A stretch of 64,000 nucleotides of DNA from Bradyrhizobium septentrionale. GTDB taxonomy: Bacteria; Pseudomonadota; Alphaproteobacteria; Rhizobiales; Xanthobacteraceae. The DNA lies in assembly GCF_011516645.4 (NCBI RefSeq), contig NZ_CP088285.1, positions 3,614,501 to 3,678,500 on the forward strand. The letters run 5' to 3'. Positions 1 through 64,000 of the stretch are shown one piece after another; position 1 is the stretch's first letter; every line of letters starts with the position of its first letter. The notes under the pieces were generated by a model, which was not told where the DNA came from, searched no databases, and was given only the letters and a program-made list of their open reading frames with translations. A program made the translations under genes and the position numbers.

Positions 1-219
1 GGCCATCACCGCGTTGCGCGCGACGTTGTTGGACTGCTCGCCGGCCTGCATCACGCAGCCCATGATGACGTCCTCGACCTGCGCCGGGTCGGCGCCGGTG
101 CGATCGACCAGCGCATCGAGCACGGTCGCGGCCAGATCGGCGGGATGCCAGCCGGCGAGACGTCCCCCCTTGCGGCCGCCCGCGGTGCGAGCGGCGGCAA
201 CGATATATGCCTCGGCCAT
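1..219 (-). CDS. Thiolase family protein (acetyl-CoA acetyltransferase type), N-terminal part
   Basis: The 73 visible codons start MAEAYIVAAARTAGGRKGG, the standard thiolase N-terminus, and continue through DVIMGCVMQAGEQSNNVARN, the conserved segment just before the catalytic Cys loop, which lies beyond the left edge. Thiolases cleave 3-ketoacyl-CoA with CoA to acetyl-CoA and a shortened acyl-CoA (family knowledge). The gene diverges from a TetR regulator and sits beside an SDR dehydrogenase, an enoyl-CoA hydratase, a CoA ligase and acyl-CoA dehydrogenases, so a role as last step of a beta-oxidation-like route is the natural inference. Substrate unknown. Confidence 0.9.
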   Translation of the reverse strand, partial: MAEAYIVAAARTAGGRKGGRLAGWHPADLAATVLDALVDRTGADPAQVEDVIMGCVMQAGEQSNNVARNAVMA

Positions 220-290
220 GTCTGATCTCCCTGATGTTCTGATTGGGCGGTTCTGAAAGTTGGGCCGGATTAAGGGGTGGCTCCGCATTT

Positions 291-310
291 AGTCAATCAA
301 TCAATTAACT
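291..310. promoter_or_regulatory. Imperfect AT-rich palindrome between thiolase and tetR, candidate TetR operator
   Basis: AGTCAATCAATCAATTAACT reads as an imperfect 20-bp inverted repeat (7 of 10 positions pair) in an otherwise GC-rich divergent intergenic space. TetR regulators usually bind such dyads next to their own gene. If the regulator starts at 339 or 393 the site lies upstream of it; inference only. Confidence 0.4.
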
Positions 311-311
311 C

Positions 312-1058
312 TTGAGTGCAGCCCCGCCATGGGGTTATGTGCGGCCTCGATTTACCGGCGAGTCCGGAACCAAGAGCGGGACCAGAGCGCAGTTGAATAC
401 CAGCGTACCGACGAAACTTGCCGCGGGCAAAAACGCCACGGCGGACAAGCTATTGGTGGCGGCCAGCGAGCTGATGATCGAGCGCGCCTCGATCGAGGTG
501 TCGCTGTCCGACATCGCGCAGAAATCCGGCGTCAACGCCGCGCTGGTGAAATACCATTTCGGCAACAAGGACGGGCTGTTGCTGGCGCTGTTGGCGCGCG
601 ATGCCGCCACCGAGATGTCGCAGCTCGAATACCTGTTGGCGCAGCCGATCTCGCCGTCCGCGAAGCTGCGGCTGCATATCGGCGGCATCATTCGCGCCTA
701 TCACCAGTTCCCCTATATGAACCGGTTGATCCATTATCTGCTGCACGAAAGCTCGGCAGGTGCTCCGGACGAGGTGTCGAAATTCTTCGTCGCGCCGCTG
801 CTGGATTTTCATCGCCGCCTGCTCGCCGAAGGCATCAAGGCCGGCGAGTTCCGCAAGATCGATCCGGTGTTGTTCTACACCAGCCTGATCGGCGCCTGCG
901 ATCATCTGTTCTTCGGCCGCCACGCGATGTCGCGCGCGGTCGGCGTCGGTCCGGTCACCGACGAGGTCTGCCGCGAATACATCAAGCACATGGAAGCCTT
1001 GATCTTCGGCGGCGTGCTCAATCCCGATAAGGAAACGGCGGCGGTCGCCGCCGGATAA
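312..1058 (+). CDS. TetR/AcrR family transcriptional regulator
   Basis: The helix-turn-helix region reads SLSDIAQKSGVNAALVKYHFGN, the classic TetR DNA-recognition segment, preceded by TADKLLVAASELMIE. The C-terminal part is helical and probably binds an acyl-CoA-type ligand, as in fatty-acid TetR repressors; that is inference from the neighbouring CoA genes. The start is uncertain: TTG at 312, GTG at 339 or TTG at 393 are all in frame, and the conserved domain begins only around residue 35, so the shorter starts are credible. It diverges from the thiolase gene and runs into the SDR gene 45 bp downstream, so it likely controls both directions. Confidence 0.85.
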   Translation: MSAAPPWGYVRPRFTGESGTKSGTRAQLNTSVPTKLAAGKNATADKLLVAASELMIERASIEVSLSDIAQKSGVNAALVKYHFGNKDGLLLALLARDAATEMSQLEYLLAQPISPSAKLRLHIGGIIRAYHQFPYMNRLIHYLLHESSAGAPDEVSKFFVAPLLDFHRRLLAEGIKAGEFRKIDPVLFYTSLIGACDHLFFGRHAMSRAVGVGPVTDEVCREYIKHMEALIFGGVLNPDKETAAVAAG

Positions 1059-1103
1059 CAAGTTCGAAGTTGAGAGAAGAAACGCCCAAGGAAAGGTTGC
1101 TCC

Positions 1104-1862
1104 ATGCAGTTGAAAGACGTTGCCGTTCTCATCACCGGCGGCGGCTCCGGCCTCGGTGCCGCGACCGCCCGCGCCATGGCGGCCAAGGACGCCAAGATCG
1201 GCGTGATCGACCAGAACAAGGAAAACGCCGAGAAGGTTGCCGCCGAGGTGAAGGGCATCGCGCTGCATGCCGACGTCACCGACGAGGAGGCGATCAAGGC
1301 GGCGATCGCCAAGGCCGAGGCCGCGCACGGCATCGCGCGCGTGCTGATGAACTGCGCCGGCATCGGCGGCTCGCAGCGCATCGTTGGCAAGGACGGCGTC
1401 TATCCGCTGGCGAAGTTCGTCCGCATCATCAACGTCAATCTGATCGGCACCTTCAACGTGCTGCGCCTGTTCGCCGAGCGCCTGGCGACCGAAGCCCCGA
1501 TCGGCGAAGAGCGCGGCGTCGCGATCAACACCGCGTCGGTCGCAGCCTATGAAGGCCAGATCGGCCAGATCGCCTATTCGGCCTCGAAGGGTGGCGTCGT
1601 CGGCCTCACGCTGCCGGCCGCGCGCGACCTCGCCAGCCTGAAGATCCGCGTCAACACCATCGCGCCCGGCCTGTTCCTGACGCCGCTGCTGATGGGCCTC
1701 AACGAGGAAGCCCGCAAGAGCCTGGGCGCCCAGGTGCCGCATCCGGCCCGCCTCGGCGATGCTTCTGAATACGGCAACCTCGCCGTCCACATCGTCGAGA
1801 ACCCGATGCTCAACGGCGAAACCATCCGCCTCGACGGCGCCATCCGCATGGCGCCGCGGTAA
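1104..1862 (+). CDS. SDR family 3-hydroxyacyl-CoA dehydrogenase-like oxidoreductase
   Basis: This 252-residue short-chain dehydrogenase has the cofactor motif TGGGSGLG (residues 11-18), NCAGIG near residue 84, a catalytic Ser in NTASVAAYEG and YSASKGG near residue 164. Length and the phrase APGLFLTPLL match the HSD17B10/type-2 3-hydroxyacyl-CoA dehydrogenase group, which oxidises 3-hydroxyacyl-CoA with NAD. It has a paralogue at 45392-46153 in an equivalent gene neighbourhood. Here it lies between the TetR gene and an enoyl-CoA hydratase, consistent with the third step of a beta-oxidation-like pathway. The exact acyl chain is unknown. Confidence 0.88.
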   Translation: MQLKDVAVLITGGGSGLGAATARAMAAKDAKIGVIDQNKENAEKVAAEVKGIALHADVTDEEAIKAAIAKAEAAHGIARVLMNCAGIGGSQRIVGKDGVYPLAKFVRIINVNLIGTFNVLRLFAERLATEAPIGEERGVAINTASVAAYEGQIGQIAYSASKGGVVGLTLPAARDLASLKIRVNTIAPGLFLTPLLMGLNEEARKSLGAQVPHPARLGDASEYGNLAVHIVENPMLNGETIRLDGAIRMAPR

Positions 1863-1876
1863 CGGCGAATTCTGCT

Positions 1877-2004
1877 GTCGTCCCGGCGAAAGCCGGGACC
1901 CATACTCCGCGGCGTCTGTAACGGGCGAGCTGGCAGGCGCCGCGCAAAACAACAAAAGCCTGTGGTTATGGGTCCCGGCTCGCGCTTCGCTTGGCCGGGA
2001 CGAC
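1877..2004. repeat. Intergenic palindromic repeat, family A
   Basis: The outer arms GTCGTCCCGGCGAAAGCCGG and CCGGCTCGCGC...GGCCGGGACGAC are inverted, with inner ACCCATA / TATGGGT arms. Related copies lie at 42310-42453 and, split by an insertion sequence, at 21542-21636 plus 23005-23031. This class is typical of Bradyrhizobium intergenic repeats. Confidence 0.75.
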
Positions 2005-2024
2005 GGGTCGGGAGGACCATACGC

Positions 2025-2831
2025 GTGTCTCAACCGCTGCTGATCGAACATCACGACGGGGTCGATTGGGTCACGCTCAATCGTCCCGAGAGCCTGAACG
2101 CGCTCGATCCCGCCATGATCGATGCGCTCAACGTCTACTTCCAGGGCCTGCAGCGCAACCGCGACACCCGCGTGGTGGTGCTGAAGGGCGCCGGTGCGAA
2201 TTTTTGCGCCGGGCTCGACCTCAAGCACGCGATGGCGCGCCGCGGCGGGCAGACCGAGCCACCGGGTGTCACGGAGTCGCTCGACTCGCAGCGCCGCATT
2301 GCCGACATCGTGATGCTGATGCGGCGCTGCCCGCAGCCGATCATCGCGCTGGTGCAGGGCGCGGCCGCCGGCGGCGGCTTTGCGCTGGCGCTCGCCGCCG
2401 ATATCCGCATCGCTGCAAAGAACGCGCGGATGAACTGCGCCTTCATCAAGCTCGGCCTCGGCGGCTGCGACATCGGCACCAGCTATTTCCTGCCGCGCCT
2501 CGTCGGCGTCTCCGTCGCGTCCGAACTGATCCTCACCGGGCGCTTCATCCATGCCGACCGCGCGCTCGCCGTCGGCCTTGTCTCCGAGGTGGTCGAGGCC
2601 GCCGATCTCGATGCTGCAGCCAATCCTTATGTCGAGGCGATGATGACGGCCTCGCCGGTCGGTCTCCGCCTCTCCAAGGAATGCATCAACATGAGCGTCG
2701 ATGCCGGCTCGATCGAGGCCGTGATTGCGATGGAGGATCGCAATCAGGTGTTGTGCAGCCGCTCGGAAGATTTTCAGGAGGGCATCAGGGCCTTCCTTGA
2801 GAAACGAAAGCCTGTCTATATCAGGCGCTGA
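2025..2831 (+). CDS. Enoyl-CoA hydratase/isomerase (crotonase) family protein
   Basis: The GTG start at 2025 is preferred because GGGAGGA lies about 10 nt upstream and the protein then begins directly with the family N-terminus (LLIEHHDGVDWVTLNRPE). Crotonase hallmarks are seen: GANFCAGLDLKH (oxyanion-hole segment), VQGAAAGGGFALALAAD (second oxyanion loop) and KLGLGGCDIGTSYFLPR. The family hydrates 2-enoyl-CoA or catalyses related CoA-ester chemistry. The gene lies between the SDR gene and the CoA ligase gene in the same direction; a family-A repeat separates it from the SDR gene. In the second active-site loop the position usually held by Glu is a Gly-Cys-Asp stretch, so the precise reaction is uncertain. 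Confidence 0.87.
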   Translation: MSQPLLIEHHDGVDWVTLNRPESLNALDPAMIDALNVYFQGLQRNRDTRVVVLKGAGANFCAGLDLKHAMARRGGQTEPPGVTESLDSQRRIADIVMLMRRCPQPIIALVQGAAAGGGFALALAADIRIAAKNARMNCAFIKLGLGGCDIGTSYFLPRLVGVSVASELILTGRFIHADRALAVGLVSEVVEAADLDAAANPYVEAMMTASPVGLRLSKECINMSVDAGSIEAVIAMEDRNQVLCSRSEDFQEGIRAFLEKRKPVYIRR

Positions 2832-2872
2832 TAAAAAGTCCGCAAAGGACAAGAAATTCCGGGAGACGCAAA

Positions 2873-4738
2873 ATGGATGGTGACGCGGCGATGCTGACAA
2901 AACCCGCCTTTCGCAAGGTGGACTGGCTCGCGCGTGACATCGCGGTCGAGCGGCGCGACGACGGCACCATCGTCCTGAAGTCGCGGATTCCGCTGCAGGC
3001 CTACGAGACGCACATTCCGGCCTATCTCGCCAAATGGGCGGCGCAGGCGCCGGAGCGCATCTGGCTCGCGCAGCGCGGCGGTCCCGACAGAGCGTGGCGC
3101 AAGCTCTGCTATGGCGAAGCCAAACGCACCGTCGATGCGCTGACGCAGGGCCTGCTCGATCTCGACATTGGCGCAGACCGGCCCGTCGCAATCCTGTCAG
3201 GCAACTCGATCGAGCATGCGCTGATGACGCAGGCGGCGATGCAGGCACGGCTGCCGGCCGCGCCGGTGTCGCCGGCCTATTCGTTGATGAGCCAGGATCA
3301 TCTCAAGCTCAAATATCTGTTCAACCTGATCAAGCCCGCCGCCGTGATGGTGCAGGATGGACCTGCCTTCGAGAAGGCGCTGAAGGCGATCGATCTCACA
3401 GGGATCACCGTCATTCACGTGCTGCGTCCGTGCGAGGGCATCAAGAGCGTGGCCTTTGCCGAGCTGGCCGCAACGCCGGTGACATCCGCGGTCGGTGAGT
3501 CCATCGCGAAGATCACGCCCAAAACCGTCGGCAAGCTGCTGTTCACCTCGGGCTCGACCGGCATGCCCAAGGCCGTCATCAACACCCAGGAGATGATGTG
3601 CGCCAATGCGGCGATGATGATGCAGGTGCGGCCCCGTGAAACGGCCGGGCCGATCCCGACCGTGCTCGATTGGATGCCGTGGAATCACACCATGGGCGGC
3701 AACGCTGCGTTCAATCCGGTGCTGGTCGACGGCGGCACGCTCTATATCGACGACGGCCGGCCGATGCCGGGTCAGCTCGAGGAAACCATCAAGAACCTGC
3801 GCGAGGTCTCGCCGACCTATTACGCCAACGTGCCGGCCGGTTATGCCGCGCTCGCAGCCGTCATGGAGAAGGACGAAGCGCTGTGCCGGAGCTTCTTCAA
3901 GAACCTCGCGATCATGGGGTATGGCGGTGCGCGGCTGCCTGACGATCTCTATGACCGGATGCAGGCGCTGGCGGTGAAGACCACGGGCGAGCGCATCGTG
4001 TTCTACACCGGCTGGGGCTCGACCGAGACCGCGCCGACCTCGACCGGCACCTATTGGGACACCGAGCGCGTCGGCCTGATCGGCCTGCCGTTCCCCGGCG
4101 TCGAGCTGAAGATGGTGCCGTGCGGCGCGAAATACGAATTGCGGCTGCGCGGCGTCAACGTCACGCCGGGCTATTTCGGCCAGCCTGACCTCACCGCCAA
4201 GATGTTCGACGAGGAAGGCTTCTACTGCATCGGCGATGCCGGTGTGTTCGTCGATCCAGAGGACCCGCTGCAAGGCATCATCTTCGCCGGCCGCGTGGTC
4301 GAGGACTTCAAGCTGACCACCGGCACCTTCGTCCATGTCGGCTCGCTGCGCACCGATGCGATATCAGCCGCGACGCCGGTGGTGCATGACGCGCTGGTTG
4401 CGGGGCAGGATCGTGCGTTCATCGGCCTGTTGTGCTGGCCGAACCTGCACGCCTGCCGTCAGCTCGTCGGCAATGCCGAGGCGACTTACGACGACGTGAT
4501 CCGGCACCCCGACGTTGTCGCTTGCCTCAGGAAAGGCCTGCAGGCCCACAACGCGTCGACCACCGGCAGCAGCATGCGGATCGCGCGCGCGATGCTGATG
4601 GTCGAGCCTCCATCGATCGACGGTAACGAGCTCACCGACAAGGGCTACATCAACCAGCGCGCCGGCCTCGAGCGCCGCGCCGCACTGGTCGAGAGGCTCT
4701 ATGCCGACAAGCCCGGCGACGACGTGATCGTGCTGTGA
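2873..4738 (+). CDS. Feruloyl-CoA synthase-like acyl-CoA synthetase
   Basis: A 621-residue adenylate-forming ligase. The ATP-binding P-loop reads LLFTSGSTGMPKAVINTQ (about residues 222-239), followed by DWMPWNHTMGGN, GWGSTETAPTSTGTYW (adenine-binding region) and the hinge segment IIFAGRVVEDFKLTTG. The WMPWNH and VEDFKL motifs are characteristic of the feruloyl-CoA synthase group rather than general fatty acyl-CoA ligases. It would activate an aromatic or related carboxylic acid to its CoA thioester with ATP. Start ATG follows GGGAGAC. A paralogue lies at 43503-45371. The substrate is inferred only from family membership. Confidence 0.85.
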   Translation: MDGDAAMLTKPAFRKVDWLARDIAVERRDDGTIVLKSRIPLQAYETHIPAYLAKWAAQAPERIWLAQRGGPDRAWRKLCYGEAKRTVDALTQGLLDLDIGADRPVAILSGNSIEHALMTQAAMQARLPAAPVSPAYSLMSQDHLKLKYLFNLIKPAAVMVQDGPAFEKALKAIDLTGITVIHVLRPCEGIKSVAFAELAATPVTSAVGESIAKITPKTVGKLLFTSGSTGMPKAVINTQEMMCANAAMMMQVRPRETAGPIPTVLDWMPWNHTMGGNAAFNPVLVDGGTLYIDDGRPMPGQLEETIKNLREVSPTYYANVPAGYAALAAVMEKDEALCRSFFKNLAIMGYGGARLPDDLYDRMQALAVKTTGERIVFYTGWGSTETAPTSTGTYWDTERVGLIGLPFPGVELKMVPCGAKYELRLRGVNVTPGYFGQPDLTAKMFDEEGFYCIGDAGVFVDPEDPLQGIIFAGRVVEDFKLTTGTFVHVGSLRTDAISAATPVVHDALVAGQDRAFIGLLCWPNLHACRQLVGNAEATYDDVIRHPDVVACLRKGLQAHNASTTGSSMRIARAMLMVEPPSIDGNELTDKGYINQRAGLERRAALVERLYADKPGDDVIVL

Positions 4739-4760
4739 TGACGCCGATGCTCTCTCCACT

Positions 4761-4864
4761 CGTCATTCCGGGGCGCGCGAAGCGCGAACCCGGAATCTAT
4801 TTTGCAGCGAGTCCGGAGCCCGATGGATTCCGGGCTCGCGACTTCGTCGCGCCCCGGAATGACG
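4761..4864. repeat. Intergenic palindromic repeat, family D
   Basis: Inverted arms begin CGTCATTCCGGGGCGCG and end CGCGCCCCGGAATGACG, so the whole 104-bp unit can fold into one long hairpin. It separates the ligase gene from the first acyl-CoA dehydrogenase gene. Confidence 0.75.
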
Positions 4865-4898
4865 AAGAACAAGTGACAGCGAGAAAAAGGTAAGCGCC

Positions 4899-6026
4899 AT
4901 GAATTTCGATTTCTCCGACGAACAGAAGCAGATGCGCGATGAGGCGCGGAAATTCTTGAGCGAACAATGCCCGCCGAAGGCCGTGCGCGAAGTGCTCGAC
5001 GGCAAGGCGCCCTACGACAAGGCGCTGTGGAAGGGCCTTGCCGAGATGGGCTTCCTCGGCGTCGCGATCCCGGAGCAGTTCGGCGGCGCGGGTGCTGGCC
5101 ATCTCGAGCTCTGCGTGATTGCGGAGGAAATGGGCCGCGCGCTGGCGCCGGTGCCGTTCTCGTCGACCGTCTATCTCGCCGCCGAAGCGATCCTGATCGC
5201 AGGCAGTGACGCGCAGAAGCAGAAGTGGCTGCCGAAGATCGCCTCCGGCGATGCGATCGGCACGCTCGCGCTATTCGAGGGTCACGGCAATCCGTCGCCG
5301 AAGGCGGTCAAGGTGACCGCCAATGGCGGCGTGCTCAACGGCGTCAAGAAGCCGGTCGCCGATGGTGCGATCGCCGATTTCGCCGTGGTCGCCGCGCGCA
5401 CCGGTTCGAGCGGACGTGAATCCGATTTCTCTTTGTTCATCGTCGACCTCAAGGCCGGTGGCGTCGAGGTCAAGTCGCTGACCAATATCGACCTGACCCG
5501 CGGTCAGGCGGAGATCACCTTCAAGGACGCCAAGGCCGAGCCGCTCGGTACCACCGGCGAGGGCTGGAGCGTGATCACCCAGGTGCTGGATCGCGCGGCC
5601 GTGTTGATGGCGTTCGAGCAGGTCGGCGGCGCCGACCGCGCGCTGGAGATGGGCCGCGACTACGCGCTCGACCGCATCGCCTTCGGCCGTCCGATCGGCT
5701 CGTTCCAGGCGGTCAAGCACATGCTGGCCGACATGTATGTCTCGGCGACGCTGGCGCGGTCGAATTGCTATTACGGCGCCTGGGCGCTCTCGACCAATGC
5801 CGGCGAATTGCCGGAAGCCGCCGCCGCCGCGCGCATCAGCGCGACGCAGGCGTTCCAGCACTGCGCCAAGAACAACATCCAGGTCCACGGCGGCATGGGC
5901 TTCACCTGGGAGTTCGACTGCCACATGTACTACCGCCGCGCCAACGCGGTGGCGCTCGGCCTCGGCAGCCTGTCCTATTGGGAAGACGCCTTGATTGATC
6001 GCATGCGCAAGAAGAACGCGGCGTGA
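4899..6026 (+). CDS. Acyl-CoA dehydrogenase family protein (short subunit type)
   Basis: 375 residues with the acyl-CoA dehydrogenase fold order: N-terminal helical domain (MNFDFSDEQKQMRDEARKFL), middle beta domain (GTLALFEGHGNPSP, KPVADGAIADFAVVAA) and the C-terminal FAD-binding helices with DYALDRIAFGRPIGSFQAVKHMLAD and QVHGGMGFTWEFDCHMYYRR. The family oxidises acyl-CoA to 2-enoyl-CoA, passing electrons to ETF. Paired shorter and longer subunits forming hetero-oligomeric dehydrogenases are known for steroid and some aromatic side chains; the two longer genes downstream make such a pairing possible but unproven. Confidence 0.9.
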   Translation: MNFDFSDEQKQMRDEARKFLSEQCPPKAVREVLDGKAPYDKALWKGLAEMGFLGVAIPEQFGGAGAGHLELCVIAEEMGRALAPVPFSSTVYLAAEAILIAGSDAQKQKWLPKIASGDAIGTLALFEGHGNPSPKAVKVTANGGVLNGVKKPVADGAIADFAVVAARTGSSGRESDFSLFIVDLKAGGVEVKSLTNIDLTRGQAEITFKDAKAEPLGTTGEGWSVITQVLDRAAVLMAFEQVGGADRALEMGRDYALDRIAFGRPIGSFQAVKHMLADMYVSATLARSNCYYGAWALSTNAGELPEAAAAARISATQAFQHCAKNNIQVHGGMGFTWEFDCHMYYRRANAVALGLGSLSYWEDALIDRMRKKNAA

Positions 6027-6035
6027 GGGGTACTC

Positions 6036-6150
6036 GCGTCCCGGACGCGGTGCAGCGTGAAACGCTGCTCCGTAGAGCCTGGACCCATCGGGCTACTATG
6101 GACCCCGGAATAGCAGCGCACCACTCCGTGCTGCGCCGCATCCGGGGAAC
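6036..6150. repeat. Intergenic palindromic repeat, family E, copy 1
   Basis: The unit begins GTCCCGGACGCGGTGCAGCG and ends GCTGCGCCGCATCCGGGG, forming a long hairpin between two acyl-CoA dehydrogenase genes. Copies 2 (7419-7535) and 3 (8804-8917) occupy the next two gene junctions. Confidence 0.75.
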
Positions 6151-6168
6151 GCAGGAGAGGACAGAGTC

Positions 6169-7416
6169 ATGAATTTCGACGACACCCCGCAGGAGGGCGC
6201 ATTCCGCGCCGAGGCGAAAGCCTGGATCGCGGCCAATGCGCCGAAGCAATATGAGGAAGAGCTGCGCAAGGCCTCACTCGGCCGCTTTCAGCTCAAGGGC
6301 GCCAACATCCTCGAGGTCGCCAAGGCCTGGCAGAAGAAGAAGGCCGATGCCGGCTGGGCCTGCCTGCACTGGCCGAAGGAATATGGCGGCCGCGGCTCGT
6401 CGCCGATCGAGCGCGTGATCTGGCAGCAGGAGGAGGGCCCGTTCGGCCGCCTCAGCTCAATGTTCATCATCGGTCATGGCATGTGCGGCCCGACCATGAT
6501 GGCGTTCGCCGGCGAGGAGCAGAAGCGCAGCTACCTGCCGCCGCTGGCGTCCGGCGAGAAGATCTGGTGCCAGCTGTTCTCCGAGCCGGCCGGCGGCTCC
6601 GACGTCGCGGGCCTGCGGACCCGCGCCGAGAAGCATGGCGACGAGTGGGTGATCAACGGCCAGAAGATCTGGACCTCGGGCGCGCACTATTCCGACTACG
6701 GCATCCTCTTGACGCGCACCGATCCTGATGTGCCGAAGCACAAGGGCCTCACCATGTTCTTCCTGGACATGAAGAGCCCGGGCGTCGAGGTCAGGCCGAT
6801 CAAGCAGGCGAGCGGCGCCTCGGATTTCAACGAGGTCTATTTCACCGACGTGCGCATTCCGGATTCGCAGCGGCTCGGCACTGTCAATGACGGCTGGAAC
6901 GTGTCGCTCACCACGCTGATGAACGAGCGCATGTCGATCGGCGCCGGCGTTTCGACCGGCTTCCCCGAACTGTTCGACTTCTGCAACAGCCTGATGCTGG
7001 AGGACGGCCCGGCGATCGAGAACCGCGCAGTGCGTTCGAAACTGGCGAACTGGGCGGTGAAGGCGAGCGGGCTGAAATACACCAGCATGCGCGCGATCTC
7101 GGCGCTGTCGAAGGGCGAGCGGCCGGGACCGGAGAATTCGATCGGCAAGCTGGTCGCGGGATCGATGATCCAGGACGTCGCGGCCTACGCGCTCGATCTG
7201 CAGGGCGCGGCGGGCGCCTTGAGCGGGATTGAGGATGCCGAGGTCGCCGGCAAATTCCAGGCGATGCTGCTGCGCGCGCCGGGCACCCGCGTCGAGGGCG
7301 GCACCGACGAGATCATGCGCAACATTATCGCCGAGCGCGTGCTGGGCCTGCCCGGCGACATCAGGGTCGACAAGGACGTTCCCTTCAACAAGATCCCGAC
7401 CAAGGGAAGGAATTGA
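6169..7416 (+). CDS. Acyl-CoA dehydrogenase family protein (first of a tandem pair)
   Basis: 415 residues. Motifs include GWACLHWPKEYGGRG (N-terminal domain), CQLFSEPAGGSDVAGLRTRA (FAD/substrate strand), WVINGQKIWTSGAHYSDYG and the C-terminal GTRVEGGTDEIMRNIIAERVLGLPGD. This is the long-form acyl-CoA dehydrogenase subgroup. RBS CAGGAGAGGA precedes the ATG. The next gene product is a close paralogue over its full length, differing mostly in conservative changes, so a tandem duplication is evident. Electron acceptor is expected to be ETF (family knowledge); the substrate is not readable from sequence. Confidence 0.92.
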   Translation: MNFDDTPQEGAFRAEAKAWIAANAPKQYEEELRKASLGRFQLKGANILEVAKAWQKKKADAGWACLHWPKEYGGRGSSPIERVIWQQEEGPFGRLSSMFIIGHGMCGPTMMAFAGEEQKRSYLPPLASGEKIWCQLFSEPAGGSDVAGLRTRAEKHGDEWVINGQKIWTSGAHYSDYGILLTRTDPDVPKHKGLTMFFLDMKSPGVEVRPIKQASGASDFNEVYFTDVRIPDSQRLGTVNDGWNVSLTTLMNERMSIGAGVSTGFPELFDFCNSLMLEDGPAIENRAVRSKLANWAVKASGLKYTSMRAISALSKGERPGPENSIGKLVAGSMIQDVAAYALDLQGAAGALSGIEDAEVAGKFQAMLLRAPGTRVEGGTDEIMRNIIAERVLGLPGDIRVDKDVPFNKIPTKGRN

Positions 7417-7418
7417 TC

Positions 7419-7535
7419 GTGTCCCGGGCGCGATGCAGCGTGAAGCGCTGCTTCGCAGAACCGGGACCCACAAGGCCACAATAGGCCCAGGCTCAGCAGC
7501 GCACCGCTTCGCGCTGCGCCGCGTCCGGGGCACGA
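7419..7535. repeat. Intergenic palindromic repeat, family E, copy 2
   Basis: Arms GTCCCGGGCGCGATGCAGCG and CGCTGCGCCGCGTCCGGGG. It sits between the tandem acyl-CoA dehydrogenase genes and is closely similar to copy 1, so it may have been copied with the gene. Confidence 0.75.
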
Positions 7536-7551
7536 GACAGGAGAATGCGAG

Positions 7552-8796
7552 ATGAATTTCGATGACACGCCGCAGGAAGCCGAATTCCGGGCCGTCGCCC
7601 GCAGCTGGGTCGCCGCCAACGCGCCGAAGGAGTTCGAGGAGGAGCTGTCAAAGTCGTCGCTCGGCCGCATCAAGCTCGCCAGGCACGACATGGTCGAGGT
7701 CGGCAAGGCCTGGCAGAAGAAGAAGGCGGAGGGCGGCTGGGCCTGCCTGCACTGGCCGAAGGAATATGGCGGCCGCGGCGCGACCCCGATCGAGCGCGTG
7801 ATCTGGCAGCAGGAGGAAGGCGTCTACGGCAAATTGACCCAGCCGTTCCAGATCGGCGAGGGCATGTGCGGCCCAACCGTGATGGCCTGGGGCTCTGAAG
7901 ACGCCAAGCGCCGCTATCTGCCGAAGCTTGCGTCGGGCGAAGAGATCTGGTGCCAGTTGTTCTCCGAGCCGTCGGCCGGATCCGATGTCGCGGGGTTGCG
8001 CACCCGCGCCGAGAAGAAGGGCGACAACTGGGTCGTCAACGGCCAGAAGATCTGGACCTCCGGCGCGCATTATTCCGACTATGGCCTCTTGATCGCGCGC
8101 ACCGATCCGAATGTGCCCAAGCACAAGGGCCTCACCATGTTCTTCCTCGACATGAAGAGCCCCGGCGTCGAGGTCAGGCCGATCAAGCAGGCCAACGGCA
8201 TGCAGGAGTTCAACGAGGTCTATTTCACCGACGTCGTGATCCCGGACAGCCAGCGCCTCGGCGCGGTCGGCGAGGGCTGGAGCGTGTCGCTGACCACGCT
8301 GATGAACGAGCGCATGTCGATCGGTTCGCGACTCGCGACCGGTGTGCCCGAGATGTTCGAGTTCTGCTCCAATTTGATGCTGGAGGACGGGCTTGCAATC
8401 GACGATCCGGCGGTGCGCTCCAAGCTTGCGAACTGGGCGGTGAAGGCGAGCGGGCTGAAATACACCAGCTACCGCGCGATCTCGGCGCTGTCGAAGGGCG
8501 AGCGTCCCGGTCCGGAAAATTCCATCGGCAAGCTTGTGTCGGGCCTGATGCTGCAGGACATCGCGACCTACGCGATGGACCTCGAGGGCACGGCCGGCAG
8601 CCTCACCGGCACCGATGAGGAGCAGGCCAACGGCCAGTTCCAGCAGATGCTGCTGTCGTCGCCCTCGATGCGCATCGCCGGCGGTACCGACGAGATCCTG
8701 CGCAACATCATCGCCGAGCGCGTGCTCGGCCTGCCGGGCGACATTCGGGTCGACAAGGACGTGCCCTACAACAAGATCCCCACCAAGGGGCGTTGA
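7552..8796 (+). CDS. Acyl-CoA dehydrogenase family protein (second of a tandem pair)
   Basis: 414 residues, paralogous to the preceding product along its whole length: FDDTPQEAEFR, GWACLHWPKEYGGRG, CQLFSEPSAGSDVAGLRTRA, NGQKIWTSGAHYSDYG and RIAGGTDEILRNIIAERVLG. Differences cluster in the region after the first 80 residues (VYGKLTQPFQIGEG against PFGRLSSMFIIGHG), close to the substrate pocket, so the pair may have diverged in acyl specificity or form a heteromer. RBS AGGAGAA precedes the ATG. The same operon direction continues into a nitroreductase gene. Confidence 0.92.
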   Translation: MNFDDTPQEAEFRAVARSWVAANAPKEFEEELSKSSLGRIKLARHDMVEVGKAWQKKKAEGGWACLHWPKEYGGRGATPIERVIWQQEEGVYGKLTQPFQIGEGMCGPTVMAWGSEDAKRRYLPKLASGEEIWCQLFSEPSAGSDVAGLRTRAEKKGDNWVVNGQKIWTSGAHYSDYGLLIARTDPNVPKHKGLTMFFLDMKSPGVEVRPIKQANGMQEFNEVYFTDVVIPDSQRLGAVGEGWSVSLTTLMNERMSIGSRLATGVPEMFEFCSNLMLEDGLAIDDPAVRSKLANWAVKASGLKYTSYRAISALSKGERPGPENSIGKLVSGLMLQDIATYAMDLEGTAGSLTGTDEEQANGQFQQMLLSSPSMRIAGGTDEILRNIIAERVLGLPGDIRVDKDVPYNKIPTKGR

Positions 8797-8803
8797 AGAT
8801 TCT

Positions 8804-8917
8804 CGTGTCCCGGACGCGATGCGGCACGCAGTGCCGCGTCGCAGAGCCGGGACCTAACCTTGCATAGGCCCCGGCTCTGCGGCGCGGCACTGCGTGCCGC
8901 ACCGCGTCCGGGGCAAG
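8804..8917. repeat. Intergenic palindromic repeat, family E, copy 3
   Basis: Arms GTGTCCCGGACGCGATGCGG and CCGCACCGCGTCCGGGGCA. It forms a long hairpin between the last acyl-CoA dehydrogenase gene and the nitroreductase gene. Confidence 0.75.
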
Positions 8918-8930
8918 AAAGTGAGCACTG

Positions 8931-9629
8931 ATGGACGCGGTCGTGAAGGAAACCAATTGCATCGGCGCGCTCGAGGAGCTGCTCAACGAGCGCTACTCGG
9001 TGCGCGCGTTCCAGCCGCGCGAGGTGCCGCGCGACACCATCGCGCACATCCTCGCGACCGCGCAGCGCACGGCATCGTGGTGCAACAGCCAGCCCTGGCA
9101 GGTCCTGATCGTGTCCGGCGAGGCCAAGGAACGGTTCCGCAAGGCGATCTATGCCGAGGCGTCGCGCGGCCTCGGCGAGGATTACGACTTTACGCCGCCG
9201 CGCGAATATGTGGGGGTCTATCTCGAGCGCCGCCGCGAAAGCGGCTTTCAGCTCTACAACACGCTCGGCATCGCCAGGGGCGACAAGGCGGCGTACGCAA
9301 AACAGGCGCTGGAGAACTACAATTTCTTCGGCGCCCCGCACATTGCCGTGATCCACACCAACGAGCCCCTCGGCATCTACGGCGCGATCGATTGCGGCGG
9401 CTATGTCTCGAACTTCATGCTGGCGGCGCAGGCGCTCGGCCTCGGCACCATCCCGCAGGCCGCGATCGCCCGCCATTCCGGCCTGATCCGCCGCCATTTT
9501 GGCCTGGCCGACGACCGCCGGGTTGTCTGCGGCATCTCGTTCGGCTATGCCGATCATGCACACAAGGTGAACAGCTACCGCACTTCGCGTGCGACCGTGG
9601 CAGATACTGTCACATTCGTGGACGTATAA
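8931..9629 (+). CDS. Nitroreductase family protein
   Basis: 232 residues with the FMN-binding N-terminus LLNERYSVRAFQPREVP, the TASWCNSQPWQVLIV segment typical of nitroreductases, and a C-terminal LGLGTIPQAAIA plus CGISFGYADH. Such flavoproteins use NAD(P)H to reduce nitro, quinone or enone groups. It is the last gene of the CoA cluster by direction, but a family-E repeat precedes it, so it may not be cotranscribed. The role in the pathway is unknown. Confidence 0.88.
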   Translation: MDAVVKETNCIGALEELLNERYSVRAFQPREVPRDTIAHILATAQRTASWCNSQPWQVLIVSGEAKERFRKAIYAEASRGLGEDYDFTPPREYVGVYLERRRESGFQLYNTLGIARGDKAAYAKQALENYNFFGAPHIAVIHTNEPLGIYGAIDCGGYVSNFMLAAQALGLGTIPQAAIARHSGLIRRHFGLADDRRVVCGISFGYADHAHKVNSYRTSRATVADTVTFVDV

Positions 9630-9733
9630 TTCCCTGAAGGCGGATCCCGCCCGAGATAAAGCCGAAGACAAAGACAAAAGCGACTGAAGCGACCAAACAA
9701 GAAACGACAAGAAAAAAAGCGACGACAAGAACA
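9630..9733. other. Intergenic A-rich, T-poor tract
   Basis: From about 9658 to 9732 the plus strand is built almost wholly of A, G and C, with repeated GACAA / AAGCGAC words. Nothing else is recognised here. The tract sits directly upstream of the next start codon and contains several possible purine-rich ribosome contacts. Confidence 0.5.
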
Positions 9734-10144
9734 ATGGCGAACGACGCCTCGCTCACCGCGGGCAGGATCAACAGGCAGCTGCACCGTCTCCCCGCGCTCG
9801 AACGCGACGCGTTCATCGCTGCGCATTATCTGGGTCAGCCGGTCGCCTGGGAAACCCGCTTCTTCGACGCGATCGACTGGGGCGCGGGCTCGGTGCTGCA
9901 ATTCAGCTTCCTGCAGCGCGGCTGGCACCGCCAATCGCGGCTCGACAATCCGATCTATGCCCATATCGATATCGAACAACATCCTGAAACGCGCGGCCTG
10001 CGCCGCGGCCGGCGCATCGACCTCTATGGCACGATCAAGGGCATCGACTTCGTGACCGGGATTACGCTGACGCTGGATCGTTTCGATATCCTGCCGGTCA
10101 ATTTTCTCGACCGCTTCGTGATCAGCTCCGACAGCCGGTACTAA
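9734..10144 (+). CDS. Conserved-looking hypothetical protein
   Basis: 136 residues with no family I can name. The sequence has balanced composition and third-position GC bias like its neighbours, which supports coding. Notable segments are LERDAFIAAHYLGQPVAW and HIDIEQHPETRGLRRGRRIDL, and the C-terminal half (TGITLTLDRFDILPVNFLDRFVI) looks beta-rich. No signal peptide or membrane helix is apparent. It ends convergently against a WYL regulator gene with a family-G repeat between them. Confidence 0.6.
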   Translation: MANDASLTAGRINRQLHRLPALERDAFIAAHYLGQPVAWETRFFDAIDWGAGSVLQFSFLQRGWHRQSRLDNPIYAHIDIEQHPETRGLRRGRRIDLYGTIKGIDFVTGITLTLDRFDILPVNFLDRFVISSDSRY

Positions 10145-10246
10145 GCGTTTTCAAGCGAAGTGGACGCCAGTTCGCGTGAAGAAAACGCGTCAAAACAAAA
10201 AGCTAGAGCTTCGGTTCTGATGCAATCAGAAGCGAAAATGCTCTAG
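10141..10246. repeat. Family G repeat, copy 1 (about 106 bp)
   Basis: Begins CTAAGCGTTTTCAAGCGAAG and ends GCGAAAATGCTCTAG; the ends are inverted. A copy with only a few differences lies at 29759-29865. Both sit between the 3' ends of convergent genes, and this one overlaps the stop codons of both flanking genes. Confidence 0.85.
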
Positions 10247-11238
10247 CGCCGGGCCGCGCGGCGCGCCGGCGCCTCGGCATAGCGCGCGGCCATCGCGCCC
10301 GTGAGCTCGGCCATCTTGTCGCGCAACTCCGCGGGCGCGATCACCTCGACCTCTGCGCCGAGCCGCAGCAACTCGGTCGCCGCATGCCACACCGTCTTGC
10401 CGACCGGCATGGTGGCGACCCGCCAGCCGTCGGCATCGCTGCCTTCCGCAAGCCGCATCCGCGCCTTCACGTAAGGGTGCGCCAGCGCATCGAACAGTTT
10501 CAGCCCGAACGGCGACAGCCGCACCGTGGCCTGGTTCGGATGCAGCTCGGCCTCGAGCCGTTCGATCGAGGCCCGCCAATAGGCGGCGAGGTCGAAATCC
10601 GCCGGCCGCGCGAACGACGTCTCGAGCGTCACACAATCCAGCACGCGCGCCACCCGGTAGGTGCGCACATTGCCGTCGACGAGGCCGGCGAGATACCAGC
10701 TGCCGCCCTTCAGCACGAGGCCGAGCGGTGCCACGCGCCGCCGCTTCTCCGCCTTCCAGCTCTGGTAGCGGATCTCGATCAGGTTTTCGCGCAGCACGGC
10801 GCCTGCAATGGCGCGCAGATGTTGCGGCTCCTCGGTCTCGCCGAACCAGCCGGGCGCGTCGAGATGGAAGCGCTGCTGCATGCCCCGCGCGTTGGGCCGC
10901 AGATTTTCCGGCAGCGCCGCCATCAGCTTGGTCTGCGCCGCGACCATCGCGGCGTCGAGGCCGAGTGCGGCGGCGGGGCCGGGGAGGCCGGCCATGAACA
11001 GCGCCTCGGCCTCGCCCTGCGACAGCCCGTTCAGCCGCACGCGATAGCCGTCGAGCAGGCGATAGCCGCCCTCGGCGCCACGGTCGGCATAGACGGGCAC
11101 CCCCGCGGCGGAGAGCGCATCGATGTCGCGATAGATCGTGCGCACCGAGACCTCGCAGGCCTCGGCGAGTTCGGGCGCGGTGACCTGTCCCCGCGCCTGC
11201 AGGGTGGTGAGGATGGAAAACAGCCGGCTCGCGCGCAT
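10243..11238 (-). CDS. WYL-domain transcriptional regulator (HTH_11 + WYL)
   Basis: The N-terminus MRASRLFSILTTLQARGQVTAPELA with VSVRTIYRDIDALSAAGVPV is the DeoR-like helix-turn-helix of YafY-type regulators; the central part holds the WYL-domain segment GSWYLAGLVDGNVRTYRVARV. I chose ATG at 11238 because the family usually begins MRASRL; upstream in-frame starts at 11250 and at 11259 (GTG) fall inside a perfect inverted repeat that is better explained as the operator. No clear ribosome site precedes 11238, so the mRNA may have a very short leader. Diverges from a GST gene, its likely target. Confidence 0.87.
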   Translation of the reverse strand: MRASRLFSILTTLQARGQVTAPELAEACEVSVRTIYRDIDALSAAGVPVYADRGAEGGYRLLDGYRVRLNGLSQGEAEALFMAGLPGPAAALGLDAAMVAAQTKLMAALPENLRPNARGMQQRFHLDAPGWFGETEEPQHLRAIAGAVLRENLIEIRYQSWKAEKRRRVAPLGLVLKGGSWYLAGLVDGNVRTYRVARVLDCVTLETSFARPADFDLAAYWRASIERLEAELHPNQATVRLSPFGLKLFDALAHPYVKARMRLAEGSDADGWRVATMPVGKTVWHAATELLRLGAEVEVIAPAELRDKMAELTGAMAARYAEAPARRAARR

Positions 11239-11248
11239 GTCGCAGATC

Positions 11249-11273
11249 ATACCTGACACAAGATGTCAGGTAT
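11249..11273. promoter_or_regulatory. Perfect 25-bp inverted repeat, likely operator of the WYL regulator/GST pair
   Basis: ATACCTGACA-CAAGA-TGTCAGGTAT is a perfect 10-bp dyad with 5-bp spacer, placed between the divergent WYL regulator and GST genes. The core CTGACA...TGTCAG is also present in the operators of the second WYL/GST pair near 27 kb. Confidence 0.75.
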
Positions 11274-11323
11274 AGGCGGACATAAGGAGGCCATGCCGCC
11301 CGGCGGCGCAAGGAGACCTGCCG

Positions 11324-11980
11324 ATGACCACCGCGACAACCACCACCGACCGCGTCACGCTGTATTACTCGCCGCAAAGCCGCGCCACCGGCACGCGCGT
11401 GCTGCTGGAGGAGCTCGGTGCGCCCTATGATTTGCATGTCCTCAACATGAAGGCGGGCGAGCAGCGCAAGGATGCCTATCTCGCGATCAATCCGCTCGGC
11501 AAGGTGCCGGCGATCCGCCATGGCGGCGCGCTGGTCACCGAGCAGGTCGCGATCTTCATCTATCTCGCCGATCTGTTTCCGCAGGCCGGCCTGACGCCCG
11601 CGCTGAACGACCCGCGCCGCGGCCCGTATCTGCGCTGGATCGCCTATTACGGCGCCTCGTTCGAGCCGGCCGTGATCGACCATTTCATGAAGCGCGAGCC
11701 GGCGCCGATCACCCAGTCGCCCTACGCTGATTACGACACCATGCTGGGTGCACTGGAGGCGCAGCTCGCGAAAGGACCCTATCTGCTCGGCGAAGAGATC
11801 ACGGCGGCCGACATCCTCTGGGGCATGGCGTTCAGCTGGACCATGATGTTCGGCATCGTGCCGAAACGGGACGTGTTCGTCCGCTATGCCGAACGCATCA
11901 CCGCGCGCCCGGCGTTTGTACGGATATCGGAAGCCGACGACGAGATGGCGGCGCAGCATGCTGTGGCCGCCGGCGTGTGA
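11324..11980 (+). CDS. Glutathione S-transferase family protein
   Basis: 218 residues with a thioredoxin-like N-terminal domain (VTLYYSPQSRATGTRVLLEELGAPYDLHVLNM) and the cis-proline/glutathione loop NPLGKVPAIRHGGALVTEQVAI. The C-terminal helical domain carries YLLGEEITAADILWG, the N-capping motif of GSTs. It would conjugate or reduce electrophiles with glutathione in the cytosol. RBS AAGGAGA precedes the ATG. Divergence from a WYL regulator across a perfect dyad suggests ligand-controlled expression. Confidence 0.9.
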   Translation: MTTATTTTDRVTLYYSPQSRATGTRVLLEELGAPYDLHVLNMKAGEQRKDAYLAINPLGKVPAIRHGGALVTEQVAIFIYLADLFPQAGLTPALNDPRRGPYLRWIAYYGASFEPAVIDHFMKREPAPITQSPYADYDTMLGALEAQLAKGPYLLGEEITAADILWGMAFSWTMMFGIVPKRDVFVRYAERITARPAFVRISEADDEMAAQHAVAAGV

Positions 11981-11993
11981 TACGAGCGTTGCG

Positions 11994-12470
11994 ATGGCCA
12001 AGACACTGCAAAACAAGACACTGCAAAAGATGCTGTACAGCACCAACTGCTTCAACACCTTCATCCGCGTGGCGGAGGATTGTCCGGCGCGGAACGGTGA
12101 GGAGCCGCAGCCGCGCGGCGGCCAGCCGACCGTCGCTGTGCTGCAATACCGGATGATATCAGGCGCGCCATACACATACACGTCCGACGACGTGGTGTTC
12201 GCCACGTCGGCGGCCGGCCGCGCGCTCGATGCCAAAGCTGCGAACAACAAGGCCGCGAAAACGGAGCGCAGCCTCGCCCGCGAGGCGTTCTTCTCCAGAG
12301 GCCAAGCCTGCATGCGCGCCTCGCCGCTCGGCAAACGCTTCGGCTGGGGCGTCCACGCCGACGCCGATGGCCGTATCGCGATCTACGCCGTCGACAGCAA
12401 GCGCTACCAGGCGCTCGCGGGCGATCCGGAGATCGCACAAGTTCGTGCGATGCGGTCGAAGCGGGCGTAA
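11994..12470 (+). CDS. DUF6157-like protein
   Basis: 158 residues. The body (MLYSTNCFNTFIRVAEDCPA, DDVVFATSAAGR, FFSRGQACMRASPLGKRFGWG, YAVDSKRYQAL) matches a small uncharacterised family that I recognise as DUF6157; function unknown. The ATG at 11994 is chosen because upstream codons overlap the GST gene; a second possible start is the ATG of MLYSTN. Between the two lies a 14-nt tandem duplication (AAGACACTGCAAAA twice), which could simply lengthen the N-terminus. Probably cotranscribed with the GST gene 13 bp upstream. Confidence 0.7.
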   Translation: MAKTLQNKTLQKMLYSTNCFNTFIRVAEDCPARNGEEPQPRGGQPTVAVLQYRMISGAPYTYTSDDVVFATSAAGRALDAKAANNKAAKTERSLAREAFFSRGQACMRASPLGKRFGWGVHADADGRIAIYAVDSKRYQALAGDPEIAQVRAMRSKRA

Positions 12471-12514
12471 GGGGACTCAGCGAGAGTTCGCAACGACTGG
12501 TACACCATTAGACC

Positions 12515-12617
12515 CGTCATCCTGAGGTGCGAGCTCTTGCGAGCCTCGAAGGATGCACGGCCACAGTCGGGCCGTCACCCTTCGAGACGCGCGCGATGCG
12601 CGCTCCTCAGGATGACG
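12515..12617. repeat. Intergenic palindromic repeat, family B
   Basis: Arms CGTCATCCTGAGGTGCGAGC and CGCTCCTCAGGATGACG, with inner TCGAAGGATG / CCTTCGA arms. Other copies are at 16650-16776, 31108-31234 and 42487-42590. Confidence 0.8.
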
Positions 12618-12642
12618 GAATTGGCTTACTCAGCTTGCTCAG

Positions 12643-12748
12643 TGTCATCACCCGCGCATGCGGGTGATCCAGTATTCCAGAGACGGTCGTGCTTGAGCCG
12701 ATAGGCCGCGGCGTACCGGGTCGCCCGGTCGAGCCGGGCGACGACAAC
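12643..12748. repeat. Intergenic repeat with two hairpins
   Basis: GTCATCACCCGCGCATGCGG-GTGATCC forms one hairpin and CGTACCGGGTCGCCCGG...GCCGGGCGACGACA a second. Lies in the 341-bp gap between convergent genes, next to a family-B copy; no gene is seen here. Confidence 0.6.
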
Positions 12749-12811
12749 AGAAGATGAGGACAAAGCCTCACATCCTCTCAGGGTGACGGTGCGGTGGTGT
12801 GAAGCGCTGCG

Positions 12812-13609
12812 TTAAAACCGCGGCGCCCGCTTCTCGGCGAATGCCTTGATGCCTTCCTTGATCTCGTCGCCGCGCATGCTGTCGCGGTGGCGGGCGTCGG
12901 CGGCGGCTGCATCGAGCTCGCCGCGGGCGAATTCGTTGACCGCGCGCTTCATGCCGGCCATTGCCTTGGGCGCGTTGCCGGCCAAAATCGTCGCAAGCTT
13001 GTCGACCTCCTCGTCGAGCAGGTCGATCGGCGCCATCGCGGTGAGGTAGCCGATCCGCAGCATCTCGGGCGCGGTAATCTTCTGCGCGGTCAGGAACAGC
13101 ATTTTGGCATTGTCGACGCCAAGCCGTGTGGCGTAGCGCTTGATGCCGCTGGTGTAGTAGTGCAGCCCGAGCCGCGCCGCCGGCATGAACATCTCCGCGG
13201 TATCGACGCCGATGCGGAAGTCGCAGGCGAGCGCAAGGTCGGTCGAGCCGCCATAGACGCCGCCATTGAGCCGGCAGATCGTCGGTACGCTGAGATCCTC
13301 CAGACGGTTGACCATGACCTCGAACGCCGAGCCCGCACTCTGCTGCTCGCTGGCGCTCACCGCGCGCTCGGCCACCGAGTTGAGGTCGTAGCCGGCGGAG
13401 AACGCGCGGCCGGTCCCGGTCAACACCAGCACGCGAACCGCGGGATCGGCCTCGATCCGGTCGAACAGCTTCAAGAGCTCGCCGAGGTCCTCGGCCTGCA
13501 GGCGGTTGAGATGCTTCGGCCGGTTGAGGCGGATGGTGGCGCGCGCTCCCGCAATCTCGAGCACGGGTCCGCTGGCGGTGTCGGCCGCGTCAGCCATCTT
13601 GGTCTCCAT
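12812..13609 (-). CDS. Enoyl-CoA hydratase/isomerase family protein
   Basis: 265 residues of crotonase fold: ATIRLNRPKHLNRL near the N-terminus, GTGRAFSAGYDLNSV (first oxyanion loop), CRLNGGVYGGSTDLALACDFRIG (second loop) and AARLGLHYYTSGI. The first loop has SAGYDL in place of the usual CAGxDL. ATG at 13609 overlaps the stop codon of the upstream channel gene; ATG at 13597 is an alternative. The association with a potassium-channel gene has no obvious metabolic meaning. Exact CoA substrate unknown. Confidence 0.85.
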   Translation of the reverse strand: METKMADAADTASGPVLEIAGARATIRLNRPKHLNRLQAEDLGELLKLFDRIEADPAVRVLVLTGTGRAFSAGYDLNSVAERAVSASEQQSAGSAFEVMVNRLEDLSVPTICRLNGGVYGGSTDLALACDFRIGVDTAEMFMPAARLGLHYYTSGIKRYATRLGVDNAKMLFLTAQKITAPEMLRIGYLTAMAPIDLLDEEVDKLATILAGNAPKAMAGMKRAVNEFARGELDAAAADARHRDSMRGDEIKEGIKAFAEKRAPRF

Positions 13610-14721
13610 TATTGGTTCTCACGTTCGCGCCGCTTCGCCTCGGCGTCGATGGTCTCGGCGAGATCGGGATGCCTTGCCATCAACAGGCGGAAATCGACCA
13701 GGTCAAGCACCAACAGCCGCGTCACCTTGCTGGTCGAGACGCTGGCGCCGCGCTTGGCGTTGCCGAGCAGCGCCATCTCGCCGAAGAACGCGCCTTCGCC
13801 GAGCTTGACCTTGCGCCCGGGCAGGTCGACCTCGACCTCGCCGGCGGCGACGAAATACATGCAGTCGCCATTGGTGTCCTTGCGGATGATCATGGTGCGC
13901 GGCGGCAGGTCCATGGTCCGCAGCACCTGGGTGACGTCGGCGATTGCGGCCGGGCCGAGATGGGCGAAGAACGGCACCTTGCTGACGGTCTCCCAGGTCT
14001 TCAGAAAATTGTCGCGCCGCGTTTCCGCGGCAAAGCCGGTCGCCAGGATGCCGGTCCACAGCCCGAACACGCCGAGGCCCGAGATCATCACCATCGCGGC
14101 GACCACGCGGCCGAGCGGGGTGATCGGGACCACGTCGCCATAGCCTGTCGTGGTCAGCGTCACCACCGCCCACCACAGTGCCGCCGGCACGCTGCCGAAG
14201 GTCTGCGGCTGGACGTCCCGCTCCAGGAAATATTCCGCGACCGAGGCCAGGAACACCACCATCAGGAAGATCACGAGCACGCTGAGCAGCGGGCCGGACT
14301 CCACCACCAGCACGCGCCGGAGCTGACGCAGGCCCGGAATGCCCGGCACCACCTTGAGCACCCAGAGCACGCCGAGCAGCCATGCCGTCTTCGGATCGAG
14401 GCCGGAAAGCAAAGCGAGCGGCACCGCCAGCGCGCCGATCGCATCGACCACGCCTGCGCTGGACAGCGCATAGAACCACAGCTTGCCCTGCCGTCGCATA
14501 TGGCGCAGCCGCACCACCCATTCGAACACGAAATAGGCAAGGCAGGCCGAGAGCAGCGCATTGATCCAGTGCGGGGCCGTATCATAGGCCGGCTGCACCG
14601 TCAGCAGCGTCATCATGGCGACGCCGGTCGCGACCGCGACATAGGCTGCCGTGGTCATGTTGCGGCCGGCGGTGGCCGAAACGAAGGCGGTCAAAGCCGG
14701 AAGGACGAGCCGCTTGGACAT
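13609..14721 (-). CDS. Cyclic-nucleotide-gated, voltage-sensor-like potassium channel
   Basis: 370 residues with six predicted membrane segments, the K+ selectivity filter TTTGYGDVVP (about residues 191-200) and a C-terminal cyclic-nucleotide-binding domain ending in GEGAFFGEMALLGNAKRGASVS, whose FGEMALL and R-A-S residues form the phosphate-binding cassette. Overall layout and the segment GLWTGILATGF match the MlotiK1 family of prokaryotic CNG channels without the long C-linker. It should conduct K+ across the inner membrane under cAMP/cGMP control. It diverges from another cNMP-binding membrane protein gene. Confidence 0.92.
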   Translation of the reverse strand: MSKRLVLPALTAFVSATAGRNMTTAAYVAVATGVAMMTLLTVQPAYDTAPHWINALLSACLAYFVFEWVVRLRHMRRQGKLWFYALSSAGVVDAIGALAVPLALLSGLDPKTAWLLGVLWVLKVVPGIPGLRQLRRVLVVESGPLLSVLVIFLMVVFLASVAEYFLERDVQPQTFGSVPAALWWAVVTLTTTGYGDVVPITPLGRVVAAMVMISGLGVFGLWTGILATGFAAETRRDNFLKTWETVSKVPFFAHLGPAAIADVTQVLRTMDLPPRTMIIRKDTNGDCMYFVAAGEVEVDLPGRKVKLGEGAFFGEMALLGNAKRGASVSTSKVTRLLVLDLVDFRLLMARHPDLAETIDAEAKRRERENQ

Positions 14722-15046
14722 CAGAACGGAGGTTGCCTGTCGATGAACTGCTGGAATCAGGGGCCCGCGAGCGGCGGAGCCTGCATCACAACGTGCCCCT
14801 CCTCCGTGAGGCCGTCAACGCGCGGGCCATTCGCGGCATCAAGTCAGCAGGACGCCCGTTCGTTGGACGAATGGCCCAAAAGGCCTAACCATCTTGCCCC
14901 GATTTTGCGCCCGCGAATGTGAGAAATCGGACAAATCGTCGTTTTTTCACCGTATATCAGGGATGCCGGCGGGCGATGCGACCCCGGCCGGAATGAAGCG
15001 ACTAACAAGACGATCTATTCACTTCTTGAGCATTGGTTGGTTTCCG
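14722..15046. other. Divergent intergenic region, 325 bp
   Basis: Separates the CNG channel gene from the cNMP-binding protein gene. A longer in-frame reading start for the latter exists at 14894 but the added residues look unconserved. No repeat, hairpin or operator stands out to me. Confidence 0.4.
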
Positions 15047-15715
15047 ATGGACACCTCACACCTCGCGGAACACGCCGGCGCCGCCGGCAGTCTATTCGCA
15101 TCGATCTTCGTGGTCGCCACGCTGTCGATGCGGACCATGATCCCGTTGCGCGTGTTCGCCATCCTGACCAACATCATCCTGATCGCGACCGCGATCCCGA
15201 CCCACAATTACGCCGTGCTGATCCTGCATTCCGTGCTGCTGCCGGTGAACACCTACCGCCTGCACCAGATGCTGCAGCTGGTCCGCAACGTGAAGAAATC
15301 GGTCAACAGCGATCTGTCGATGGAGTGGCTGAAGCCGTTCACGACGGAGCGCAAATGCACGGCGGGCGAAGTCCTGTTCTACAAGGACGAGAAGGCCGAC
15401 AGCATGTTCTACATCGTCAGCGGCCGCTTCCGCCTGGTCGAATCGGGCATCGAGCTGCCGGTCGGCGCCATCGTCGGCGAGTTCGGCATGCTGTCGCCCT
15501 CGAACACACGGACCCAGACGCTGGAATGCGTCGAAGGCGGCATGGTGCTGTCGGTGACCTATGACCAGGTCGAGCAGCTTTACGTCCAGAACCCGGCGTT
15601 CGGCTTCTACCTCCTGCGGCTGTTCAGCGCCCGCCTGTTCCAGAATATCTCGACGCTCGAGCAGCGGCTCGCGCAACACACCGCGCCGCAGGTTGCGGAG
15701 CCAAAACCTGCATGA
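15047..15715 (+). CDS. Membrane-anchored cyclic nucleotide-binding (Popeye/CAP-like) protein
   Basis: 222 residues from the ATG at 15047. Two or three hydrophobic segments (LFASIFVVATLSM, VFAILTNIILIATAIP, YAVLILHSVLLPVNTYRL) are followed by a cyclic-nucleotide-binding beta-roll: CTAGEVLFYKDEKADSMFYIVSGRFRLVESG and PVGAIVGEFGMLSPSNTRTQTLEC. There is no C-terminal DNA-binding helix-turn-helix, so it is not a transcription factor. The cassette reads GEFGMLSPSNTRTQT, with Thr where Arg-Ala/Ser is usual, so nucleotide binding should be tested. Topology resembles bacterial Popeye-domain proteins. Confidence 0.75.
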   Translation: MDTSHLAEHAGAAGSLFASIFVVATLSMRTMIPLRVFAILTNIILIATAIPTHNYAVLILHSVLLPVNTYRLHQMLQLVRNVKKSVNSDLSMEWLKPFTTERKCTAGEVLFYKDEKADSMFYIVSGRFRLVESGIELPVGAIVGEFGMLSPSNTRTQTLECVEGGMVLSVTYDQVEQLYVQNPAFGFYLLRLFSARLFQNISTLEQRLAQHTAPQVAEPKPA

Positions 15716-15746
15716 GCCCGCCGTGACCAGTTCTGGAGGCGCCGCA

Positions 15747-16613
15747 GTGCCGGATGACGACAGTCTCCTGGCTTCGCTCCGCTATCTCTTCGCCGACATC
15801 ATCGGCGACGAGGACGAGGGACCGCCGGTGCTGCCCGAGGCTTGTCCGGATCATCTCGGGCCCGCGGTCACCGAGGCCATCCATCTTTTGATCGCCTATC
15901 AGAGCACGAGCTATGCCCAGCTCTATATCGATAGGCTGAAGCGCTTCGTCGGGCGCCGTGGCGTCGACGACGCGCTTCTCGCGGACATCGCGCGGCTGAT
16001 GGCGGAGCGGATGGCCTATGAGGACGCGATCCGGATTGCGCAGCTCAAGCTCGGCGAGGTCAATGCGGCGGGCGGCCTTGCGGCGCGCTCGGCCGACGAC
16101 GTCAAGAAACTCCGCCTCGACGAGCTGATCGACGCTTTGCCGGCAGTGGTTGCCGATCCGATCCTCACCGTGCTCGATCAGTTCGGCTGGCGGCGCCGCA
16201 GGGTCTCGATCCGCTTCAGCGCCAACAACCGCTTCAGTGTTCGCCGGCTCAGGATCGAGGCGGGCCTGAAGCGCTGGCGGCTGTTTTCGGTGCGCTATGC
16301 CAAGGAGCGCGTCTGGGTCGAGCGCTGGCTGCACATGATCGACCGCAGCCTCACCAAGCAACCGGCCGCCGCATCGGCGGTGGTGCAGACCGCAACCATG
16401 ATCCAGGGCTATGGCGATCCCTATCGCCAGGGCATCGCGGACTGGCACGCGATCATCGACGGGCTCGCCAAGCCGACCTTCGACGGCGTGCTCGCGCTTC
16501 CCGATCTCGCCGCCGCGATTGCGGAAGCCCGCACCGCCATCATGCCGGATGCGCGCCAGGCCGCACTGAAGCGCAAGATCGCCGAGATCCGCGCCCGGGT
16601 GCCGGCGGCGTAG
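15747..16613 (+). CDS. DUF6537-like protein, possible stray domain of indolepyruvate oxidoreductase
   Basis: 288 residues. GTG at 15747 is preferred since GGAGG lies 7 nt upstream (a GTG at 15723 is also in frame). The segment LIAYQSTSYAQLYIDRLKRFV, MAYEDAIRIAQLK and a C-terminal GFGDPYRQG-like GYGDPYRQGIADW recall the C-terminal DUF6537 region of large 2-oxoacid:ferredoxin oxidoreductases; I am moderately sure. There is no thiamine-binding or iron-sulfur domain next to it in this window, so its partner, if any, is encoded elsewhere. Confidence 0.6.
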   Translation: MPDDDSLLASLRYLFADIIGDEDEGPPVLPEACPDHLGPAVTEAIHLLIAYQSTSYAQLYIDRLKRFVGRRGVDDALLADIARLMAERMAYEDAIRIAQLKLGEVNAAGGLAARSADDVKKLRLDELIDALPAVVADPILTVLDQFGWRRRRVSIRFSANNRFSVRRLRIEAGLKRWRLFSVRYAKERVWVERWLHMIDRSLTKQPAAASAVVQTATMIQGYGDPYRQGIADWHAIIDGLAKPTFDGVLALPDLAAAIAEARTAIMPDARQAALKRKIAEIRARVPAA

Positions 16614-16649
16614 TCATCGTCGCATTATGATTTGAAACGATTCCATCAC

Positions 16650-16776
16650 CGTCATCCTGAGGAGCGCGAAGCGCGTCTCGAAGGATCGACGGCCCGACCG
16701 TGGCCGTGCATCCTTCGAGGCTCGCTCCGCTCGCACCTCCAGCGACAAAGGCGAAGCCTTTGCGCAGGGATGACGG
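16650..16776. repeat. Intergenic palindromic repeat, family B
   Basis: Begins CGTCATCCTGAGGAGCGCGA and ends GGGATGACGG; inner arms TCTCGAAGGATCGACGGCC and GGCCGTGCATCCTTCGAGG. Confidence 0.8.
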
Positions 16777-16799
16777 GACTGGCGGCGTCGCTCTATCCA

Positions 16800-16883
16800 C
16801 GTCATTGCGAGCGAAGCGAAGCAATCCATAGCTCCACAAGCGGAGAAATGGATTGCTTCGTCGCTTCGCTCCTCGCAATGACG
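16800..16883. repeat. Intergenic palindromic repeat, family C
   Basis: CGTCATTGCGAGCGAAGCGA and TCGCTTCGCTCCTCGCAATG are inverted arms around AAGCAATCCA / TGGATTGCTT; the 84-bp unit can form a nearly continuous hairpin. Confidence 0.8.
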
Positions 16884-16905
16884 AGAGCAAGGCAGGTTGT
16901 AGCGG

Positions 16906-17121
16906 CTATTCCGCCGCGGCGGTGACCTTGGTCAGCGCCTGCTGTCCGGCTTCAGTGAGCTCGGAAAGCGTCGTTCTGCCGCTCCTGGCGCACTTGATGA
17001 TGTATTTGGCAACGTATTTGCGGGTGGCGTGTTCCTCGCCATGACGCGCTTCTGCACAAACCCGGTCGAGCGCAAAATTCATGATGGCGAGTGTATGTGA
17101 GTCGAATCTCTCCTCGATCAT
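16906..17121 (-). CDS. Small hypothetical protein
   Basis: 71 residues, MIEERFDSHTLAIMNFALDRVC at the N-terminus then ARHGEEHATRKYVAKYIIKCARSG. Mostly helical, no membrane segment. The composition and the regular lysine/arginine spacing suggest a soluble protein. Function unknown. It stands at the start of a run of small stress-type genes and may belong with them. Confidence 0.6.
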   Translation of the reverse strand: MIEERFDSHTLAIMNFALDRVCAEARHGEEHATRKYVAKYIIKCARSGRTTLSELTEAGQQALTKVTAAAE

Positions 17122-17157
17122 CGCAGCCCCTCCCTATGGGCCGGTGTCCGGCGCGGC

Positions 17158-17349
17158 CTATTTGCGGAACGTCAGTGACTCACTGACTTCCATCACGGCC
17201 TCGGTCTGTCTGGCTTTCTTCATCAGCGTCTCGCGTTCCCGCCCCGGCGGCAGCTTGCGCGCTGCAAGGCGCGCATCCTCGGCAAACTTTTGCAGGCGGT
17301 CCTCGAACGATCCGGGGGGACGTGCCCTGTTGCGTTTCTTCTTGATCAT
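17158..17349 (-). CDS. Small highly charged hypothetical protein
   Basis: 63 residues starting MIKKKRNRARPPGSFEDRLQ, with AEDARLAARKLPPGRERE and a short C-terminal helix. The start is supported by a strong GGAGG 5-6 nt upstream on the minus strand; longer readings are rejected for this reason. An EcfG-like promoter (GGAAC-N15-GGTT) lies just upstream. I recognise the general look of small alphaproteobacterial stress proteins but no named family. Confidence 0.65.
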   Translation of the reverse strand: MIKKKRNRARPPGSFEDRLQKFAEDARLAARKLPPGRERETLMKKARQTEAVMEVSESLTFRK

Positions 17350-17365
17350 GCCGCCTCCGGTCTGG

Positions 17366-17389
17366 AACCGGGAATACTTGGCATGTTCC
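17366..17389 (-). promoter_or_regulatory. Weak EcfG-type promoter of the 63-residue protein gene
   Basis: On the minus strand GGAAC, 15 nt, GGTT. Spacing is one nucleotide shorter than in the other sites of this island. Confidence 0.4.
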
Positions 17390-17592
17390 CCGGAGGCCGT
17401 CGTTAACCCATGACATCGGCGGATCGAATTCGTCTTTTGCTTCGCAGGAACGATCTCCGGCGCCACGCGTAACACCCGTGTGTTCACTGCTCTTCACCCC
17501 GGGGGCAGTGGACCACTCCGGTGACGGGCCTCGGCGAATTTCACCGTCGGGGCCCGCACATCTTTAGGGATATCAGCCAAGGGATATCGGCA

Positions 17593-17799
17593 ATGGCACA
17601 TTCCAATCACGGTATCGTCAAGGACGACAAGGGGCAGGAGCAGCCGGCCGACAAGGAGCGCGCGCAGACCGCTCAGAAGACCGACCCCCGAAAGTCGCCA
17701 ACACGCGAAGCGACGCGGGATCCGAAGCTGAATGACGCCGGCAAGACGCCGGGCTCGGGCATGACGCCTGACGACAGCGGCGATCCCCCGACGGGCTGA
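17593..17799 (+). CDS. Small disordered hydrophilic protein
   Basis: 68 residues, rich in Lys, Asp, Pro, Thr and Gln (DDKGQEQPADKERAQTAQK, PGSGMTPDDSGDPPTG), without hydrophobic core; likely intrinsically disordered. Position in a stress-gene run and composition are reminiscent of hydrophilin-type protectants, which is inference. A weak EcfG-like motif (GGAAC near 17448) lies about 110 nt upstream of the TSS-distal end, not convincing. Confidence 0.6.
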   Translation: MAHSNHGIVKDDKGQEQPADKERAQTAQKTDPRKSPTREATRDPKLNDAGKTPGSGMTPDDSGDPPTG

Positions 17800-17837
17800 A
17801 CGTCGTTTTGCTCTGCAGCAACTGCGGCAATGCGGCA

Positions 17838-17862
17838 GGAACGATGACCCCGGTCCACCGTT
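17838..17862 (+). promoter_or_regulatory. EcfG-type promoter of the PRC-barrel gene
   Basis: GGAAC (17838-17842), 16 nt, CGTT (17859-17862): an exact match to the general stress sigma factor consensus of alphaproteobacteria (GGAAC-N16/17-CGTT). The start codon follows 28 nt after the -10. Confidence 0.75.
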
Positions 17863-17890
17863 GGCCTCCGGAGATCAATGGAGATGTGAC

Positions 17891-18253
17891 ATGGCGACAG
17901 ACGCAAAAGAGATCGGAAATCTCATCGGCAGCGACAAGGTCGAGGGCACCGCGGTCTACGGATCGGACGAGCGCAAGATCGGCTCGATCGAGCGCGTCAT
18001 GATCGACAAGACAAGCGGTCGGGTGTCTTACGCCGTGCTCGGCTTCGGCGGCATTCTTGGTCTCGGCAACGATCATTATCCGCTGCCGTGGCAGTCGCTC
18101 AAATACGACACGCGGCTCGGCGGTTACGTCACGGGCGTGACCGAGAGCCAGCTGCGTGGCGCGCCGAAATACGGCAGTGAGCGCGATTGGAATTGGGCCG
18201 ATACAGGAACGACGCGGGCGGTGGACGCTTATTACGGCGTGCCGCTCGTCTGA
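17891..18253 (+). CDS. PRC-barrel domain protein
   Basis: 120 residues. The segment NLIGSDKVEGTAVYGSDERKI-GSIERVMIDKTSGRVSYAVL is the PRC-barrel beta-barrel, followed by GFGGILGLGNDHYPLPWQSL. PRC-barrel proteins bind RNA or partner proteins; small solo forms are common among alphaproteobacterial stress genes. An exact EcfG promoter lies directly upstream and GGAG at 17880 serves as ribosome site. No signal peptide, so cytosolic. A second, exported PRC-barrel protein is encoded at 20588-20977. Confidence 0.85.
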   Translation: MATDAKEIGNLIGSDKVEGTAVYGSDERKIGSIERVMIDKTSGRVSYAVLGFGGILGLGNDHYPLPWQSLKYDTRLGGYVTGVTESQLRGAPKYGSERDWNWADTGTTRAVDAYYGVPLV

Positions 18254-18447
18254 ATGACGTCGGCCTGAAGGCGTCACGTTTTGCTGACGCCACCCCACTG
18301 GTACCAGATCTGTACAGCGATCGAGGATGCAACCGTCGCATCTTCCGGCGTGTGTACACTAGTGAACATACAGCAATAGCTGTGCAATGTAACATACGTT
18401 ATTGAAATCGGCCCGGCGGTTACCTGATTAAGCATCCGGGGAGACCA

Positions 18448-19215
18448 ATGTCGTTGGCGTCGCTAGTCCGGAAATTGGAGCAGTTCGTACGGCTTTCGCC
18501 GATCGACCATGCCATTCTCAATCGCGCGTCCACCGAGCGCGTCCGTCACTTCGGTCCGCGCGTCGATATCGTCCGTGAAGGCGAGAAGCCGAAGGACGTC
18601 CATCTGATCCTGTCCGGCTGGGCCTACCGCTACAAGCAATTCGAGGACGGCCGCCGCCAGGTGGTGTCGTTCTTCCTGCCCGGTGATATCTGCGACGTGA
18701 ACGTCTTCATCCTGCGCGAGATGGACCATTCGATTGGTACCGTCACCGCAGTGTCGGTCGCCGACCTCTCCCGCGAGTTCTTCGACAAGGTCGCCGCCGG
18801 ACATCCGCGGATCGTCACCGCGTTCTGGTGGGAAACCCTGGTCAATGCCGCGATCCAGCGCGAATGGACCATGAGCCTCGGCCAGCGCACGGCACTGGAG
18901 CGCATGGCCCACCTGCTCTGCGAGATCTGGCTGCGCCTGCGTCTCGCCGGCCTGACCCAGGGCGACAGCTGCGACTTCCCGCTGACCCAGGGCGACCTTG
19001 CCGACGCCACCGGGCTCTCCAAGGTTCATGTCAACCGGACGCTGCAGGAGCTGCGCGCCGACGGCCTGATCGTGCTCAAGGGAAAGACCCTGGCCGTCCC
19101 CAATCTCGACCGGCTGATGCGCGCCGGCCTGTTCAACCCGAACTATCTGCATATGGATCATGAGGGACGGCACCTCGATGCCGTCGGGATGTCAACGGAC
19201 GCGGCGGCGGGGTGA
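18448..19215 (+). CDS. Crp/Fnr family transcriptional regulator
   Basis: 255 residues: N-terminal cyclic-nucleotide-binding-like beta-roll (IVREGEKPKDVHLILSGWAYRY, VSFFLPGDICDVNVF) and C-terminal winged helix with LTQGDLADATGLSKVHVNRTLQEL as recognition helix. The conserved cysteines of oxygen-sensing Fnr are absent, and the phosphate cassette residues of cAMP binding are not obvious, so the effector is unknown. It sits between EcfG-type stress genes and could be a local regulator. A GTGTACAC palindrome at 18352-18359 lies upstream. Confidence 0.9.
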   Translation: MSLASLVRKLEQFVRLSPIDHAILNRASTERVRHFGPRVDIVREGEKPKDVHLILSGWAYRYKQFEDGRRQVVSFFLPGDICDVNVFILREMDHSIGTVTAVSVADLSREFFDKVAAGHPRIVTAFWWETLVNAAIQREWTMSLGQRTALERMAHLLCEIWLRLRLAGLTQGDSCDFPLTQGDLADATGLSKVHVNRTLQELRADGLIVLKGKTLAVPNLDRLMRAGLFNPNYLHMDHEGRHLDAVGMSTDAAAG

Positions 19216-19285
19216 TCGACGGGTCGATTTGTCGAGGCGCACGGCGCTCTCCTCGGCGGGCGCGGGTGGAACAGGCAATCAAGAA

Positions 19286-19319
19286 GCCCGGCACCTCGAT
19301 GGCGGTCGATGAGCCGGGC
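19286..19319. terminator. Possible terminator hairpin between convergent genes
   Basis: GCCCGGC (19286-19292) pairs with GCCGGGC (19313-19319), with further pairing inside; there is no long T tract, so a role as terminator is uncertain. Confidence 0.35.
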
Positions 19320-19413
19320 CGAACCCTCCAGCCGGCCCTCGCCCCTTTACGCTGCGCTTTGTCGCGGCAAGTGGCGATCGGGTGCGCGAGCTTCAGCTGG
19401 ATCACACTGCCCC

Positions 19414-19902
19414 TTAGGCCGCTTCGGCGTTCACCGCGGAGACGGCAATGGAGGTCAGCGTCTCGTCGGTCTTCTTTTCCTCATTCAAGGTCTGATCGAG
19501 CAGTTTGACGGCATCCGGCATCTTCAACTTGTCGGCCCAGGCTTTGAGCGTGCCATACCGCGAGATTTCATAGTGCTCGACCGCCTGGGCGGCAGCGAGC
19601 AGGCCGGCGTCCAGCGCGGGTGCGTCCGCGTATTCCTCCATGATTTCCTTGCCCTCGTCGAGGATGCCTTCGATGGCATCGCACTTCTTGCCACGGGCCG
19701 GCTTGCCAAGGAGCTCGAAAATCTTTTCGAGGCGCTCGATCTGGCCTTCGGTCTCGTCGTGATGTTTCTCGAAGGCGGCGCGGAGCTTGTCGGACGCGGC
19801 CGCCTTCGCCATTTTTGGCAGCGATTTGTAGATCTGCTTCTCGGCGTAATAGATGTCCTTGAGTGTATCGAGGAAGAGAGCGTTGAGGTCTTTTTCGGCG
19901 AT
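19414..19902 (-). CDS. DUF892 (YciF-like) ferritin-like stress protein with ATC at the expected start
   Basis: The reading frame encodes AEKDLNALFLDTLKDIYYAE-KQIYKSLPKMAKAA and continues through EKHHDETEGQIERLEKIFELL, AVEHYEISRYGTL to NAEAA: a full YciF/DUF892 four-helix bundle of about 163 residues with metal-site Glu/His residues. The first ATG is at 19812, which would delete helix 1. At 19900-19902 the codon is ATC, exactly where ATG would give the family's usual MAEK start, and CGGAG lies 6 nt before it. An EcfG promoter starts the transcript about 35 nt upstream. So either ATC initiates, or the start is mutated or misread. Confidence 0.8.
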   Translation of the reverse strand: MAEKDLNALFLDTLKDIYYAEKQIYKSLPKMAKAAASDKLRAAFEKHHDETEGQIERLEKIFELLGKPARGKKCDAIEGILDEGKEIMEEYADAPALDAGLLAAAQAVEHYEISRYGTLKAWADKLKMPDAVKLLDQTLNEEKKTDETLTSIAVSAVNAEAA

Positions 19903-19941
19903 GGTCGGCTCCGCTGCGAATGAATGGTGCAGATGAGCCCC

Positions 19942-19966
19942 AACACACGATAGTGATCGACGTTCC
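19942..19966 (-). promoter_or_regulatory. EcfG-type promoter of the DUF892 gene
   Basis: Minus strand GGAAC (19966-19962), 16 nt, TGTT (19945-19942). Correct spacing, one mismatch in the -10 element. Confidence 0.6.
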
Positions 19967-20180
19967 TATTTGGCTGATGACGCCTTCCGGAATCACGTCG
20001 TCATCGCTTCTTCCTCCGTGTCGTAGAGACGCGAGCTGCGTCAACACGGCCTGTCCCACTGCGTGACCTGTCTAGCGTTAAATGCACTTTGTAACACAGC
20101 GATCTACACCACTGCGTTGCAGTGCTCTCGCACGATTGTGGAGGCGTCAGGTACGGGGCCATCCGTCGCAGGGCAGCTTA

Positions 20181-20205
20181 GGAACGATGGCCTCTCTCTT
20201 CGGTT
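20181..20205 (+). promoter_or_regulatory. EcfG-type promoter of the CsbD gene
   Basis: GGAAC (20181-20185), 16 nt, GGTT (20202-20205). Correct spacing, one mismatch in the -10 element. Confidence 0.65.
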
Positions 20206-20234
20206 GATCGGTCTCCAAATGATGGAGGTTGACG

Positions 20235-20438
20235 ATGGATTGGAATCGGGTTGAAGGAAACTGGAAGCAGATGAAGGGGAAGGTGAAGGAGCAATGGGGC
20301 AAGCTGACCGATGATGACCTCGACGTCATCGCCGGCAAGCAGGACCAGCTCGAGGGCCGTCTGCAGCAGCGCTATGGCTACGCCAAGGACCAGGCCCAGA
20401 AGGAGATCGACGACTGGTATGGCCGCCAGACGTGGTGA
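20235..20438 (+). CDS. CsbD family stress protein
   Basis: 67 residues: MDWNRVEGNWKQMKGKVKEQ-WGKLTDDDLDVIAGKQDQLEGR, a textbook CsbD domain, a small helical protein of unknown biochemistry induced in general stress. ATG at 20235 is chosen over TTG at 20229 because GGAGG (20224-20228) has the right distance. EcfG-type promoter upstream and a strong intrinsic terminator 4 bp after the stop make this a single-gene transcript. Confidence 0.93.
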   Translation: MDWNRVEGNWKQMKGKVKEQWGKLTDDDLDVIAGKQDQLEGRLQQRYGYAKDQAQKEIDDWYGRQTW

Positions 20439-20441
20439 GCA

Positions 20442-20469
20442 AAAAAGCCCCGCATTCGCGGGGCTTTTT
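20442..20469 (+). terminator. Intrinsic terminator after csbD-family gene
   Basis: GCCCCGC-ATTC-GCGGGGC perfect 7-bp stem, preceded by A6 and followed by T5, so it can act in both directions. Confidence 0.9.
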
Positions 20470-20587
20470 CTTGCACGAATGCCGGTTGGGGAATGATGCC
20501 CGTCAGGGGCGAGTGCTGGAGATGGCCCTGATCGCGGGGTCTCGACGAGACCCCGCGTGCGGCGTCAGATATTTGCGCTGGGGCCGG

Positions 20588-20977
20588 CTACTTGCCTTCA
20601 GGGACCCACGTCGTGCTCGCCTTGTCGTACTTGAAGCCCGGCGCCGACTTGAGGCCGTCCTTGGTCTCATTCAGGGTCAGCCACCATTTATTGTCCTTCT
20701 TCTCCGTCTTCACGGCGGTGAAGGGAATGATGACATCTTTCTCTCCGGCACCGAGAAACCCGCCGACGCCGACCACCAGCCCGTTGATCTTGCCGGACTT
20801 GTCGACCAGTACGTCATCGATGTCGCCGATCTTGTTTTTCTGCGGATCGTAGACCGACTGCTTGTAGTAGTTGGTCACGGTCCAGCTCTCGGCGGGCGCG
20901 GCTGACATGGTCTCTGCGGCATGCACCGCCGTCATCATTCCCATCGCAATGATGCTTCCTGCAATCAACTTATTCAT
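20588..20977 (-). CDS. Exported PRC-barrel domain protein
   Basis: 129 residues from the ATG at 20977, which has GGAGGAG about 7 nt upstream. A signal peptide (MNKLIAGSIIAMGMMTAVHA, cleavage before AETM) directs it to the periplasm. The mature part has a PRC-barrel: SVYDPQKNKIGDIDDVLVDK, GLVVGVGGFLGAGEKDVIIP and FTAVKTEKKDNKWWLTLN. An EcfG-type promoter precedes it. Its cytosolic counterpart is encoded at 17891-18253. Function of exported PRC-barrel proteins is not established. Confidence 0.87.
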   Translation of the reverse strand: MNKLIAGSIIAMGMMTAVHAAETMSAAPAESWTVTNYYKQSVYDPQKNKIGDIDDVLVDKSGKINGLVVGVGGFLGAGEKDVIIPFTAVKTEKKDNKWWLTLNETKDGLKSAPGFKYDKASTTWVPEGK

Positions 20978-21005
20978 TTTCTTCTCCTCCATATGAGGCA
21001 ATTGT

Positions 21006-21030
21006 AACCTCACGTTTGCGGAGAAGTTCC
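21006..21030 (-). promoter_or_regulatory. EcfG-type promoter of the exported PRC-barrel gene
   Basis: Minus strand GGAAC (21030-21026), 16 nt, GGTT (21009-21006). The start codon lies about 30 nt downstream. Confidence 0.65.
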
Positions 21031-21541
21031 TCGTAAGGCCGGATGCCTGGCGCTCGGCGGGTCAGCTATCATGAGGCCCGTCATCTGATCAGAATCCAAC
21101 CCATGCTGAAGGGAAGCATGGCGAACCATATTCCAGCAAAGCCGAGAAGGCCGAACTCAAGGGCGCCCCGATTCTGCGGCGTCAAAAAGAAACGGCCCCA
21201 GCGAGAGGGGCAAGCCGGGGCCGTCTTCTTCCACGCAGTCGCCGACCGCCGGTTGCCGCAAACCAACGGTCTACTGGGTCTAAAAGAATGGACGAATGAA
21301 AAACCGATCCCGCCCAGTGCCCGCATGATTGGCGCAAACTCGGGTTCCGGAAATAACGCTTGTGAATCGCGTCGCAATAAATTGCCACTTTGTCCCGATG
21401 CGATCGAGGGGCTGAAAGGGACGCTCGCCGGGCCGCACTAAGTTCCGCCCTCGCCGAGAGGCAGGCGACCTGCCCCGCCACTGAGTCGCCCGACGGCGCA
21501 AGCCCCCGCAGCAAAATGTTTCGCTTTGCCACACACTCAGT
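21031..21541. other. Intergenic stretch without a convincing gene
   Basis: Both strands have open frames of about 100-130 codons here but neither resembles a known family. A hairpin with 8-bp stem (ACGGCCCC 21192-21199 / GGGGCCGT 21217-21224) carries a T-rich tail on the minus strand and may be a terminator. A minus-strand frame downstream of it would end in a hydrophobic helix (FGLLGFAGIWFAMLPFSMGWILI), the only hint of a small membrane protein. Confidence 0.4.
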
Positions 21542-21636
21542 GTCGTCCTGGCGAAAGCCAGGACCCATTACCCCAAATCTCAATTTGTTGCGCGACGTTG
21601 GGGCCACGATCCCGTTCATCATCAAGTGCGGTGGTT
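21542..21636. repeat. Family A repeat, left half, cut off by an insertion sequence
   Basis: GTCGTCCTGGCGAAAGCCAGG opens the arm, followed by TTGTTGCGCGACGTTGGGGCC also found in the intact copy at 42310-42453. The matching right arm is at 23005-23031. Confidence 0.7.
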
Positions 21637-21711
21637 GATGGTGTGGACGGCCCCCTACGGCATCAGTGTGCCAGAATGAGGTTGTCTAGATCTCATACAT
21701 GGGAGCCGTCC

Positions 21712-22749
21712 GTGAACCAGATTATCCGCATTGGGATTGATACGTCGAAGTATATTTTTGTGTTGCATGGGGTTGATGCGAGGGAGCAGGTGGCGCTGCG
21801 CAAGAAGCTGTCGCGCAAACAGGTGCTGGAGTTCTTCGCCAAATTGCCGCCGACCGTGATCGGGATGGAGGCATGCGGGGCTTCGCAACATTGGGCGCGG
21901 GAGCTTTCCAAGCTCGGTCACGAGGTGAAGCTGATGGCACCGCAATTGGTTAAACCCTACGTGATGCGGAACAAGAATGACGGGCGGGATGCAGAAGGTC
22001 TGTGTGAAGCGATGAGCCGGCCGAGCATGCGCTTCGTGCCGGTGAAGACGGCCGAGCAGCAGGCTGCGCTGATGCTGATGGGTGTCCGCGACGGATTGAT
22101 CGTCCGGCGCACCCAGCTGACCAATACGATACGCGGCCATGCGGCGGAGTATGGCCTGATCGCACCCAAGGGATTGGACGCGATCGAACCACTGCTGGCG
22201 CGGATCGCGCAGGACGAGACGCTTCCCGTTCTGGCGCGCGAGCTGTTTGTGGTGCTGGGCCGGGAGCGCATCAGGCTCGAGGGTGAGTTGGAGGCGATTG
22301 AGGCCAAGCTGATGGCCTGGCACCGCGCCGATGCCACGGGCCGGCGCTTGGCTCAGATCCCCTCGGTCGGTCCGATCGTTGCAACCGCGCTGGTGATGAA
22401 GACACCTGATCCGCGCGCGTTCCGTTCTGGTCGTCATTTTGCGGCCTGGCTGGGATTGACACCCAAGGACCACTCCACCGCTGGCAAGACCAGGCTTGGC
22501 AAGATCACGCGGGCGGGCGATGAGGACCTGCGCCGTCTGCTGGTGGTCGGGGCCACAGCGGTGATCCAGCAGGCGAGGCGGGGACGCGGTCATCACTCGC
22601 GCTGGCTGCTGGCGCTGATCAAGCGCAAGCCGCCGAAGCTTGCGGCCGTGGCGCTCGCCAACAAAGTGGCCCGCATCGCCTGGAAGCTGATGGCGACGGG
22701 CGAGAGTTACGAGGCGGCACGGATGAATCCCATGACAGCCGCCGCCTAA
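21712..22749 (+). CDS. IS110 family transposase (DEDD recombinase), IS1111 group
   Basis: 345 residues from GTG at 21712 (ATG at 21676 also in frame). The RuvC-like domain has the tetrad D10 (GIDTSK), E53 (IGMEACG), D90 and D93 (NKNDGRDAE). The C-terminal Tnp_20 domain contains IPSVGPIVATALV and FRSGRHFAAWLGLTPKDHST with the candidate catalytic Ser, then ITRAGDEDLRRLLVVGA. The protein would recombine circular element DNA with target DNA under bridge-RNA guidance (known for the family). No disruption is seen, so it may be active. Confidence 0.93.
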   Translation: MNQIIRIGIDTSKYIFVLHGVDAREQVALRKKLSRKQVLEFFAKLPPTVIGMEACGASQHWARELSKLGHEVKLMAPQLVKPYVMRNKNDGRDAEGLCEAMSRPSMRFVPVKTAEQQAALMLMGVRDGLIVRRTQLTNTIRGHAAEYGLIAPKGLDAIEPLLARIAQDETLPVLARELFVVLGRERIRLEGELEAIEAKLMAWHRADATGRRLAQIPSVGPIVATALVMKTPDPRAFRSGRHFAAWLGLTPKDHSTAGKTRLGKITRAGDEDLRRLLVVGATAVIQQARRGRGHHSRWLLALIKRKPPKLAAVALANKVARIAWKLMATGESYEAARMNPMTAAA

Positions 22750-23004
22750 TAGATTGGCCGGCCGGCGGGCTCGCTCGCCGACCGACCGGAGCTGCAAGAG
22801 CAGATGGAGCGATCGATCGAGCAACGATGCGAGACAGTCCGCAGGACCCATCGGCCGCCAACAGGTCGCGTGGTTGTTTGGAACTCGCATCGCGCAAACC
22901 ATCTTGGCCAGCGATCCATTCGATCGCACTCAAAAGGCCGGACATATGGATGCAAGCGATCCGATCTCACCAAACAGCTCTTGTGCCACGGGGGCCGTCC
23001 ACAT
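22750..23004 (+). ncRNA. Candidate bridge RNA region of the IS1111-group element
   Basis: 255-bp non-coding right end downstream of the transposase, containing paired segments such as TTGGCCGGCCGGCGGGC near its start. In IS1111-group elements the bridge RNA is encoded here; exact ends and guide loops cannot be set by eye. Confidence 0.35.
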
Positions 23005-23031
23005 ATGGGTCCTGGCTTTCGCCAGGACGAC
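23005..23031. repeat. Family A repeat, right arm, separated from its left half
   Basis: ATATGGGTCCTGGC then TTTCGCCAGGACGAC, the inverse of the arm at 21542. The insertion sequence lies between the two. Confidence 0.7.
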
Positions 23032-23084
23032 AGCGGTGTATGTGGCGCGACCGCGGGGACGATAACAACGACAACTCGCGCCCC

Positions 23085-24485
23085 TCACCCGCTCGCCGCC
23101 TTCACCACCACGATATTTTCATCCGGTGCCGCCGGGTGGCGCTTGAGATGATCGCGGCGCAGCGCGATCTCGTCGCGGACCAGCTCGTAGCCGAGCTTGA
23201 AGGTGTCGAGCCCGTCGCCGGACACGGTGCCGTCGCGCAAGCCGATTACTGCGCCGCGCAGGATCGCCTCGAGTTCGTCCTGCAATTCGTCGAGATGTTC
23301 GGCGCAGGTGGTGTGCTCGACGCGCTCGCCGATGTCGAGGATCCGGCCCGCCAGCTCGCTCGCCTTCTCCGGCGCGACGCGCGTGATCTTGGTGTAGATC
23401 GCGGCGAAGATCGTGCCGATGATGCTGAGCGCGGCGGCGCCGAGATACATCATGTCGCTGTAGCGATCCATGAACGACTTGGTGTCGTCGTTGATGTATT
23501 CGGCGGCGCCCTGATGGGCGACGATGAAGGCGTCCTTGTCGGTTGCCGCCGGCTCGATCTTGGAAGCGAAGCCGTCCTCGAGCGCGAGCTCGGACTTGTT
23601 CTCATAGACAATGCGCGCGAGCTCGGCGGCCGTCGTCGTGGACATCCAGGATTGCGCGACCAAGAGCCATTCCAGCCCGATTGTGTCGACGTCGTCATCG
23701 GGGATCGCCGGCGAGGACGACAGCATGCCGGTCGAGACCGTCTCCTCCGAGATCGCCGGATATTTGCGCGCCAGCGCCTTGGCCGCGTCGATCGCGTTCA
23801 ACGTGAAGCCGCCAGAGCGCTTGGCATATTGCTCGTAGGTCTTGTCCTTTATGATCTTCGAGGCATGCTCGATCGCGTCCACGGCGGAAAAGCCGGAAGC
23901 GAACAGTTTGTCGAACGGGGTGTTCGGCGGCGCCTGCTGCACCCGCTGCGCCGCGTCGGGGCTGTCGGAAATCTCGAGCGCGCTGCGGACGAAATTGACG
24001 CTGTTCTCGCCGTCGCCGACCACCGCGATCTTCTTCTTCTTGAGCTCGGCGAGCGACTTGATCTTCTTGCCGCCGGGGCTGAGCACCAGCACCACGTCAT
24101 GTTCGAGGATCGCAATCGCGCGGGCGCGCGGCGGCACCTTTGCATCGGTGCGCAGGATGGCAAGCGCGGCGTCGCGGCGCTCGAACTGCGCCAGTGCCTT
24201 GGCGTTGTCGGGGTTCGGCGCGATCTTCAGCCGCAGCCGCGACGAATTGGTCTTCAGCACGGCGGCGAGACGTGCCGCGAACTTGGCCTCCGGGCCGTTG
24301 GCGTCGCCGACCGCGAACACCAGCGTCTCGGAATTGCGCAGCCAGACCCGGCCGCCGACCACGGTGATCGCGCTCAAGAACAGCGTCAGCAGGGTGAAGA
24401 CGATGATCTGCGCGCGGTTGCTCTTGGCGACCGGGGGACGCGGCCGCGGCGGCATTGGCGAAGGCGAGGGGGCTTCGGCACTCAT
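23085..24485 (-). CDS. TAXI family TRAP transporter solute-binding protein, membrane-anchored
   Basis: 466 residues. An N-terminal membrane anchor (IIVFTLLTLFLSAITVVGG, about residues 27-45) precedes the receptor domain (TLVFAVGDANGPEAKFAARL, AILRTDAKVPPRARAIAIL, KKIAVVGDGENSVNFVRSALE). A second hydrophobic segment (MMYLGAAALSIIGTIFAAIY) leads to a C-terminal cytosolic helical part. TAXI receptors feed TRAP transporters, but no TRAP permease gene is adjacent, so this orphan may work with a distant permease or act as a sensor. Proline-rich N-terminus. Confidence 0.85.
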   Translation of the reverse strand: MSAEAPSPSPMPPRPRPPVAKSNRAQIIVFTLLTLFLSAITVVGGRVWLRNSETLVFAVGDANGPEAKFAARLAAVLKTNSSRLRLKIAPNPDNAKALAQFERRDAALAILRTDAKVPPRARAIAILEHDVVLVLSPGGKKIKSLAELKKKKIAVVGDGENSVNFVRSALEISDSPDAAQRVQQAPPNTPFDKLFASGFSAVDAIEHASKIIKDKTYEQYAKRSGGFTLNAIDAAKALARKYPAISEETVSTGMLSSSPAIPDDDVDTIGLEWLLVAQSWMSTTTAAELARIVYENKSELALEDGFASKIEPAATDKDAFIVAHQGAAEYINDDTKSFMDRYSDMMYLGAAALSIIGTIFAAIYTKITRVAPEKASELAGRILDIGERVEHTTCAEHLDELQDELEAILRGAVIGLRDGTVSGDGLDTFKLGYELVRDEIALRRDHLKRHPAAPDENIVVVKAASG

Positions 24486-24882
24486 GGCTGATCACCTGGC
24501 TCATCACCCGTCCGGGACTGCGCTTGACGGCCCTCGGCCGCAACCGGATCGGCAGCGGCGCTGCCCGGTGAATCCGTAAATGACTATAAAAGAAAGAAAA
24601 TTTCCTGCATCCTGACGATATACCTCCCGGGCGGGAATGCAAACCGGCGCGCCGCCGTAACCTTAACCGCGGCTGCCCCGCGTTGCGTTGCCGCATGACC
24701 ATCGCCACTATCGACGCCGGGAGGAGGATGTGATTTTCGCAGTAACCGCTGGTGCATTCCGCCGCCGGAGATGTCATAAATGAGACAAGCTTCGGTTCGC
24801 GGAATTGTGCTGACGGCCTGACCCGGATTTCCTGCAATCACTTTCATCGAAGTAAAAGGGCGTCAGCTTGTTGTTTCCTGCC
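24486..24882. other. Divergent intergenic region, 397 bp
   Basis: Lies between the TAXI receptor and DUF3307 genes. An AT-rich patch (TGACTATAAAAGAAAG, about 24580) and an imperfect dyad TGTCATAAATGAGACA (24772-24787) may carry promoters or an operator. No gene is recognised. Confidence 0.35.
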
Positions 24883-25275
24883 ATGTCATCGTCGGTGTCG
24901 GTTGGTGCCCTGGTGGGATGGATGTTGCTTCTCACCGCGAAGCACATCATCGCCGACTTCATGCTGCAGAACGCCTGGATGGCGATCGGCAAGGACCAGA
25001 AGACCGGCTGGGCGCTGCCGCTGCTCGCGCATTGCCTGGTGCATCTGGCGGTCGCGCTGGCCCTGATCCTGGTGGTGGCGCCGCGGTTCTGGTACGTCGC
25101 CTTCGTCGACTTCGTGATCCACATCATCGTCGACCGGTGCAAGGGAATCTGCGCCTCGCATTTCGGCGTGACGCTGGAGTCAGGCCATCCCTGGTTCTGG
25201 ACCCTGATCGGGGTCGACCAGGCGCTGCACCACCTCACCGGCTTCGCGCTGTCGATCTACATGGCCGCGAACTGA
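24883..25275 (+). CDS. DUF3307 membrane protein
   Basis: 130 residues from ATG 24883 (TTG at 24868 is in frame). Motifs AKHIIADFMLQNAWMA, LLAHCLVHLAVALALILVV, VDFVIHIIVDRCKG and IGVDQALHHLTGFALSIY match DUF3307, a family of small inner-membrane proteins with conserved His/Asp pairs reminiscent of membrane hydrolases. About four membrane segments. Function unknown. Confidence 0.8.
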   Translation: MSSSVSVGALVGWMLLLTAKHIIADFMLQNAWMAIGKDQKTGWALPLLAHCLVHLAVALALILVVAPRFWYVAFVDFVIHIIVDRCKGICASHFGVTLESGHPWFWTLIGVDQALHHLTGFALSIYMAAN

Positions 25276-25446
25276 GCGGCGCGCGGACCTTATCTTCTCT
25301 CCTTTCGAATCACTGACCATCCGCCCGCGGCGGCGCGGATGTGATTCGCCTGCAACGGGCAAGGGGCCCCGGAAACGACCGGAGGCCGTGGTTAACCTTT
25401 CGTTAGAGGATTGCGCGGCATCTTCCGGATCAAGGGGGATTTGCAA

Positions 25447-25848
25447 ATGTTTTCAAGCCGCGACGCATTCGAGAACGATGCCTGCCCAGTTGCGGACGAC
25501 CTGCTCGGCCAGATGTACCGCGCCAATCCCAACGGGCTTTCGCTGCTGGTCGCCAATGTCGCGCCCGACGCCAGGGCGAGGCTGGCGCTATTCTGCTATC
25601 GCCGCAGCCATCTGCACGCACTCGCGGTGGCGATTGCGTCGAGCTGCACCGAGCGCGAGCTGATCAATTTCGGCGGCCGCGTCGGGTCGACGCTCTACGC
25701 GCTGGCGCGTGAACCGGCCCGCGTTGCGACCGTCTCGCATGGCGGCCGCAAGCCGATCACGCTGTCGACCAAGCCGCTGTCGACCTTCGCGCCTGATGTC
25801 GATGATGAGCTCGACGACGAGGAGTTCACCGCGACGGTGACGGCTTAA
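25447..25848 (+). CDS. Hypothetical protein
   Basis: 133 residues from ATG 25447, supported by GGGGG 9 nt upstream. The N-terminal half is helical (SRDAFENDACPVADDLLGQMY, RLALFCYRRSHLHALAVAIAS) and the C-terminus is acidic (DVDDELDDEEFTA). No family recognised. Its stop overlaps the stop of the convergent YkgJ-type gene by a few bases. Confidence 0.6.
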   Translation: MFSSRDAFENDACPVADDLLGQMYRANPNGLSLLVANVAPDARARLALFCYRRSHLHALAVAIASSCTERELINFGGRVGSTLYALAREPARVATVSHGGRKPITLSTKPLSTFAPDVDDELDDEEFTATVTA

Positions 25849-26180
25849 GCCGGCTGCGCGCTCGGAATGAGCGGCAGCCCGTGCCGGCGCCGTGCCATCG
25901 CGCATTCCGCGTCGCCCGGCAAGCAGGTGCGGCACACTTCCGGCCGCACCGCATAGACCTCGCAGCGCGTTGCCTCTCCCACCCGCCCCGACAGCGCCGA
26001 GCAGCGATCGCCGTCGCAGCGCATCCCTGACTGTCGCGTGTTGACGAATTGCGGCGGGATCAGCTCGAGCTGCGCATCGTCCTCGACGGTGAAGCGCGGC
26101 CAGTTCTCCGAATAGCTGCAGCAGGCGCCGCAGGACTGGCAGGGGCTTGCCTCCGTCGCATCGATGTCACTGTCGGCCAT
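25845..26180 (-). CDS. YkgJ family cysteine cluster protein
   Basis: 111 residues with the CxxCxxCC signature CQSCGACC (about residues 14-21), further cysteines in MRCDGDRCSAL and CEVYAVRPEVCRTC. The family is thought to bind zinc or an iron-sulfur cluster; members are annotated YkgJ or FliB-like. ATG at 26180 overlaps the stop of the upstream WYL regulator gene (ATGA), so the two are translationally coupled and probably one operon. Confidence 0.87.
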   Translation of the reverse strand: MADSDIDATEASPCQSCGACCSYSENWPRFTVEDDAQLELIPPQFVNTRQSGMRCDGDRCSALSGRVGEATRCEVYAVRPEVCRTCLPGDAECAMARRRHGLPLIPSAQPA

Positions 26181-26878
26181 CAGGTGTCCCTCGGCGCTTC
26201 CCACACCAGGCTGCGCCGCCAGCGCGCCCTGAGCAGGTCGCGCCGCTCCGGATATTGTTCGTCGTGATAGACAGCGGTGACCACGCGGTCGGTGCGAAAG
26301 CTGCGAAAGTCCTTGCGCAGCTCGCACCAGGCGGCGAGCAGCCGCACCGCCTCGTGATAGCCGACCGCGATCGGCCAGACCGTGCGCTCGCTATCGCGGC
26401 CATGCTCGTCGCGATAGTTCAGCGTGATCTTCTTGCCCTCGTGGATCTGGCTGCGGGTCCTGACCATGTCGATGCGGTCGGGCTCCCGGTTCCAGGCCGA
26501 GCGGGCGCGGCTCGCCGGCTCCAGCACGAACGGCCGCAGGCGGTCGGGCACGGTCTCGGCGATCTTGGCCATCAGGTCCTCGGCCGCGCGCGCCAATGCC
26601 GGATCGGCATGTCCGACCACCCATTGCGCGCCGAGCACGCAGGCCTCGATCTCGTCGGGTGTCAGCATCAAGGGCGGCAGGTCGAAACCCTTCTCCAGGA
26701 TGTAGCCCATGCCGGCCTCGCCGCGGATCGGCACCCGCTGCTCGATCAGGCTGGCGATGTCGCGATAGATCGTCCGCTTCGATGTCTCGAGCTCGGCTGC
26801 GATCGCATCCGCGGTCAAGGGCTTACGGGTGCGGCGGAGCACCTGGATGATCTGAAACAGCCGGTCGGCGCGTCTCAT
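26180..26878 (-). CDS. WYL-domain transcriptional regulator (YafY type)
   Basis: 232 residues: MRRADRLFQIIQVLRRTRKPLTADAIA with ELETSKRTIYRDIASLIEQRV is the DeoR-like helix-turn-helix, then the WYL region WPIAVGYHEAVRLLAAWCELRKDFRSFR. ATG 26878 gives the family start; an upstream extension is rejected as it has unrelated composition. It diverges from a small gene and a GST gene whose upstream regions carry two near-identical dyads, the likely operators. A paralogous regulator/GST pair lies at 10.2-12.0 kb. Confidence 0.9.
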   Translation of the reverse strand: MRRADRLFQIIQVLRRTRKPLTADAIAAELETSKRTIYRDIASLIEQRVPIRGEAGMGYILEKGFDLPPLMLTPDEIEACVLGAQWVVGHADPALARAAEDLMAKIAETVPDRLRPFVLEPASRARSAWNREPDRIDMVRTRSQIHEGKKITLNYRDEHGRDSERTVWPIAVGYHEAVRLLAAWCELRKDFRSFRTDRVVTAVYHDEQYPERRDLLRARWRRSLVWEAPRDT

Positions 26879-27014
26879 GGCAGTTCTCTTCGTCGCTCTC
26901 TTCTCAGGTCTGTTCTGAGGTCTCTTGGCCGCTGTCTTGACGAGTGTCTTACAACCATCTCGGCAGCTCTGTTGGTCGCTCGGCGCGTCGGCTTTTCTGC
27001 GTCCCGTCTGTCTG

Positions 27015-27038
27015 CTGCTGACAGCATGTTGGCAGCAG
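27015..27038. promoter_or_regulatory. Operator-like dyad 1 of the second WYL/GST pair
   Basis: CTGCTGACA-N6-TGGCAGCAG (8 of 9 arm positions pair). It lies between the divergent WYL regulator gene and the 77-residue protein gene, and matches the dyad at 27312-27335 in 22 of 24 positions. Confidence 0.75.
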
Positions 27039-27084
27039 GTGGGGGCTATATCAGGACAACACCTCAAGTGAAGGGAATTTGTCC

Positions 27085-27318
27085 ATGACGAATCTTGATG
27101 AACTCAGTTTCCGGCAAGCGCAGAGCTTCGCGCTGGAACAACTGGTCACGGTCTACTCCACCTCCGGCGACCTGCGCTGGGCCCTGGTTGCGCTGGTCGC
27201 ACAGTCGATCGGCGCTGCCTGGTCCTACGGGCGGGCACGGCTGGTCAAGCGCGTTCGCGAGGCGGTTCGCCGCCTCGCACCGGTCGGCCCGCTCGACAGT
27301 GAATGCCACTACTGCTGA
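27085..27318 (+). CDS. Small hypothetical protein in the WYL/GST locus
   Basis: 77 residues from ATG 27085 with AAGGGAA 8-13 nt upstream (TTG at 27079 is in frame). Contains LEQLVTVYSTSGDLRWALVAL and VAQSIGAAWSYGRARLVKRV; probably helical, no clear membrane anchor. No family recognised. Both flanks carry the same operator-like dyad, and the second overlaps its last codons, so it may be a regulated member of the WYL locus. Confidence 0.55.
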   Translation: MTNLDELSFRQAQSFALEQLVTVYSTSGDLRWALVALVAQSIGAAWSYGRARLVKRVREAVRRLAPVGPLDSECHYC

Positions 27319-27335
27319 CACCATGCTGGCAGCAG
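27312..27335. promoter_or_regulatory. Operator-like dyad 2, upstream of the GST gene
   Basis: CTGCTGACA-N6-TGGCAGCAG, arms identical to those of dyad 1. It ends 47 bp before the GST start codon. Confidence 0.75.
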
Positions 27336-27382
27336 GGGGCCGCTAGCTTCACTTCACGACCACAGGCGATCGGGAGCTTCAT

Positions 27383-28114
27383 ATGATTACGCTTTTTGGC
27401 TTTGGCACGGGTTTCGGCTTGCCTGAAATCAGCCCTTTCGTGACCAAAACCGAGGTCCAGCTCAAGATGGCCGGGCTCGCTTACGTCAAGGAAAAGGCGA
27501 TGCCGCCGGCCTCTCCCAAGGGCCAGCTGCCCTTCATCGCCGATGACGGCGAGACGATCGCCGATTCGACCTTCATCCGTGCCCATATCGAGGGCAAATA
27601 CGGTTTCGATTTCGACGCGCCGCTGAGCCTGCAGGCGCGCGCTCAGGCCTGGGCCTTCGAGCGCATGATCGAGCATCACGTCTACTGGGCGCTGGTCGGT
27701 GCGCGCTGGGTCGACGACACCAATTTCGCCAAGGGCCCGGCACACTTCTTCGACGGCGCGCCCGATCACATGCGCGACAAGCTGCGCGAGGACGCCCAGT
27801 TCCGCGTTGCCGAGAACTATCTGTTGAGCGGACTCGGCCGACATGGGCCCGACGAGGACGTCGATCTCGCGCTCCGCTCGCTGTTTGCGCTGTCGGTCCA
27901 GCTCGGCGACAAGCCGTATCTGATGGGCAACGCGCCCTGCGGCACCGACGCCACCGCGTTCGGCGCGCTGGCGGGAATCCTGACGCCGTTCTTCGATTCG
28001 CCGCTGCGCGAGCGCACCGAGAAGTTCGACAATCTCACCGCCTATGTCGGCCGGATGATGCAGCAATACTATCCGGAATTCGCCTGGGCGCCGCTGCAGC
28101 AGCAGGCCGCCTAG
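27383..28114 (+). CDS. Glutathione S-transferase family protein, metaxin/Fax-like
   Basis: 243 residues. N-terminal thioredoxin-like part MITLFGFGTGFGLPEISPFV and KGQLPFIADDGETIADSTFIRAHIE, C-terminal helical part with YLMGNAPCGTDATAFGALAGIL, typical of the GST subgroup that includes failed-axon-connections and metaxin-like proteins. The usual catalytic Ser/Cys/Tyr position is not obvious, so activity toward glutathione is uncertain. Its stop overlaps the convergent flavoprotein gene by 4 bp. Likely controlled by the WYL regulator through the dyads upstream. Confidence 0.87.
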   Translation: MITLFGFGTGFGLPEISPFVTKTEVQLKMAGLAYVKEKAMPPASPKGQLPFIADDGETIADSTFIRAHIEGKYGFDFDAPLSLQARAQAWAFERMIEHHVYWALVGARWVDDTNFAKGPAHFFDGAPDHMRDKLREDAQFRVAENYLLSGLGRHGPDEDVDLALRSLFALSVQLGDKPYLMGNAPCGTDATAFGALAGILTPFFDSPLRERTEKFDNLTAYVGRMMQQYYPEFAWAPLQQQAA

Positions 28115-28746
28115 CTCGTTGCGGCGGGAGCGGGCTGGCCCTTCAGTGCGGCCAGCTCGGCCTCGAGCTCGGCAATGCGCTGGTCGCGCGAGGCGAGCGC
28201 CGTCGCCACGTCGGCGGCGTCGAATTTCTGCGGAATGTGCTGCGGGCAGTTGGTGTCCCACGCCGCGACCTTGAACAGGATCACCTGTTCGGGCCGCGCC
28301 CGATAGCCCTGCGGCATCAGCGAGCGCATCAGCGCCGGATCGTCTTCCACCACGCGCGCCTCGCCCCAGATCTTCACGCGCTGCCGGTACGCATAGTTCA
28401 TCACGAAGATATAGGCCTTCGGGTTCTCCGAGAGATTGCCCTGGGTGATGAACTGCCGGTTGCCGCTGTAATCGGCGAACGCGATGGAGTGCTTGTCGAG
28501 GACCTTGATGAACCCCTTCGGCCCGCCGCGATGCTGGATGTAGGGCTGGCCGTCGGCCGAGGCAGTCGCGAGATAGAAGCTGTTGGTGTTGGCGAGGAAG
28601 GCCGCGAGGGTTTCATCGACCTCGGTGCGCCAGCCGCCATGTGCCTCGACCTCGGCATAGGTATCGCGCGAACCCTTGCGGGTCTGGATCGCCTTCACGG
28701 CAGGCGTGAACCCGACATCGCTCGGATAGCTGCGAACGTCTGACAT
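28111..28746 (-). CDS. Pyridoxamine 5'-phosphate oxidase family (FMN-binding split-barrel) protein
   Basis: 211 residues. The split-barrel core reads FYLATASADGQPYIQHRGGPKGFIKVLD, FADYSGNRQFITQGNLSENPKAYIFVMN and RVKIWGEARVVEDD; QPYIQHRGG is typical of this flavin/F420/heme-binding superfamily. A C-terminal heptad-rich helix (ASRDQRIAELEAELAALKG) may form a coiled coil. It diverges from a LysR gene, its likely regulator. Natural substrate unknown. Confidence 0.88.
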   Translation of the reverse strand: MSDVRSYPSDVGFTPAVKAIQTRKGSRDTYAEVEAHGGWRTEVDETLAAFLANTNSFYLATASADGQPYIQHRGGPKGFIKVLDKHSIAFADYSGNRQFITQGNLSENPKAYIFVMNYAYRQRVKIWGEARVVEDDPALMRSLMPQGYRARPEQVILFKVAAWDTNCPQHIPQKFDAADVATALASRDQRIAELEAELAALKGQPAPAATS

Positions 28747-28823
28747 CTGAGCCTCCCGATGCGGGCGCCAAAGCGGTCGTCCTAGCGCTCCAACATGGGT
28801 ATTTCCGGATCGTAGGCAATCTT

Positions 28824-28864
28824 GTGAATTGACACTTCACTGTTGCCGATTATGCAATAGTGCC
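28824..28864. promoter_or_regulatory. Divergent LysR promoter/operator region
   Basis: GTGAA-N7-TTCAC (28824-28840) is a dyad of LysR-box type. Overlapping it, TTGACA (28829-28834) and TATGCA (28851-28856) form a plausible sigma-70 promoter whose start site would fall at or within a few nt of the lysR ATG (28865), suggesting a leaderless or near-leaderless mRNA. Confidence 0.5.
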
Positions 28865-29758
28865 ATGGACCGGATCGACGCCATGCAGGCCTTTGTCGCG
28901 GTGGCGGATCTCGAGGGTTTTGCCCCCGCCGCCCGCAAGCTCGGCCTGTCGCCCTCCGCCATCACGCGGCTGATTGCGGCGCTGGAAGAACGGCTGGGGG
29001 CGCGGCTGCTGCAGCGGACCACGCGGCAGGTGACGCTGACCGACGCCGGCTCACGCTATCTGGAGCGCGCGCGACGGATCCTTGCCGACGTCGAGGAGGC
29101 CGAGGACGCGGTGGAGAGCGAGCGCACCCGTCCCGAGGGCCGCTTGGTGATCTCGGCGCCGTTCGGGTTCGGGCGGCTCCATGTCAGCCCGGTCGTGAGC
29201 GTCTACCTGAAGCGCTATCCCGATGTCGGTGTCGACCTGCGGCTGTCGGACCGCAGGATCAACCTCGTCGAGGACGGCGTCGACCTCGCGGTCAGGCTCG
29301 GGCACCTGCCGGATTCGACGCTGATTGCGCGGCATGTCGGCCAGATGCGCCGCATCGTGGTGGCGTCGGCCGGCTATCTCAAGCTCCGCGGCGAGCCGAA
29401 GCGGCCGGCTGATCTCACCGCCCATGACACGATCCAGTTCGGCGCCATGACCGCGACGCCGGATTGGCGCTTCATGGAGAATGGGCAGGAGATTCGCATC
29501 ACGCCCACGCCGCGCTTCACCAGCAACAGTTCGGATGCGGCCATCCAGTACGCCGAGCAGGACGGCGGACTGACGCGGGTGATGGCCTACCAGGCCGCCG
29601 AATCGCTGAAAGCGCGGCGGCTCCGGATCGTGCTCGCGGAGTTCGAGCAGCCGGCGGTGCCGATCCACGTCGTCTATCCGACCACGCGGCTGCTGTCCGC
29701 CAAGGTGCGGACCTTCATCGATCTCGTCACCGAGATCACCGACTGGCACTTCGGTTAG
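28865..29758 (+). CDS. LysR family transcriptional regulator
   Basis: 297 residues. MDRIDAMQAFVAVADLEGFA-PAARKLGLSPSAITRLIAALEERLGARLLQRTTR is the LysR winged helix-turn-helix, followed by the two-lobed effector domain (GRLVISAPFGFGRLHVSPVV, DLAVRLGHLPDSTLIARHVG). ATG 28865 fits the family start exactly; no Shine-Dalgarno is visible, in line with the promoter placement. It likely activates the divergent flavoprotein gene. Effector unknown. Confidence 0.92.
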   Translation: MDRIDAMQAFVAVADLEGFAPAARKLGLSPSAITRLIAALEERLGARLLQRTTRQVTLTDAGSRYLERARRILADVEEAEDAVESERTRPEGRLVISAPFGFGRLHVSPVVSVYLKRYPDVGVDLRLSDRRINLVEDGVDLAVRLGHLPDSTLIARHVGQMRRIVVASAGYLKLRGEPKRPADLTAHDTIQFGAMTATPDWRFMENGQEIRITPTPRFTSNSSDAAIQYAEQDGGLTRVMAYQAAESLKARRLRIVLAEFEQPAVPIHVVYPTTRLLSAKVRTFIDLVTEITDWHFG

Positions 29759-29865
29759 CTAGAGCGTTTTCAAGCGAAGTGGACGCCGGTTCGCGTGAAG
29801 AAAACGCGTCAAAACAAAAAGCTAGAGCTTCGGTTCTGATTCATTCAGAACCGAAAATGCTCTAG
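29759..29865. repeat. Family G repeat, copy 2 (107 bp)
   Basis: Begins CTAGAGCGTTTTCAAGCGAA and ends CCGAAAATGCTCTAG, nearly identical to 10141-10246. Again placed between convergent genes. Confidence 0.85.
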
Positions 29866-29878
29866 CGCAAGTGGCCCG

Positions 29879-30370
29879 TCATTTGGCGTCCTTGTTCAGT
29901 TCGATGGTGACCTGCGACAGCCAGGAGCCGGGCGCTTCCATCACGAACGACTGGTGGTCGCCCTTGGTTCGGATCGTCACCAGCGCGGCAACCGTCTCGC
30001 CCTCGATGCGCGCCTCGATCAGTCCGTCAGAGTTGGTCCCCGAGATTTTGCCGCCCTGCCGGTACTCGCTCTCGAACCGGTTGCCCGAAAGCTGCGTTTC
30101 GTTCTGTTCGATGTTTGCGGACAGCGACATCTTGTAGGCATCGCTTGCGCATCGGAGATCCAGACTGATCGCCCTGCCTGGCTTGGTGACGTTGTAGGCG
30201 ACCTTGCAGCGGACCTTCTCCCAGTCCCCGTTCGAGGGCTTCATCGATCCGGATCCGGACCAACCGCCCGCCAGGCTGTCCAGACTTGTCGCCGCATATG
30301 ACGAACTTGAGGTCACCAGTGCGAGGCACGCCGCGATGCTGGTTCGCACCATCCAAAATTTCCAAGACAT
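29879..30370 (-). CDS. Secreted hypothetical protein
   Basis: 163 residues with a signal peptide (MVRTSIAACLALVTSSSSYA, cleavage before ATSLD). The mature part is beta-rich with SLAGGWSGSGSMKPSNGDWEK, two Cys residues (VRCKVAYN, LDLRCASD) that could form a disulfide, and SGNRFESEYRQGGKISG. Lipocalin-like or small periplasmic beta-barrel proteins look like this, but I recognise no family. Confidence 0.7.
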   Translation of the reverse strand: MSWKFWMVRTSIAACLALVTSSSSYAATSLDSLAGGWSGSGSMKPSNGDWEKVRCKVAYNVTKPGRAISLDLRCASDAYKMSLSANIEQNETQLSGNRFESEYRQGGKISGTNSDGLIEARIEGETVAALVTIRTKGDHQSFVMEAPGSWLSQVTIELNKDAK

Positions 30371-30508
30371 TTGAGCCGATCTCCAAATCGCAATGCGATT
30401 GATCCTACCCGCGCCCGGTCGTGGAGATATGGCGGCGACGTTAAGAGATGTTGCGGAATTTGCCTTTCTGTTTACCGCGGCAAGCCGGGCGCTCCGCTTC
30501 AGAGCACC

Positions 30509-30964
30509 TCAAGTCACGGGCGCCTTCTTCGGCACCACGCGGAACGTGCCGTTGGCGCGCGCGATCGTGACGCCATCGGCCTTGATCAGGCTCTGCGCGA
30601 AGCAGATCGTGCTGCCGGTCTTGATCACGTCGCTCTCGATCGCGAGCCACTGCCCGACATTGGCGGAGCCGACGAAATCGACCGCGAGCGAGATCGTCAC
30701 GAACGAGGTGGTCCAGCCGGTCGCCTGTCCGCAGCTATAGCCCATCGCGTTGTCGGCGAGTGCGGCGATCAGGCCGCCATGGATCAGGCCGCGGCCGTTG
30801 GTGTGCGGCCGGGCGAGCCGCAGGCCGATGATGACGGCCCGTTCGGTCTTCTTTTGGTAAAGCGGTTCCCAGGGCTCCGTGAGCGGGCTCTTGCGGAACA
30901 GCGGCTCGAAGCCTTGAGGGACGTCTTGGGGGATATCGGGGGCGACGGAAGCATTGGTGGTCAT
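30509..30964 (-). CDS. PaaI family hotdog thioesterase
   Basis: 151 residues with the hotdog motif HTNGRGLIHGGLIAALADNAMGYSC, where HGG-x-x-x-x-x-D is the PaaI/type II thioesterase signature, then TISLAVDFVGSANVGQWL. It would hydrolyse an aromatic or medium-chain acyl-CoA (family knowledge). Located close to pobA but separated by a repeat, so a shared role in aromatic metabolism is only suggestive. Confidence 0.88.
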   Translation of the reverse strand: MTTNASVAPDIPQDVPQGFEPLFRKSPLTEPWEPLYQKKTERAVIIGLRLARPHTNGRGLIHGGLIAALADNAMGYSCGQATGWTTSFVTISLAVDFVGSANVGQWLAIESDVIKTGSTICFAQSLIKADGVTIARANGTFRVVPKKAPVT

Positions 30965-31107
30965 CTGAAGCTCGCATATGGCGTTGCGTTGACGCTATTG
31001 AACGCGATGTCGATGACGGTTTCACCGCCTACAAAGTTTTAAACGGGATTCGCGTGGGTGTTTGAAAGCGTCATCGACGACTGCCTAGCGCAAGTAGATA
31101 CTATCCC

Positions 31108-31234
31108 CGTCATCCTGAGGTGCTCGCCTCTTCGGCGAGCCTCGAAGGATGAATCGGCCACCAGTCGGGCCGTGCATCCTTCGAGGCTCGCCCAGCGGCG
31201 CAAGTGCGCCGCAAGCTCGCACCTCAGGATGACG
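31108..31234. repeat. Intergenic palindromic repeat, family B
   Basis: Begins CGTCATCCTGAGGTGCTCGC and ends GCTCGCACCTCAGGATGACG; inner arms CTCGAAGGATGAATCGGCC and CATCCTTCGAGG. Confidence 0.8.
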
Positions 31235-31299
31235 GGTCCAGTACGCGCGCCGTCGATGGGCACGCCGCGCCTTACCCGGCCTAGGTCCGCGGATCTCGC

Positions 31300-32529
<1,230 letters not shown>

Positions 32530-32534
32530 TCAAC

Positions 32535-32571
32535 TTGCCAAGGCAACTATATCATATAGCCGTTCTGGCAA
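32535..32571. promoter_or_regulatory. Nested 37-bp dyad in the pobA/TRAP divergent region
   Basis: TTGCCA-N6-CTATAT-C-ATATAG-N6-TGGCAA: two perfect inverted repeats share one centre at 32553. It lies about 65 bp upstream of the pobA start and stands out as AT-rich. Best explained as an operator for a dimeric or tetrameric regulator. Confidence 0.7.
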
Positions 32572-32681
32572 AGGGCGTTTCGCCCAGGAAATGCATTCGC
32601 CGCAATGCGAGATGCACAGGGCGGAGGTGCGACGAGGCGTCCTGCCAGCGGATTTCGGCTTGAATATGCGCTCGAATTAGA

Positions 32682-32691
32682 TAACATGTTA
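32682..32691. promoter_or_regulatory. Palindrome TAACATGTTA upstream of the TRAP receptor gene
   Basis: Perfect 10-bp palindrome, 47 bp before the start codon of the TRAP receptor gene, in a short AT-rich patch. Could be an operator or part of the promoter. Confidence 0.4.
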
Positions 32692-32737
32692 AGTAATGAG
32701 GCGGGTACCAAGCCCGTCCTGGAGAGGAGGAGACGTG

Positions 32738-33759
32738 ATGAGGAATAAATTGTTGGCCCTGCTGATGGCCGCGGCCCTTGTGCCGGCCGCTGCTCCCGCC
32801 GTGGCGCAGGACAAGACCGTCTATCTCAAAGTGTCGCTATGGGTGCCGCCGGCACATCCGCTGGTGCCGGCGACGCAGGCCTGGGCCGCCGACATCGACA
32901 AGGCATCGGGCGGCACCATCAAGGTCACCGTGTTCCCCTCCGAGCAGCTCGGCAAGGCGTTCGACCATTACGACATGGCGCGCGACGGCATCGCCGATGT
33001 CACCTATGTCAATCCCGGCTATCAGCCCGGCCGCTTCCCGATCGCGGCTGCCGGCCAGCTTCCGTTCGTGTTCTCGGACGGCAAGAAGGGCACGCTCGCG
33101 CTGAACGAGTGGTACCACAAATACGCGCCGACCGAGATGAAGGACACCAAGCTGTGCTTCGCCTTCATCCACGATCCGGGTGCGCTGCACGGCAAGAAGA
33201 AGATCCTGTTGCCGAGCGACCTCTCTGGCGTGAAGGTGCGTCCGGCGCAGAGCACCATCGGCGAGATGGTCAAGATGTTCGGCGGCACCAATGTGCAAGC
33301 CTCCGCGCCGGAATCGCGCGACGCGATCGAGCGCGGCGTGGCCGACGAGATCACCTTCCCTGGGGCTCGATCTTCCTGTTCGGCATCGACAAGGTGGTGA
33401 AGTATCATATGGACGTGCCGCTCTATTCGACCGTGTTCACCTACAACATCAACCTCGCCAAATATAAATCGATGTCGGACGCCCAGAAGAAGGTGATCGA
33501 CGATCACTGCACGCCGGAGTGGGCCTCCAAGGTCACCGACCCCTGGACCGATTTCGAAGCCAATGGCCGCACCAAGATGAAGGCGCTGGAAGGCCACGAG
33601 GTCTATCCGCTGACCGCGGACCAGCTCGCCGAGTGGAAGAAGGCGGTCAAGCCGCTGCGCGACAGCTGGGCCGAGGCCGTGAAGAAGGCCGGCGGTGACG
33701 CGGAAAAGATCGATGCCGATCTGCAGGCCACGCTGAAGAAGTACGAGGCGGGGATCTGA
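32738..33759 (+). pseudogene. TRAP transporter DctP-family solute-binding protein, frameshifted
   Basis: A signal peptide (MRNKLLALLMAAALVPAAAP) and the receptor body (TVYLKVSLWVPPAHPLVPA, GRFPIAAAGQLPFVFSDGK, GTNVQASAPESRDAIERG) run in one frame up to about 33360; the rest (GSIFLFGIDKVVKYHMDVPL to LKKYEAGI) is in the +1-shifted frame. At 33358-33366 the sequence TTCCCTGGGG lacks one C relative to what would encode FPWGS. Apart from this the gene is full length (about 340 residues) and the strong GGAGAGGAGG ribosome site is intact. Either a fresh mutation or a homopolymer error. It heads a TRAP operon with both permeases. Confidence 0.88.
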
Positions 33760-33765
33760 TTGCGC

Positions 33766-33912
33766 TACCCCTTCACCTCTCCCCGCTTGCGGGGAGAGGT
33801 CGGATCGCATCGTCAGATGCGATCCGGGTGAGGGGGTACAGGTCTCACCGCATTCACGACTCGTGGAAGCAGCCCCTCACCCCAACCCTCTCCCCGCAAG
33901 AGCGGGGCGAGG
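33766..33912. repeat. Family F repeats within the TRAP operon
   Basis: CCTCTCCCCGCTTGCGGGGA-GAGG and GGATCGCATCGTCAGATGCG-ATCC are hairpins, followed by CCCTCACCCCAACCCTCTCC-CCGCAAGAGCGGGG. The 172-bp spacer between receptor and small permease genes consists almost wholly of this repeat. Confidence 0.75.
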
Positions 33913-33931
33913 GAGCTCATCGAAGCAACGC

Positions 33932-34498
33932 ATGACGCAACCTGCCGAAGTCTCCCGAGACGGCGCGATCACCGGTCCACCCGAGCCGGTGCGCAAGAAT
34001 TTCATGGACCGCTTCATCGATTCGATCGAATGGGTGGCGGCATTCTTCGTCGGCGTCGTCGCGCTCAACACCTTCACTGCGGTGTTCATGCGCAAGTTCT
34101 TCTCGGTGACGATCCCCGACTACTACAATTTCGGCCAGTTTCTGCTCGGCATCCTGATTTTCTGGGGCATTGCGGCGACGAGCTATCGCGGCACCCACAT
34201 CACCGTGGATCTGGTCTGGGCCAATGCCTCGCCGCGCTACCAGCGCTGGATCGACATCTTCGCGACGCTGGTGCTGCTGTTCGTGGTGACGGTGCAGACC
34301 TACACGCTGATCGACAAGGTGATCGACACCAAAAACGGCCACATCGTCACCATGGACCTCGGCGTGCCGATCTGGCCGTTCTTCCTGGTGTCGTGGATCG
34401 GCGATGTCTCGGCGGTGCTGCTGATCGCGATCCGCACCTACCGGCTGATCTTCCATCCGGAAGAAATCCACGATGCCAAGATCAAGACGGCGGAGTAG
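33932..34498 (+). CDS. TRAP transporter small permease (DctQ family)
   Basis: 188 residues from ATG 33932. Four membrane segments: WVAAFFVGVVALNTFTAVFM, FGQFLLGILIFWGIAATSY, WIDIFATLVLLFVVTVQTYT and WPFFLVSWIGDVSAVLLIAI; SYRGTHITVDLVW is the typical DctQ signature between helices 2 and 3. Works with the large permease and a periplasmic receptor to import an organic acid with Na+ (family knowledge). The neighbouring pobA makes an aromatic acid a possible substrate. Confidence 0.9.
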   Translation: MTQPAEVSRDGAITGPPEPVRKNFMDRFIDSIEWVAAFFVGVVALNTFTAVFMRKFFSVTIPDYYNFGQFLLGILIFWGIAATSYRGTHITVDLVWANASPRYQRWIDIFATLVLLFVVTVQTYTLIDKVIDTKNGHIVTMDLGVPIWPFFLVSWIGDVSAVLLIAIRTYRLIFHPEEIHDAKIKTAE

Positions 34499-34504
34499 AC
34501 GGCC

Positions 34505-35821
34505 ATGAGTCTCGACCTGAGTCCGGAGACTGTCGCCGTCATCGGCTTTGTCAGCCTGTTCGCGCTGATGCTGCTTCGCGTGCCCGTCGGCATGGCAATG
34601 GGCCTCGTCGGCATCACCGGCTTCGGCTACCTCACCGGCCTCGCGCCGGCGCTGAAGCTGATCGGCCAGACCACGATGCGCACGGTGACGGATTATTCTT
34701 TCGGCGTGATCCCGATGTTCCTGCTGATGGGCGCCTTCGTGTCCGTCTCCGGCATCAGCCGGGAGCTGTTCCGCGCCGCCAACACCTTCGTCGGCCACTG
34801 GAAGGGCGGGCTCGGTATCGCCACCATCGCGGCCTGCGGCGGCTTTGCCGCGATCTCGGGCTCGTCGGTCGCGACCGCCGCAACCTTCTCGGCGGTCGCC
34901 TATCCCGAGATGCGCCGCTTCGGCTATCCGCAGTCGTTCTCCACCGGCGTGATCGCGGTCGGCGGCACGCTGGGAGCGATGCTGCCGCCGTCCACCGTGC
35001 TCGCGGTCTACGGCATCATCACCCAGCAGGACATCGGCAAGCTGTTCATCGCGGGCGTGGTGCCCGGCCTGCTCGCGATCCTGATGCATATGATCACGAT
35101 CGGCATCATCGGCGTGACGCGGCCGGGTTTCCTTCCGGCGGGCAAGAAGGCGTCGTGGCATGAGCGCTTCGTCGCGCTGCGCGACGTTTGGTCGCCGCTG
35201 CTGCTGTTCCTGTTCGTGATCGGCGGCCTCTATGGCGGCTTCTTCATCCCGACCGAGGCCGGCGCGGTCGGCGCAGTCGGCGCCTTCATCATCGGCATCC
35301 TCCGCGGCAAGCTGACCAGGGACGGCATCCTGCAGTCGCTGCTGCAGGCAACGCGCACCGCGGCTGCGGTATTCACCGTGCTGATCGGCGCGCTCTGCTT
35401 CGGCTATTTCCTCACCATCACCCAGACGCCGCAGAACGTCACCGCCTTCCTCACCGGGCTCGGCATCGGTCCCTATGGCGTGCTGGCACTGATCCTCCTG
35501 ATGTATCTGGTGCTGGGCTGCCTGATGGATGCGATGGCGATGGTGATCCTCACCGTGCCGATCGTGTTTCCGGTGGTGACCGCGCTCGGCTTCGATCCGA
35601 TCTGGTTCGGCATCATCATCGTCATGACCGTCGAGCTCGGCCTGATCCATCCGCCGGTCGGCATGAACGTGTTCGTGATCAAGAGCGTGATCAAGGACGT
35701 CAACATGTCGACGATCTTTGTCGGCGTGCTGCCGTTCGTCATCACCGACCTGATCCGGCTGGTGATCCTGATCCTGTTCCCGCTGCTCGCGACCTGGCTG
35801 CCGCAGCGCATGATTGGTTGA
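34505..35821 (+). CDS. TRAP transporter large permease (DctM family)
   Basis: 438 residues and about 12 membrane segments. Family motifs: VPVGMAMGLVGITGFGYL, SGSSVATAATFSAVAYPEMRR, GGTLGAMLPPSTVLAVYGI and the C-terminal GLIHPPVGMNVFVIK. Starts 6 bp after the small permease gene, so cotranscribed. This is the transport core of the TRAP system; with the receptor gene frameshifted the system may be inactive unless another receptor substitutes. Confidence 0.95.
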   Translation: MSLDLSPETVAVIGFVSLFALMLLRVPVGMAMGLVGITGFGYLTGLAPALKLIGQTTMRTVTDYSFGVIPMFLLMGAFVSVSGISRELFRAANTFVGHWKGGLGIATIAACGGFAAISGSSVATAATFSAVAYPEMRRFGYPQSFSTGVIAVGGTLGAMLPPSTVLAVYGIITQQDIGKLFIAGVVPGLLAILMHMITIGIIGVTRPGFLPAGKKASWHERFVALRDVWSPLLLFLFVIGGLYGGFFIPTEAGAVGAVGAFIIGILRGKLTRDGILQSLLQATRTAAAVFTVLIGALCFGYFLTITQTPQNVTAFLTGLGIGPYGVLALILLMYLVLGCLMDAMAMVILTVPIVFPVVTALGFDPIWFGIIIVMTVELGLIHPPVGMNVFVIKSVIKDVNMSTIFVGVLPFVITDLIRLVILILFPLLATWLPQRMIG

Positions 35822-35825
35822 ACCC

Positions 35826-36287
35826 ATGGCACCGGAGCTTCAGACCAGATACGTCTTCACCATCACCGCCAGGATCGCGGAGGTGACGTCCGCCGGCGAC
35901 ATCGGCACCGGCGTCCGCCGCATCATCCCGATCATCGGCGGCGAGGTGAGGGGCGAGACCGTCAACGGCAAGGTGCTCTCGTTCGGCGCCGACTTCCAGA
36001 TCATCCGGCCCAACGAGCTGATCGAGCTGGAGGCGAAATACGCCTTCGAGACCGACGACGGCGCGGTCGTCTATGTCGAGAACAAGGGCATCCGCTTCGG
36101 GCCGGTCGAGCTGCTCGAGAGGCTCAAGCGCGGCGAGCCTGTTGACCCGAAGCTGATCTATTTCCGCACCGTGCCGAAGTTCGAAACCGGTGCCGAAAAA
36201 TATCGCTGGCTGATGCAGCACATCTTCGTCGCCTCCGCTGCCCGCCACGCCGACCGCGTCGTGATCGACGTGCATCAGGTGCTGTGA
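35826..36287 (+). CDS. DUF3237 family protein
   Basis: 153 residues from ATG 35826, 4 bp after the permease stop. Segments YVFTITARIAEVTSAGDIG, RRIIPIIGGEVRGETVNGKVL, DGAVVYVENKGIRFG and YFRTVPKFETGAEKYRWL identify DUF3237, a beta-barrel family found next to aromatic and TRAP transport genes; its role is unknown. Coupled to the TRAP operon by position. Confidence 0.85.
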   Translation: MAPELQTRYVFTITARIAEVTSAGDIGTGVRRIIPIIGGEVRGETVNGKVLSFGADFQIIRPNELIELEAKYAFETDDGAVVYVENKGIRFGPVELLERLKRGEPVDPKLIYFRTVPKFETGAEKYRWLMQHIFVASAARHADRVVIDVHQVL

Positions 36288-36339
36288 GCGGGGGTGCGGA
36301 GAATCAGGATTCTTGCTTGGCGCACGTGTGAGGAAGGCA

Positions 36340-36519
36340 ACGGCGGAAGGGTTCCCTCCCCCCTTGCGGGCCGCAAGGGGGGAGGGTTAGGGAGAGGGGT
36401 ACCACACGGTGTGCTCTCTCGGCCTTCGTTTCAGCGGCGCGCGGTCGAATTGCGAGAGCGACGCTTCTGTCAACCATCTCGCCCGGGGCCACCCCTCTCC
36501 CCAACCCTCCCCCGCAAGG
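36340..36519. repeat. Family F repeats, left part of the insertion target
   Basis: CCTCCCCCCTTGCGGGCCGC-AAGGGGGGAGG forms one hairpin; a second unit ends CCAACCCTCCCCCGCAAGG, where an ISAs1-type element begins. The right part of this unit (GGGGGGAGGGAG) is at 38899-38910. Confidence 0.75.
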
Positions 36520-37705
36520 GCAGGGGAATCGCATATGGATTTTTCTTGTGTTGAGGCTGAATAGGGATTCTTGAGGGAGGCAGTTTTTCGAAGGAGAAAC
36601 GGCCATCTGCCTGGAAACCTGTTTTGGATCGGTTCCCGACCCCCGAGCCGGAAACGCGACGCATCGGTTGGGCGACCTGATCGTGATGATGGTCGCCGCG
36701 AGCCTGTGCGGGGCCGCGACAGCAACCGAATTTGCGTTGTTCGCGGAGACCCGTAGGGCTGTGCTGTCTCGCCTGATCGATTACGACGTGGCCCCCAGCC
36801 ACGATACTTTCTCGCGGCTTTTGCGGCTGCTGGATCCGCGGGCGTTCGAGCAGGCTTTTGCGTCGTTTGCCGCGGGTTTTGCCCGGGCGCTCGGCGAATC
36901 CAGCGGCACGACTGTGGCCACGCCAGACGAGGTGGTCGCGCTCGACGGCAAGGCCTTGCGGCGCGCCTATGAACAAGGCCAGCAGGCCTATCCGCCGCTG
37001 ACGGTCTCGGCCTTCGCCACGCAAACCCGGCTTTGCCTTGCGGCCGCGTCGCCGACGGCGGCCGAGAACGAGATTGAGGCCGCCCTGAAGGTGATCGCGC
37101 TGATTGATCTGACTGACAAGATCGTCACGGCCGACGCGCTGCATTGCCATCGCCGGATGGCCGAGGCGGTCGTCGAACAGAATGCGGACTATGTGCTGGC
37201 GCTGAAAGGCAACCGTGGTCACTGGCACAAGGAAGCCGAGAGCCTGCTGGCACGAGCGCCCTCGCCACCGGTTGTCGAGCAGACGGAACGCGGTCATGGC
37301 CGCGACGAATGGCGGAAAGCTGAGGTGGTGCCGGTCGAGACCGCGCTGATGCCCGGCCATGCCGCCATCATCCGGATCACTTCCCGGCGTGATCGGTCCG
37401 AGCCGCTGACGCGCTTGTTCATGACCTCGCGCGTGTTCTCGCCGCAGCAGGCCCTCGACATCACGCGAGCCCATTGGCAGGTCGAGAACGGCCTGCACTG
37501 GATGCTTGATGTTCATCTCGCCGAGGATATGAACCGAGCTCGCAAGGACCACGCACCTGCCAACATCGCCATCCTCAAGCGAATCGCAAAAAATATCCTG
37601 CAGATGACCGACCCGCCGAAGGTCCCTATCAGCCACCGCATCAAAAAATGCGCATGGAACGACGACTACCTCCTCAAAGCCCTGGCCCATATGCGATAGC
37701 CCTGC
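36520..37705 (+). mobile_element. ISAs1-family insertion sequence, copy 1
   Basis: 1186 bp. Inverted ends GCAGGGGAATCGCATATGG and (right end, complement) GCAGGGCTATCGCATATGG. Flanked by an 8-bp target duplication CCGCAAGG at 36512-36519 and 37706-37713. Carries one DDE transposase frame. Confidence 0.88.
36605..37699 (+). CDS. ISAs1-family transposase, start codon uncertain
   Basis: The frame encodes CLETCFGSVPDPRAGNATHR-LGDLIVMMVAASLCGAATATEF, then VVALDGKALRRAYEQG (first catalytic Asp), IVTADALHCHRRMAEAV (second) and RAHWQVENGLHWMLDVHLAED (Glu), ending LLKALAHMR, all typical of ISAs1. The only canonical start is TTG at 36668, which would remove the first conserved block. AAGGAG (36591-36596) sits ideally before ATC at 36605. 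As at the DUF892 gene, ATC appears where ATG is expected; the start may be mutated. Confidence 0.85.
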   Translation: MCLETCFGSVPDPRAGNATHRLGDLIVMMVAASLCGAATATEFALFAETRRAVLSRLIDYDVAPSHDTFSRLLRLLDPRAFEQAFASFAAGFARALGESSGTTVATPDEVVALDGKALRRAYEQGQQAYPPLTVSAFATQTRLCLAAASPTAAENEIEAALKVIALIDLTDKIVTADALHCHRRMAEAVVEQNADYVLALKGNRGHWHKEAESLLARAPSPPVVEQTERGHGRDEWRKAEVVPVETALMPGHAAIIRITSRRDRSEPLTRLFMTSRVFSPQQALDITRAHWQVENGLHWMLDVHLAEDMNRARKDHAPANIAILKRIAKNILQMTDPPKVPISHRIKKCAWNDDYLLKALAHMR

Positions 37706-37714
37706 CCGCAAGGG

Positions 37715-38893
37715 GTAGGGCTATCGCATATGGGCGAGGACGGAGAGAAGGAAGTCGTTATTCCATCTGGCCTGGAGCATTTTGTGGCTGGTGCGCGTGG
37801 GACCTGGCGTGGCTTGTAGAGCGTTAAGTGCCAGCTTTCGGATGGCGGCAAGATTTTCGGCGGCATGGCCCTTGCGGCTACGGCAGGCGTCTTCGTCGAA
37901 CAGAACGTCGAGAACCCAATGCAAGTTGTTCTCGATACCCCAGTGGGCGCGGACGGCCTCGAGCAGCTTCTTGGCCGACAACCGGCGTGAGGCCAGAAAG
38001 TATCGGGCCGTGTGTTTGGCTGTCTTGCCGGCCTTGGCGCGCCAACTATCGATGCGACCGACGACAGCGATAGCAGGGAAGCTGTATTGCTTTGCCAAGT
38101 CTGGGGCCGGCACGACGATGGCCTGCCGGCGCTCGATGCGGCCGTGGGCCGATGTCCTTCGCTGGCTCGCCCGCGCTGGCTTCCGGGCCGTATCGAGCAG
38201 CGCCTTGACGGCTTTGAAGAGCCGGCCGCGATTACTCTTGATGGCCAATACATAGTGGCCCTTCCGATCGCGGATGGCCTGCGCCGTGTCGGGCCGGCAA
38301 TGCAAGGCGTCGGCGGTGACAAGAGCACCATCCAGATCGAGCAGGGCGAGGACTTCGAGAGCGCCGGCAATCTCGTTGCGATTGGGAGCCTTTCTCTGCG
38401 CAACGCCATGCGCGTGCCTGCCGCCCAGACGTTGACCATATGTAGCGGCGTAGCCCGCCGGCCACGCGTGAAGGCTCCGCGCAACGCCTTGCCGTCGATG
38501 CTGACCACGCCCTTGACGCCGAAGCTCTTGCTGAACTTACGCAAAACCGCTTCCAGACCCTTCGGGTCCAGCACGCGGAAGACGTTGCTGAACGTGTCGT
38601 GGCTAGGAATACCGTGTCCAAGCTCCAGGAACTTCCGCAACAGCTGCTCTCGGCCTTTGCCGAAGAACTCGAACTCGGTGCAGGTCTTGGCGCCGGCCAG
38701 CGTCGCCGCCAAGGCAATGACGAGGATCTCCAACAAATCGTGTCGCGTGTTGCCGGCGCGTGGATCCTTGAGCGGTCGAAACAGGCGCCTGAGTTTGCGC
38801 ATTTGGGTCTCCCTCGACAATCGAGAGACCCCCAAAGAATCCAGTTCCAACCGCTTGGCAACACCCCTCCTGAGCCATATGCGATTCCCCTAC
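37715..38893 (-). mobile_element. ISAs1-family insertion sequence, copy 2
   Basis: 1179 bp, opposite orientation to copy 1. Ends GTAGGGCTATCGCATATGGG and (complement) GTAGGGGAATCGCATATGG. 8-bp target duplication CGCAAGGG at 37707-37714 and 38894-38901, overlapping the right duplication of copy 1, so it inserted next to copy 1 in the same target loop. Transposase is frameshifted. Confidence 0.88.
37721..38850 (-). pseudogene. ISAs1-family transposase, frameshifted
   Basis: N-terminal part (LRRLFRPLKDPRAGNTRHDLL, GHGIPSHDTFSNVFRVLDP, VVSIDGKALRGAF) is in one frame to about 38400; the C-terminal part (HCRPDTAQAIRDRKGHYVLA, VRAHWGIENNLHWVLDVLFD) is in another. One G is missing near 38399-38402 relative to a frame encoding MALAQRKAPNRNE. 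Everything else is intact, including the DDE residues, so one base would restore it. The preferred start is ATG 38802 (MRKLRRLF) or the TTG/ATG further upstream. Confidence 0.85.
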
Positions 38894-38938
38894 CGCAAGG
38901 GGGGAGGGAGTGATCTTCCCCCGAAAAAGTGGACAGGG

Positions 38939-39799
38939 TTAAGCTGGTTTTAGCTCCATCTCGATCGGGGCGAGGTACCCGATGGCGGAATGGAGTCGAG
39001 TTCGATTGTAGAAGCCCTCAATGAAGGCGAAGATATCGCGCTGGGCCTCGGCCCGGGTCTCATATTGGCGATGATGAACGAGCTCGGTCTTCAGGGTATG
39101 GAAGAAGCTCTCCATCGGGGCATTGTCGTAGCAGTCGGCTTTGCGGCTCATTGATGCCGTGATGCCGGCGGCCGACAGGATCGCGCGATAGTCCTGTGAG
39201 GCGTACTGCACGCCGCGATCGGAGTGATGGATCAATCCGCCTTCCGGATGCTGCTGCTGGATTGCCATCTTCAAGGCGGACGAGGCGAGTTCGACCTGCA
39301 TGTGATCCCGCATCGCCCAACCGACGATCTTGCGGCTGAAGAGGTCCATGATGGCCGCCAGGTAGAGCCAGCCCTCTGCAGTCGGAATGTAGGTAATATC
39401 GGCGAGCCAGATCCGGTTTGGGGCCGCGGCTGCAAAATGACGTTCGATGAGGTTCGGCGCGATCGGCAGGCCGTGGCGGCTGTCGGTGGTCCGAACGCGA
39501 CGCGGTGATGCCATGATGGCGCGGATGCCGTGCCGATGCATCAAGCGTTCGATCCGGCCACGGCTGGCGCCACGTCCCTGTACCCGCAGAGCGGCATGGA
39601 CCCGCGGACTGCCATAGCGTCCGCCACTGTCTTGATGGACCTGTCGGATCGCAGCCAGCAGCGCGGCATTGGTGGTTGCGCGTGCGTTTACCGGGCGCTC
39701 ACGCCAAGCGTAATAGCCGGCCGCCGAGACCCCGAGCACGGCGCACATCAGCCGCACCGGATAGGCGTCGCGATGGTCCTCAATGAAGCGGAAGCTCAT
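38939..39799 (-). CDS. IS3-family transposase OrfB
   Basis: 286 residues. HTH-like VRLMCAVLGVSAAGYYAW, then the integrase core with D134 (IWLADITYIP), D194 (IHHSDRGVQYAS) and E230 (APMESFFHTLK), spacing 59 and 35 as in the DD(35)E family, and ending FIEGFYNRTRLHSAIGYLAP. The frame is intact, but OrfB is normally made as an OrfAB fusion by frameshifting; orfA is cut by the IS110-group insertion, so the element cannot move by itself. Confidence 0.93.
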   Translation of the reverse strand: MSFRFIEDHRDAYPVRLMCAVLGVSAAGYYAWRERPVNARATTNAALLAAIRQVHQDSGGRYGSPRVHAALRVQGRGASRGRIERLMHRHGIRAIMASPRRVRTTDSRHGLPIAPNLIERHFAAAAPNRIWLADITYIPTAEGWLYLAAIMDLFSRKIVGWAMRDHMQVELASSALKMAIQQQHPEGGLIHHSDRGVQYASQDYRAILSAAGITASMSRKADCYDNAPMESFFHTLKTELVHHRQYETRAEAQRDIFAFIEGFYNRTRLHSAIGYLAPIEMELKPA

Positions 39800-39832
39800 G
39801 TCCGGGTTCCGGCAAAGATCGCGATCGACTTC

Positions 39833-41200
39833 CTAAGAAACAGCCTGATTGGCGTTGCACGGAATGGCCTGCAAGACAAAGCCGAGCGATTTGGCCCGGC
39901 GCTGAAGGTTAGCGAGGACGCGGCTGCGATATTGTCGCTCATATTGGTCGGCACCTGGATCCCTGTAGCTCATGCCATGCCGGAGTGTGTTGTAGAATAA
40001 AACTGCAATCTTGCGGGCGGTCGCCGTCACCGCCTTCGACTTGCCCGCGCGTGAGGACAGCCGGCGATAGAATGCTCCGAGCGCCGTATCGCTCCGCCCC
40101 ACGGTTGTGGCTGCCAATCGCAGTAGTGCGGCTGCCCGGCTGGAGGATCTCCGCGTGCGTGAAGATAGTACCTTGCCACCGGAGATTTTGTTGCCGGGTG
40201 CGAGGCAGAGCCAAGAGGTGAAGTGCTTGGCGGTTGGCCACGCCCTCAGATCCTTGCCGCACTCGCCGACGAGCTTCAATGCGAGTGACGGACCCAGCCC
40301 ATGGATCTCAGTCAGATCAACGCCGAGCACACCGTACAGCGCGGTCCTGACATCGAAGGTGGGTGTGTTGACCTGCTTGGTCTTTACGCGTGGCTGGGAT
40401 AGCTTTCCGACCGGCTTTGCTTCTCTGTTGCTAAGCGCGGCGATCAAGACTTCGAGCTTGCGGTCGCAGTCCAGCATCTTCGCCTGGTAGATGTCGTAGA
40501 GTTCCAGCGATTGGGTCAGAGCGAAGACATGTTCCTCCCGGTCGTTGCCGATCAGCGCCGCGCGGATCGTCTCCGTTGAAGAATGGCAGCGCACGTCTCG
40601 ATAGGTTGCCAGAACGTCGGGATTGCGCTCGCCTGCAACAATGGCTCGGATAATCCGCATACCAGTCGCTCCGGTGATATCCGAGACGACATGATGGAGC
40701 TGCAGGTTCATCTCCATCAGAGCCTTCTGCATGTGCTGGATATGGGCGGCAGCATATTCAACCAGCCGCTCCCGCTGGCGCAGATAAGCGCGCAGGGTCG
40801 CAATCTCGGCATCGGGACGGAAGCTGCCGCGTAACAGCCCATAGGAATGAAGCTGGCGTAACCACGCAGCATCGCTGACATCGGTCTTGCGCCCGGGCAC
40901 ATTCTTGGCATACCGCGCGTTGACCAGAATGACCTCGAACCCGCGCTGCTCCAGAATCTCGTAGACCGGGATCCAATAGACGCCAGTGGATTCCATCGCG
41001 ACGCTGGTCACACCGCATGTCTTGAACCAGTCCGCCAGACTATGCAGGTCCTGTGTGAACGTGCTGAACGTGCGCACTGGGACATCGGTGCAGGCCGGGT
41101 TCACGGCGGCCATGTGCATCTTTGATCCGATGTCGATGGCAGCCGCCCCGACGTTGACTGGCTTCAATTCCGGGCGATCTGCAGTTGTCGTCTTGAGCAT
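39833..41200 (-). CDS. IS110 family transposase (DEDD recombinase)
   Basis: 455 residues from ATG 41200, preceded by GGAGGA. Catalytic tetrad D23 (AAIDIGSK), E70 (VAMESTGVYW), D107 and D110 (GRKTDVSDAAW). C-terminal Tnp_20 domain with IHGLGPSLALKLVGECG and FTSWLCLAPGNKISGGKVLSS. Differs strongly from the IS1111-group transposase at 21712-22749. Frame complete; activity is possible. Confidence 0.93.
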   Translation of the reverse strand: MLKTTTADRPELKPVNVGAAAIDIGSKMHMAAVNPACTDVPVRTFSTFTQDLHSLADWFKTCGVTSVAMESTGVYWIPVYEILEQRGFEVILVNARYAKNVPGRKTDVSDAAWLRQLHSYGLLRGSFRPDAEIATLRAYLRQRERLVEYAAAHIQHMQKALMEMNLQLHHVVSDITGATGMRIIRAIVAGERNPDVLATYRDVRCHSSTETIRAALIGNDREEHVFALTQSLELYDIYQAKMLDCDRKLEVLIAALSNREAKPVGKLSQPRVKTKQVNTPTFDVRTALYGVLGVDLTEIHGLGPSLALKLVGECGKDLRAWPTAKHFTSWLCLAPGNKISGGKVLSSRTRRSSSRAAALLRLAATTVGRSDTALGAFYRRLSSRAGKSKAVTATARKIAVLFYNTLRHGMSYRDPGADQYERQYRSRVLANLQRRAKSLGFVLQAIPCNANQAVS

Positions 41201-41436
41201 TGCGGGTCCTCCGTCCAATCATGGGCAGGAGGGTCTGGGTTATGCCAATTTGTCATCTTCCTAATCGGGATCGCCGCCGGAGCGCCGTCACCACTCTCAA
41301 GTCCGCATGCACCCATGGACCACGTTTTTTAACGGGGACAGTGCCTCCAATAAGCTGACGGCCGCTACCCTCCCGGCCTCAGACGATAGCACAAGGCTGT
41401 TTCTACCCCGCGCAGGCACGCCACGGCGCTGGACAG
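41201..41436 (-). ncRNA. Candidate bridge RNA region of the IS110-group element
   Basis: 236-bp non-coding left end upstream of the transposase. It contains TTTTTTAA (41325-41332), identical to the target flank at 41437-41444, and CTTCCTAA (41257-41264), identical to the sequence across the element's other junction (39829-39836). Read 5' to 3' on the minus strand the target-like word comes first and the donor-like word second, the order of target- and donor-binding loops in known bridge RNAs. Confidence 0.45.
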
Positions 41437-41717
41437 TTTTTTAAAATGTCCCGCTCCATGCGCAGCCGCTCATTCTCCTCGCGCAGCCGGGCGATCTCGG
41501 CAGCCTGGTCCGCCGGCATCGGCGTCGCTTGCGTCGTGGGGCGCCGCGCCGCCGCTGCCGGCTCCTGCCGGAGCTTCTCCACCCAGCGCCGCAGCACCGA
41601 ATCACGCAGACCGAGTTCCTTGCCGACCGACGTGATCGACCGGCCACTCGATACCACGAGTTCAGCGGCCTGCCGCTTGTACTCCTCGGTAAACGACCGA
41701 CGTTGACGCTCTTGCAT
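41403..41717 (-). pseudogene. IS3-family OrfA, 5' part, truncated by IS110-group insertion
   Basis: MQERQRRSFTEEYKRQAAEL with SITSVGKELGLRDSVLRRWV (helix-turn-helix) and the leucine-zipper-like ADQAAEIARLREENERLRME. True OrfA coding ends at ERDILK near 41437; the following residues (NCPAPWRACAG) are read from the inserted element. The missing C-terminus lies at 39800-39831. Confidence 0.9.
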
Positions 41718-41776
41718 CCGACACCTCCGGGCTCTCTGAGCCTACTACAGGTGTCCACTCATTCGGAGGAGGTTCA

Positions 41777-42309
41777 GGAGTCTGAAAAGCGTGCTCATCT
41801 CACGCGGAGCAGAAAAATGACGACGCGCCCTTATCCCTGAGTTGCCCGACGGCGCAAGGCTTCAACTCAGGTGCATAGATAACCCGTCTCACCGGATCGA
41901 GGGGCGTTGCGCATCGTCACGAACGCGCGGTGGGATGCGGTGGACGCCGCGACTGACGAGTGCGCATAAGGCGGACGGTGAAGTCGTGTGGTCCTGACGC
42001 CCTAGCGGCCGGTGTCCCCTCGCGAAACGCGAATGCGTTTCTGCGAAGGCGGTGACAAACAAGCCCAGTCTCGCCGGGGAGAGCACGAAATAAGCCGTAA
42101 AACCATCGCGCAGGGACAGCCGGGTTGATCCGGTTACACCTGTGGTCCTACCTCCCGTGCTTTTTGTTGCACGGGACCCATGGGTGCGATCGGCACCCGG
42201 CTTTCCCTGCGCCCTCTTCAAGGAGAGGGCAGAAAGAAATGCAAAGCTCGGGCAAATTATGCCGCGAGAATTCGGGCGTATGATCCACAAGTGGCGCAAA
42301 AAACTCAGT
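41777..42309. other. Non-coding, hairpin-rich stretch, probable dispersed repeat
   Basis: No convincing gene, though a long minus-strand open frame exists. Strong hairpins: CCCGTGC-TTTTTGTT-GCACGGG (42154-42175) directly followed by GGGTGC-GATCG-GCACCC (42182-42198). The phrase GCCCGACGGCGCAAG (about 41847) and CTCAGTGTCGTCC at the right border also occur near 21.49-21.55 kb. I recall very similar stretches in other Bradyrhizobium genomes, often mis-annotated as small proteins; that is memory, not a search. Confidence 0.5.
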
Positions 42310-42453
42310 GTCGTCCCGGCCTGGTGCGCAACTGCGCACGGGGGGCCGGGACCCATAACCACTGAAGGTGATTGTTGCGCGACGCTGGGGCCACAGCCTT
42401 CCTCACCAACCCCAATCCTGTGGTTATGGGTCCCGGCCTTCGCCGGGACGACG
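42310..42453. repeat. Intergenic palindromic repeat, family A, intact copy
   Basis: GTCGTCCCGGCCTGG opens and GGCCTTCGCCGGGACGAC closes; inner arms GGGACCCATAACCAC and CTGTGGTTATGGGTCCC. Used as reference for the copy split by the IS1111-group element. Confidence 0.8.
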
Positions 42454-42486
42454 GATGGAAGGAGCCGCGCGTACCAACTCCATCAC

Positions 42487-42590
42487 CGTCATCCTGAGGT
42501 GCGAGCGGAGCGAGCCTCGAAGGATGAATCGGCCACGGACGGGCCGTGCATCCTTCGAGACGGCCGCTGCGCGGCCTCCTCAGGATGACG
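42487..42590. repeat. Intergenic palindromic repeat, family B
   Basis: CGTCATCCTGAGGTGCGAGC and GGCCTCCTCAGGATGACG arms, inner CTCGAAGGATG / CATCCTTCGAG. Confidence 0.8.
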
Positions 42591-42650
42591 GAATTGGCAG
42601 TCCGCGATCGCAAGGCGGACCGCTATCCCAGATGTCTCGAACGCGTCCCA

Positions 42651-42711
42651 TATTGACTCTCCTGCCAATAATTATAAAACATAACTATTCTGAACAGGAA
42701 GCAATAACGCC
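42651..42711 (+). promoter_or_regulatory. AT-rich promoter region of the second CoA-ligase cluster
   Basis: An isolated AT-rich patch (AATAATTATAAAACATAAC) precedes the crotonase gene, with TTGACT at 42653-42658. CATAACTATT (42680-42689) resembles CATAACGATT (51580-51589) in the marR upstream region, so both may be bound by the MarR regulator. Confidence 0.4.
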
Positions 42712-43506
42712 ATGGGAAACGCTGCCGACGCGGGCGATGCCGCGCTGCTCAAGATAGAGACGCGGGGGGCGGTGCTGACGGTCGGGCTCAACCGGCCCGC
42801 CAAGCGCAATGCGCTGAACGACGGCATCATCCTGGCGCTGCGGGACTGCTTTTCGGCGATTCCCGACGACATCGGTGCCGTCGTCATCCATGGTGTCGGC
42901 GATCACTTTTCGTCCGGCCTCGATCTCTCCGAACTGACCGAGCGCGACGCCACCGAGGGCCTGGTGCATTCCCAGATGTGGCACCGCGTCTTCGACCGCA
43001 TCCAGTATTGCCGCGTGCCCGTCATCGCCGCGCTGAAGGGCGCGGTGATCGGCGGCGGGCTGGAGCTCGCCTGCGCCGCGCATATCCGGGTCGCCGAGCC
43101 GTCGGCCTATTTCGCGCTGCCCGAGGGCCAGCGCGGCATCTTCGTCGGCGGCGGCGGATCAGTGCGGCTACCGCGCCTGATCGGCGTGCCGCGGATGGCG
43201 GACATGATGCTGACCGGTCGGGTCTATTCGGCGACCGAGGGCGCGGCCTACGGCTTCTCGCAATATCTCACCGAGGCCGACGGCGCGCTGCCGAAAGCGC
43301 TGGAGCTTGCCGAGCGGGTCGCCGCCAACGCACCGCTAACCAACTTCGCCGTGTTGCAGGCGCTGCCGATGATCGCCGAGGCCAATCCGCAGACCGGCCT
43401 ATTGATGGAATCGCTGATGGCGACGGTGGCGCAGAGCGACAAGGAAGCGAAAAAGCGCATCCGCGCCTTTCTGGACCGCAAGACCGCCAAGGTGAAGCCG
43501 ACATGA
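42712..43506 (+). CDS. Enoyl-CoA hydratase/isomerase (crotonase) family protein
   Basis: 264 residues. VLTVGLNRPAKRNALNDGII, HGVGDHFSSGLDLSEL (first oxyanion loop), ALKGAVIGGGLELACAAHIRV (second loop) and ALPEGQRGIFVGGGGSVRLPR, where the Glu of PEGQ corresponds to one catalytic position. Family members hydrate enoyl-CoA; related enzymes act on feruloyl-CoA. The stop overlaps the next start (ATGA), so it is coupled to the ligase gene. Confidence 0.9.
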   Translation: MGNAADAGDAALLKIETRGAVLTVGLNRPAKRNALNDGIILALRDCFSAIPDDIGAVVIHGVGDHFSSGLDLSELTERDATEGLVHSQMWHRVFDRIQYCRVPVIAALKGAVIGGGLELACAAHIRVAEPSAYFALPEGQRGIFVGGGGSVRLPRLIGVPRMADMMLTGRVYSATEGAAYGFSQYLTEADGALPKALELAERVAANAPLTNFAVLQALPMIAEANPQTGLLMESLMATVAQSDKEAKKRIRAFLDRKTAKVKPT

Positions 43507-45371
43507 GCGCCGCGCCGTCCGTATCAGCTGCGAGCGCGCATCCGCTGCGTCCGATCTCGTTCGGCAATCCCGACGTCAGCGTCGAGCGCCGCGACGACGG
43601 CACGATCTATCTTCGCCCGAAGTTCAGTCTTACCGATTATCCCGTTCGTCTCACCGACCGCCTGCATCACTGGGCAAAGGCCGAGCCGAACCGCGTGTTC
43701 ATGGCCGAACGCGCCGGCAGTGGTTGGCGGCAGATCACCTACGCGCAATTGCTGGAGACGACCCGGCGCATCGCGTCGGCGCTGATCGCGCGCGGGTTGT
43801 CCGCCGAGCGGCCGATCGTGATCCTGTCGGGCAACTCGATCGACCACGAGCTGATGGCACTCGGCGCGCTCTATGCCGGCATTCCGTTCTGCCCGGTGTC
43901 GCCGGCCTATTCGCTGGTGTCGCGCGACTACGGCAAGCTCAGCTTCGTTATCAAGCTGCTGACGCCGGGCCTCGTTTTCGCCGACGATGCCGACAAATTT
44001 GCCGATGCGCTGCGCGCCAATGTCGCGCCGGATGTCGAGATCGCGGCCAGCCGAGGCATCGTGCCCGGCCGCGGGGTGACCCGGCTCGCCGATCTCATGG
44101 CGACGCCGGAGGATCCGCGCCTCGACGCAATCCATGGAGCAATCGGCCCCGATACGATCGCGAAATTCCTGCTGACGTCGGGTTCGACGGGCAATCCCAA
44201 GGCCGTGATCAACACCCAGCGCATGATCTGCGCCAACCAGGTGATGCTGCGCGAGACGCTGGCGTTCCTGAAGGACGAGCCGCCTGTGATCGTCGACTGG
44301 CTGCCGTGGAATCACACATTTGGCGGCAACCACAATGTCGGGCTGACGCTCTTCAACGGCGGCTCGATGTATCTCGACGAGGGCAAGCCGATGCCCGGCG
44401 GCATCGAGGAGACCGTACGAAACCTGCGCGAGATTTCGCCGACGGTCTATTTCAACGTGCCCAAGGGTTATGAATCGCTGCTGCCCTATCTGCGCGCCGA
44501 CGCTGCCTTGCGGGCGAAATTCTTCGCCCGGCTGCATGCGATGTTCTTCTCGGGCGCCGCGTTGTCGCCGTTCATCTGGAACAGCCTCGATGCGCTCGCC
44601 GTCGAGGAGAAGGGCTATCGCGTGCCAATGCTGACAGGGCTCGGCGCCACCGAGACCTCGCCGTTCTTCATGTCGGTGCGGCCCGATACCAGCCGCTCCG
44701 GCCATGTCGGGCTTCCGGTGTCGGGCAATGACGCGAAGCTCGTCCCGAACAACGGCAAGCTCGAGGTGCGCGCCAAGGGCCCCAACGTGACGCCCGGCTA
44801 CTGGCGGCAGCCGGAGTTGACCGCCAAGGCGTTCGACGAGGAGGGCTTTTACAAGTTCGGCGATGCGCTGAAGCCGGCCAACGCTGGTGATCTCGCTGCC
44901 GGTTTTGATTTCGATGGCCGTATCGCCGAGGATTTCAAGCTGGCGAGCGGCACCTGGGTCAGCGTCGGTCCGTTGCGGGCGCGCTTCGTCGGCACCTGCG
45001 CGCCGCTGGTGCGCGACGTCGTGATCGCGGGCCTCAACCGCGATGAGCTCGCGGCGATCGTGATCCTCGATCTCGACGGCTGCCGCCTGATCAATCCAGA
45101 GCTTGTCGCCGGCGACATCGCGGCCGCGGCCAATGATCCGCTGGTGCGGGCCGCCTTTCGCGAACGTTTCGCGCGCGTGCTTGCCGGCGCCACCGGCTCG
45201 TCGAACCGGATCGCGCGGGCGATCCTGCTGGATACGCCGTTGTCGATCGATCGCGGTGAGGTCACCGACAAGGGCTCGATCAACCAGCGCGCGGTGCTGG
45301 AGCATCGCGCTGACATCATCGACGCGCTCTACGCGCCGGTGCCATCGGCATCGGTGATCACACTCGTCTAG
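43503..45371 (+). CDS. Feruloyl-CoA synthase-like acyl-CoA synthetase
   Basis: 622 residues. P-loop FLLTSGSTGNPKAVINTQR, DWLPWNHTFGGN, LTGLGATETSPFF, and the hinge FDGRIAEDFKLASGTW; the same group-specific WLPWNH and EDFKL motifs as its paralogue at 2873-4738. Should form an aryl- or hydroxycinnamoyl-CoA with ATP. Translational overlap with the upstream crotonase and a co-directional SDR, thioesterase and transport genes indicate one catabolic unit. Specific substrate inferred, not shown. Confidence 0.88.
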   Translation: MSAAPSVSAASAHPLRPISFGNPDVSVERRDDGTIYLRPKFSLTDYPVRLTDRLHHWAKAEPNRVFMAERAGSGWRQITYAQLLETTRRIASALIARGLSAERPIVILSGNSIDHELMALGALYAGIPFCPVSPAYSLVSRDYGKLSFVIKLLTPGLVFADDADKFADALRANVAPDVEIAASRGIVPGRGVTRLADLMATPEDPRLDAIHGAIGPDTIAKFLLTSGSTGNPKAVINTQRMICANQVMLRETLAFLKDEPPVIVDWLPWNHTFGGNHNVGLTLFNGGSMYLDEGKPMPGGIEETVRNLREISPTVYFNVPKGYESLLPYLRADAALRAKFFARLHAMFFSGAALSPFIWNSLDALAVEEKGYRVPMLTGLGATETSPFFMSVRPDTSRSGHVGLPVSGNDAKLVPNNGKLEVRAKGPNVTPGYWRQPELTAKAFDEEGFYKFGDALKPANAGDLAAGFDFDGRIAEDFKLASGTWVSVGPLRARFVGTCAPLVRDVVIAGLNRDELAAIVILDLDGCRLINPELVAGDIAAAANDPLVRAAFRERFARVLAGATGSSNRIARAILLDTPLSIDRGEVTDKGSINQRAVLEHRADIIDALYAPVPSASVITLV

Positions 45372-45391
45372 ATTTCGAAGAGGAGAATGCC

Positions 45392-46153
45392 ATGCAGTTG
45401 AAGGATCAGGCCGCCATCGTCACCGGCGGCGCATCGGGATTGGGGGCTGCGACCGCGCGCCGGCTGGCCGCACAGGGCGCCAAGGTTGCGGTCTGCGACC
45501 TCAACGCTAAGCTCGCCGAGAGCGTCGCGGCCGAGATCGGCGGCATTCCGATCGTTTGCGACGTGGCCGATGCGGCAGCCGCCGAGGCTGCGGTCGCTGC
45601 CGCCGCCAAGGCGCATGGCGCGGCGCGGGTGCTGGTGAACTGTGCCGGCATCGGCGTGGCAAAGCGCGTGATCGGCCGCGAGGGACCGATGGCGCTGGCC
45701 GACTTCGACAAGGTGATCAAGGTCAATCTGATCGGCTCGTTCAACATGCTGCGGCTTGCGACATCAGATATGGCGAAGCTCGAGCCGCTCGCGACCGGCG
45801 AGCGCGGCGTCGTGATCTTGACGGCCTCGGTCGCGGCCTATGACGGCCAGATCGGGCAGGCGGCCTATTCGGCCTCGAAGGGCGGCATCGTCGCGATGAC
45901 CTTGCCGATCGCGCGCGAGCTCGCGCAATTCGGCATCCGCGTGCTGACCATCGCGCCCGGCCTGTTCATGACGCCCTTGCTGGCCGGCCTGCCGCAGGAG
46001 GCGCAGGATTCGCTCGCCGCCGCGATCCCGTTCCCGCGAAGGCTCGGGCAGGCCGACGAGTTCGCCTCGCTGGCGCTGCACATGATCGACAATCCCTATC
46101 TGAATGGCGAGGTGGTGCGGCTCGATGCCGCGCTCCGGATGGCGCCGCGCTGA
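45392..46153 (+). CDS. SDR family 3-hydroxyacyl-CoA dehydrogenase-like oxidoreductase
   Basis: 253 residues: AIVTGGASGLGAATARRLAAQ cofactor motif, VNCAGIGVAKRV, Ser in LTASVAAYDGQIGQ, then AYSASKGGIVAMTLPIAREL and APGLFMTPLLAGLP. Close paralogue of 1104-1862. In a side-chain shortening route it would oxidise the 3-hydroxyacyl-CoA made by the upstream crotonase. RBS GAGGAG precedes the ATG. Confidence 0.9.
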   Translation: MQLKDQAAIVTGGASGLGAATARRLAAQGAKVAVCDLNAKLAESVAAEIGGIPIVCDVADAAAAEAAVAAAAKAHGAARVLVNCAGIGVAKRVIGREGPMALADFDKVIKVNLIGSFNMLRLATSDMAKLEPLATGERGVVILTASVAAYDGQIGQAAYSASKGGIVAMTLPIARELAQFGIRVLTIAPGLFMTPLLAGLPQEAQDSLAAAIPFPRRLGQADEFASLALHMIDNPYLNGEVVRLDAALRMAPR

Positions 46154-46200
46154 CGCATGATCCGGAAGAGCATGAAACGCTCTTCCGGATCGATCATGCT
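46154..46200. repeat. Short palindrome between SDR and thioesterase genes
   Basis: CATGATCCGGAAGAGC-ATGAAAC-GCTCTTCCGGAT-CGATCATG forms a hairpin with a long stem. Could be an intergenic repeat or processing site. Confidence 0.65.
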
Positions 46201-46216
46201 CAATCGAGGATAAATC

Positions 46217-46636
46217 ATGTTCGTCCATCGGCGCGATGTGCAGATCCAGTGGGGCGATTGCGACCCCGCCAACATCGTCTATTACCCGCGCTATTTCGCG
46301 ATGTTCGACGACTCGACCTCGATCATGTTCGAGGCCGCCGGTTGCTCGAAGCAGGACCTGATTCACAAATACGGCCTGGTCGGCATTCCTATGGTCGACA
46401 CGCGGGCGAAATTCCACATCCCGTCGACTCATGGCGACTGGATTACCATCGAGAGCCGGATCGACAGCATCAAGCGCTCGAGCTTCGAGGTGGTGCACCG
46501 CGTGTTCAAGGGCGAGGCGTTGGCGATCGAGGCATTTGAGACCCGGGTGCTGGTTGGTCGCCATCCGGACGATCCCGACAAGCTGAAATCGGCGCCATTT
46601 CCGCAGGAGATCATCGACCGCTTCATGAAGGGCTGA
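46217..46636 (+). CDS. Acyl-CoA thioesterase, 4-hydroxybenzoyl-CoA thioesterase-like
   Basis: 139 residues, single hotdog domain. The active-site segment QWGDCDPANIVYYPRYFAMFD has the Asp (D17 region) typical of the 4-hydroxybenzoyl-CoA thioesterase group, followed by GIPMVDTRAKFHIPS. It would release a free aromatic acid and CoA. In this cluster that gives a plausible end step yielding a hydroxybenzoate, which pobA 14 kb away could hydroxylate; the link is inference. Confidence 0.88.
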   Translation: MFVHRRDVQIQWGDCDPANIVYYPRYFAMFDDSTSIMFEAAGCSKQDLIHKYGLVGIPMVDTRAKFHIPSTHGDWITIESRIDSIKRSSFEVVHRVFKGEALAIEAFETRVLVGRHPDDPDKLKSAPFPQEIIDRFMKG

Positions 46637-46724
46637 CTCGCTGTCCCTCATGACCTAAAGAAGGGGCTGAATTGGCCCGCAAAACCGGCTTAAACCCAAA
46701 AGACTTACTTGCAGGGAGGAATGA

Positions 46725-47876
46725 ATGAGGAAGGCCACTCTCGCCGCCGTGGCGCTCGCAGCTGTAATCGCGCTGCCGGGCGCGCCCGCACAGGCGCAGA
46801 CCAATGAAATCACCATCGGCATCACGATCTCGACCACCGGGCCCGCCGCGGCGCTCGGCATTCCCGAGCGCAACGCGCTCGATTTCGTGCCGAAGGAGAT
46901 CGGCGGCGTGCCGCTGAAGCTGATCGTGCTCGACGACGCCGGCGATCCGACCGCTGCGACCACAAATACAAGGCGCTTCGTCACCGAGTCCAAGGCCGAC
47001 ATCATCATGGGCTCCTGCATCACGCCGACGACGATCGCGGTGTCGACGGTCGCCAACGAGGCCGGCATCCCGCATCTCGGGCTGGCGCCATTCCCGATCA
47101 ACGAGGCCCGCGCGAAATGGTCGGTCGACCTGCCGCAGTCGATCCCGATCATGGGCAAGGTGCTCTACGAGCACATGAAGGCGCACAACATCAAGACCGT
47201 CGGCTATATCGGCTATTCGGATTCCTACGGCGATCTCTGGGTCAACGACTTCAAGGCGCAGGCCGTGCCGATGGGCTTGACCATGATCGATGAGGAGCGC
47301 TTCGCGCGCCCGGATACATCGGTCGCGGGCCAGGTGCTGAAGCTCGTCGCCGCCAATCCCGACGCCATCCTGGTCGGCGCGTCCGGCACCGCCGCGGCAC
47401 TGCCGCAGACCGCGCTGCGCGAGCGCGGCTACAAGGGCCTGATCTACCAGACCCACGGCGCCGCCACTATGGACTTCATCCGCATCGCGGGCGCGTCGGC
47501 GGAAGGCGTCATCATGTCGGCCGGCCCGATCATGTCGCCGGAAACGCAAGCAGACAGCGCGCTGACCAAGAAGCCCGGCCTGACGCTGAACGCCGCCTAT
47601 GAAGCCAAATACGGTGCCAACAGCCGCAGCCAGTTCGCCGGCCACTCCTACGATGCCTTCGAGGTGCTGAAGCGCATCATCCCGACGGCGCTGAAAACCG
47701 CCAAGCCCGGCACGCCGGAATTCCGCGAGGCGATCCGTCAGGCGTTCATCTCCGAGAAGGAGATCGTCGCGAGCCAAGGCGTCTACAACTGGACCGAAAA
47801 GGACCGCTACGGCCTCGACGACCGCTCGCGCATCCTGCTGACGGTCAAGGACGGCAAATACATCCCGGCGATGTGA
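46725..47876 (+). CDS. Liv-type ABC transporter substrate-binding protein
   Basis: 383 residues with signal peptide (MRKATLAAVALAAVIALPGA, cleavage after QAQA-type site before TNEITIG). Type I periplasmic fold: ITIGITISTTGPAAALGIPE, VDLPQSIPIMGKVLYEHM, TVGYIGYSDSYGDLWVNDF. It belongs with the convergent ATPase and permease genes just downstream. Quite different from the five SBPs at 55.8-62.7 kb. In hydroxycinnamate clusters such receptors bind aromatic acids; here that is inferred from neighbours. Confidence 0.9.
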   Translation: MRKATLAAVALAAVIALPGAPAQAQTNEITIGITISTTGPAAALGIPERNALDFVPKEIGGVPLKLIVLDDAGDPTAATTNTRRFVTESKADIIMGSCITPTTIAVSTVANEAGIPHLGLAPFPINEARAKWSVDLPQSIPIMGKVLYEHMKAHNIKTVGYIGYSDSYGDLWVNDFKAQAVPMGLTMIDEERFARPDTSVAGQVLKLVAANPDAILVGASGTAAALPQTALRERGYKGLIYQTHGAATMDFIRIAGASAEGVIMSAGPIMSPETQADSALTKKPGLTLNAAYEAKYGANSRSQFAGHSYDAFEVLKRIIPTALKTAKPGTPEFREAIRQAFISEKEIVASQGVYNWTEKDRYGLDDRSRILLTVKDGKYIPAM

Positions 47877-47901
47877 ACCGCTTGCGATCCGCTGAGGTAA
47901 C

Positions 47902-47929
47902 AAGCCGGCCTTCGAAAGAAGGCCGGCTT
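47902..47929. terminator. Bidirectional terminator hairpin between convergent transport genes
   Basis: AAGCCGGCCTTC-GAAA-GAAGGCCGGCTT: perfect 12-bp stem closed by a GNRA tetraloop, placed between the SBP stop and the ATPase stop. Confidence 0.85.
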
Positions 47930-47935
47930 CGCCGT

Positions 47936-48667
47936 CTAAATCGCGCTGTCGCCTTCGTGCTGGAAGCCGAGATAGCTCGCGGCGACGCCCTTGTTGGCGG
48001 CGATCTCCCTGGCGGGACCCGACAGCACGAATTCGCCGAGCTCCATTACATAGGCGCGATCGGCGATCTGCAGTGCGGCCTGGGCGTTCTGCTCGACCAG
48101 CAGCACCGAGACGCCGGCCGAGCGGAGCTCGCCGACGATGCGGAAGATGTCGGCGACGATGATCGGGGCAAGGCCGAGGCTCGGCTCGTCCAGCATCAAG
48201 AGCTTCGGCGCCCCCATCAGCGCGCGGCCCATTGCCAGCATCTGCTGCTCGCCGCCGGACAGCGTGCCGGCGAGCTGCTTGCGCCGCTCCTTGAGCCGCG
48301 GAAACAGCGTATAGACCCGCTCCAGCGAAACGGCTGCGGTTGCCTTCGCAATCCGGAAGGCGCCGAGCTCGAGATTGTCCTCGACGTTCATCGTGCCGAA
48401 CAACTCGCGATGCTCTGGCACCAGGCTCAGGCCGGTGGCGACGCGGTCCTCGATGTCCAATGGCGCCATGTCGACGCCGGCAAAGGTGGTGCGGCCCTTC
48501 AGCGGCAGCACGCCCATGATGGCGTTGAGCAGCGTGGTCTTGCCGGCGCCGTTGGCCCCGATGATGGTGACGATCTCATTGTCGGCGACGTCGAGCGAGA
48601 CGCCGCGCACGGCCTCGACCTTGCCGTAGGCGATGTGGACGTCGGTGACCGACAGCAGCGCACTCAT
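47936..48667 (-). CDS. Liv-type ABC transporter ATP-binding protein (LivF-like)
   Basis: 243 residues: Walker A GANGAGKTT (37-45), signature LSGGEQQMLAMGRALM, Walker B LLMLDEPSLGLAP, and the LivF-type ending YVMELGEFVLSGPAREIA. Provides one of the two ATPases of the importer. Its ATG overlaps the stop of the upstream permease-ATPase gene (ATGA), so it is translationally coupled. Confidence 0.95.
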   Translation of the reverse strand: MSALLSVTDVHIAYGKVEAVRGVSLDVADNEIVTIIGANGAGKTTLLNAIMGVLPLKGRTTFAGVDMAPLDIEDRVATGLSLVPEHRELFGTMNVEDNLELGAFRIAKATAAVSLERVYTLFPRLKERRKQLAGTLSGGEQQMLAMGRALMGAPKLLMLDEPSLGLAPIIVADIFRIVGELRSAGVSVLLVEQNAQAALQIADRAYVMELGEFVLSGPAREIAANKGVAASYLGFQHEGDSAI

Positions 48668-50433
48668 GCGGCGGCTCCGAGATAGGCCTTGATCACGTCG
48701 GGATTGCGCTTGATCGCGGCCGGCGTGCCTTCGGCGATCTTGGTGCCGAAATCCAGCACCACGATGCGGTCGGCAAGATCCATCACGAACCCCATGTCGT
48801 GCTCGACCAACAGCACCGACATGCCGCCGTCGCGCAATTGCCGCAGCAGCGCGGCCAGCCGCTGCTTCTCCATGTGGCGCAGGCCGGCGGCCGGTTCGTC
48901 GAGCAACAGCAGCATCGGATCGACGCACAGCGCACGCGCAATCTCGACGATGCGCTGCTGGCCGAGCGACAGCGAGCCTGCGAGCTGGTCGATCTGGTCG
49001 GACAGGCCGACGCGCGCGATCTGCCGCGCGGCTTCCGCCAGCAGTTTGGCCTCATCGGCGCGGTCGAGCCGCAGCATGCTGGAGATCGCCCCGGAATTCC
49101 CGCGCAGATGCGCGCCGATCGCGACGTTCTCGAGCACGGTCATGTCGGGCACCAGCTTGACGTGCTGGAAGGTTCTGGAAACCCCGAGCTTGACCACTTC
49201 CTGGGGCGGCGCGTTCTCCACTTCCTTCCCGAGCACGGAGATCTTGCCGCCGGTTGCGGTCAGGACGCCGGTGATCAGGTTGAAGGTCGTGCTCTTGCCG
49301 GCGCCGTTCGGGCCGATCAGCGCGACGATCTCGCGGGCATTGACGTCGAACGAAACGTCGTTCACCGCGATCACGCCGCCGAACTGCTTGCGCGCCTTGT
49401 CGATGTGCAGCAGCACCGAAGACGAACCGGGCGCGCGCTCGCGATGCTCCAGCTTCAGCGATGTGTCGGGCGTCTTGCGGGCCGACTTGAACGGCAGCCG
49501 CGACATCAGCCAGGGCCAGACGCCGGTTGGCGCAAGCTGCAGCAGCAGCACCAGCATGATGCCGAACACGATGGTCTCGAGCTGGCTCTGACCGCCGAAG
49601 ATGTAAGGCAGGTAGCTCTGCAGCACCTCCTTGAGGATCACGACGATGCCGGCGCCGAGCACCGCGCCCCAGACGTAACCGGCGCCGCCGACGACGGCGA
49701 TGAACAGATACTCGATGCCGGCCTGCGCGCCGAACGGCGTCGGGTTGGCGGCGCGCTGGAAATGCGCATAGAGCCAGCCGGACAGGCCGGCCAGCACCGC
49801 GGCATAGATGAACACCAGGAGCTTGGCGCGCGGCGTCTGCACGCCGAACGCTTCGGCCGCGACATGGCCGCGCCGCAAGGCGCGGATCGCGCGCCCGGTG
49901 CGGGAGTCCAGCAGGTTCATGGTCAGCAGCGCGGAGATCAGCACCGCGACCCAGATCGCGTAATAGATCGTATCCGGGCTCAGCATCTTGAACGAGCCGA
50001 TCGAGAGCGGCGGAATGCCTGAGATCCCGTCGTTGCGGCCGAGGAATTCGAGCTTGCTGAACAGATAGAACAGGCCGATGCCCCAGGCGATGGTGCCGAG
50101 CGGCAGATAATGGCCCGACAGCCGTACCGTGACGATGCCGAGCAGCACGGCCGCAATGCCGCTGACGACGAGCGAAGCCGGCAGCGTCAGCCAGGGCGAG
50201 ACGCCATAGGCGGTGGTCAGCACCGCCGTGGTGTAGGCGCCGAAACCGCAGAACGCGGCCTGTCCGAACGAGGTGAGGCCGCCGACGCCGGTGAGCAGCA
50301 CCAGCCCCATCGCGACCAGCGCGGCGAGGCCGATATTATCGAGCAGCACGATCCAGAACGGCGGAATGCCCGGAAGAAGCGGAATCACCGCCAGCACGAG
50401 CGCGAAGATGATGAGAGGGAGCCGCTGCGTCAT
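48664..50433 (-). CDS. Fused LivM-like permease and LivG-like ATPase
   Basis: 589 residues. Residues 1 to about 320 are a LivM permease with about ten membrane segments ([44 protein letters not shown]-type loop, [19 protein letters not shown]). After a linker ([21 protein letters not shown]) a full LivG ATPase follows: Walker [10 protein letters not shown], signature [15 protein letters not shown], Walker [11 protein letters not shown]. Such permease-ATPase fusions are known for Liv-type systems and fix 1:1 stoichiometry. Start ATG 50433. Confidence 0.93.
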
Positions 50434-50438
50434 CGCGC

Positions 50439-51479
50439 TCAATCCTTCTCTTCTTCGACCGCGGGCGCCGCAAGCGAGCGCAACACGAGCACGGGGAGGA
50501 TCAGCGTGAACACGATGACTTCCTTGAAATTGCTGGCGTAGAACGATGAGAAGGCCTCGACGATGCCGACCACGATGGCGGCGACCGCGGTCAGGGGATA
50601 GCTGACCAGGCCGCCGATGATGGCGGCGATGAAGCCCTTCAGGCCGATCAGGAAGCCGGTGTCGTAATAGAGCGTGGTGATCGGCACGATCAGGATGCCG
50701 GAGATCGCGCCGATCACCGAGGCGAGCAGGAATGCGATCTGGCCCGACAGGGTGGTGCGAATGCCGACCAGGCGGGCGCCGAGGCGGTTGACCGCGGTGG
50801 CGCGCAGCGCCTTGCCGGTCTTGGTGTAGCCGAAGAACAGCCACAGCGCCACGATGAAGCCGATCGTCAGGGCGTAGACGGCGAGGCTCTGGCCGGTGAA
50901 GCGCAGCGGGCCCGCGGTCAGCGCGGCATTCGACAGCGCCGGCGCGCGCAGGCCTTCGGCGCCGAAGAACACCAGGCCCAGGCCTTGCAGCGCGAGGTGG
51001 CAGCCGACCGAGGCGATCAGGAGCACCAGCACCGAGGTGTGCGCGATCGGCTGGAAAGCGATGCGGTAGAGGAACAGCCCGATCGCCGCCACGATCAGGA
51101 GCGCCAGTGCAATGTTGACGGCGATCGGCGTGTTGGGACCAACCAGGGCGTAAACGAGGCCGAGCAGCGCGAAGGGGAAGGCGATGTTGAGCGCGACGGA
51201 TCGCATCACCAGCCGCGCATGCAGCGCCTTGCGGGCGAAGAACAGGTCGAGGGCGAAGGCGACGAGGCCCATCGCGACGGCTAGCCGCACCGTGCCGGGC
51301 ACCTGGCCGGTCGCCAGCATGGCGTAGCTCAGCGCGCCGTAGGTCACGAATTCGCCCTGCGGGATCAGGATCACCCGCGTCACCGCGAACACCAGCACCA
51401 GGGCCAGCCCGAGCAGTGCGTAGATCGCGCCATTGGTGATGCCGTCCTGCAGCAGGAACAGCATGATCGTTGTGTTCAA
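50439..51479 (-). CDS. Liv-type ABC transporter permease (LivH-like)
   Basis: 346 residues, about nine membrane segments. N-terminal [23 protein letters not shown] and [18 protein letters not shown] are LivH hallmarks; the EAA-like loop is [19 protein letters not shown]. The start is TTG 51479, with GGGGGAG about 10 nt upstream, or ATG 51464. First gene of the transporter operon, transcribed away from marR. Confidence 0.92.
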
Positions 51480-51537
51480 GGCCGGGCGCTCCCCCTTAGG
51501 CGTCGGACCGCCGCAACCGGTTGTGCCGGTCGGGTCG

Positions 51538-51601
51538 GCCGATATCGGCTGTTGATAGCTGCCGATATTTGATATAGTGCATAACGATTATTAGATATAA
51601 T
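51538..51601. promoter_or_regulatory. Divergent marR/transporter regulatory region
   Basis: Perfect palindrome GCCGATATCGGC (51538-51549), half of it repeated as GCCGATAT at 51561-51568, then CATAACGATT (51580-51589) shared with the cluster's other promoter, and TATAAT at 51596-51601 as -10 of marR. Candidate MarR operator sites. Confidence 0.55.
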
Positions 51602-51609
51602 CTCAAGGT

Positions 51610-51633
51610 CCCCGAGCGTCCCGCGGGGTTTTT
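51610..51633 (+). terminator. Terminator-like hairpin in the marR leader
   Basis: CCCCG-N9-CGGGG followed by T5, between the putative -10 and the marR ATG. If real, it would attenuate marR or form a protective 5' hairpin; weak stem. Confidence 0.35.
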
Positions 51634-51658
51634 GTACCGGGATTGCGAGCCTGGAGCG

Positions 51659-52177
51659 ATGACTGTTTCCAAGACCGCCGCCGATGCCGTCCGATCACCG
51701 CGTGCCCTGCGCAGGGAACCGGTCGATCCTGCCGGGGACGACAGCATGCTGCAACTGGGCGAACTGTCCGGACTGCTCGGCTATTCGCTGAAGCGTGCGC
51801 AGCTCAAGGTGTTCGAGGACTTCCTGCGCTGCGTCGCGCCGCTGCAGCTGACGCCGGCGCAGTTCTCGGTGCTGCTGCTGCTCGACAAGAATCCGGGCCG
51901 CAACCAGACCGAGATCGCCAACACGCTCGGCATCCTCAGGCCGAATTTCGTCGCCATGCTCGATGCGCTGGAGAGCCGCGACCTTTGCGCGCGGATGCGC
52001 TCCACCAACGACCGCCGCTCCCACATCCTGGTCCTGACCGACAGGGGCCGCGCCGTGTTGGCGCGCGCCAAGAAGCTGGTCGCCAACAAGCACGAGGCGC
52101 GGCTGATCGAGGTGCTCGGCCCCGCCAACCACGCCGCGCTGCTGGAGATGCTGGCGAAGCTCGCGCAGGAGTTTTGA
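51659..52177 (+). CDS. MarR family transcriptional regulator
   Basis: 172 residues from ATG 51659 (CTGGAG 5-10 nt upstream; a TTG at 51632 is rejected). Winged helix: LTPAQFSVLLLLDKNPGRNQ, TEIANTLGILRPNFVAMLDALE (recognition helix), RMRSTNDRRSHILVLTDRGRA (wing with conserved Asp-Arg-Arg). Diverges from the ABC transporter genes. MarR repressors that sense hydroxycinnamoyl-CoA (CouR, FerC types) control clusters of this composition, so it may do the same here; inference. Confidence 0.9.
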   Translation: MTVSKTAADAVRSPRALRREPVDPAGDDSMLQLGELSGLLGYSLKRAQLKVFEDFLRCVAPLQLTPAQFSVLLLLDKNPGRNQTEIANTLGILRPNFVAMLDALESRDLCARMRSTNDRRSHILVLTDRGRAVLARAKKLVANKHEARLIEVLGPANHAALLEMLAKLAQEF

Positions 52178-52267
52178 GGGGCGTGACGGCCCATCCGCTC
52201 GCGATGACGCGCTGGGTTGATACATGTCCGGCATGCGGGCGTCGCCAAGCGACGAACCCATCGCGGT

Positions 52268-52753
52268 CTAAAGCTTGTAGCCGATGTTTCGCAGCAGATC
52301 CTTCCGCCACGCGATGTCGGCGTCGGTTTCGACGCCGAGCGGCGAGGCGCCATCCACCACACCGAGCACGCCGCGCCCGAGCTCCGTCTGCGCGACGATC
52401 ACCTGTGTGGGATTGGCCGTCGCGCAATAGATGCGGCAGACCTCCGGCACCGCGCGCACCGCCGCCAGCACGTTGACGGGAAAGAACCCGTCGCCGAGGA
52501 AAATCAGGAAGGTGTGACCGGCGCCGATCGCCAATGCGTTGTCGCGTGCCAGGGCGAGCGAGGCGTCGTCGTTACCGGAGCAGCGCACCAACCGCTTGCC
52601 GGAGGCCTCGCAGAAAGCCAACCCGAAGCGGATGCGCGGAACCGCGCCCACCAGCGCTTCGTGAAGGTCTTCCACGGTCTTGATGAAATGCGACTGGCCG
52701 AAGATGAAGTTGGTCTCATCCGGCTTGACGATGGGCACCACGGTGAGGTCCAT
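52268..52753 (-). CDS. Adenosine-specific kinase family protein
   Basis: 161 residues from ATG 52753. VVPIVKPDETNFIFGQSHFI, KTVEDLHEALVGAVPRIRFG, LAFCEASGKRLVRCSGND and RIYCATANPTQVIVAQTELG are characteristic of the small family annotated as adenosine-specific kinase (PF04008), mainly known from archaeal structures. Enzymatic role in bacteria is poorly established. No operon partner; convergent with marR. Confidence 0.82.
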   Translation of the reverse strand: MDLTVVPIVKPDETNFIFGQSHFIKTVEDLHEALVGAVPRIRFGLAFCEASGKRLVRCSGNDDASLALARDNALAIGAGHTFLIFLGDGFFPVNVLAAVRAVPEVCRIYCATANPTQVIVAQTELGRGVLGVVDGASPLGVETDADIAWRKDLLRNIGYKL

Positions 52754-53085
52754 GGCTTCGCTCCTGCACGGTGAGCTCCCCAATCCATGGTAGGCCGTCG
52801 GAGGGCGTTTGCAAGCGGCCACAGGCGCTCAAATGTGCCGGCTGTCTGCTTCCGGCTCACGCCGACCAGACCCAGCATCCGTACTCACGACGGCTCTCAA
52901 GGGAAGACCGGAAATCGCCGGGAGGTTGCGCGCCCAAGGGCGGGAACTGTGGTATCTTCCGTCAAGCGCGACGGGGTGCGGCCGAATGTTGCACGGCCCC
53001 TCGCCAAAGTGGCCGCGAAGCGCACCGAGCGTTTGCTAACGGATCTGAAGGGAGCGCTACCGGGGGCTCGAGGAGGATCAGCGCC
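52754..53085. other. Intergenic stretch, 332 bp
   Basis: Upstream of the saccharopine-dehydrogenase-like gene. Open frames cross it but none has family resemblance. No repeat or hairpin stands out. Confidence 0.4.
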
Positions 53086-54255
53086 GTGAAGCGGGACTTC
53101 GACCTCATCGTCTATGGCGCGACGGGTTACACCGGCCGTCTCATCGCCGAATATCTGGCGACATCCTATCGCGGCGACGATGCTCCGTGCTGGGCAATTG
53201 CGGGACGTTCGACCGACAAACTCCAGAAGATCCGTGCCGACATCGGCGCACCGGACGATTTGCCGTTGGTGAAGGCGGATGCCGCCGAGCCGGCCAGCCT
53301 GCGTTCGATGTGCGAGCGCGCGGCCGTGGTCGTCACCACGGTCGGGCCCTATCAGCTTCACGGTCCCGAGCTAGTGGCGGCCTGCGTGGCCACCGGCACG
53401 GCCTATGTTGATCTTTGCGGCGAACCGGGCTGGATGCGGCGCATGATCGACGTCCATCACGAAGAGGCGAAACGGACCGGCGCGCGCATCGTCTTCTCCT
53501 GTGGCTTCGATTCCATCCCGTTCGACCTCGGTGTGCTCACGTTGCAGGAGAAAGCGCGCGAGAAATTCGGACGCCCGGCGCGGCGGGTCAAGGCTCGTCT
53601 GCGCAAGGTGAAGGGCGGCATGTCCGGTGGGACCGCGGCGAGCGCTCAGGCGACGCTGGCCGCCGCGGCGCGCGACCCGGCCCTGATCCGGCTGCTGACC
53701 GATCCGTTCGCGTTGACGCCGGGCTTCACCGGGCCGTCTCAGCCGTCGGGCCTCGTCCCCGAATATGACACGAGCTTGCACGCGTGGCTCGTGCCGTTCC
53801 CGATGGCGCCGATCAACACCAAGAACGTGCACCGCACGAACTTCCTGTTGGGCCATCCCTACGGCAGGGACTTCGTTTATGACGAGATGATGGTGGCGCC
53901 GGGACTTGGGGACATCGCGAGCGTGACGACGGAGGCGTTCGCCACGGTGGTGTCCTTGTTCGGGACCGGCGGTCTCAAAAGTGGAGCAGGCCCGACCCGG
54001 GAAGCGCGCGAGAGGGGCTTCTACGACATCTTCTTTCTGGGCGAGGTGCCGGATGGCGGGCGGGTCGAGGCCGTCGTCACCGGCGACCGCGATCCGGGCT
54101 ACGGCTCGACCAGCAAGATGATCGCCGAGAGCGCACTCTGCCTCGTGCGCGACGTGCAGGGCGAGGGCGGCATCTGGACGCCAGGCGCGCTGATGGGGCC
54201 GGCCTTGCGCGAGCGTCTGAAGGCGCGTGCCGGCCTCACCTTCAGCGCGCGTTGA
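53086..54255 (+). CDS. Saccharopine dehydrogenase-like (trans-acting enoyl reductase family) oxidoreductase
   Basis: 389 residues from GTG 53086 with AGGAGG 9-15 nt upstream. Rossmann motif YGATGYTGRLIAEYL, then WAIAGRSTDKLQ, VVTTVGPYQLHGPELVAACVATGTAYVDLCGEPGW split over two strands, and FSCGFDSIPFDLGVL. The family includes SCCPDH and the mycobacterial trans-acting enoyl reductase; NAD(P)-dependent reduction of a lipid or polyketide is possible but nothing nearby points to one. Confidence 0.85.
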   Translation: MKRDFDLIVYGATGYTGRLIAEYLATSYRGDDAPCWAIAGRSTDKLQKIRADIGAPDDLPLVKADAAEPASLRSMCERAAVVVTTVGPYQLHGPELVAACVATGTAYVDLCGEPGWMRRMIDVHHEEAKRTGARIVFSCGFDSIPFDLGVLTLQEKAREKFGRPARRVKARLRKVKGGMSGGTAASAQATLAAAARDPALIRLLTDPFALTPGFTGPSQPSGLVPEYDTSLHAWLVPFPMAPINTKNVHRTNFLLGHPYGRDFVYDEMMVAPGLGDIASVTTEAFATVVSLFGTGGLKSGAGPTREARERGFYDIFFLGEVPDGGRVEAVVTGDRDPGYGSTSKMIAESALCLVRDVQGEGGIWTPGALMGPALRERLKARAGLTFSAR

Positions 54256-54320
54256 GGTCGCGCGCAGGATTGGGGCGGCGCGCTGGATTGCTTCCGCCAT
54301 CGCCCCGGAATGACGGTAAC

Positions 54321-55604
54321 TCAATCCACCAAGATGACCCTGACATCGTTGACATTGGTCAGCGTCGGCCCGGTCAGCAGCAAGTCCCCGGTCTGCGCGA
54401 AGAAGCCCGTGGCGTCATTGTTCGCGAGATAGGCCCTCGGATCGAGGCCGATCGATTTCATCTTCGCGAATGTCGCCTGATCGATCACGGCCCCGGCGGG
54501 GTCGGTGGCGCTGCCGGCACCGCCATCAGCGCCGTCGGTGTCGGCGGCGAGCGCCGAGATGTCGGGCACATCCTTGAGCAGATCGGCCAGCGCCAGCGCG
54601 TATTCCTGGTTCGGCCCGCCGCGGCCATTGCCGCGCACGGTCACCGTGAGCTCGCCGCCGGAGATGATTGCGACCCGCTTGCCTTCGCTGCGCGCCTTGA
54701 GCGCGAGCCGCGCATGCTCGGCCGCGACGTCGCGGGCCTCGCCTTCGAGATCGGCGCCGAGCGCGATGGTCTCATAGCCGGCGTCCTGCGCGACCTTCAC
54801 CGCGGCATCGATCGAGGCCTTCGGCTTCGCCAGCAGCTCGAACGTTGCCCGCGCAAAGGCGGGATCGCCGGGCTTGCAGCTCTCGTTCCTGGGATCGTCA
54901 AGCGCACGGCGGACCGCGTCATCGACCGAGAGATTGTATCTGGCGACCAGCGCGCGGGCATCCGCGAGCGTGGTCGGATCCGGTACCGTCGGTCCCGAGG
55001 CGATCGCGGAGGGATCGTCATGCGGCACGTCTGAGATCGCCAGCGTGACGATCTCGGCGGCGTGCTGGCCGGCGCGCGCCAGCCGTCCGCCCTTGATCCG
55101 CGACAGATGCTTGCGGACGATGTTCATCTCGCCGATCGGCGCGCCGGAGCGCAGCAGCGCGCGGTTGACCTGCTGCTTCTGGGCGAAGCTCACGCCCTCG
55201 ACGGGCGCGATCCAGTTCGCCGAACCGCCGCCGGTCAGCAGCACCAGCAGCAGATCGTCCGCCGTCGCCTCGGCGGCGAGCCGCAGCGTATCGTCGGCCG
55301 CCCGCAGGCCGGCCTCATCCGGCACCGGGTGGCCGGCCTCGACCACCTTGATCCGGCGGGTCGGCACACCATGGCCATGGCGGGTGGTGGCGATGCCGAC
55401 CAGCCGGGTCGGCGCAAGGCCGAGCGTGTCGAGATAGTGCCGTTCCGCCGCCGCGGCCATGGCGCCGGCGCCCTTGCCGGCGGCGAGGCAGATCACGCGT
55501 CCCTTCGGCGCCGGCCGCAGCCGCGATGCCAGCACGACATCGGGATGCGCAGCCGCCACCGCGGCATCAAAGATCGAACGCAGGAACAGACGACGGTCGG
55601 TCAT
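54321..55604 (-). CDS. Glycerate 2-kinase / MOFRL family protein
   Basis: 427 residues: DUF4147 N-terminal domain (ICLAAGKGAGAMAAAAERHYL, EAGHPVPDEAGLRAADDTLR, LLVLLTGGGSANW) and C-terminal MOFRL domain (VAIISGGELTVTVRGNGRGGPNQEYAL split at the glycines, DGADGGAGSATDPAGAVID). The family phosphorylates glycerate to 2-phosphoglycerate; older annotations call it hydroxypyruvate reductase (TtuD). Start ATG 55604. Stands alone beside the SBP array. Confidence 0.92.
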   Translation of the reverse strand: MTDRRLFLRSIFDAAVAAAHPDVVLASRLRPAPKGRVICLAAGKGAGAMAAAAERHYLDTLGLAPTRLVGIATTRHGHGVPTRRIKVVEAGHPVPDEAGLRAADDTLRLAAEATADDLLLVLLTGGGSANWIAPVEGVSFAQKQQVNRALLRSGAPIGEMNIVRKHLSRIKGGRLARAGQHAAEIVTLAISDVPHDDPSAIASGPTVPDPTTLADARALVARYNLSVDDAVRRALDDPRNESCKPGDPAFARATFELLAKPKASIDAAVKVAQDAGYETIALGADLEGEARDVAAEHARLALKARSEGKRVAIISGGELTVTVRGNGRGGPNQEYALALADLLKDVPDISALAADTDGADGGAGSATDPAGAVIDQATFAKMKSIGLDPRAYLANNDATGFFAQTGDLLLTGPTLTNVNDVRVILVD

Positions 55605-55658
55605 GGCTATACCTTCGCGAGAGCCGGGACGTGGGTAGATTGGGCCGCATTACACGCT

Positions 55659-55790
55659 GTGTTCCCTCTCCCGCTTGCGGGGGAGGGTTAGGGTGGGGGT
55701 GCTGCCACGAGTCGTATTGCGGAGAAAGCCCCCACCCGGATCGCATCTTTGATGCGATCCGACCTCCCCCGCAAGCGGGAGAGGTAAGGG
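55659..55790. repeat. Family F repeat
   Basis: CCCTCTCCCGCTTGCGGGGG-AGGG, CGGATCGCATCTTTGATGCG-ATCCG and CCTCCCCCGCAAGCGGGAG hairpins, between the glycerate kinase and the first SBP gene. Confidence 0.75.
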
Positions 55791-55832
55791 AAGATCGCGA
55801 CCGCCTCGATCGAGGCAATATCCATCCGGGCT

Positions 55833-57065
55833 TTAGTTTCCGGCGACTTCGCCGCTGATGACGTCGCCGAACAATTGCCAGCGCTCGCCCTTGAACTGCA
55901 TCAGCTGCAGTTGCTCGATCGGCTGGAAGTCGTCGGGACTTGTACTCAGCGTGACGCCGGGCAACAGGCCGCCCTGCGCAAACTGCTTCAGGCTTGCGGC
56001 CTGCTTCATCACATTGGCGCGGGTGAGGTCGTCGCCGCAGCGGCGCAGCACCTCGACCATGGTGGTTGCCATGTTGTAGCCGGTCATCGCCGAGGCATCG
56101 ACGCGGTTGGTGTCGGGCATGTATTTGGCGAGCAGATCGTCGAACGCCTTCATGCCGGCGTCGTCCTTCCACTGCGGATCGCTGGCGTCCTTGGCGTAGG
56201 CCGCCGAGATTACGCCCTGCGCGTTGTCGAGCCCGGCCGGACGCATCACCGTCGCGGTGGAGGCCGAGACGTTAGACACGATCGTGACCGGCTTCCAGTT
56301 CATCTCGCCGAGCTTCTTGATCGCCTGGGCACCGAATTTCGGCGTGGTGAAGAAGATGATGACATCGGGGTTGGAGGATTTCAGCCGCACCACATGGGAA
56401 TCGATGGTCGGTTCGGCGACCTCGTAGCTCTCCTTGGCGGCGATCCGCGCGGGATCGCTGGCGAAGCCGTCCTCCAGGCCCTTGAGGTAGTCCTTGCCCA
56501 TGTCGTCGTTCTGGTAGAGCACCGCGACCTTGGCGGCCGGCTTCTCCTTGAGCAGATATTTCGCGTAGATCCGCGACTCGCTCTGGTAGCTGGGTAGCCA
56601 GCCCATGGTCCAGGGGAAGCTCTTCGGGTCGTTCCACTTGGTGGCGCCGGTGGCGACGAACAGCTGCGGCACTTTCTTGGCGTTGAGATACTTCTGGATC
56701 GCGGTGTTGGAGGCGGTGCCGAGCGTGCCGAACAGGAACAGCACCTCGTCGCTCTCGACCAGCTTGCGGGCCTGCTCCACGGCCTTCGGTGGCGAATAGG
56801 CGTCGTCATAGGAAACGAAGTTGATCTTGCGCCCGTTGATGCCGCCGTCGTCGTTGACCTTCTTGAACACGGCGGCCATCGCCTTGCCGACCACGCCATA
56901 GGCCGACGCCGGGCCGCTATAGGGCACGATGTTGCCGATCTTGATCTCGGTATCGCTCGCACCGGTGTCGTATTTCTTCTGCGCCCATGCGGCATTGCCG
57001 GCCGCGGTGGCGACGGCGAGGCCGAGCAGGGCGGTTGCGACACGGTGTCGGATCGGCATCGGCAT
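55833..57065 (-). CDS. Liv-type ABC transporter substrate-binding protein, array copy 1
   Basis: 410 residues with signal peptide ending ...AGNAAWA before QKKYDTG. Mature start KKYDTGASDTEIKIGNIVPY and core GGINGRKINFVSYDDAYSPP, QLFVATGATKWNDPKSFPWT, VAVLYQNDDMGKDYLKGLED are shared by all five array members. Type I periplasmic receptor, usually for branched-chain amino acids or related small acids. Last gene in transcriptional order of the array and the most divergent at its C-terminus. No permease next to it other than the LivHM pair 7 kb upstream. Confidence 0.92.
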   Translation of the reverse strand: MPMPIRHRVATALLGLAVATAAGNAAWAQKKYDTGASDTEIKIGNIVPYSGPASAYGVVGKAMAAVFKKVNDDGGINGRKINFVSYDDAYSPPKAVEQARKLVESDEVLFLFGTLGTASNTAIQKYLNAKKVPQLFVATGATKWNDPKSFPWTMGWLPSYQSESRIYAKYLLKEKPAAKVAVLYQNDDMGKDYLKGLEDGFASDPARIAAKESYEVAEPTIDSHVVRLKSSNPDVIIFFTTPKFGAQAIKKLGEMNWKPVTIVSNVSASTATVMRPAGLDNAQGVISAAYAKDASDPQWKDDAGMKAFDDLLAKYMPDTNRVDASAMTGYNMATTMVEVLRRCGDDLTRANVMKQAASLKQFAQGGLLPGVTLSTSPDDFQPIEQLQLMQFKGERWQLFGDVISGEVAGN

Positions 57066-57191
57066 TTCCCGAAAGCTCCTTGTTGTTGCCGCCGCGCGAG
57101 GGGCGGTTTCTTGCGGGATTTCCTAGCGCATTGCCGGGCAAAGTGTAAGCGGCATCGCCCGGGCCGGTCGGCGGGCGGGTGCCCTGGCCAA

Positions 57192-57224
57192 TGAAAAGCC
57201 CCCTGCGACGGTATCGCAGGGGGC
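57192..57224 (-). terminator. Intrinsic terminator after SBP array copy 2
   Basis: Perfect 11-bp stem GCCCCCTGCGA / TCGCAGGGGGC with 5-nt loop; on the minus strand it is followed by a T4 tract. Confidence 0.88.
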
Positions 57225-57251
57225 CATTCTCAGCCGGCAATTTGCGGGAAA

Positions 57252-58478
57252 TCAGCCGCCGACGTCGGCGCTGATGACGTCACCGAACAGTTCCCATTTC
57301 TCGCCCTTGAACTTCATCAGCTGCAGCTGGCTGATCGGGGCGAAATCATTCGCGGCGGTGTTGATCTTGATGCCGGGCAGCAGCACCTCGGTGCGGAAGT
57401 CCTGCAGGTTCGCCGCCTGCTTCATGATGTTCTCGCGGGTGAGGTTGTCGCCGCACTGCTTGAGCACCTGGACCAGGGTCTGGGCCACGCCGAAGCCGAC
57501 TACGGTGCCGCCGTCGAGCTTGTCGCCCTCGGGGAAGTCCTTGGCCATGAAGGCGTAGAATTCCTTCATGCCGGGATCATTGTCCCACTGCTTGTCGGAG
57601 GCGTCCTTCAGGTAGGCGGCGGAGATGATGTCCTGCGCGTTCTCGAAGCCGGCCGGCTTGATCACGCTGCCGACCGAGGCCGACACGTTGTTGAGGAAGT
57701 GGGTTGGCTTCCAGCCGATCTCGGCAATCTTCTTGATCGCCTGCGCCGCGAATTTCGGCGTCGCGATGTCGATGAAGACGTCGGCGTTGCTGGCCTTCAG
57801 CTTGACGATGTTGCTGTCGATCGTCGGCTGGGAAGTCTCGAAGCTCTCTTCGGCGACGATCATGCTGGCGGCCTTCTGGCCGAGGCCGTCCTTGAGACCC
57901 TTCAGATAGTCCTTGCCGTAATCGTCATTCTGGAACAGCACCGCGATCTTGGCGTTCGGCATGTTCTTCAGAATGTATTTTGCGTAGATCTGGGTCTCGC
58001 TCTGGTAGTTGGGCTGCCAGCCCATGGTCCAGGGAAAGTCCTTCGGATCGTTCCACTTGGTGGCGCCGGTGGCGACGAACAGCTGCGGCACCTTCTTGGA
58101 ATTCATGTACTTCTGGATCGCCGAGTTGGACGGCGTGCCGAGCGAGTTGAAGATCAGCAGTACCTCGTCGCTCTCGACCAGCTTGCGGGCCTGCTCCACG
58201 GCTTTCGGCGGCGAATAGGCGTCGTCGTAGGAGATGAAGTTGATCTTGCGGCCGTTGATGCCGCCGGCGTCGTTGATCTTCTTGAAATAGGCGGCCTCCG
58301 TGCGGCCGATGATGCCGTAGGCGGATGCGGGTCCGCTGTAGGGCATGATGTTGCCGATCTTGATTTCGGTGTCGCTGGCGCCGGTGTCGTATTTCTTCTG
58401 GGCAAGCGCGGCGCTGCCGGACGTGGCGACGAGCGCGAGCGCGGCTCCGAGGACCGCAAGTCTAGTGGTAGCGGACAT
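57252..58478 (-). CDS. Liv-type ABC transporter substrate-binding protein, array copy 2
   Basis: 408 residues. Signal peptide (LAVLGAALALVATSGSAALA) then QKKYDTGASDTEIKIGNIMP. Binding-lobe signatures GGINGRKINFISYDDAYSPP, QLFVATGATKWNDPKDFPWT and IAVLFQNDDYGKDYLKGLKD. Flanked on both sides by intrinsic terminators, so it appears to be an independent transcription unit. Ligand specificity is likely to differ from its neighbours; residues around AYGIIGRTEAAYFKKIND vary most. Confidence 0.93.
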   Translation of the reverse strand: MSATTRLAVLGAALALVATSGSAALAQKKYDTGASDTEIKIGNIMPYSGPASAYGIIGRTEAAYFKKINDAGGINGRKINFISYDDAYSPPKAVEQARKLVESDEVLLIFNSLGTPSNSAIQKYMNSKKVPQLFVATGATKWNDPKDFPWTMGWQPNYQSETQIYAKYILKNMPNAKIAVLFQNDDYGKDYLKGLKDGLGQKAASMIVAEESFETSQPTIDSNIVKLKASNADVFIDIATPKFAAQAIKKIAEIGWKPTHFLNNVSASVGSVIKPAGFENAQDIISAAYLKDASDKQWDNDPGMKEFYAFMAKDFPEGDKLDGGTVVGFGVAQTLVQVLKQCGDNLTRENIMKQAANLQDFRTEVLLPGIKINTAANDFAPISQLQLMKFKGEKWELFGDVISADVGG

Positions 58479-58586
58479 TGATGTCTCTCTCCCTGTTGTC
58501 GTCAGACGGATGTGTCGCGGCCCCCTTGTTTCGAGGGCTCTCTTATTTGGCTGTCGTGATTAGCATTTTAGGCGGTCGGTCTCAAT

Positions 58587-58617
58587 GAAAAGCCCCTGCG
58601 ACAACGCCGCAGGGGCT
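58587..58617 (-). terminator. Intrinsic terminator after SBP array copy 3
   Basis: Perfect 10-bp stem AGCCCCTGCG / CGCAGGGGCT with 7-nt loop, T-rich tail on the minus strand. Confidence 0.85.
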
Positions 58618-58642
58618 CTCGTCTTTAGTCGACAATTTCGGG

Positions 58643-59872
58643 TTAGCCGCCGACGTCACCGCTCAAAATTTCACCAAAGCGCTCCCAGGTTTCGCCCTTG
58701 AACCGCATCAGTTGCAGTTGCGAAAGCGGCGCGAAATCGGTCGCCGAGGTATTGACCTTGACGCCCGGCAACAGGCCGCCGAGCTCGAGGTCGCGGATGC
58801 CGGCGGCCTGCTTCATGACGTTCTCGCGCGTCAGATTGTCGCCGCATGCCCGCAGCACATGCTCGAGGCCCTGTGCGACGGTGTAGGCATACATCACGGA
58901 CGCGTCGGCGCGGTTTGCTTCGGGGTAATACTTATCCAGGAACGCGTTCCAGGCGATCATGCCCTTGTCGGTCTTCCACTGCGGATCGGTCGGATCCTTC
59001 AGATATTGCGACGAGACGATGTCCTGGGCGTTCTCGAAGCCCGCCGGCTTGATCACGCTGCCGATCGACGAGGAGACGTTGTTGAGGAAATGCAGCGGCT
59101 TCCAGCCGAGCTCGTTGTTCTTCTTGATGGCCTGTGCCGCGAATTTCGGCGTCGTGATGTTGAAGAATACGTCGGCGCCGGTGGCCTTGAGTTTGACGAT
59201 GTGGGAATCGATCGTCGGCTCGGTCACCTCGTAGCTGTCCTCGGCGACGATCATTGAGGCGGCCTTGGCGCCGAGCCCGTCCTTGAATCCCTTCAGATAG
59301 TCCTTGCCGTAATCGTCGTTCTGGTAGAGCACCGCGATCCTGGCGTCCGGCTTGTTCTTCAGGATGTACTTCGCATAGATGATGGACTCGCTCTGGTAGT
59401 TGGGCTGCCAGCCCATGGTCCAGGGGAATTCCTTCGGGTCGTTCCACTTGGTGGCCCCGGTGGCGACAAACAGTTGCGGCACCTTCTTCTGGTTCATGTA
59501 TTTCTGGATCGCCGAGTTCGGCGGCGTGCCGAGCGAATTGAAGATGATCAGCACCTCATCGCTCTCGACGAGCTTGCGCGCCTGCTCGACGGTCTTCGGC
59601 GGCGTGTAGGCGTCGTCGTAGCTGATGAAGGTGATCTTGCGGCCGTTGATGCCGCCCTCGGCATTGACCTTGCGGAAATAGGCCTCCTCGGTCTTGCCGA
59701 TCACGCCATAGGCGGAGGCTGCTCCGCTGTAGGGCATGATGTTGCCGATCTTGATCTCGGTGTCGCTGGCGCCGGTGTCGTATTTCTTCTGCGCGACGGC
59801 GGGGCTCGTGGCCGCCGCGAGCAGTGCGAGGGCAGCCGAAAAGGCCCCCAATCGCAAATGGATAGCAGGCAT
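58643..59872 (-). CDS. Liv-type ABC transporter substrate-binding protein, array copy 3
   Basis: 409 residues. Signal peptide (LGAFSAALALLAAATSPAVA) then QKKYDTGASDTEIKIGNIMP. Same core signatures: GGINGRKITFISYDDAYTPP, QLFVATGATKWNDPKEFPWT, IAVLYQNDDYGKDYLKGFKD. Its C-terminal half (DKYYPEANRADASVMYAYTV) is closer to copy 1 than to copy 2. Own terminator downstream. Receptor for an unidentified small molecule imported by a Liv-type transporter. Confidence 0.93.
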   Translation of the reverse strand: MPAIHLRLGAFSAALALLAAATSPAVAQKKYDTGASDTEIKIGNIMPYSGAASAYGVIGKTEEAYFRKVNAEGGINGRKITFISYDDAYTPPKTVEQARKLVESDEVLIIFNSLGTPPNSAIQKYMNQKKVPQLFVATGATKWNDPKEFPWTMGWQPNYQSESIIYAKYILKNKPDARIAVLYQNDDYGKDYLKGFKDGLGAKAASMIVAEDSYEVTEPTIDSHIVKLKATGADVFFNITTPKFAAQAIKKNNELGWKPLHFLNNVSSSIGSVIKPAGFENAQDIVSSQYLKDPTDPQWKTDKGMIAWNAFLDKYYPEANRADASVMYAYTVAQGLEHVLRACGDNLTRENVMKQAAGIRDLELGGLLPGVKVNTSATDFAPLSQLQLMRFKGETWERFGEILSGDVGG

Positions 59873-59975
59873 TTTGATCTCCCTTGGATCACCATGAATG
59901 TGTCACGATTTTTGCAATGGGAGCACTTCGCGGCCCCTCGCGACATTGAATACCTTTCGCCTGGTGCCAGCAACA

Positions 59976-60006
59976 GGAAGCCCCCCGCGGCGGTGTCGCG
60001 GAGGGC
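59976..60006 (-). terminator. Probable terminator after SBP array copy 4
   Basis: Stem GCCCCCCGCG / CGCGGAGGGC with one mismatch; minus-strand tail CTTCCTGTT is only moderately T-rich. Confidence 0.6.
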
Positions 60007-60098
60007 GTCATTTAGTCGAACGCGTTGCGAGGAAAACCTGCGTTGCGGAAGCGCCTCGCGATACACGCGAAACGTTTGCGTTGATGTCGTGCGTCGTC

Positions 60099-61325
60099 CT
60101 AGTTGCTCAGATTGCTCGAAATGATGTCACCGAACAGCTCCCACCTCTCGCCCTTGAACCGCATCAGGCGCAGCTGCTTGATCGGTGCGAAGTCGGTGGC
60201 CGAGGTGTTGATGCTGATGCCCGGCAGCAGCGTGTCGGGGACATAATCCTTCAGGCTCGCAGCCTGCTTCATGACATTGGCGCGAGTCAGATCGTCACCG
60301 CACATCTCCAGCACCTTCACCATGGTCTGCGCGGCGGCGTATCCGAAGGAGGTGGCGCCGTCGAGCTTGTTGGCGTCGGGATAATGCTTCTTGAGGAAGG
60401 CAAGGAATTTCTCCATGCCGGGATCCTTGTCCCATTGTGGGTCGGCGCCGTCCTTGAGGTAGGACGCCGACAGGATGCCTTGCGAATTCTCGAAGCCCGC
60501 CGGCTGCATCACGCCGCCGACCGAAGCCGAGACGTTGGCGACGATCTGCAGCGGCGTCCAGGCGATTTCGGCAGCCTTCTTGATGGCCTGCGCTGCGAAT
60601 TTCGGCGTCGTGATGCTGACGAAGGTGTCGGCGCCGGCGGCCTTCAGCTTGATGATGCGATTGTCGATTGTGGGCTCCGACGTCTCGTAGGCCTCTTCGG
60701 CGACGATCATCGTGGCCTTGTCGCCGAAAGCGTCCTTCAGTCCCTTGAGGTAGTCCTTGCCGAAATCGTCATTCTGGTAGAGCACGCCGACCTTGGCGTC
60801 GGGCTTGTGCTTCATGATGTATTTTGCGTAGACCCGCGCCTCGTCCTGGTAGGACGGTTGCCAGCCCATGGTCCATGGATAGTTCTTGGGGTCGTTCCAC
60901 TTGGAGGCGCCGGAAGCGATGAACAGCTGCGGCACCTGCTTCTCGTTCATGTACTTTCGGATCGCGGCGTTGCTTGAGGTGCCGACCGAGCCGAACACCA
61001 GCAGCACCTGGTCGTCCTCGACCAGCTTGCGCGCCTGCTCGACGGTCTTGGCTGGCGAGTAGCCGTCGTCATAGGAGATGAACGTGATCTTGCGGCCGCG
61101 GATGCCGCCGGACGCGTTGATCATCTTGAAATAGGCCGCCTCGGTCCTGCCGATCACGCCATAGGCCGAGGCGGGTCCCGAGTACGGCGCGGTGTTGCCG
61201 ATCCTGATTTCGGTGTCGCTGGCGCCGGTGTCGTAGGCCTTCTGCGCCAGCGCGGCATTGCAGCTCGTCAGGATCAGAGCGAATGCGCACAATAGCGCCG
61301 TCAGGGACGGGCGTACGGCAATCAT
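60099..61325 (-). CDS. Liv-type ABC transporter substrate-binding protein, array copy 4
   Basis: 408 residues. Signal peptide (LTALLCAFALILTSCNAALA) whose SCN-A segment resembles a weak lipobox; then QKAYDTGASDTEIRIGNTAP, slightly different from the KKYDTG of the others. Core: GGIRGRKITFISYDDGYSPA, QLFIASGASKWNDPKNYPWT, VGVLYQNDDFGKDYLKGLKD. Binding-pocket loop changes suggest a different ligand. Terminator-like hairpin downstream. Confidence 0.93.
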   Translation of the reverse strand: MIAVRPSLTALLCAFALILTSCNAALAQKAYDTGASDTEIRIGNTAPYSGPASAYGVIGRTEAAYFKMINASGGIRGRKITFISYDDGYSPAKTVEQARKLVEDDQVLLVFGSVGTSSNAAIRKYMNEKQVPQLFIASGASKWNDPKNYPWTMGWQPSYQDEARVYAKYIMKHKPDAKVGVLYQNDDFGKDYLKGLKDAFGDKATMIVAEEAYETSEPTIDNRIIKLKAAGADTFVSITTPKFAAQAIKKAAEIAWTPLQIVANVSASVGGVMQPAGFENSQGILSASYLKDGADPQWDKDPGMEKFLAFLKKHYPDANKLDGATSFGYAAAQTMVKVLEMCGDDLTRANVMKQAASLKDYVPDTLLPGISINTSATDFAPIKQLRLMRFKGERWELFGDIISSNLSN

Positions 61326-61385
61326 GGTTTCCCCACCTCGTATTCTTGTGCCGTGTATTCAATACCATCGGCGTCGGGCGTCAAC

Positions 61386-61415
61386 AAAAAGCCCCCGCGA
61401 CGGGATCGCGGAGGC
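61386..61415 (-). terminator. Intrinsic terminator after SBP array copy 5
   Basis: Stem GCCCCCGCGA / TCGCGGAGGC with one mismatch, followed on the minus strand by T5. Confidence 0.8.
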
Positions 61416-61441
61416 CGTTGTTTTATTCCCGCAGTGCAACC

Positions 61442-62670
61442 TCACTCGGAGGGAACGTCGCCGGAAATGATCTCGCCGAACAGTTCCCATTTCTGGCCCT
61501 TGAAGCGCTGCATCTGCAGCTGGGCGATCGGGGCGAAATCGGTGGCCGAGGTGTTGATCTTGACGCCGGGCAACAGGGTGTCCGGCGTAAAGTCCTTCAG
61601 GCTCGCTGCCTGCTTCATGACGTTGGCGCGGGTCAGATCGTCGCCGCACATTTCGAGCGCCTTGGCGAGCGTCTGCGCGGCGCCATAGCCGTAGACGACG
61701 CCGTTGTCGGTCTTGTCGACGCCCGGCATGTACTTGTCGAGGAATGCGTTCCACTTCTTCATGCCGGGATCGTTGGCCCATTGCGGGTCGGAGCCGTCCT
61801 TGGCATAGGCGGCCGAGAGCACGCCCTGGGCGTTCTCGAAGCCGGCCGGCTGCATCACGCTGCCGACCGAGATCGCCACGTTGGTGATGATCTGCAGCGG
61901 CTTCCAGCCGAGCTCGGCGGTCTTCTTGATGGTCTGGGCGCCGAATTTCGGCGTGGTGTAGATCAAGAGCACGTCGGGATTGGCGGCCTTGATCTTGACG
62001 ATATGGCCGTCGATCGACGGCTCGGAGACCTCATAGCTCTCCTCCATGATGATGCTGGAGGCCGCCTTGGCGCCGAAACCGTCCTTGGTGCCCTTGAGGT
62101 AGTCTTTGCCGAAATCGTCGTTCTGATAGAGGATCGCGACCTTGGCGTCGGGCTTCTCCTCAACAGCCATTTGGCATAGATTTGCGCTTCGCTCTGGTAG
62201 CTCGGCTGCCAGCCGATGGTCCACGGGAAGTTCTTCGGATCGTTCCACTTGGTGGCGCCGGTGGCGACGAACAGCTGCGGGATCTTCTTGGAGTTGAGGT
62301 ACTTCTGGATCGCGGTGTTCGACGGCGTGCCGAGCGGGTTGAACACGACGAGCACCTCGTCGCTCTCGACCAGCTTGCGCACCTGCTCGACCGCCTTCGG
62401 CGGCGAATAGGCGTCGTCATAGCTGACGAAGCTGACCTTGCGGCCGTTGATGCCACCCTGATCGTTGATCATCTTGAAGTAGGCTTCTTCAGTCTTGCCG
62501 ATCACGCCATAGGCGGAGGCCGGTCCCGAATACGGCATGATGTTGCCGACCTTGATCTCGGTATCGCTCGCGCCGGTGTCGTATTTCTTTTGGGCGAATG
62601 CGGCAGTGGACGTCGCAGCAACAGCGACGATCGCCGCGGAAATCGCGGCGATCCTTAACGTAGAAAGCAT
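61442..62670 (-). pseudogene. Liv-type ABC transporter substrate-binding protein, array copy 5, frameshifted
   Basis: Signal peptide and N-terminal lobe (QKKYDTGASDTEIKVGNIMP, GGINGRKVSFVSYDDAYSPP) are in one frame up to QIYAKWLL at about 62162; the rest (KPDAKVAILYQNDDFGKDYL to NTSATDFAPIAQLQMQRFKG) is in another. One A is missing near 62158-62162 compared with WLLKEKPDAK of the sister genes. All else is intact. Nearest the LivM gene, so it would be the cognate receptor of LivHM if functional. Real mutation or sequencing error undecided. Confidence 0.9.
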
Positions 62671-62699
62671 AATGTCTCCTGGTTTGCTTCGATAGGCTG

Positions 62700-63722
62700 T
62701 TAGTTTTTCTTGAGCTTTGCGGCCAGCTGGTGGGCAACGATCGCAACCTGCCTGGCGCCGTGCGGCACGAGGAAGATGACGAGGAACAGCAGCACGCCGA
62801 ACACAGCGCCGGAGAGGCCCTTGGAAATCCCCTCAGCGATGTTGGGCACGAAGATGATGAAGGCGCTTCCGACGATCGAGCCGGGCAGCCAGCCGACGCC
62901 GCCGACCACCATGCCGAGGAACAGCGAGATCGCGAGCTGGATGGTGTAGCCGTCGGGCGCCACGAACTGCACCGCGATGGCGCCGAGACCGCCGGCGACG
63001 CCGGTGATGCCGGCCGAGACGCCGAACGCCAGCGTCTTGTAAAGCGCGACGTCGACGCCCATCGCGGAAGCCGCGATCTCGTTGTCGCGGATCGCCATGA
63101 AGGCGCGGCCCGAGCGCGAGCGCAGCAGGTTCACCGAAGCGATATAGATTGCGATCGTGACCACCAGCGTGAAGTAATACAGCCACATGTCCTGCCCCAT
63201 CGGCAGGCCGAACGGCGCATCCGGCTTGGTCACGACCAGGCCCTGCACGCCGCCGGTCCAGTGCTCGAAATAGCCCAGCTTCAAGAGCTGCGGCATCGCG
63301 GTTGCGAGCGCAAAGGTGGCGAGCGCCAGATAGACGCCGGAAAGCCGCAGCGCCGGCTGGCCGAACAGGAAGCCGAAGCCGAAGCAGACGATGCCGGCGA
63401 TCGGCAGCGTGAGGGCATAGTTCATGCCGACATGCTCCATCAGGATCGCCGAGGTATAGGCGCCGACGGCGTAGAACGCGCTCTGACCGAGCGAGAACTG
63501 GCCGGAGCCGCCGGTCAGGATGTTGAGCGCCATCACCGCAAGGCCGTAGATCAGAAGCATCGTCATCTGGAAGATGATGAAGTTCTTCACGAACATCGGG
63601 ATCAGGATCAGCGCGGCGAGCACGACGAGCGACGTGCCGTAGCCCAGCGTCATGGCGCGCTTTGGCACGGCCTCGACGGCCTGGCCTTCGGTGACGACTT
63701 CGACTTCTTCAGCGGCGCTCAT
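62700..63722 (-). CDS. Liv-type ABC transporter permease (LivM-like)
   Basis: 340 residues from ATG 63722 (2 bp after the upstream stop). Membrane segments and LivM hallmarks: LIYGLAVMALNILTGGSGQFSLGQSAFYAVGAY split over two helices, RSGRAFMAIRDNEIAASAMG (EAA-type loop) and GMVVGGVGWLPGSIVGSAFI. N-terminal cytosolic extension of about 25 residues is acidic. With LivH upstream it forms the membrane channel that the SBP array probably serves. Confidence 0.94.
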   Translation of the reverse strand: MSAAEEVEVVTEGQAVEAVPKRAMTLGYGTSLVVLAALILIPMFVKNFIIFQMTMLLIYGLAVMALNILTGGSGQFSLGQSAFYAVGAYTSAILMEHVGMNYALTLPIAGIVCFGFGFLFGQPALRLSGVYLALATFALATAMPQLLKLGYFEHWTGGVQGLVVTKPDAPFGLPMGQDMWLYYFTLVVTIAIYIASVNLLRSRSGRAFMAIRDNEIAASAMGVDVALYKTLAFGVSAGITGVAGGLGAIAVQFVAPDGYTIQLAISLFLGMVVGGVGWLPGSIVGSAFIIFVPNIAEGISKGLSGAVFGVLLFLVIFLVPHGARQVAIVAHQLAAKLKKN

Positions 63723-63724
63723 GA

Positions 63725-64000
63725 TCAAACTCGCTTCACGATGGCGCGACCGAACAGGCCTGCCGGTTTGACGACCAGGACGACAATGATCAGCGCAAGC
63801 GCGATCGGAAGTTTCAGCTCATTGCCGACGCCGGGGATGTAGGTGCCGACGAGGTTCTCGAAGATGCCGACCAGGAAGCCGCCCATCACCGCGCCGAACG
63901 GACTGGTCAGCCCGCCCAGCACGGCGGCAGCAAACCCGTAGATCAGCACGCCCAGCATCATGTTCGGCTCGAGGAACACCACCGGCGCGATCATCATGCC
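63725..64000 (-). CDS. Liv-type ABC transporter permease (LivH-like), C-terminal part
   Basis: The visible C-terminal end (MMIAPVVFLEPNMMLGVLIY, FAAAVLGGLTSPFGAVMGGF, LVGIFENLVGTYIPGVGNEL, VKPAGLFGRAIVKRV) matches the last two to three helices of LivH. The gene continues beyond the right edge. Stop lies 2 bp before the LivM start, so the two are in one operon. Confidence 0.9.
   Translation of the reverse strand, partial: GMMIAPVVFLEPNMMLGVLIYGFAAAVLGGLTSPFGAVMGGFLVGIFENLVGTYIPGVGNELKLPIALALIIVVLVVKPAGLFGRAIVKRV

Follow-up and report, generated by a model that had tools for sequence, protein, structure and literature searches.

What takes an insertion sequence to the same few bases of another insertion sequence, copy after copy? 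The question is raised by a locus of Bradyrhizobium septentrionale at which an IS110-group element divides the orfA gene of an IS3 element. We analysed the locus within a 64,000-nucleotide stretch of contig NZ_CP088285.1 (the window; coordinates count from its first letter) and compared the element with its relatives. The comparison makes it highly probable that this is an IS110-kind insertion sequence with a transposase of ~455 aa, whose left end would encode a bridge RNA directing the recombinase to the A_AAA_AAG heptamer of IS3 orfA.

The element and its insertion site

The insertion is described by the following features, with the strand in brackets:

41443..41717 (-): 5' part of the interrupted IS3 orfA, up to the A6 run (HTH_Tnp_1)
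38939..39799 (-): IS3 orfB (rve integrase core)
39832..41436 (-): IS110-group element, 1605 bp without the core copies; 12 identical full copies and one split copy
39833..41218 (-): transposase/recombinase ORF, 461 aa from TTG (455 aa from the ATG at 41200); Pfam PF01548 and PF02371, NCBIfam NF033542
41437..41438 (-): core AA at the left junction (TT on +), from empty sites
39830..39831 (-): core AA at the right junction (TT on +), from empty sites
41394..41404 (-): subterminal inverted repeat, left copy, AGAAACAGCCT
39836..39846 (+): subterminal inverted repeat, right copy

A first-pass annotation of this DNA had described an IS110-group element splitting IS3 orfA, with a target that could be reconstructed; the Pfam and NCBIfam domains and the perfectly matching empty sites bear this out. 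When the flanks are joined minus one AA, the result equals uninterrupted IS3 copies at 398 of 398 bases (100%; H161, H176 and H177), and these 100%-matching empty copies sit on B. septentrionale plasmids. Because AA is common to the target and the element end, it was taken as the core; AG takes this place in some relatives (e.g. L151 and L185).

The transposase carries the motifs AIDIGSK, MESTGVY, KTDVSDAAWL and KISGG, and combines a DEDD N-terminal domain with a PF02371 C-terminal domain containing a P----SG motif, as is characteristic of the IS110 family in its broad sense; the leading G of the IS110 motif G--P----SG is absent. Two further family traits are present, namely a longer non-coding region upstream of the transposase (236 nt to its left, the stop codon lying at the right end of the element) and a single target sequence entered in a single orientation. 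In the 10.4-Mb genome the element occurs as 12 full copies, all identical, plus a split one, and all 13 left junctions read TAAAAAA/CTG and all 13 right junctions TTAGG/AA (slash, junction), so that the other copies, whose target flanks the first-pass annotation had proposed to compare, carry the same target and donor sequences. Among the closest elements and the identical IS3 copies, the named records are Bradyrhizobium. No relatives of the element were found in the viral contigs scanned.

Several side observations concern the surroundings of the copies. The split copy (G000:C1:301249-305565; L013, L014 and L196) consists of two parts that overlap by 8 bases (441-448), resembling a target duplication, and its 2.7-kb insert encodes a 533-aa protein that reads, from its sequence, like an IS66-type transposase. 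Just past the end of IS3 orfB the window contains a broken transposase-like reading frame (37666-38850), which suggests that the insertion site is a cluster of mobile elements. At L079, L127 and L185 another left end directly follows the element, the ends abutting as they would in a circle junction; within this study abutted ends are known from tandem copies in relatives alone (L127 and L185).

It is an even question whether the 13 copies represent independent insertions or whether IS3 elements with the IS110 element already inside them moved as whole units, in which case the copy count would say little about targeting. One IS3 element (IS3#1) hosts seven full copies and the split copy, and a second (IS3#2) hosts five; the 13 junction pairs thus lie within two different IS3 elements and could trace back to just two insertions. 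The element is present in all eight of the near-identical IS3#1 copies that were found with their orfB side, the lone uninterrupted IS3#1-like site (at most 2 mismatches) is one diverged copy (87%) with an intact A6, and the lone uninterrupted IS3#2-like site, by the same threshold, has a broken A-run. However, filling site by site would give the same picture, and movement as units leaves unexplained why numerous other IS3 types and genomes have the insertion at this site.

That wider occurrence was examined at 110 loci, a count that relies on a loose regular expression and includes the 13 from the window's genome and some duplicates. The flank resembled IS3 orfA in the forward direction, with ERDILK-type codons at the end, at 88 loci, and a different IS3 orfA in reverse at 11; nine were other sequences and two lacked a junction. 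Pfam found the IS3 HTH domain in seven of eight left flanks, and gave nothing at L057, yet the expression had scored this site as IS3. TAAAAAA-like left flanks also occur at five sites not recognised as IS3 (L021/L102, L025/L106, L045, L080 and L095). Two copies on plasmids, of Citrobacter (L147) and Acidovorax (L190), are still in IS3 orfA, their right sides lost to IS66 and IS1071 neighbours. On a Streptomyces plasmid (L193) the left flank resembles, by eye, the closing portion of a different transposase gene, and a mobile element may therefore be the landing site of this relative too.

In both IS3 elements of the window's genome, the site read in the orfA frame is (TT or CT)A_AAA_AAG. Passages of PMC5009743 report that A_AAA_AAG is much more prone to shift in E. 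coli than other heptamers, and that frameshifting is very common among IS3 elements. Since the site is this heptamer in the orfA frame, the insertion parts orfA from orfB at a probable shift site.

Candidate guides for target and donor

Three words in the 236-nt left end are candidate guides:

41324..41332 (-): left target guide (LTG) TTAAAAAA and the following C, a candidate handshake base
41257..41264 (-): left donor guide (LDG) TTAGGAA and the following G, a candidate handshake base
41352..41357 (-): right target guide (RTG) CAGCTT, from a column scan and a lineage test; weak at this copy's own site

On the minus (transposase) strand, TTAAAAAAC at 41324-41332 equals the left junction, that is, the target flank 41437-41444 plus the first element base, and TTAGGAAG at 41257-41264 equals the right junction 39829-39836. 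With AA the core at both junctions, the donor word comprises the left donor, the core and one target base. The first-pass annotation had reported both 8-base words, and their coordinates are confirmed, as is the target-like word preceding the donor-like one. It had also cautioned that such matches can arise by chance, which holds for each word singly: when the left end was resampled 20,000 times under a first-order Markov model, 26 resamplings contained TTAAAAAA and 46 contained TTAGGAAG. It does not hold for the pair, as no resampling contained both in order.

Distant relatives hold different words in the same frame, CCCG-[8 nt]-N-NTGG. They include CTGTAGAG in Paraburkholderia, TTATTGAG in Polaromonas, CTTAAGAG in Caballeronia, CTTTGGAG in Cupriavidus, TACAGAAG and ATTAGGAG in Nostoc, TATCTCAG in Kovacikia, and GCCATGAG and GTTGCGAG in two genomes of the window's own genus. 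In one distant relative, Pontibacter L192, a frame of this type was not seen by eye. Across 15 lineages with differing words, the LTG matched its own left-end window at 7-9 of 9 positions. The own-pair sum was 120, with an off-diagonal mean of 6.02 per lineage, and none of 200,000 permutations reached 120; the result was likewise 0/200,000 for the ten lineages without an A-run. Three of the 15 matches are unremarkable alone, being equalled by more than 5% of shuffled windows (955 of 2000 for L148, 403 for L128 and 239 for L188). The target word therefore behaves as an LTG, tracking the left flank across lineages, and it is nearly invariant among the IS3-targeting members. The length of the A-run was seen to vary in a few members: in genome G019, L119 has a run of nine in both left flank and guide, and L143 has an extra AAC-like triplet in the left flank with the guide still at six A; L035 has nine A in the left flank vs six in the guide.

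The donor word matched the right end at 7 or 8 of 8 positions in all 13 lineages compared (0/200,000 permutations), and over these lineages it behaves as a left donor guide. Both words thus change together with target and donor in relatives, as the guide-like reading of the first pass would have it. In 64 of 76 loci the LDG is followed by a base identical to the first base of the right target; by eye this match fails in L148, L151, L153 and L186, and the corresponding target-module base is nearly invariant. A right donor guide (RDG) was not found, with no signal either following the LDG or in the 5' part of the donor module; GACAAATT, which follows the LDG, was considered for this role and dropped for lack of signal. 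The unfiltered RD strings start with C in 74 of 76 loci.

The RTG had been overlooked in the first pass. Each alignment column of the RNA was scanned against the right flank at 76 loci for complementarity beyond column composition, giving one peak (0.798; sd 0.115, next highest 0.397) 5' of the hairpin lying before the LTG. This places the RTG upstream of the LTG, across the hairpin. Guide and right flank fall into classes, GCTT with GGC, CGATT with GTCGA and ACGAT with TCGT; L025, a site not recognised as IS3, pairs CGATT with GTCGAT. In a fixed register, 14 lineages scored 50.5 of 70; foreign pairs averaged 1.84 of 5, and 0/200,000 permutations reached the observed value. In this set the window's lineage (L001) was entered with its second target (3.5) and not the window's own (1.5), L094 was taken over L093 of the same record (4 vs 2 of 5), and L152 and L189 have one guide in common. 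An unfavourable retest with 13 lineages, in which the window was represented by its own target and Defluviicoccus by its worse site, gave 42.5 of 65 (1/200,000). The fit is poor at the window's own site (1.5 of 5) and reaches 2 to 2.5 in L149, L153 and L186; L150, L185, L190 and L131 had no trusted right target. In the Streptomyces relative (34.5% identity), read last and outside these tests, AGGATCT faces AGATCCT.

The sampling frames these results. The regular expression for the RNA caught 111 of 146 loci, the 35 misses including the distant relatives L127-L142, and unique sequences numbered 78 in the consensus fold and 76 in the column scans. The 76-locus statistics are inflated by phylogeny, and in at least four of these loci (L037, L039, L040 and L045) the left end was parsed wrongly, an error confined to LT and RD. 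The 15 LTG, 14 RTG and 13 LDG lineages, and the RTG and junction strings, were chosen by eye after the sequences had been viewed; L129, L130, L135-L142, L154-L184, L191 and L192 stood outside the permutation tests.

An improbable alternative is that the bridge RNA follows the published IS621 order; an invariant ACTT on the downstream side of the LTG would then be the RTG, and the matches seen upstream would be incidental. Being complementary to AAGT, ACTT offers a closer fit to the window's own target than the upstream RTG. It also stands on the 3' side, like the RTG of IS621 in PMC11208160 and PMC11208158. The candidate GCGGACTT/ACTT failed, however, in the 65%-identity clade, where ACTT is unchanged despite a right target of AATCG, and it gives no scan peak, whereas the upstream columns do. 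An invariant ACTT cannot covary, so a possible part in core pairing lies beyond the reach of the scan alone.

Predicted RNA structure

The guides were placed on a consensus fold in which their columns were constrained to be unpaired:

41228..41373 (-): predicted bridge RNA body, closed by stem P1 (41367-41373 with 41228-41234); compensatory changes in 78 sequences
41318..41363 (-): target module, with stem P2 (41359-41363 with 41318-41322) around the RTG, a hairpin and the LTG

The innermost pair of P1 is T-A in 29 sequences, C-G in 25, G-C in 21 and T-G in 3, and the outer pair of P2 is G-C in 45, T-A in 32 and C-G in 1. A second module has a hairpin ahead of the LDG. In the unconstrained consensus fold, each guide segment has 3 to 5 bases paired across its own loop. 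By itself, the window's left end does not fold better than shuffled versions of it (z 0.83), and Rfam, searched at E values up to 5, returned three hits, all unrelated. On the question raised in the first pass, whether the words lie in loops or in stems, compensatory stems surround the guides, but the free fold of the window sequence pairs part of the LTG. Our placement of the guides in loops follows from these stems together with the tracking of targets by guides.

That the words are DNA sites read by protein, or chance, with no guide RNA, is very improbable, since in relatives a wholly different word, in an unchanged frame, is again identical to the local left flank and the stems around it carry compensatory changes, even if the LTG hardly varies in IS3-targeting members and lone 8-base matches can be chance. 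Taken together, the comparison shows a conserved predicted RNA with compensatory stems, in which the LTG and LDG track the left target and left donor, and the putative RTG and LTG lie 5' and 3', respectively, of the target hairpin. In the mechanism we propose, the RNA encoded by the left end would bring the recombinase to A_AAA_AAG, the frameshift heptamer within IS3 orfA, the circular element would recombine at the AA core, and insertion would separate orfA from orfB, so that the OrfAB fusion would stop.

Relation to known systems and implications

PMC11208160 and PMC11208158 describe IS621 as having its LTG 5' and its RTG 3', with CT as the core (its T near-invariant) and with a handshake base following each 3' guide. 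Relative to the IS621 described there, the element presented here is similar in that the RNA lies in the left end, the target module stands ahead of the donor module, the core falls within the guides, and the base after the 3' guide may match partner DNA; the transposases are related (E 1.2e-05). It differs in guide order (RTG-LTG here, LTG-RTG in IS621), in the core on the transposase strand (AA or AG vs CT, the other strand here being TT), and in transposase length (455 aa vs 328 in the solved IS621 chain); no counterpart of the IS621 RDG was found here. The published bridge RNA architecture invoked by the first-pass annotation thus applies to the order of the loops, target before donor, but within the target loop the order of RTG and LTG is the reverse of that in IS621.

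An IS110-type element known to land in IS3, ISEc21, is described in excerpts of PMC11187229. It shares with the present element the upstream non-coding region and insertion inside IS3. Its target, however, consists of the codons around the second D of the IS3 DDE, whereas here it is the frameshift heptamer, and its bottom-strand match precedes the top-strand match, the opposite of the order here. The same excerpts report the RTG-first order for IS1111 members and the other order for ISEc21. As in the IS1111 seekRNA described there, the top-strand match lies 5' of the bottom-strand match in our element, which also has a subterminal inverted repeat (11 bp). In contrast to IS1111, the non-coding RNA region lies upstream and not downstream of the transposase, the transposase has 455 aa and not 330-350, and the repeat lies 32 nt inside the left end, where IS1111 repeats of 11-13 bp are 7 bp and 3 bp from the ends (PMC11187229, same excerpts). 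IS110 itself belongs to a subgroup with transposases of 395-455 aa, of which the excerpted text reports no member tested (PMC11187229); the window protein resembles this subgroup in length. The RTG-LTG order may already be drawn in published figures (e.g. ISPpu10, ISAar29 and ISHne5).

Compared with IS621, the element seems to have its RNA-transposase cassette turned round with respect to the recombining ends, since the core read on the opposite strand is TT (CT in the AG-core relatives) and the guides and the bases following the 3' guides then occupy IS621 slots. We lean slightly towards the view that the long-transposase IS110 subgroup, whose members here come from Proteobacteria, cyanobacteria and a Streptomyces, represents a mirror-image bridge recombinase, with IS621-like guide geometry, handshake bases and a (C/T)T core but an inverted cassette. 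One widespread branch would have fixed its guides on the IS3 frameshift heptamer, a sequence that IS3 could hardly alter and still keep its transposase.

To read or use a bridge recombinase, one must know its guide order and core strand. If the whole subgroup is inverted, prediction based on IS621 would mislabel its guides. A target that doubles as a recoding signal of another mobile element offers a landing site wherever IS3 goes, and the insertion would silence each IS3 that is entered.
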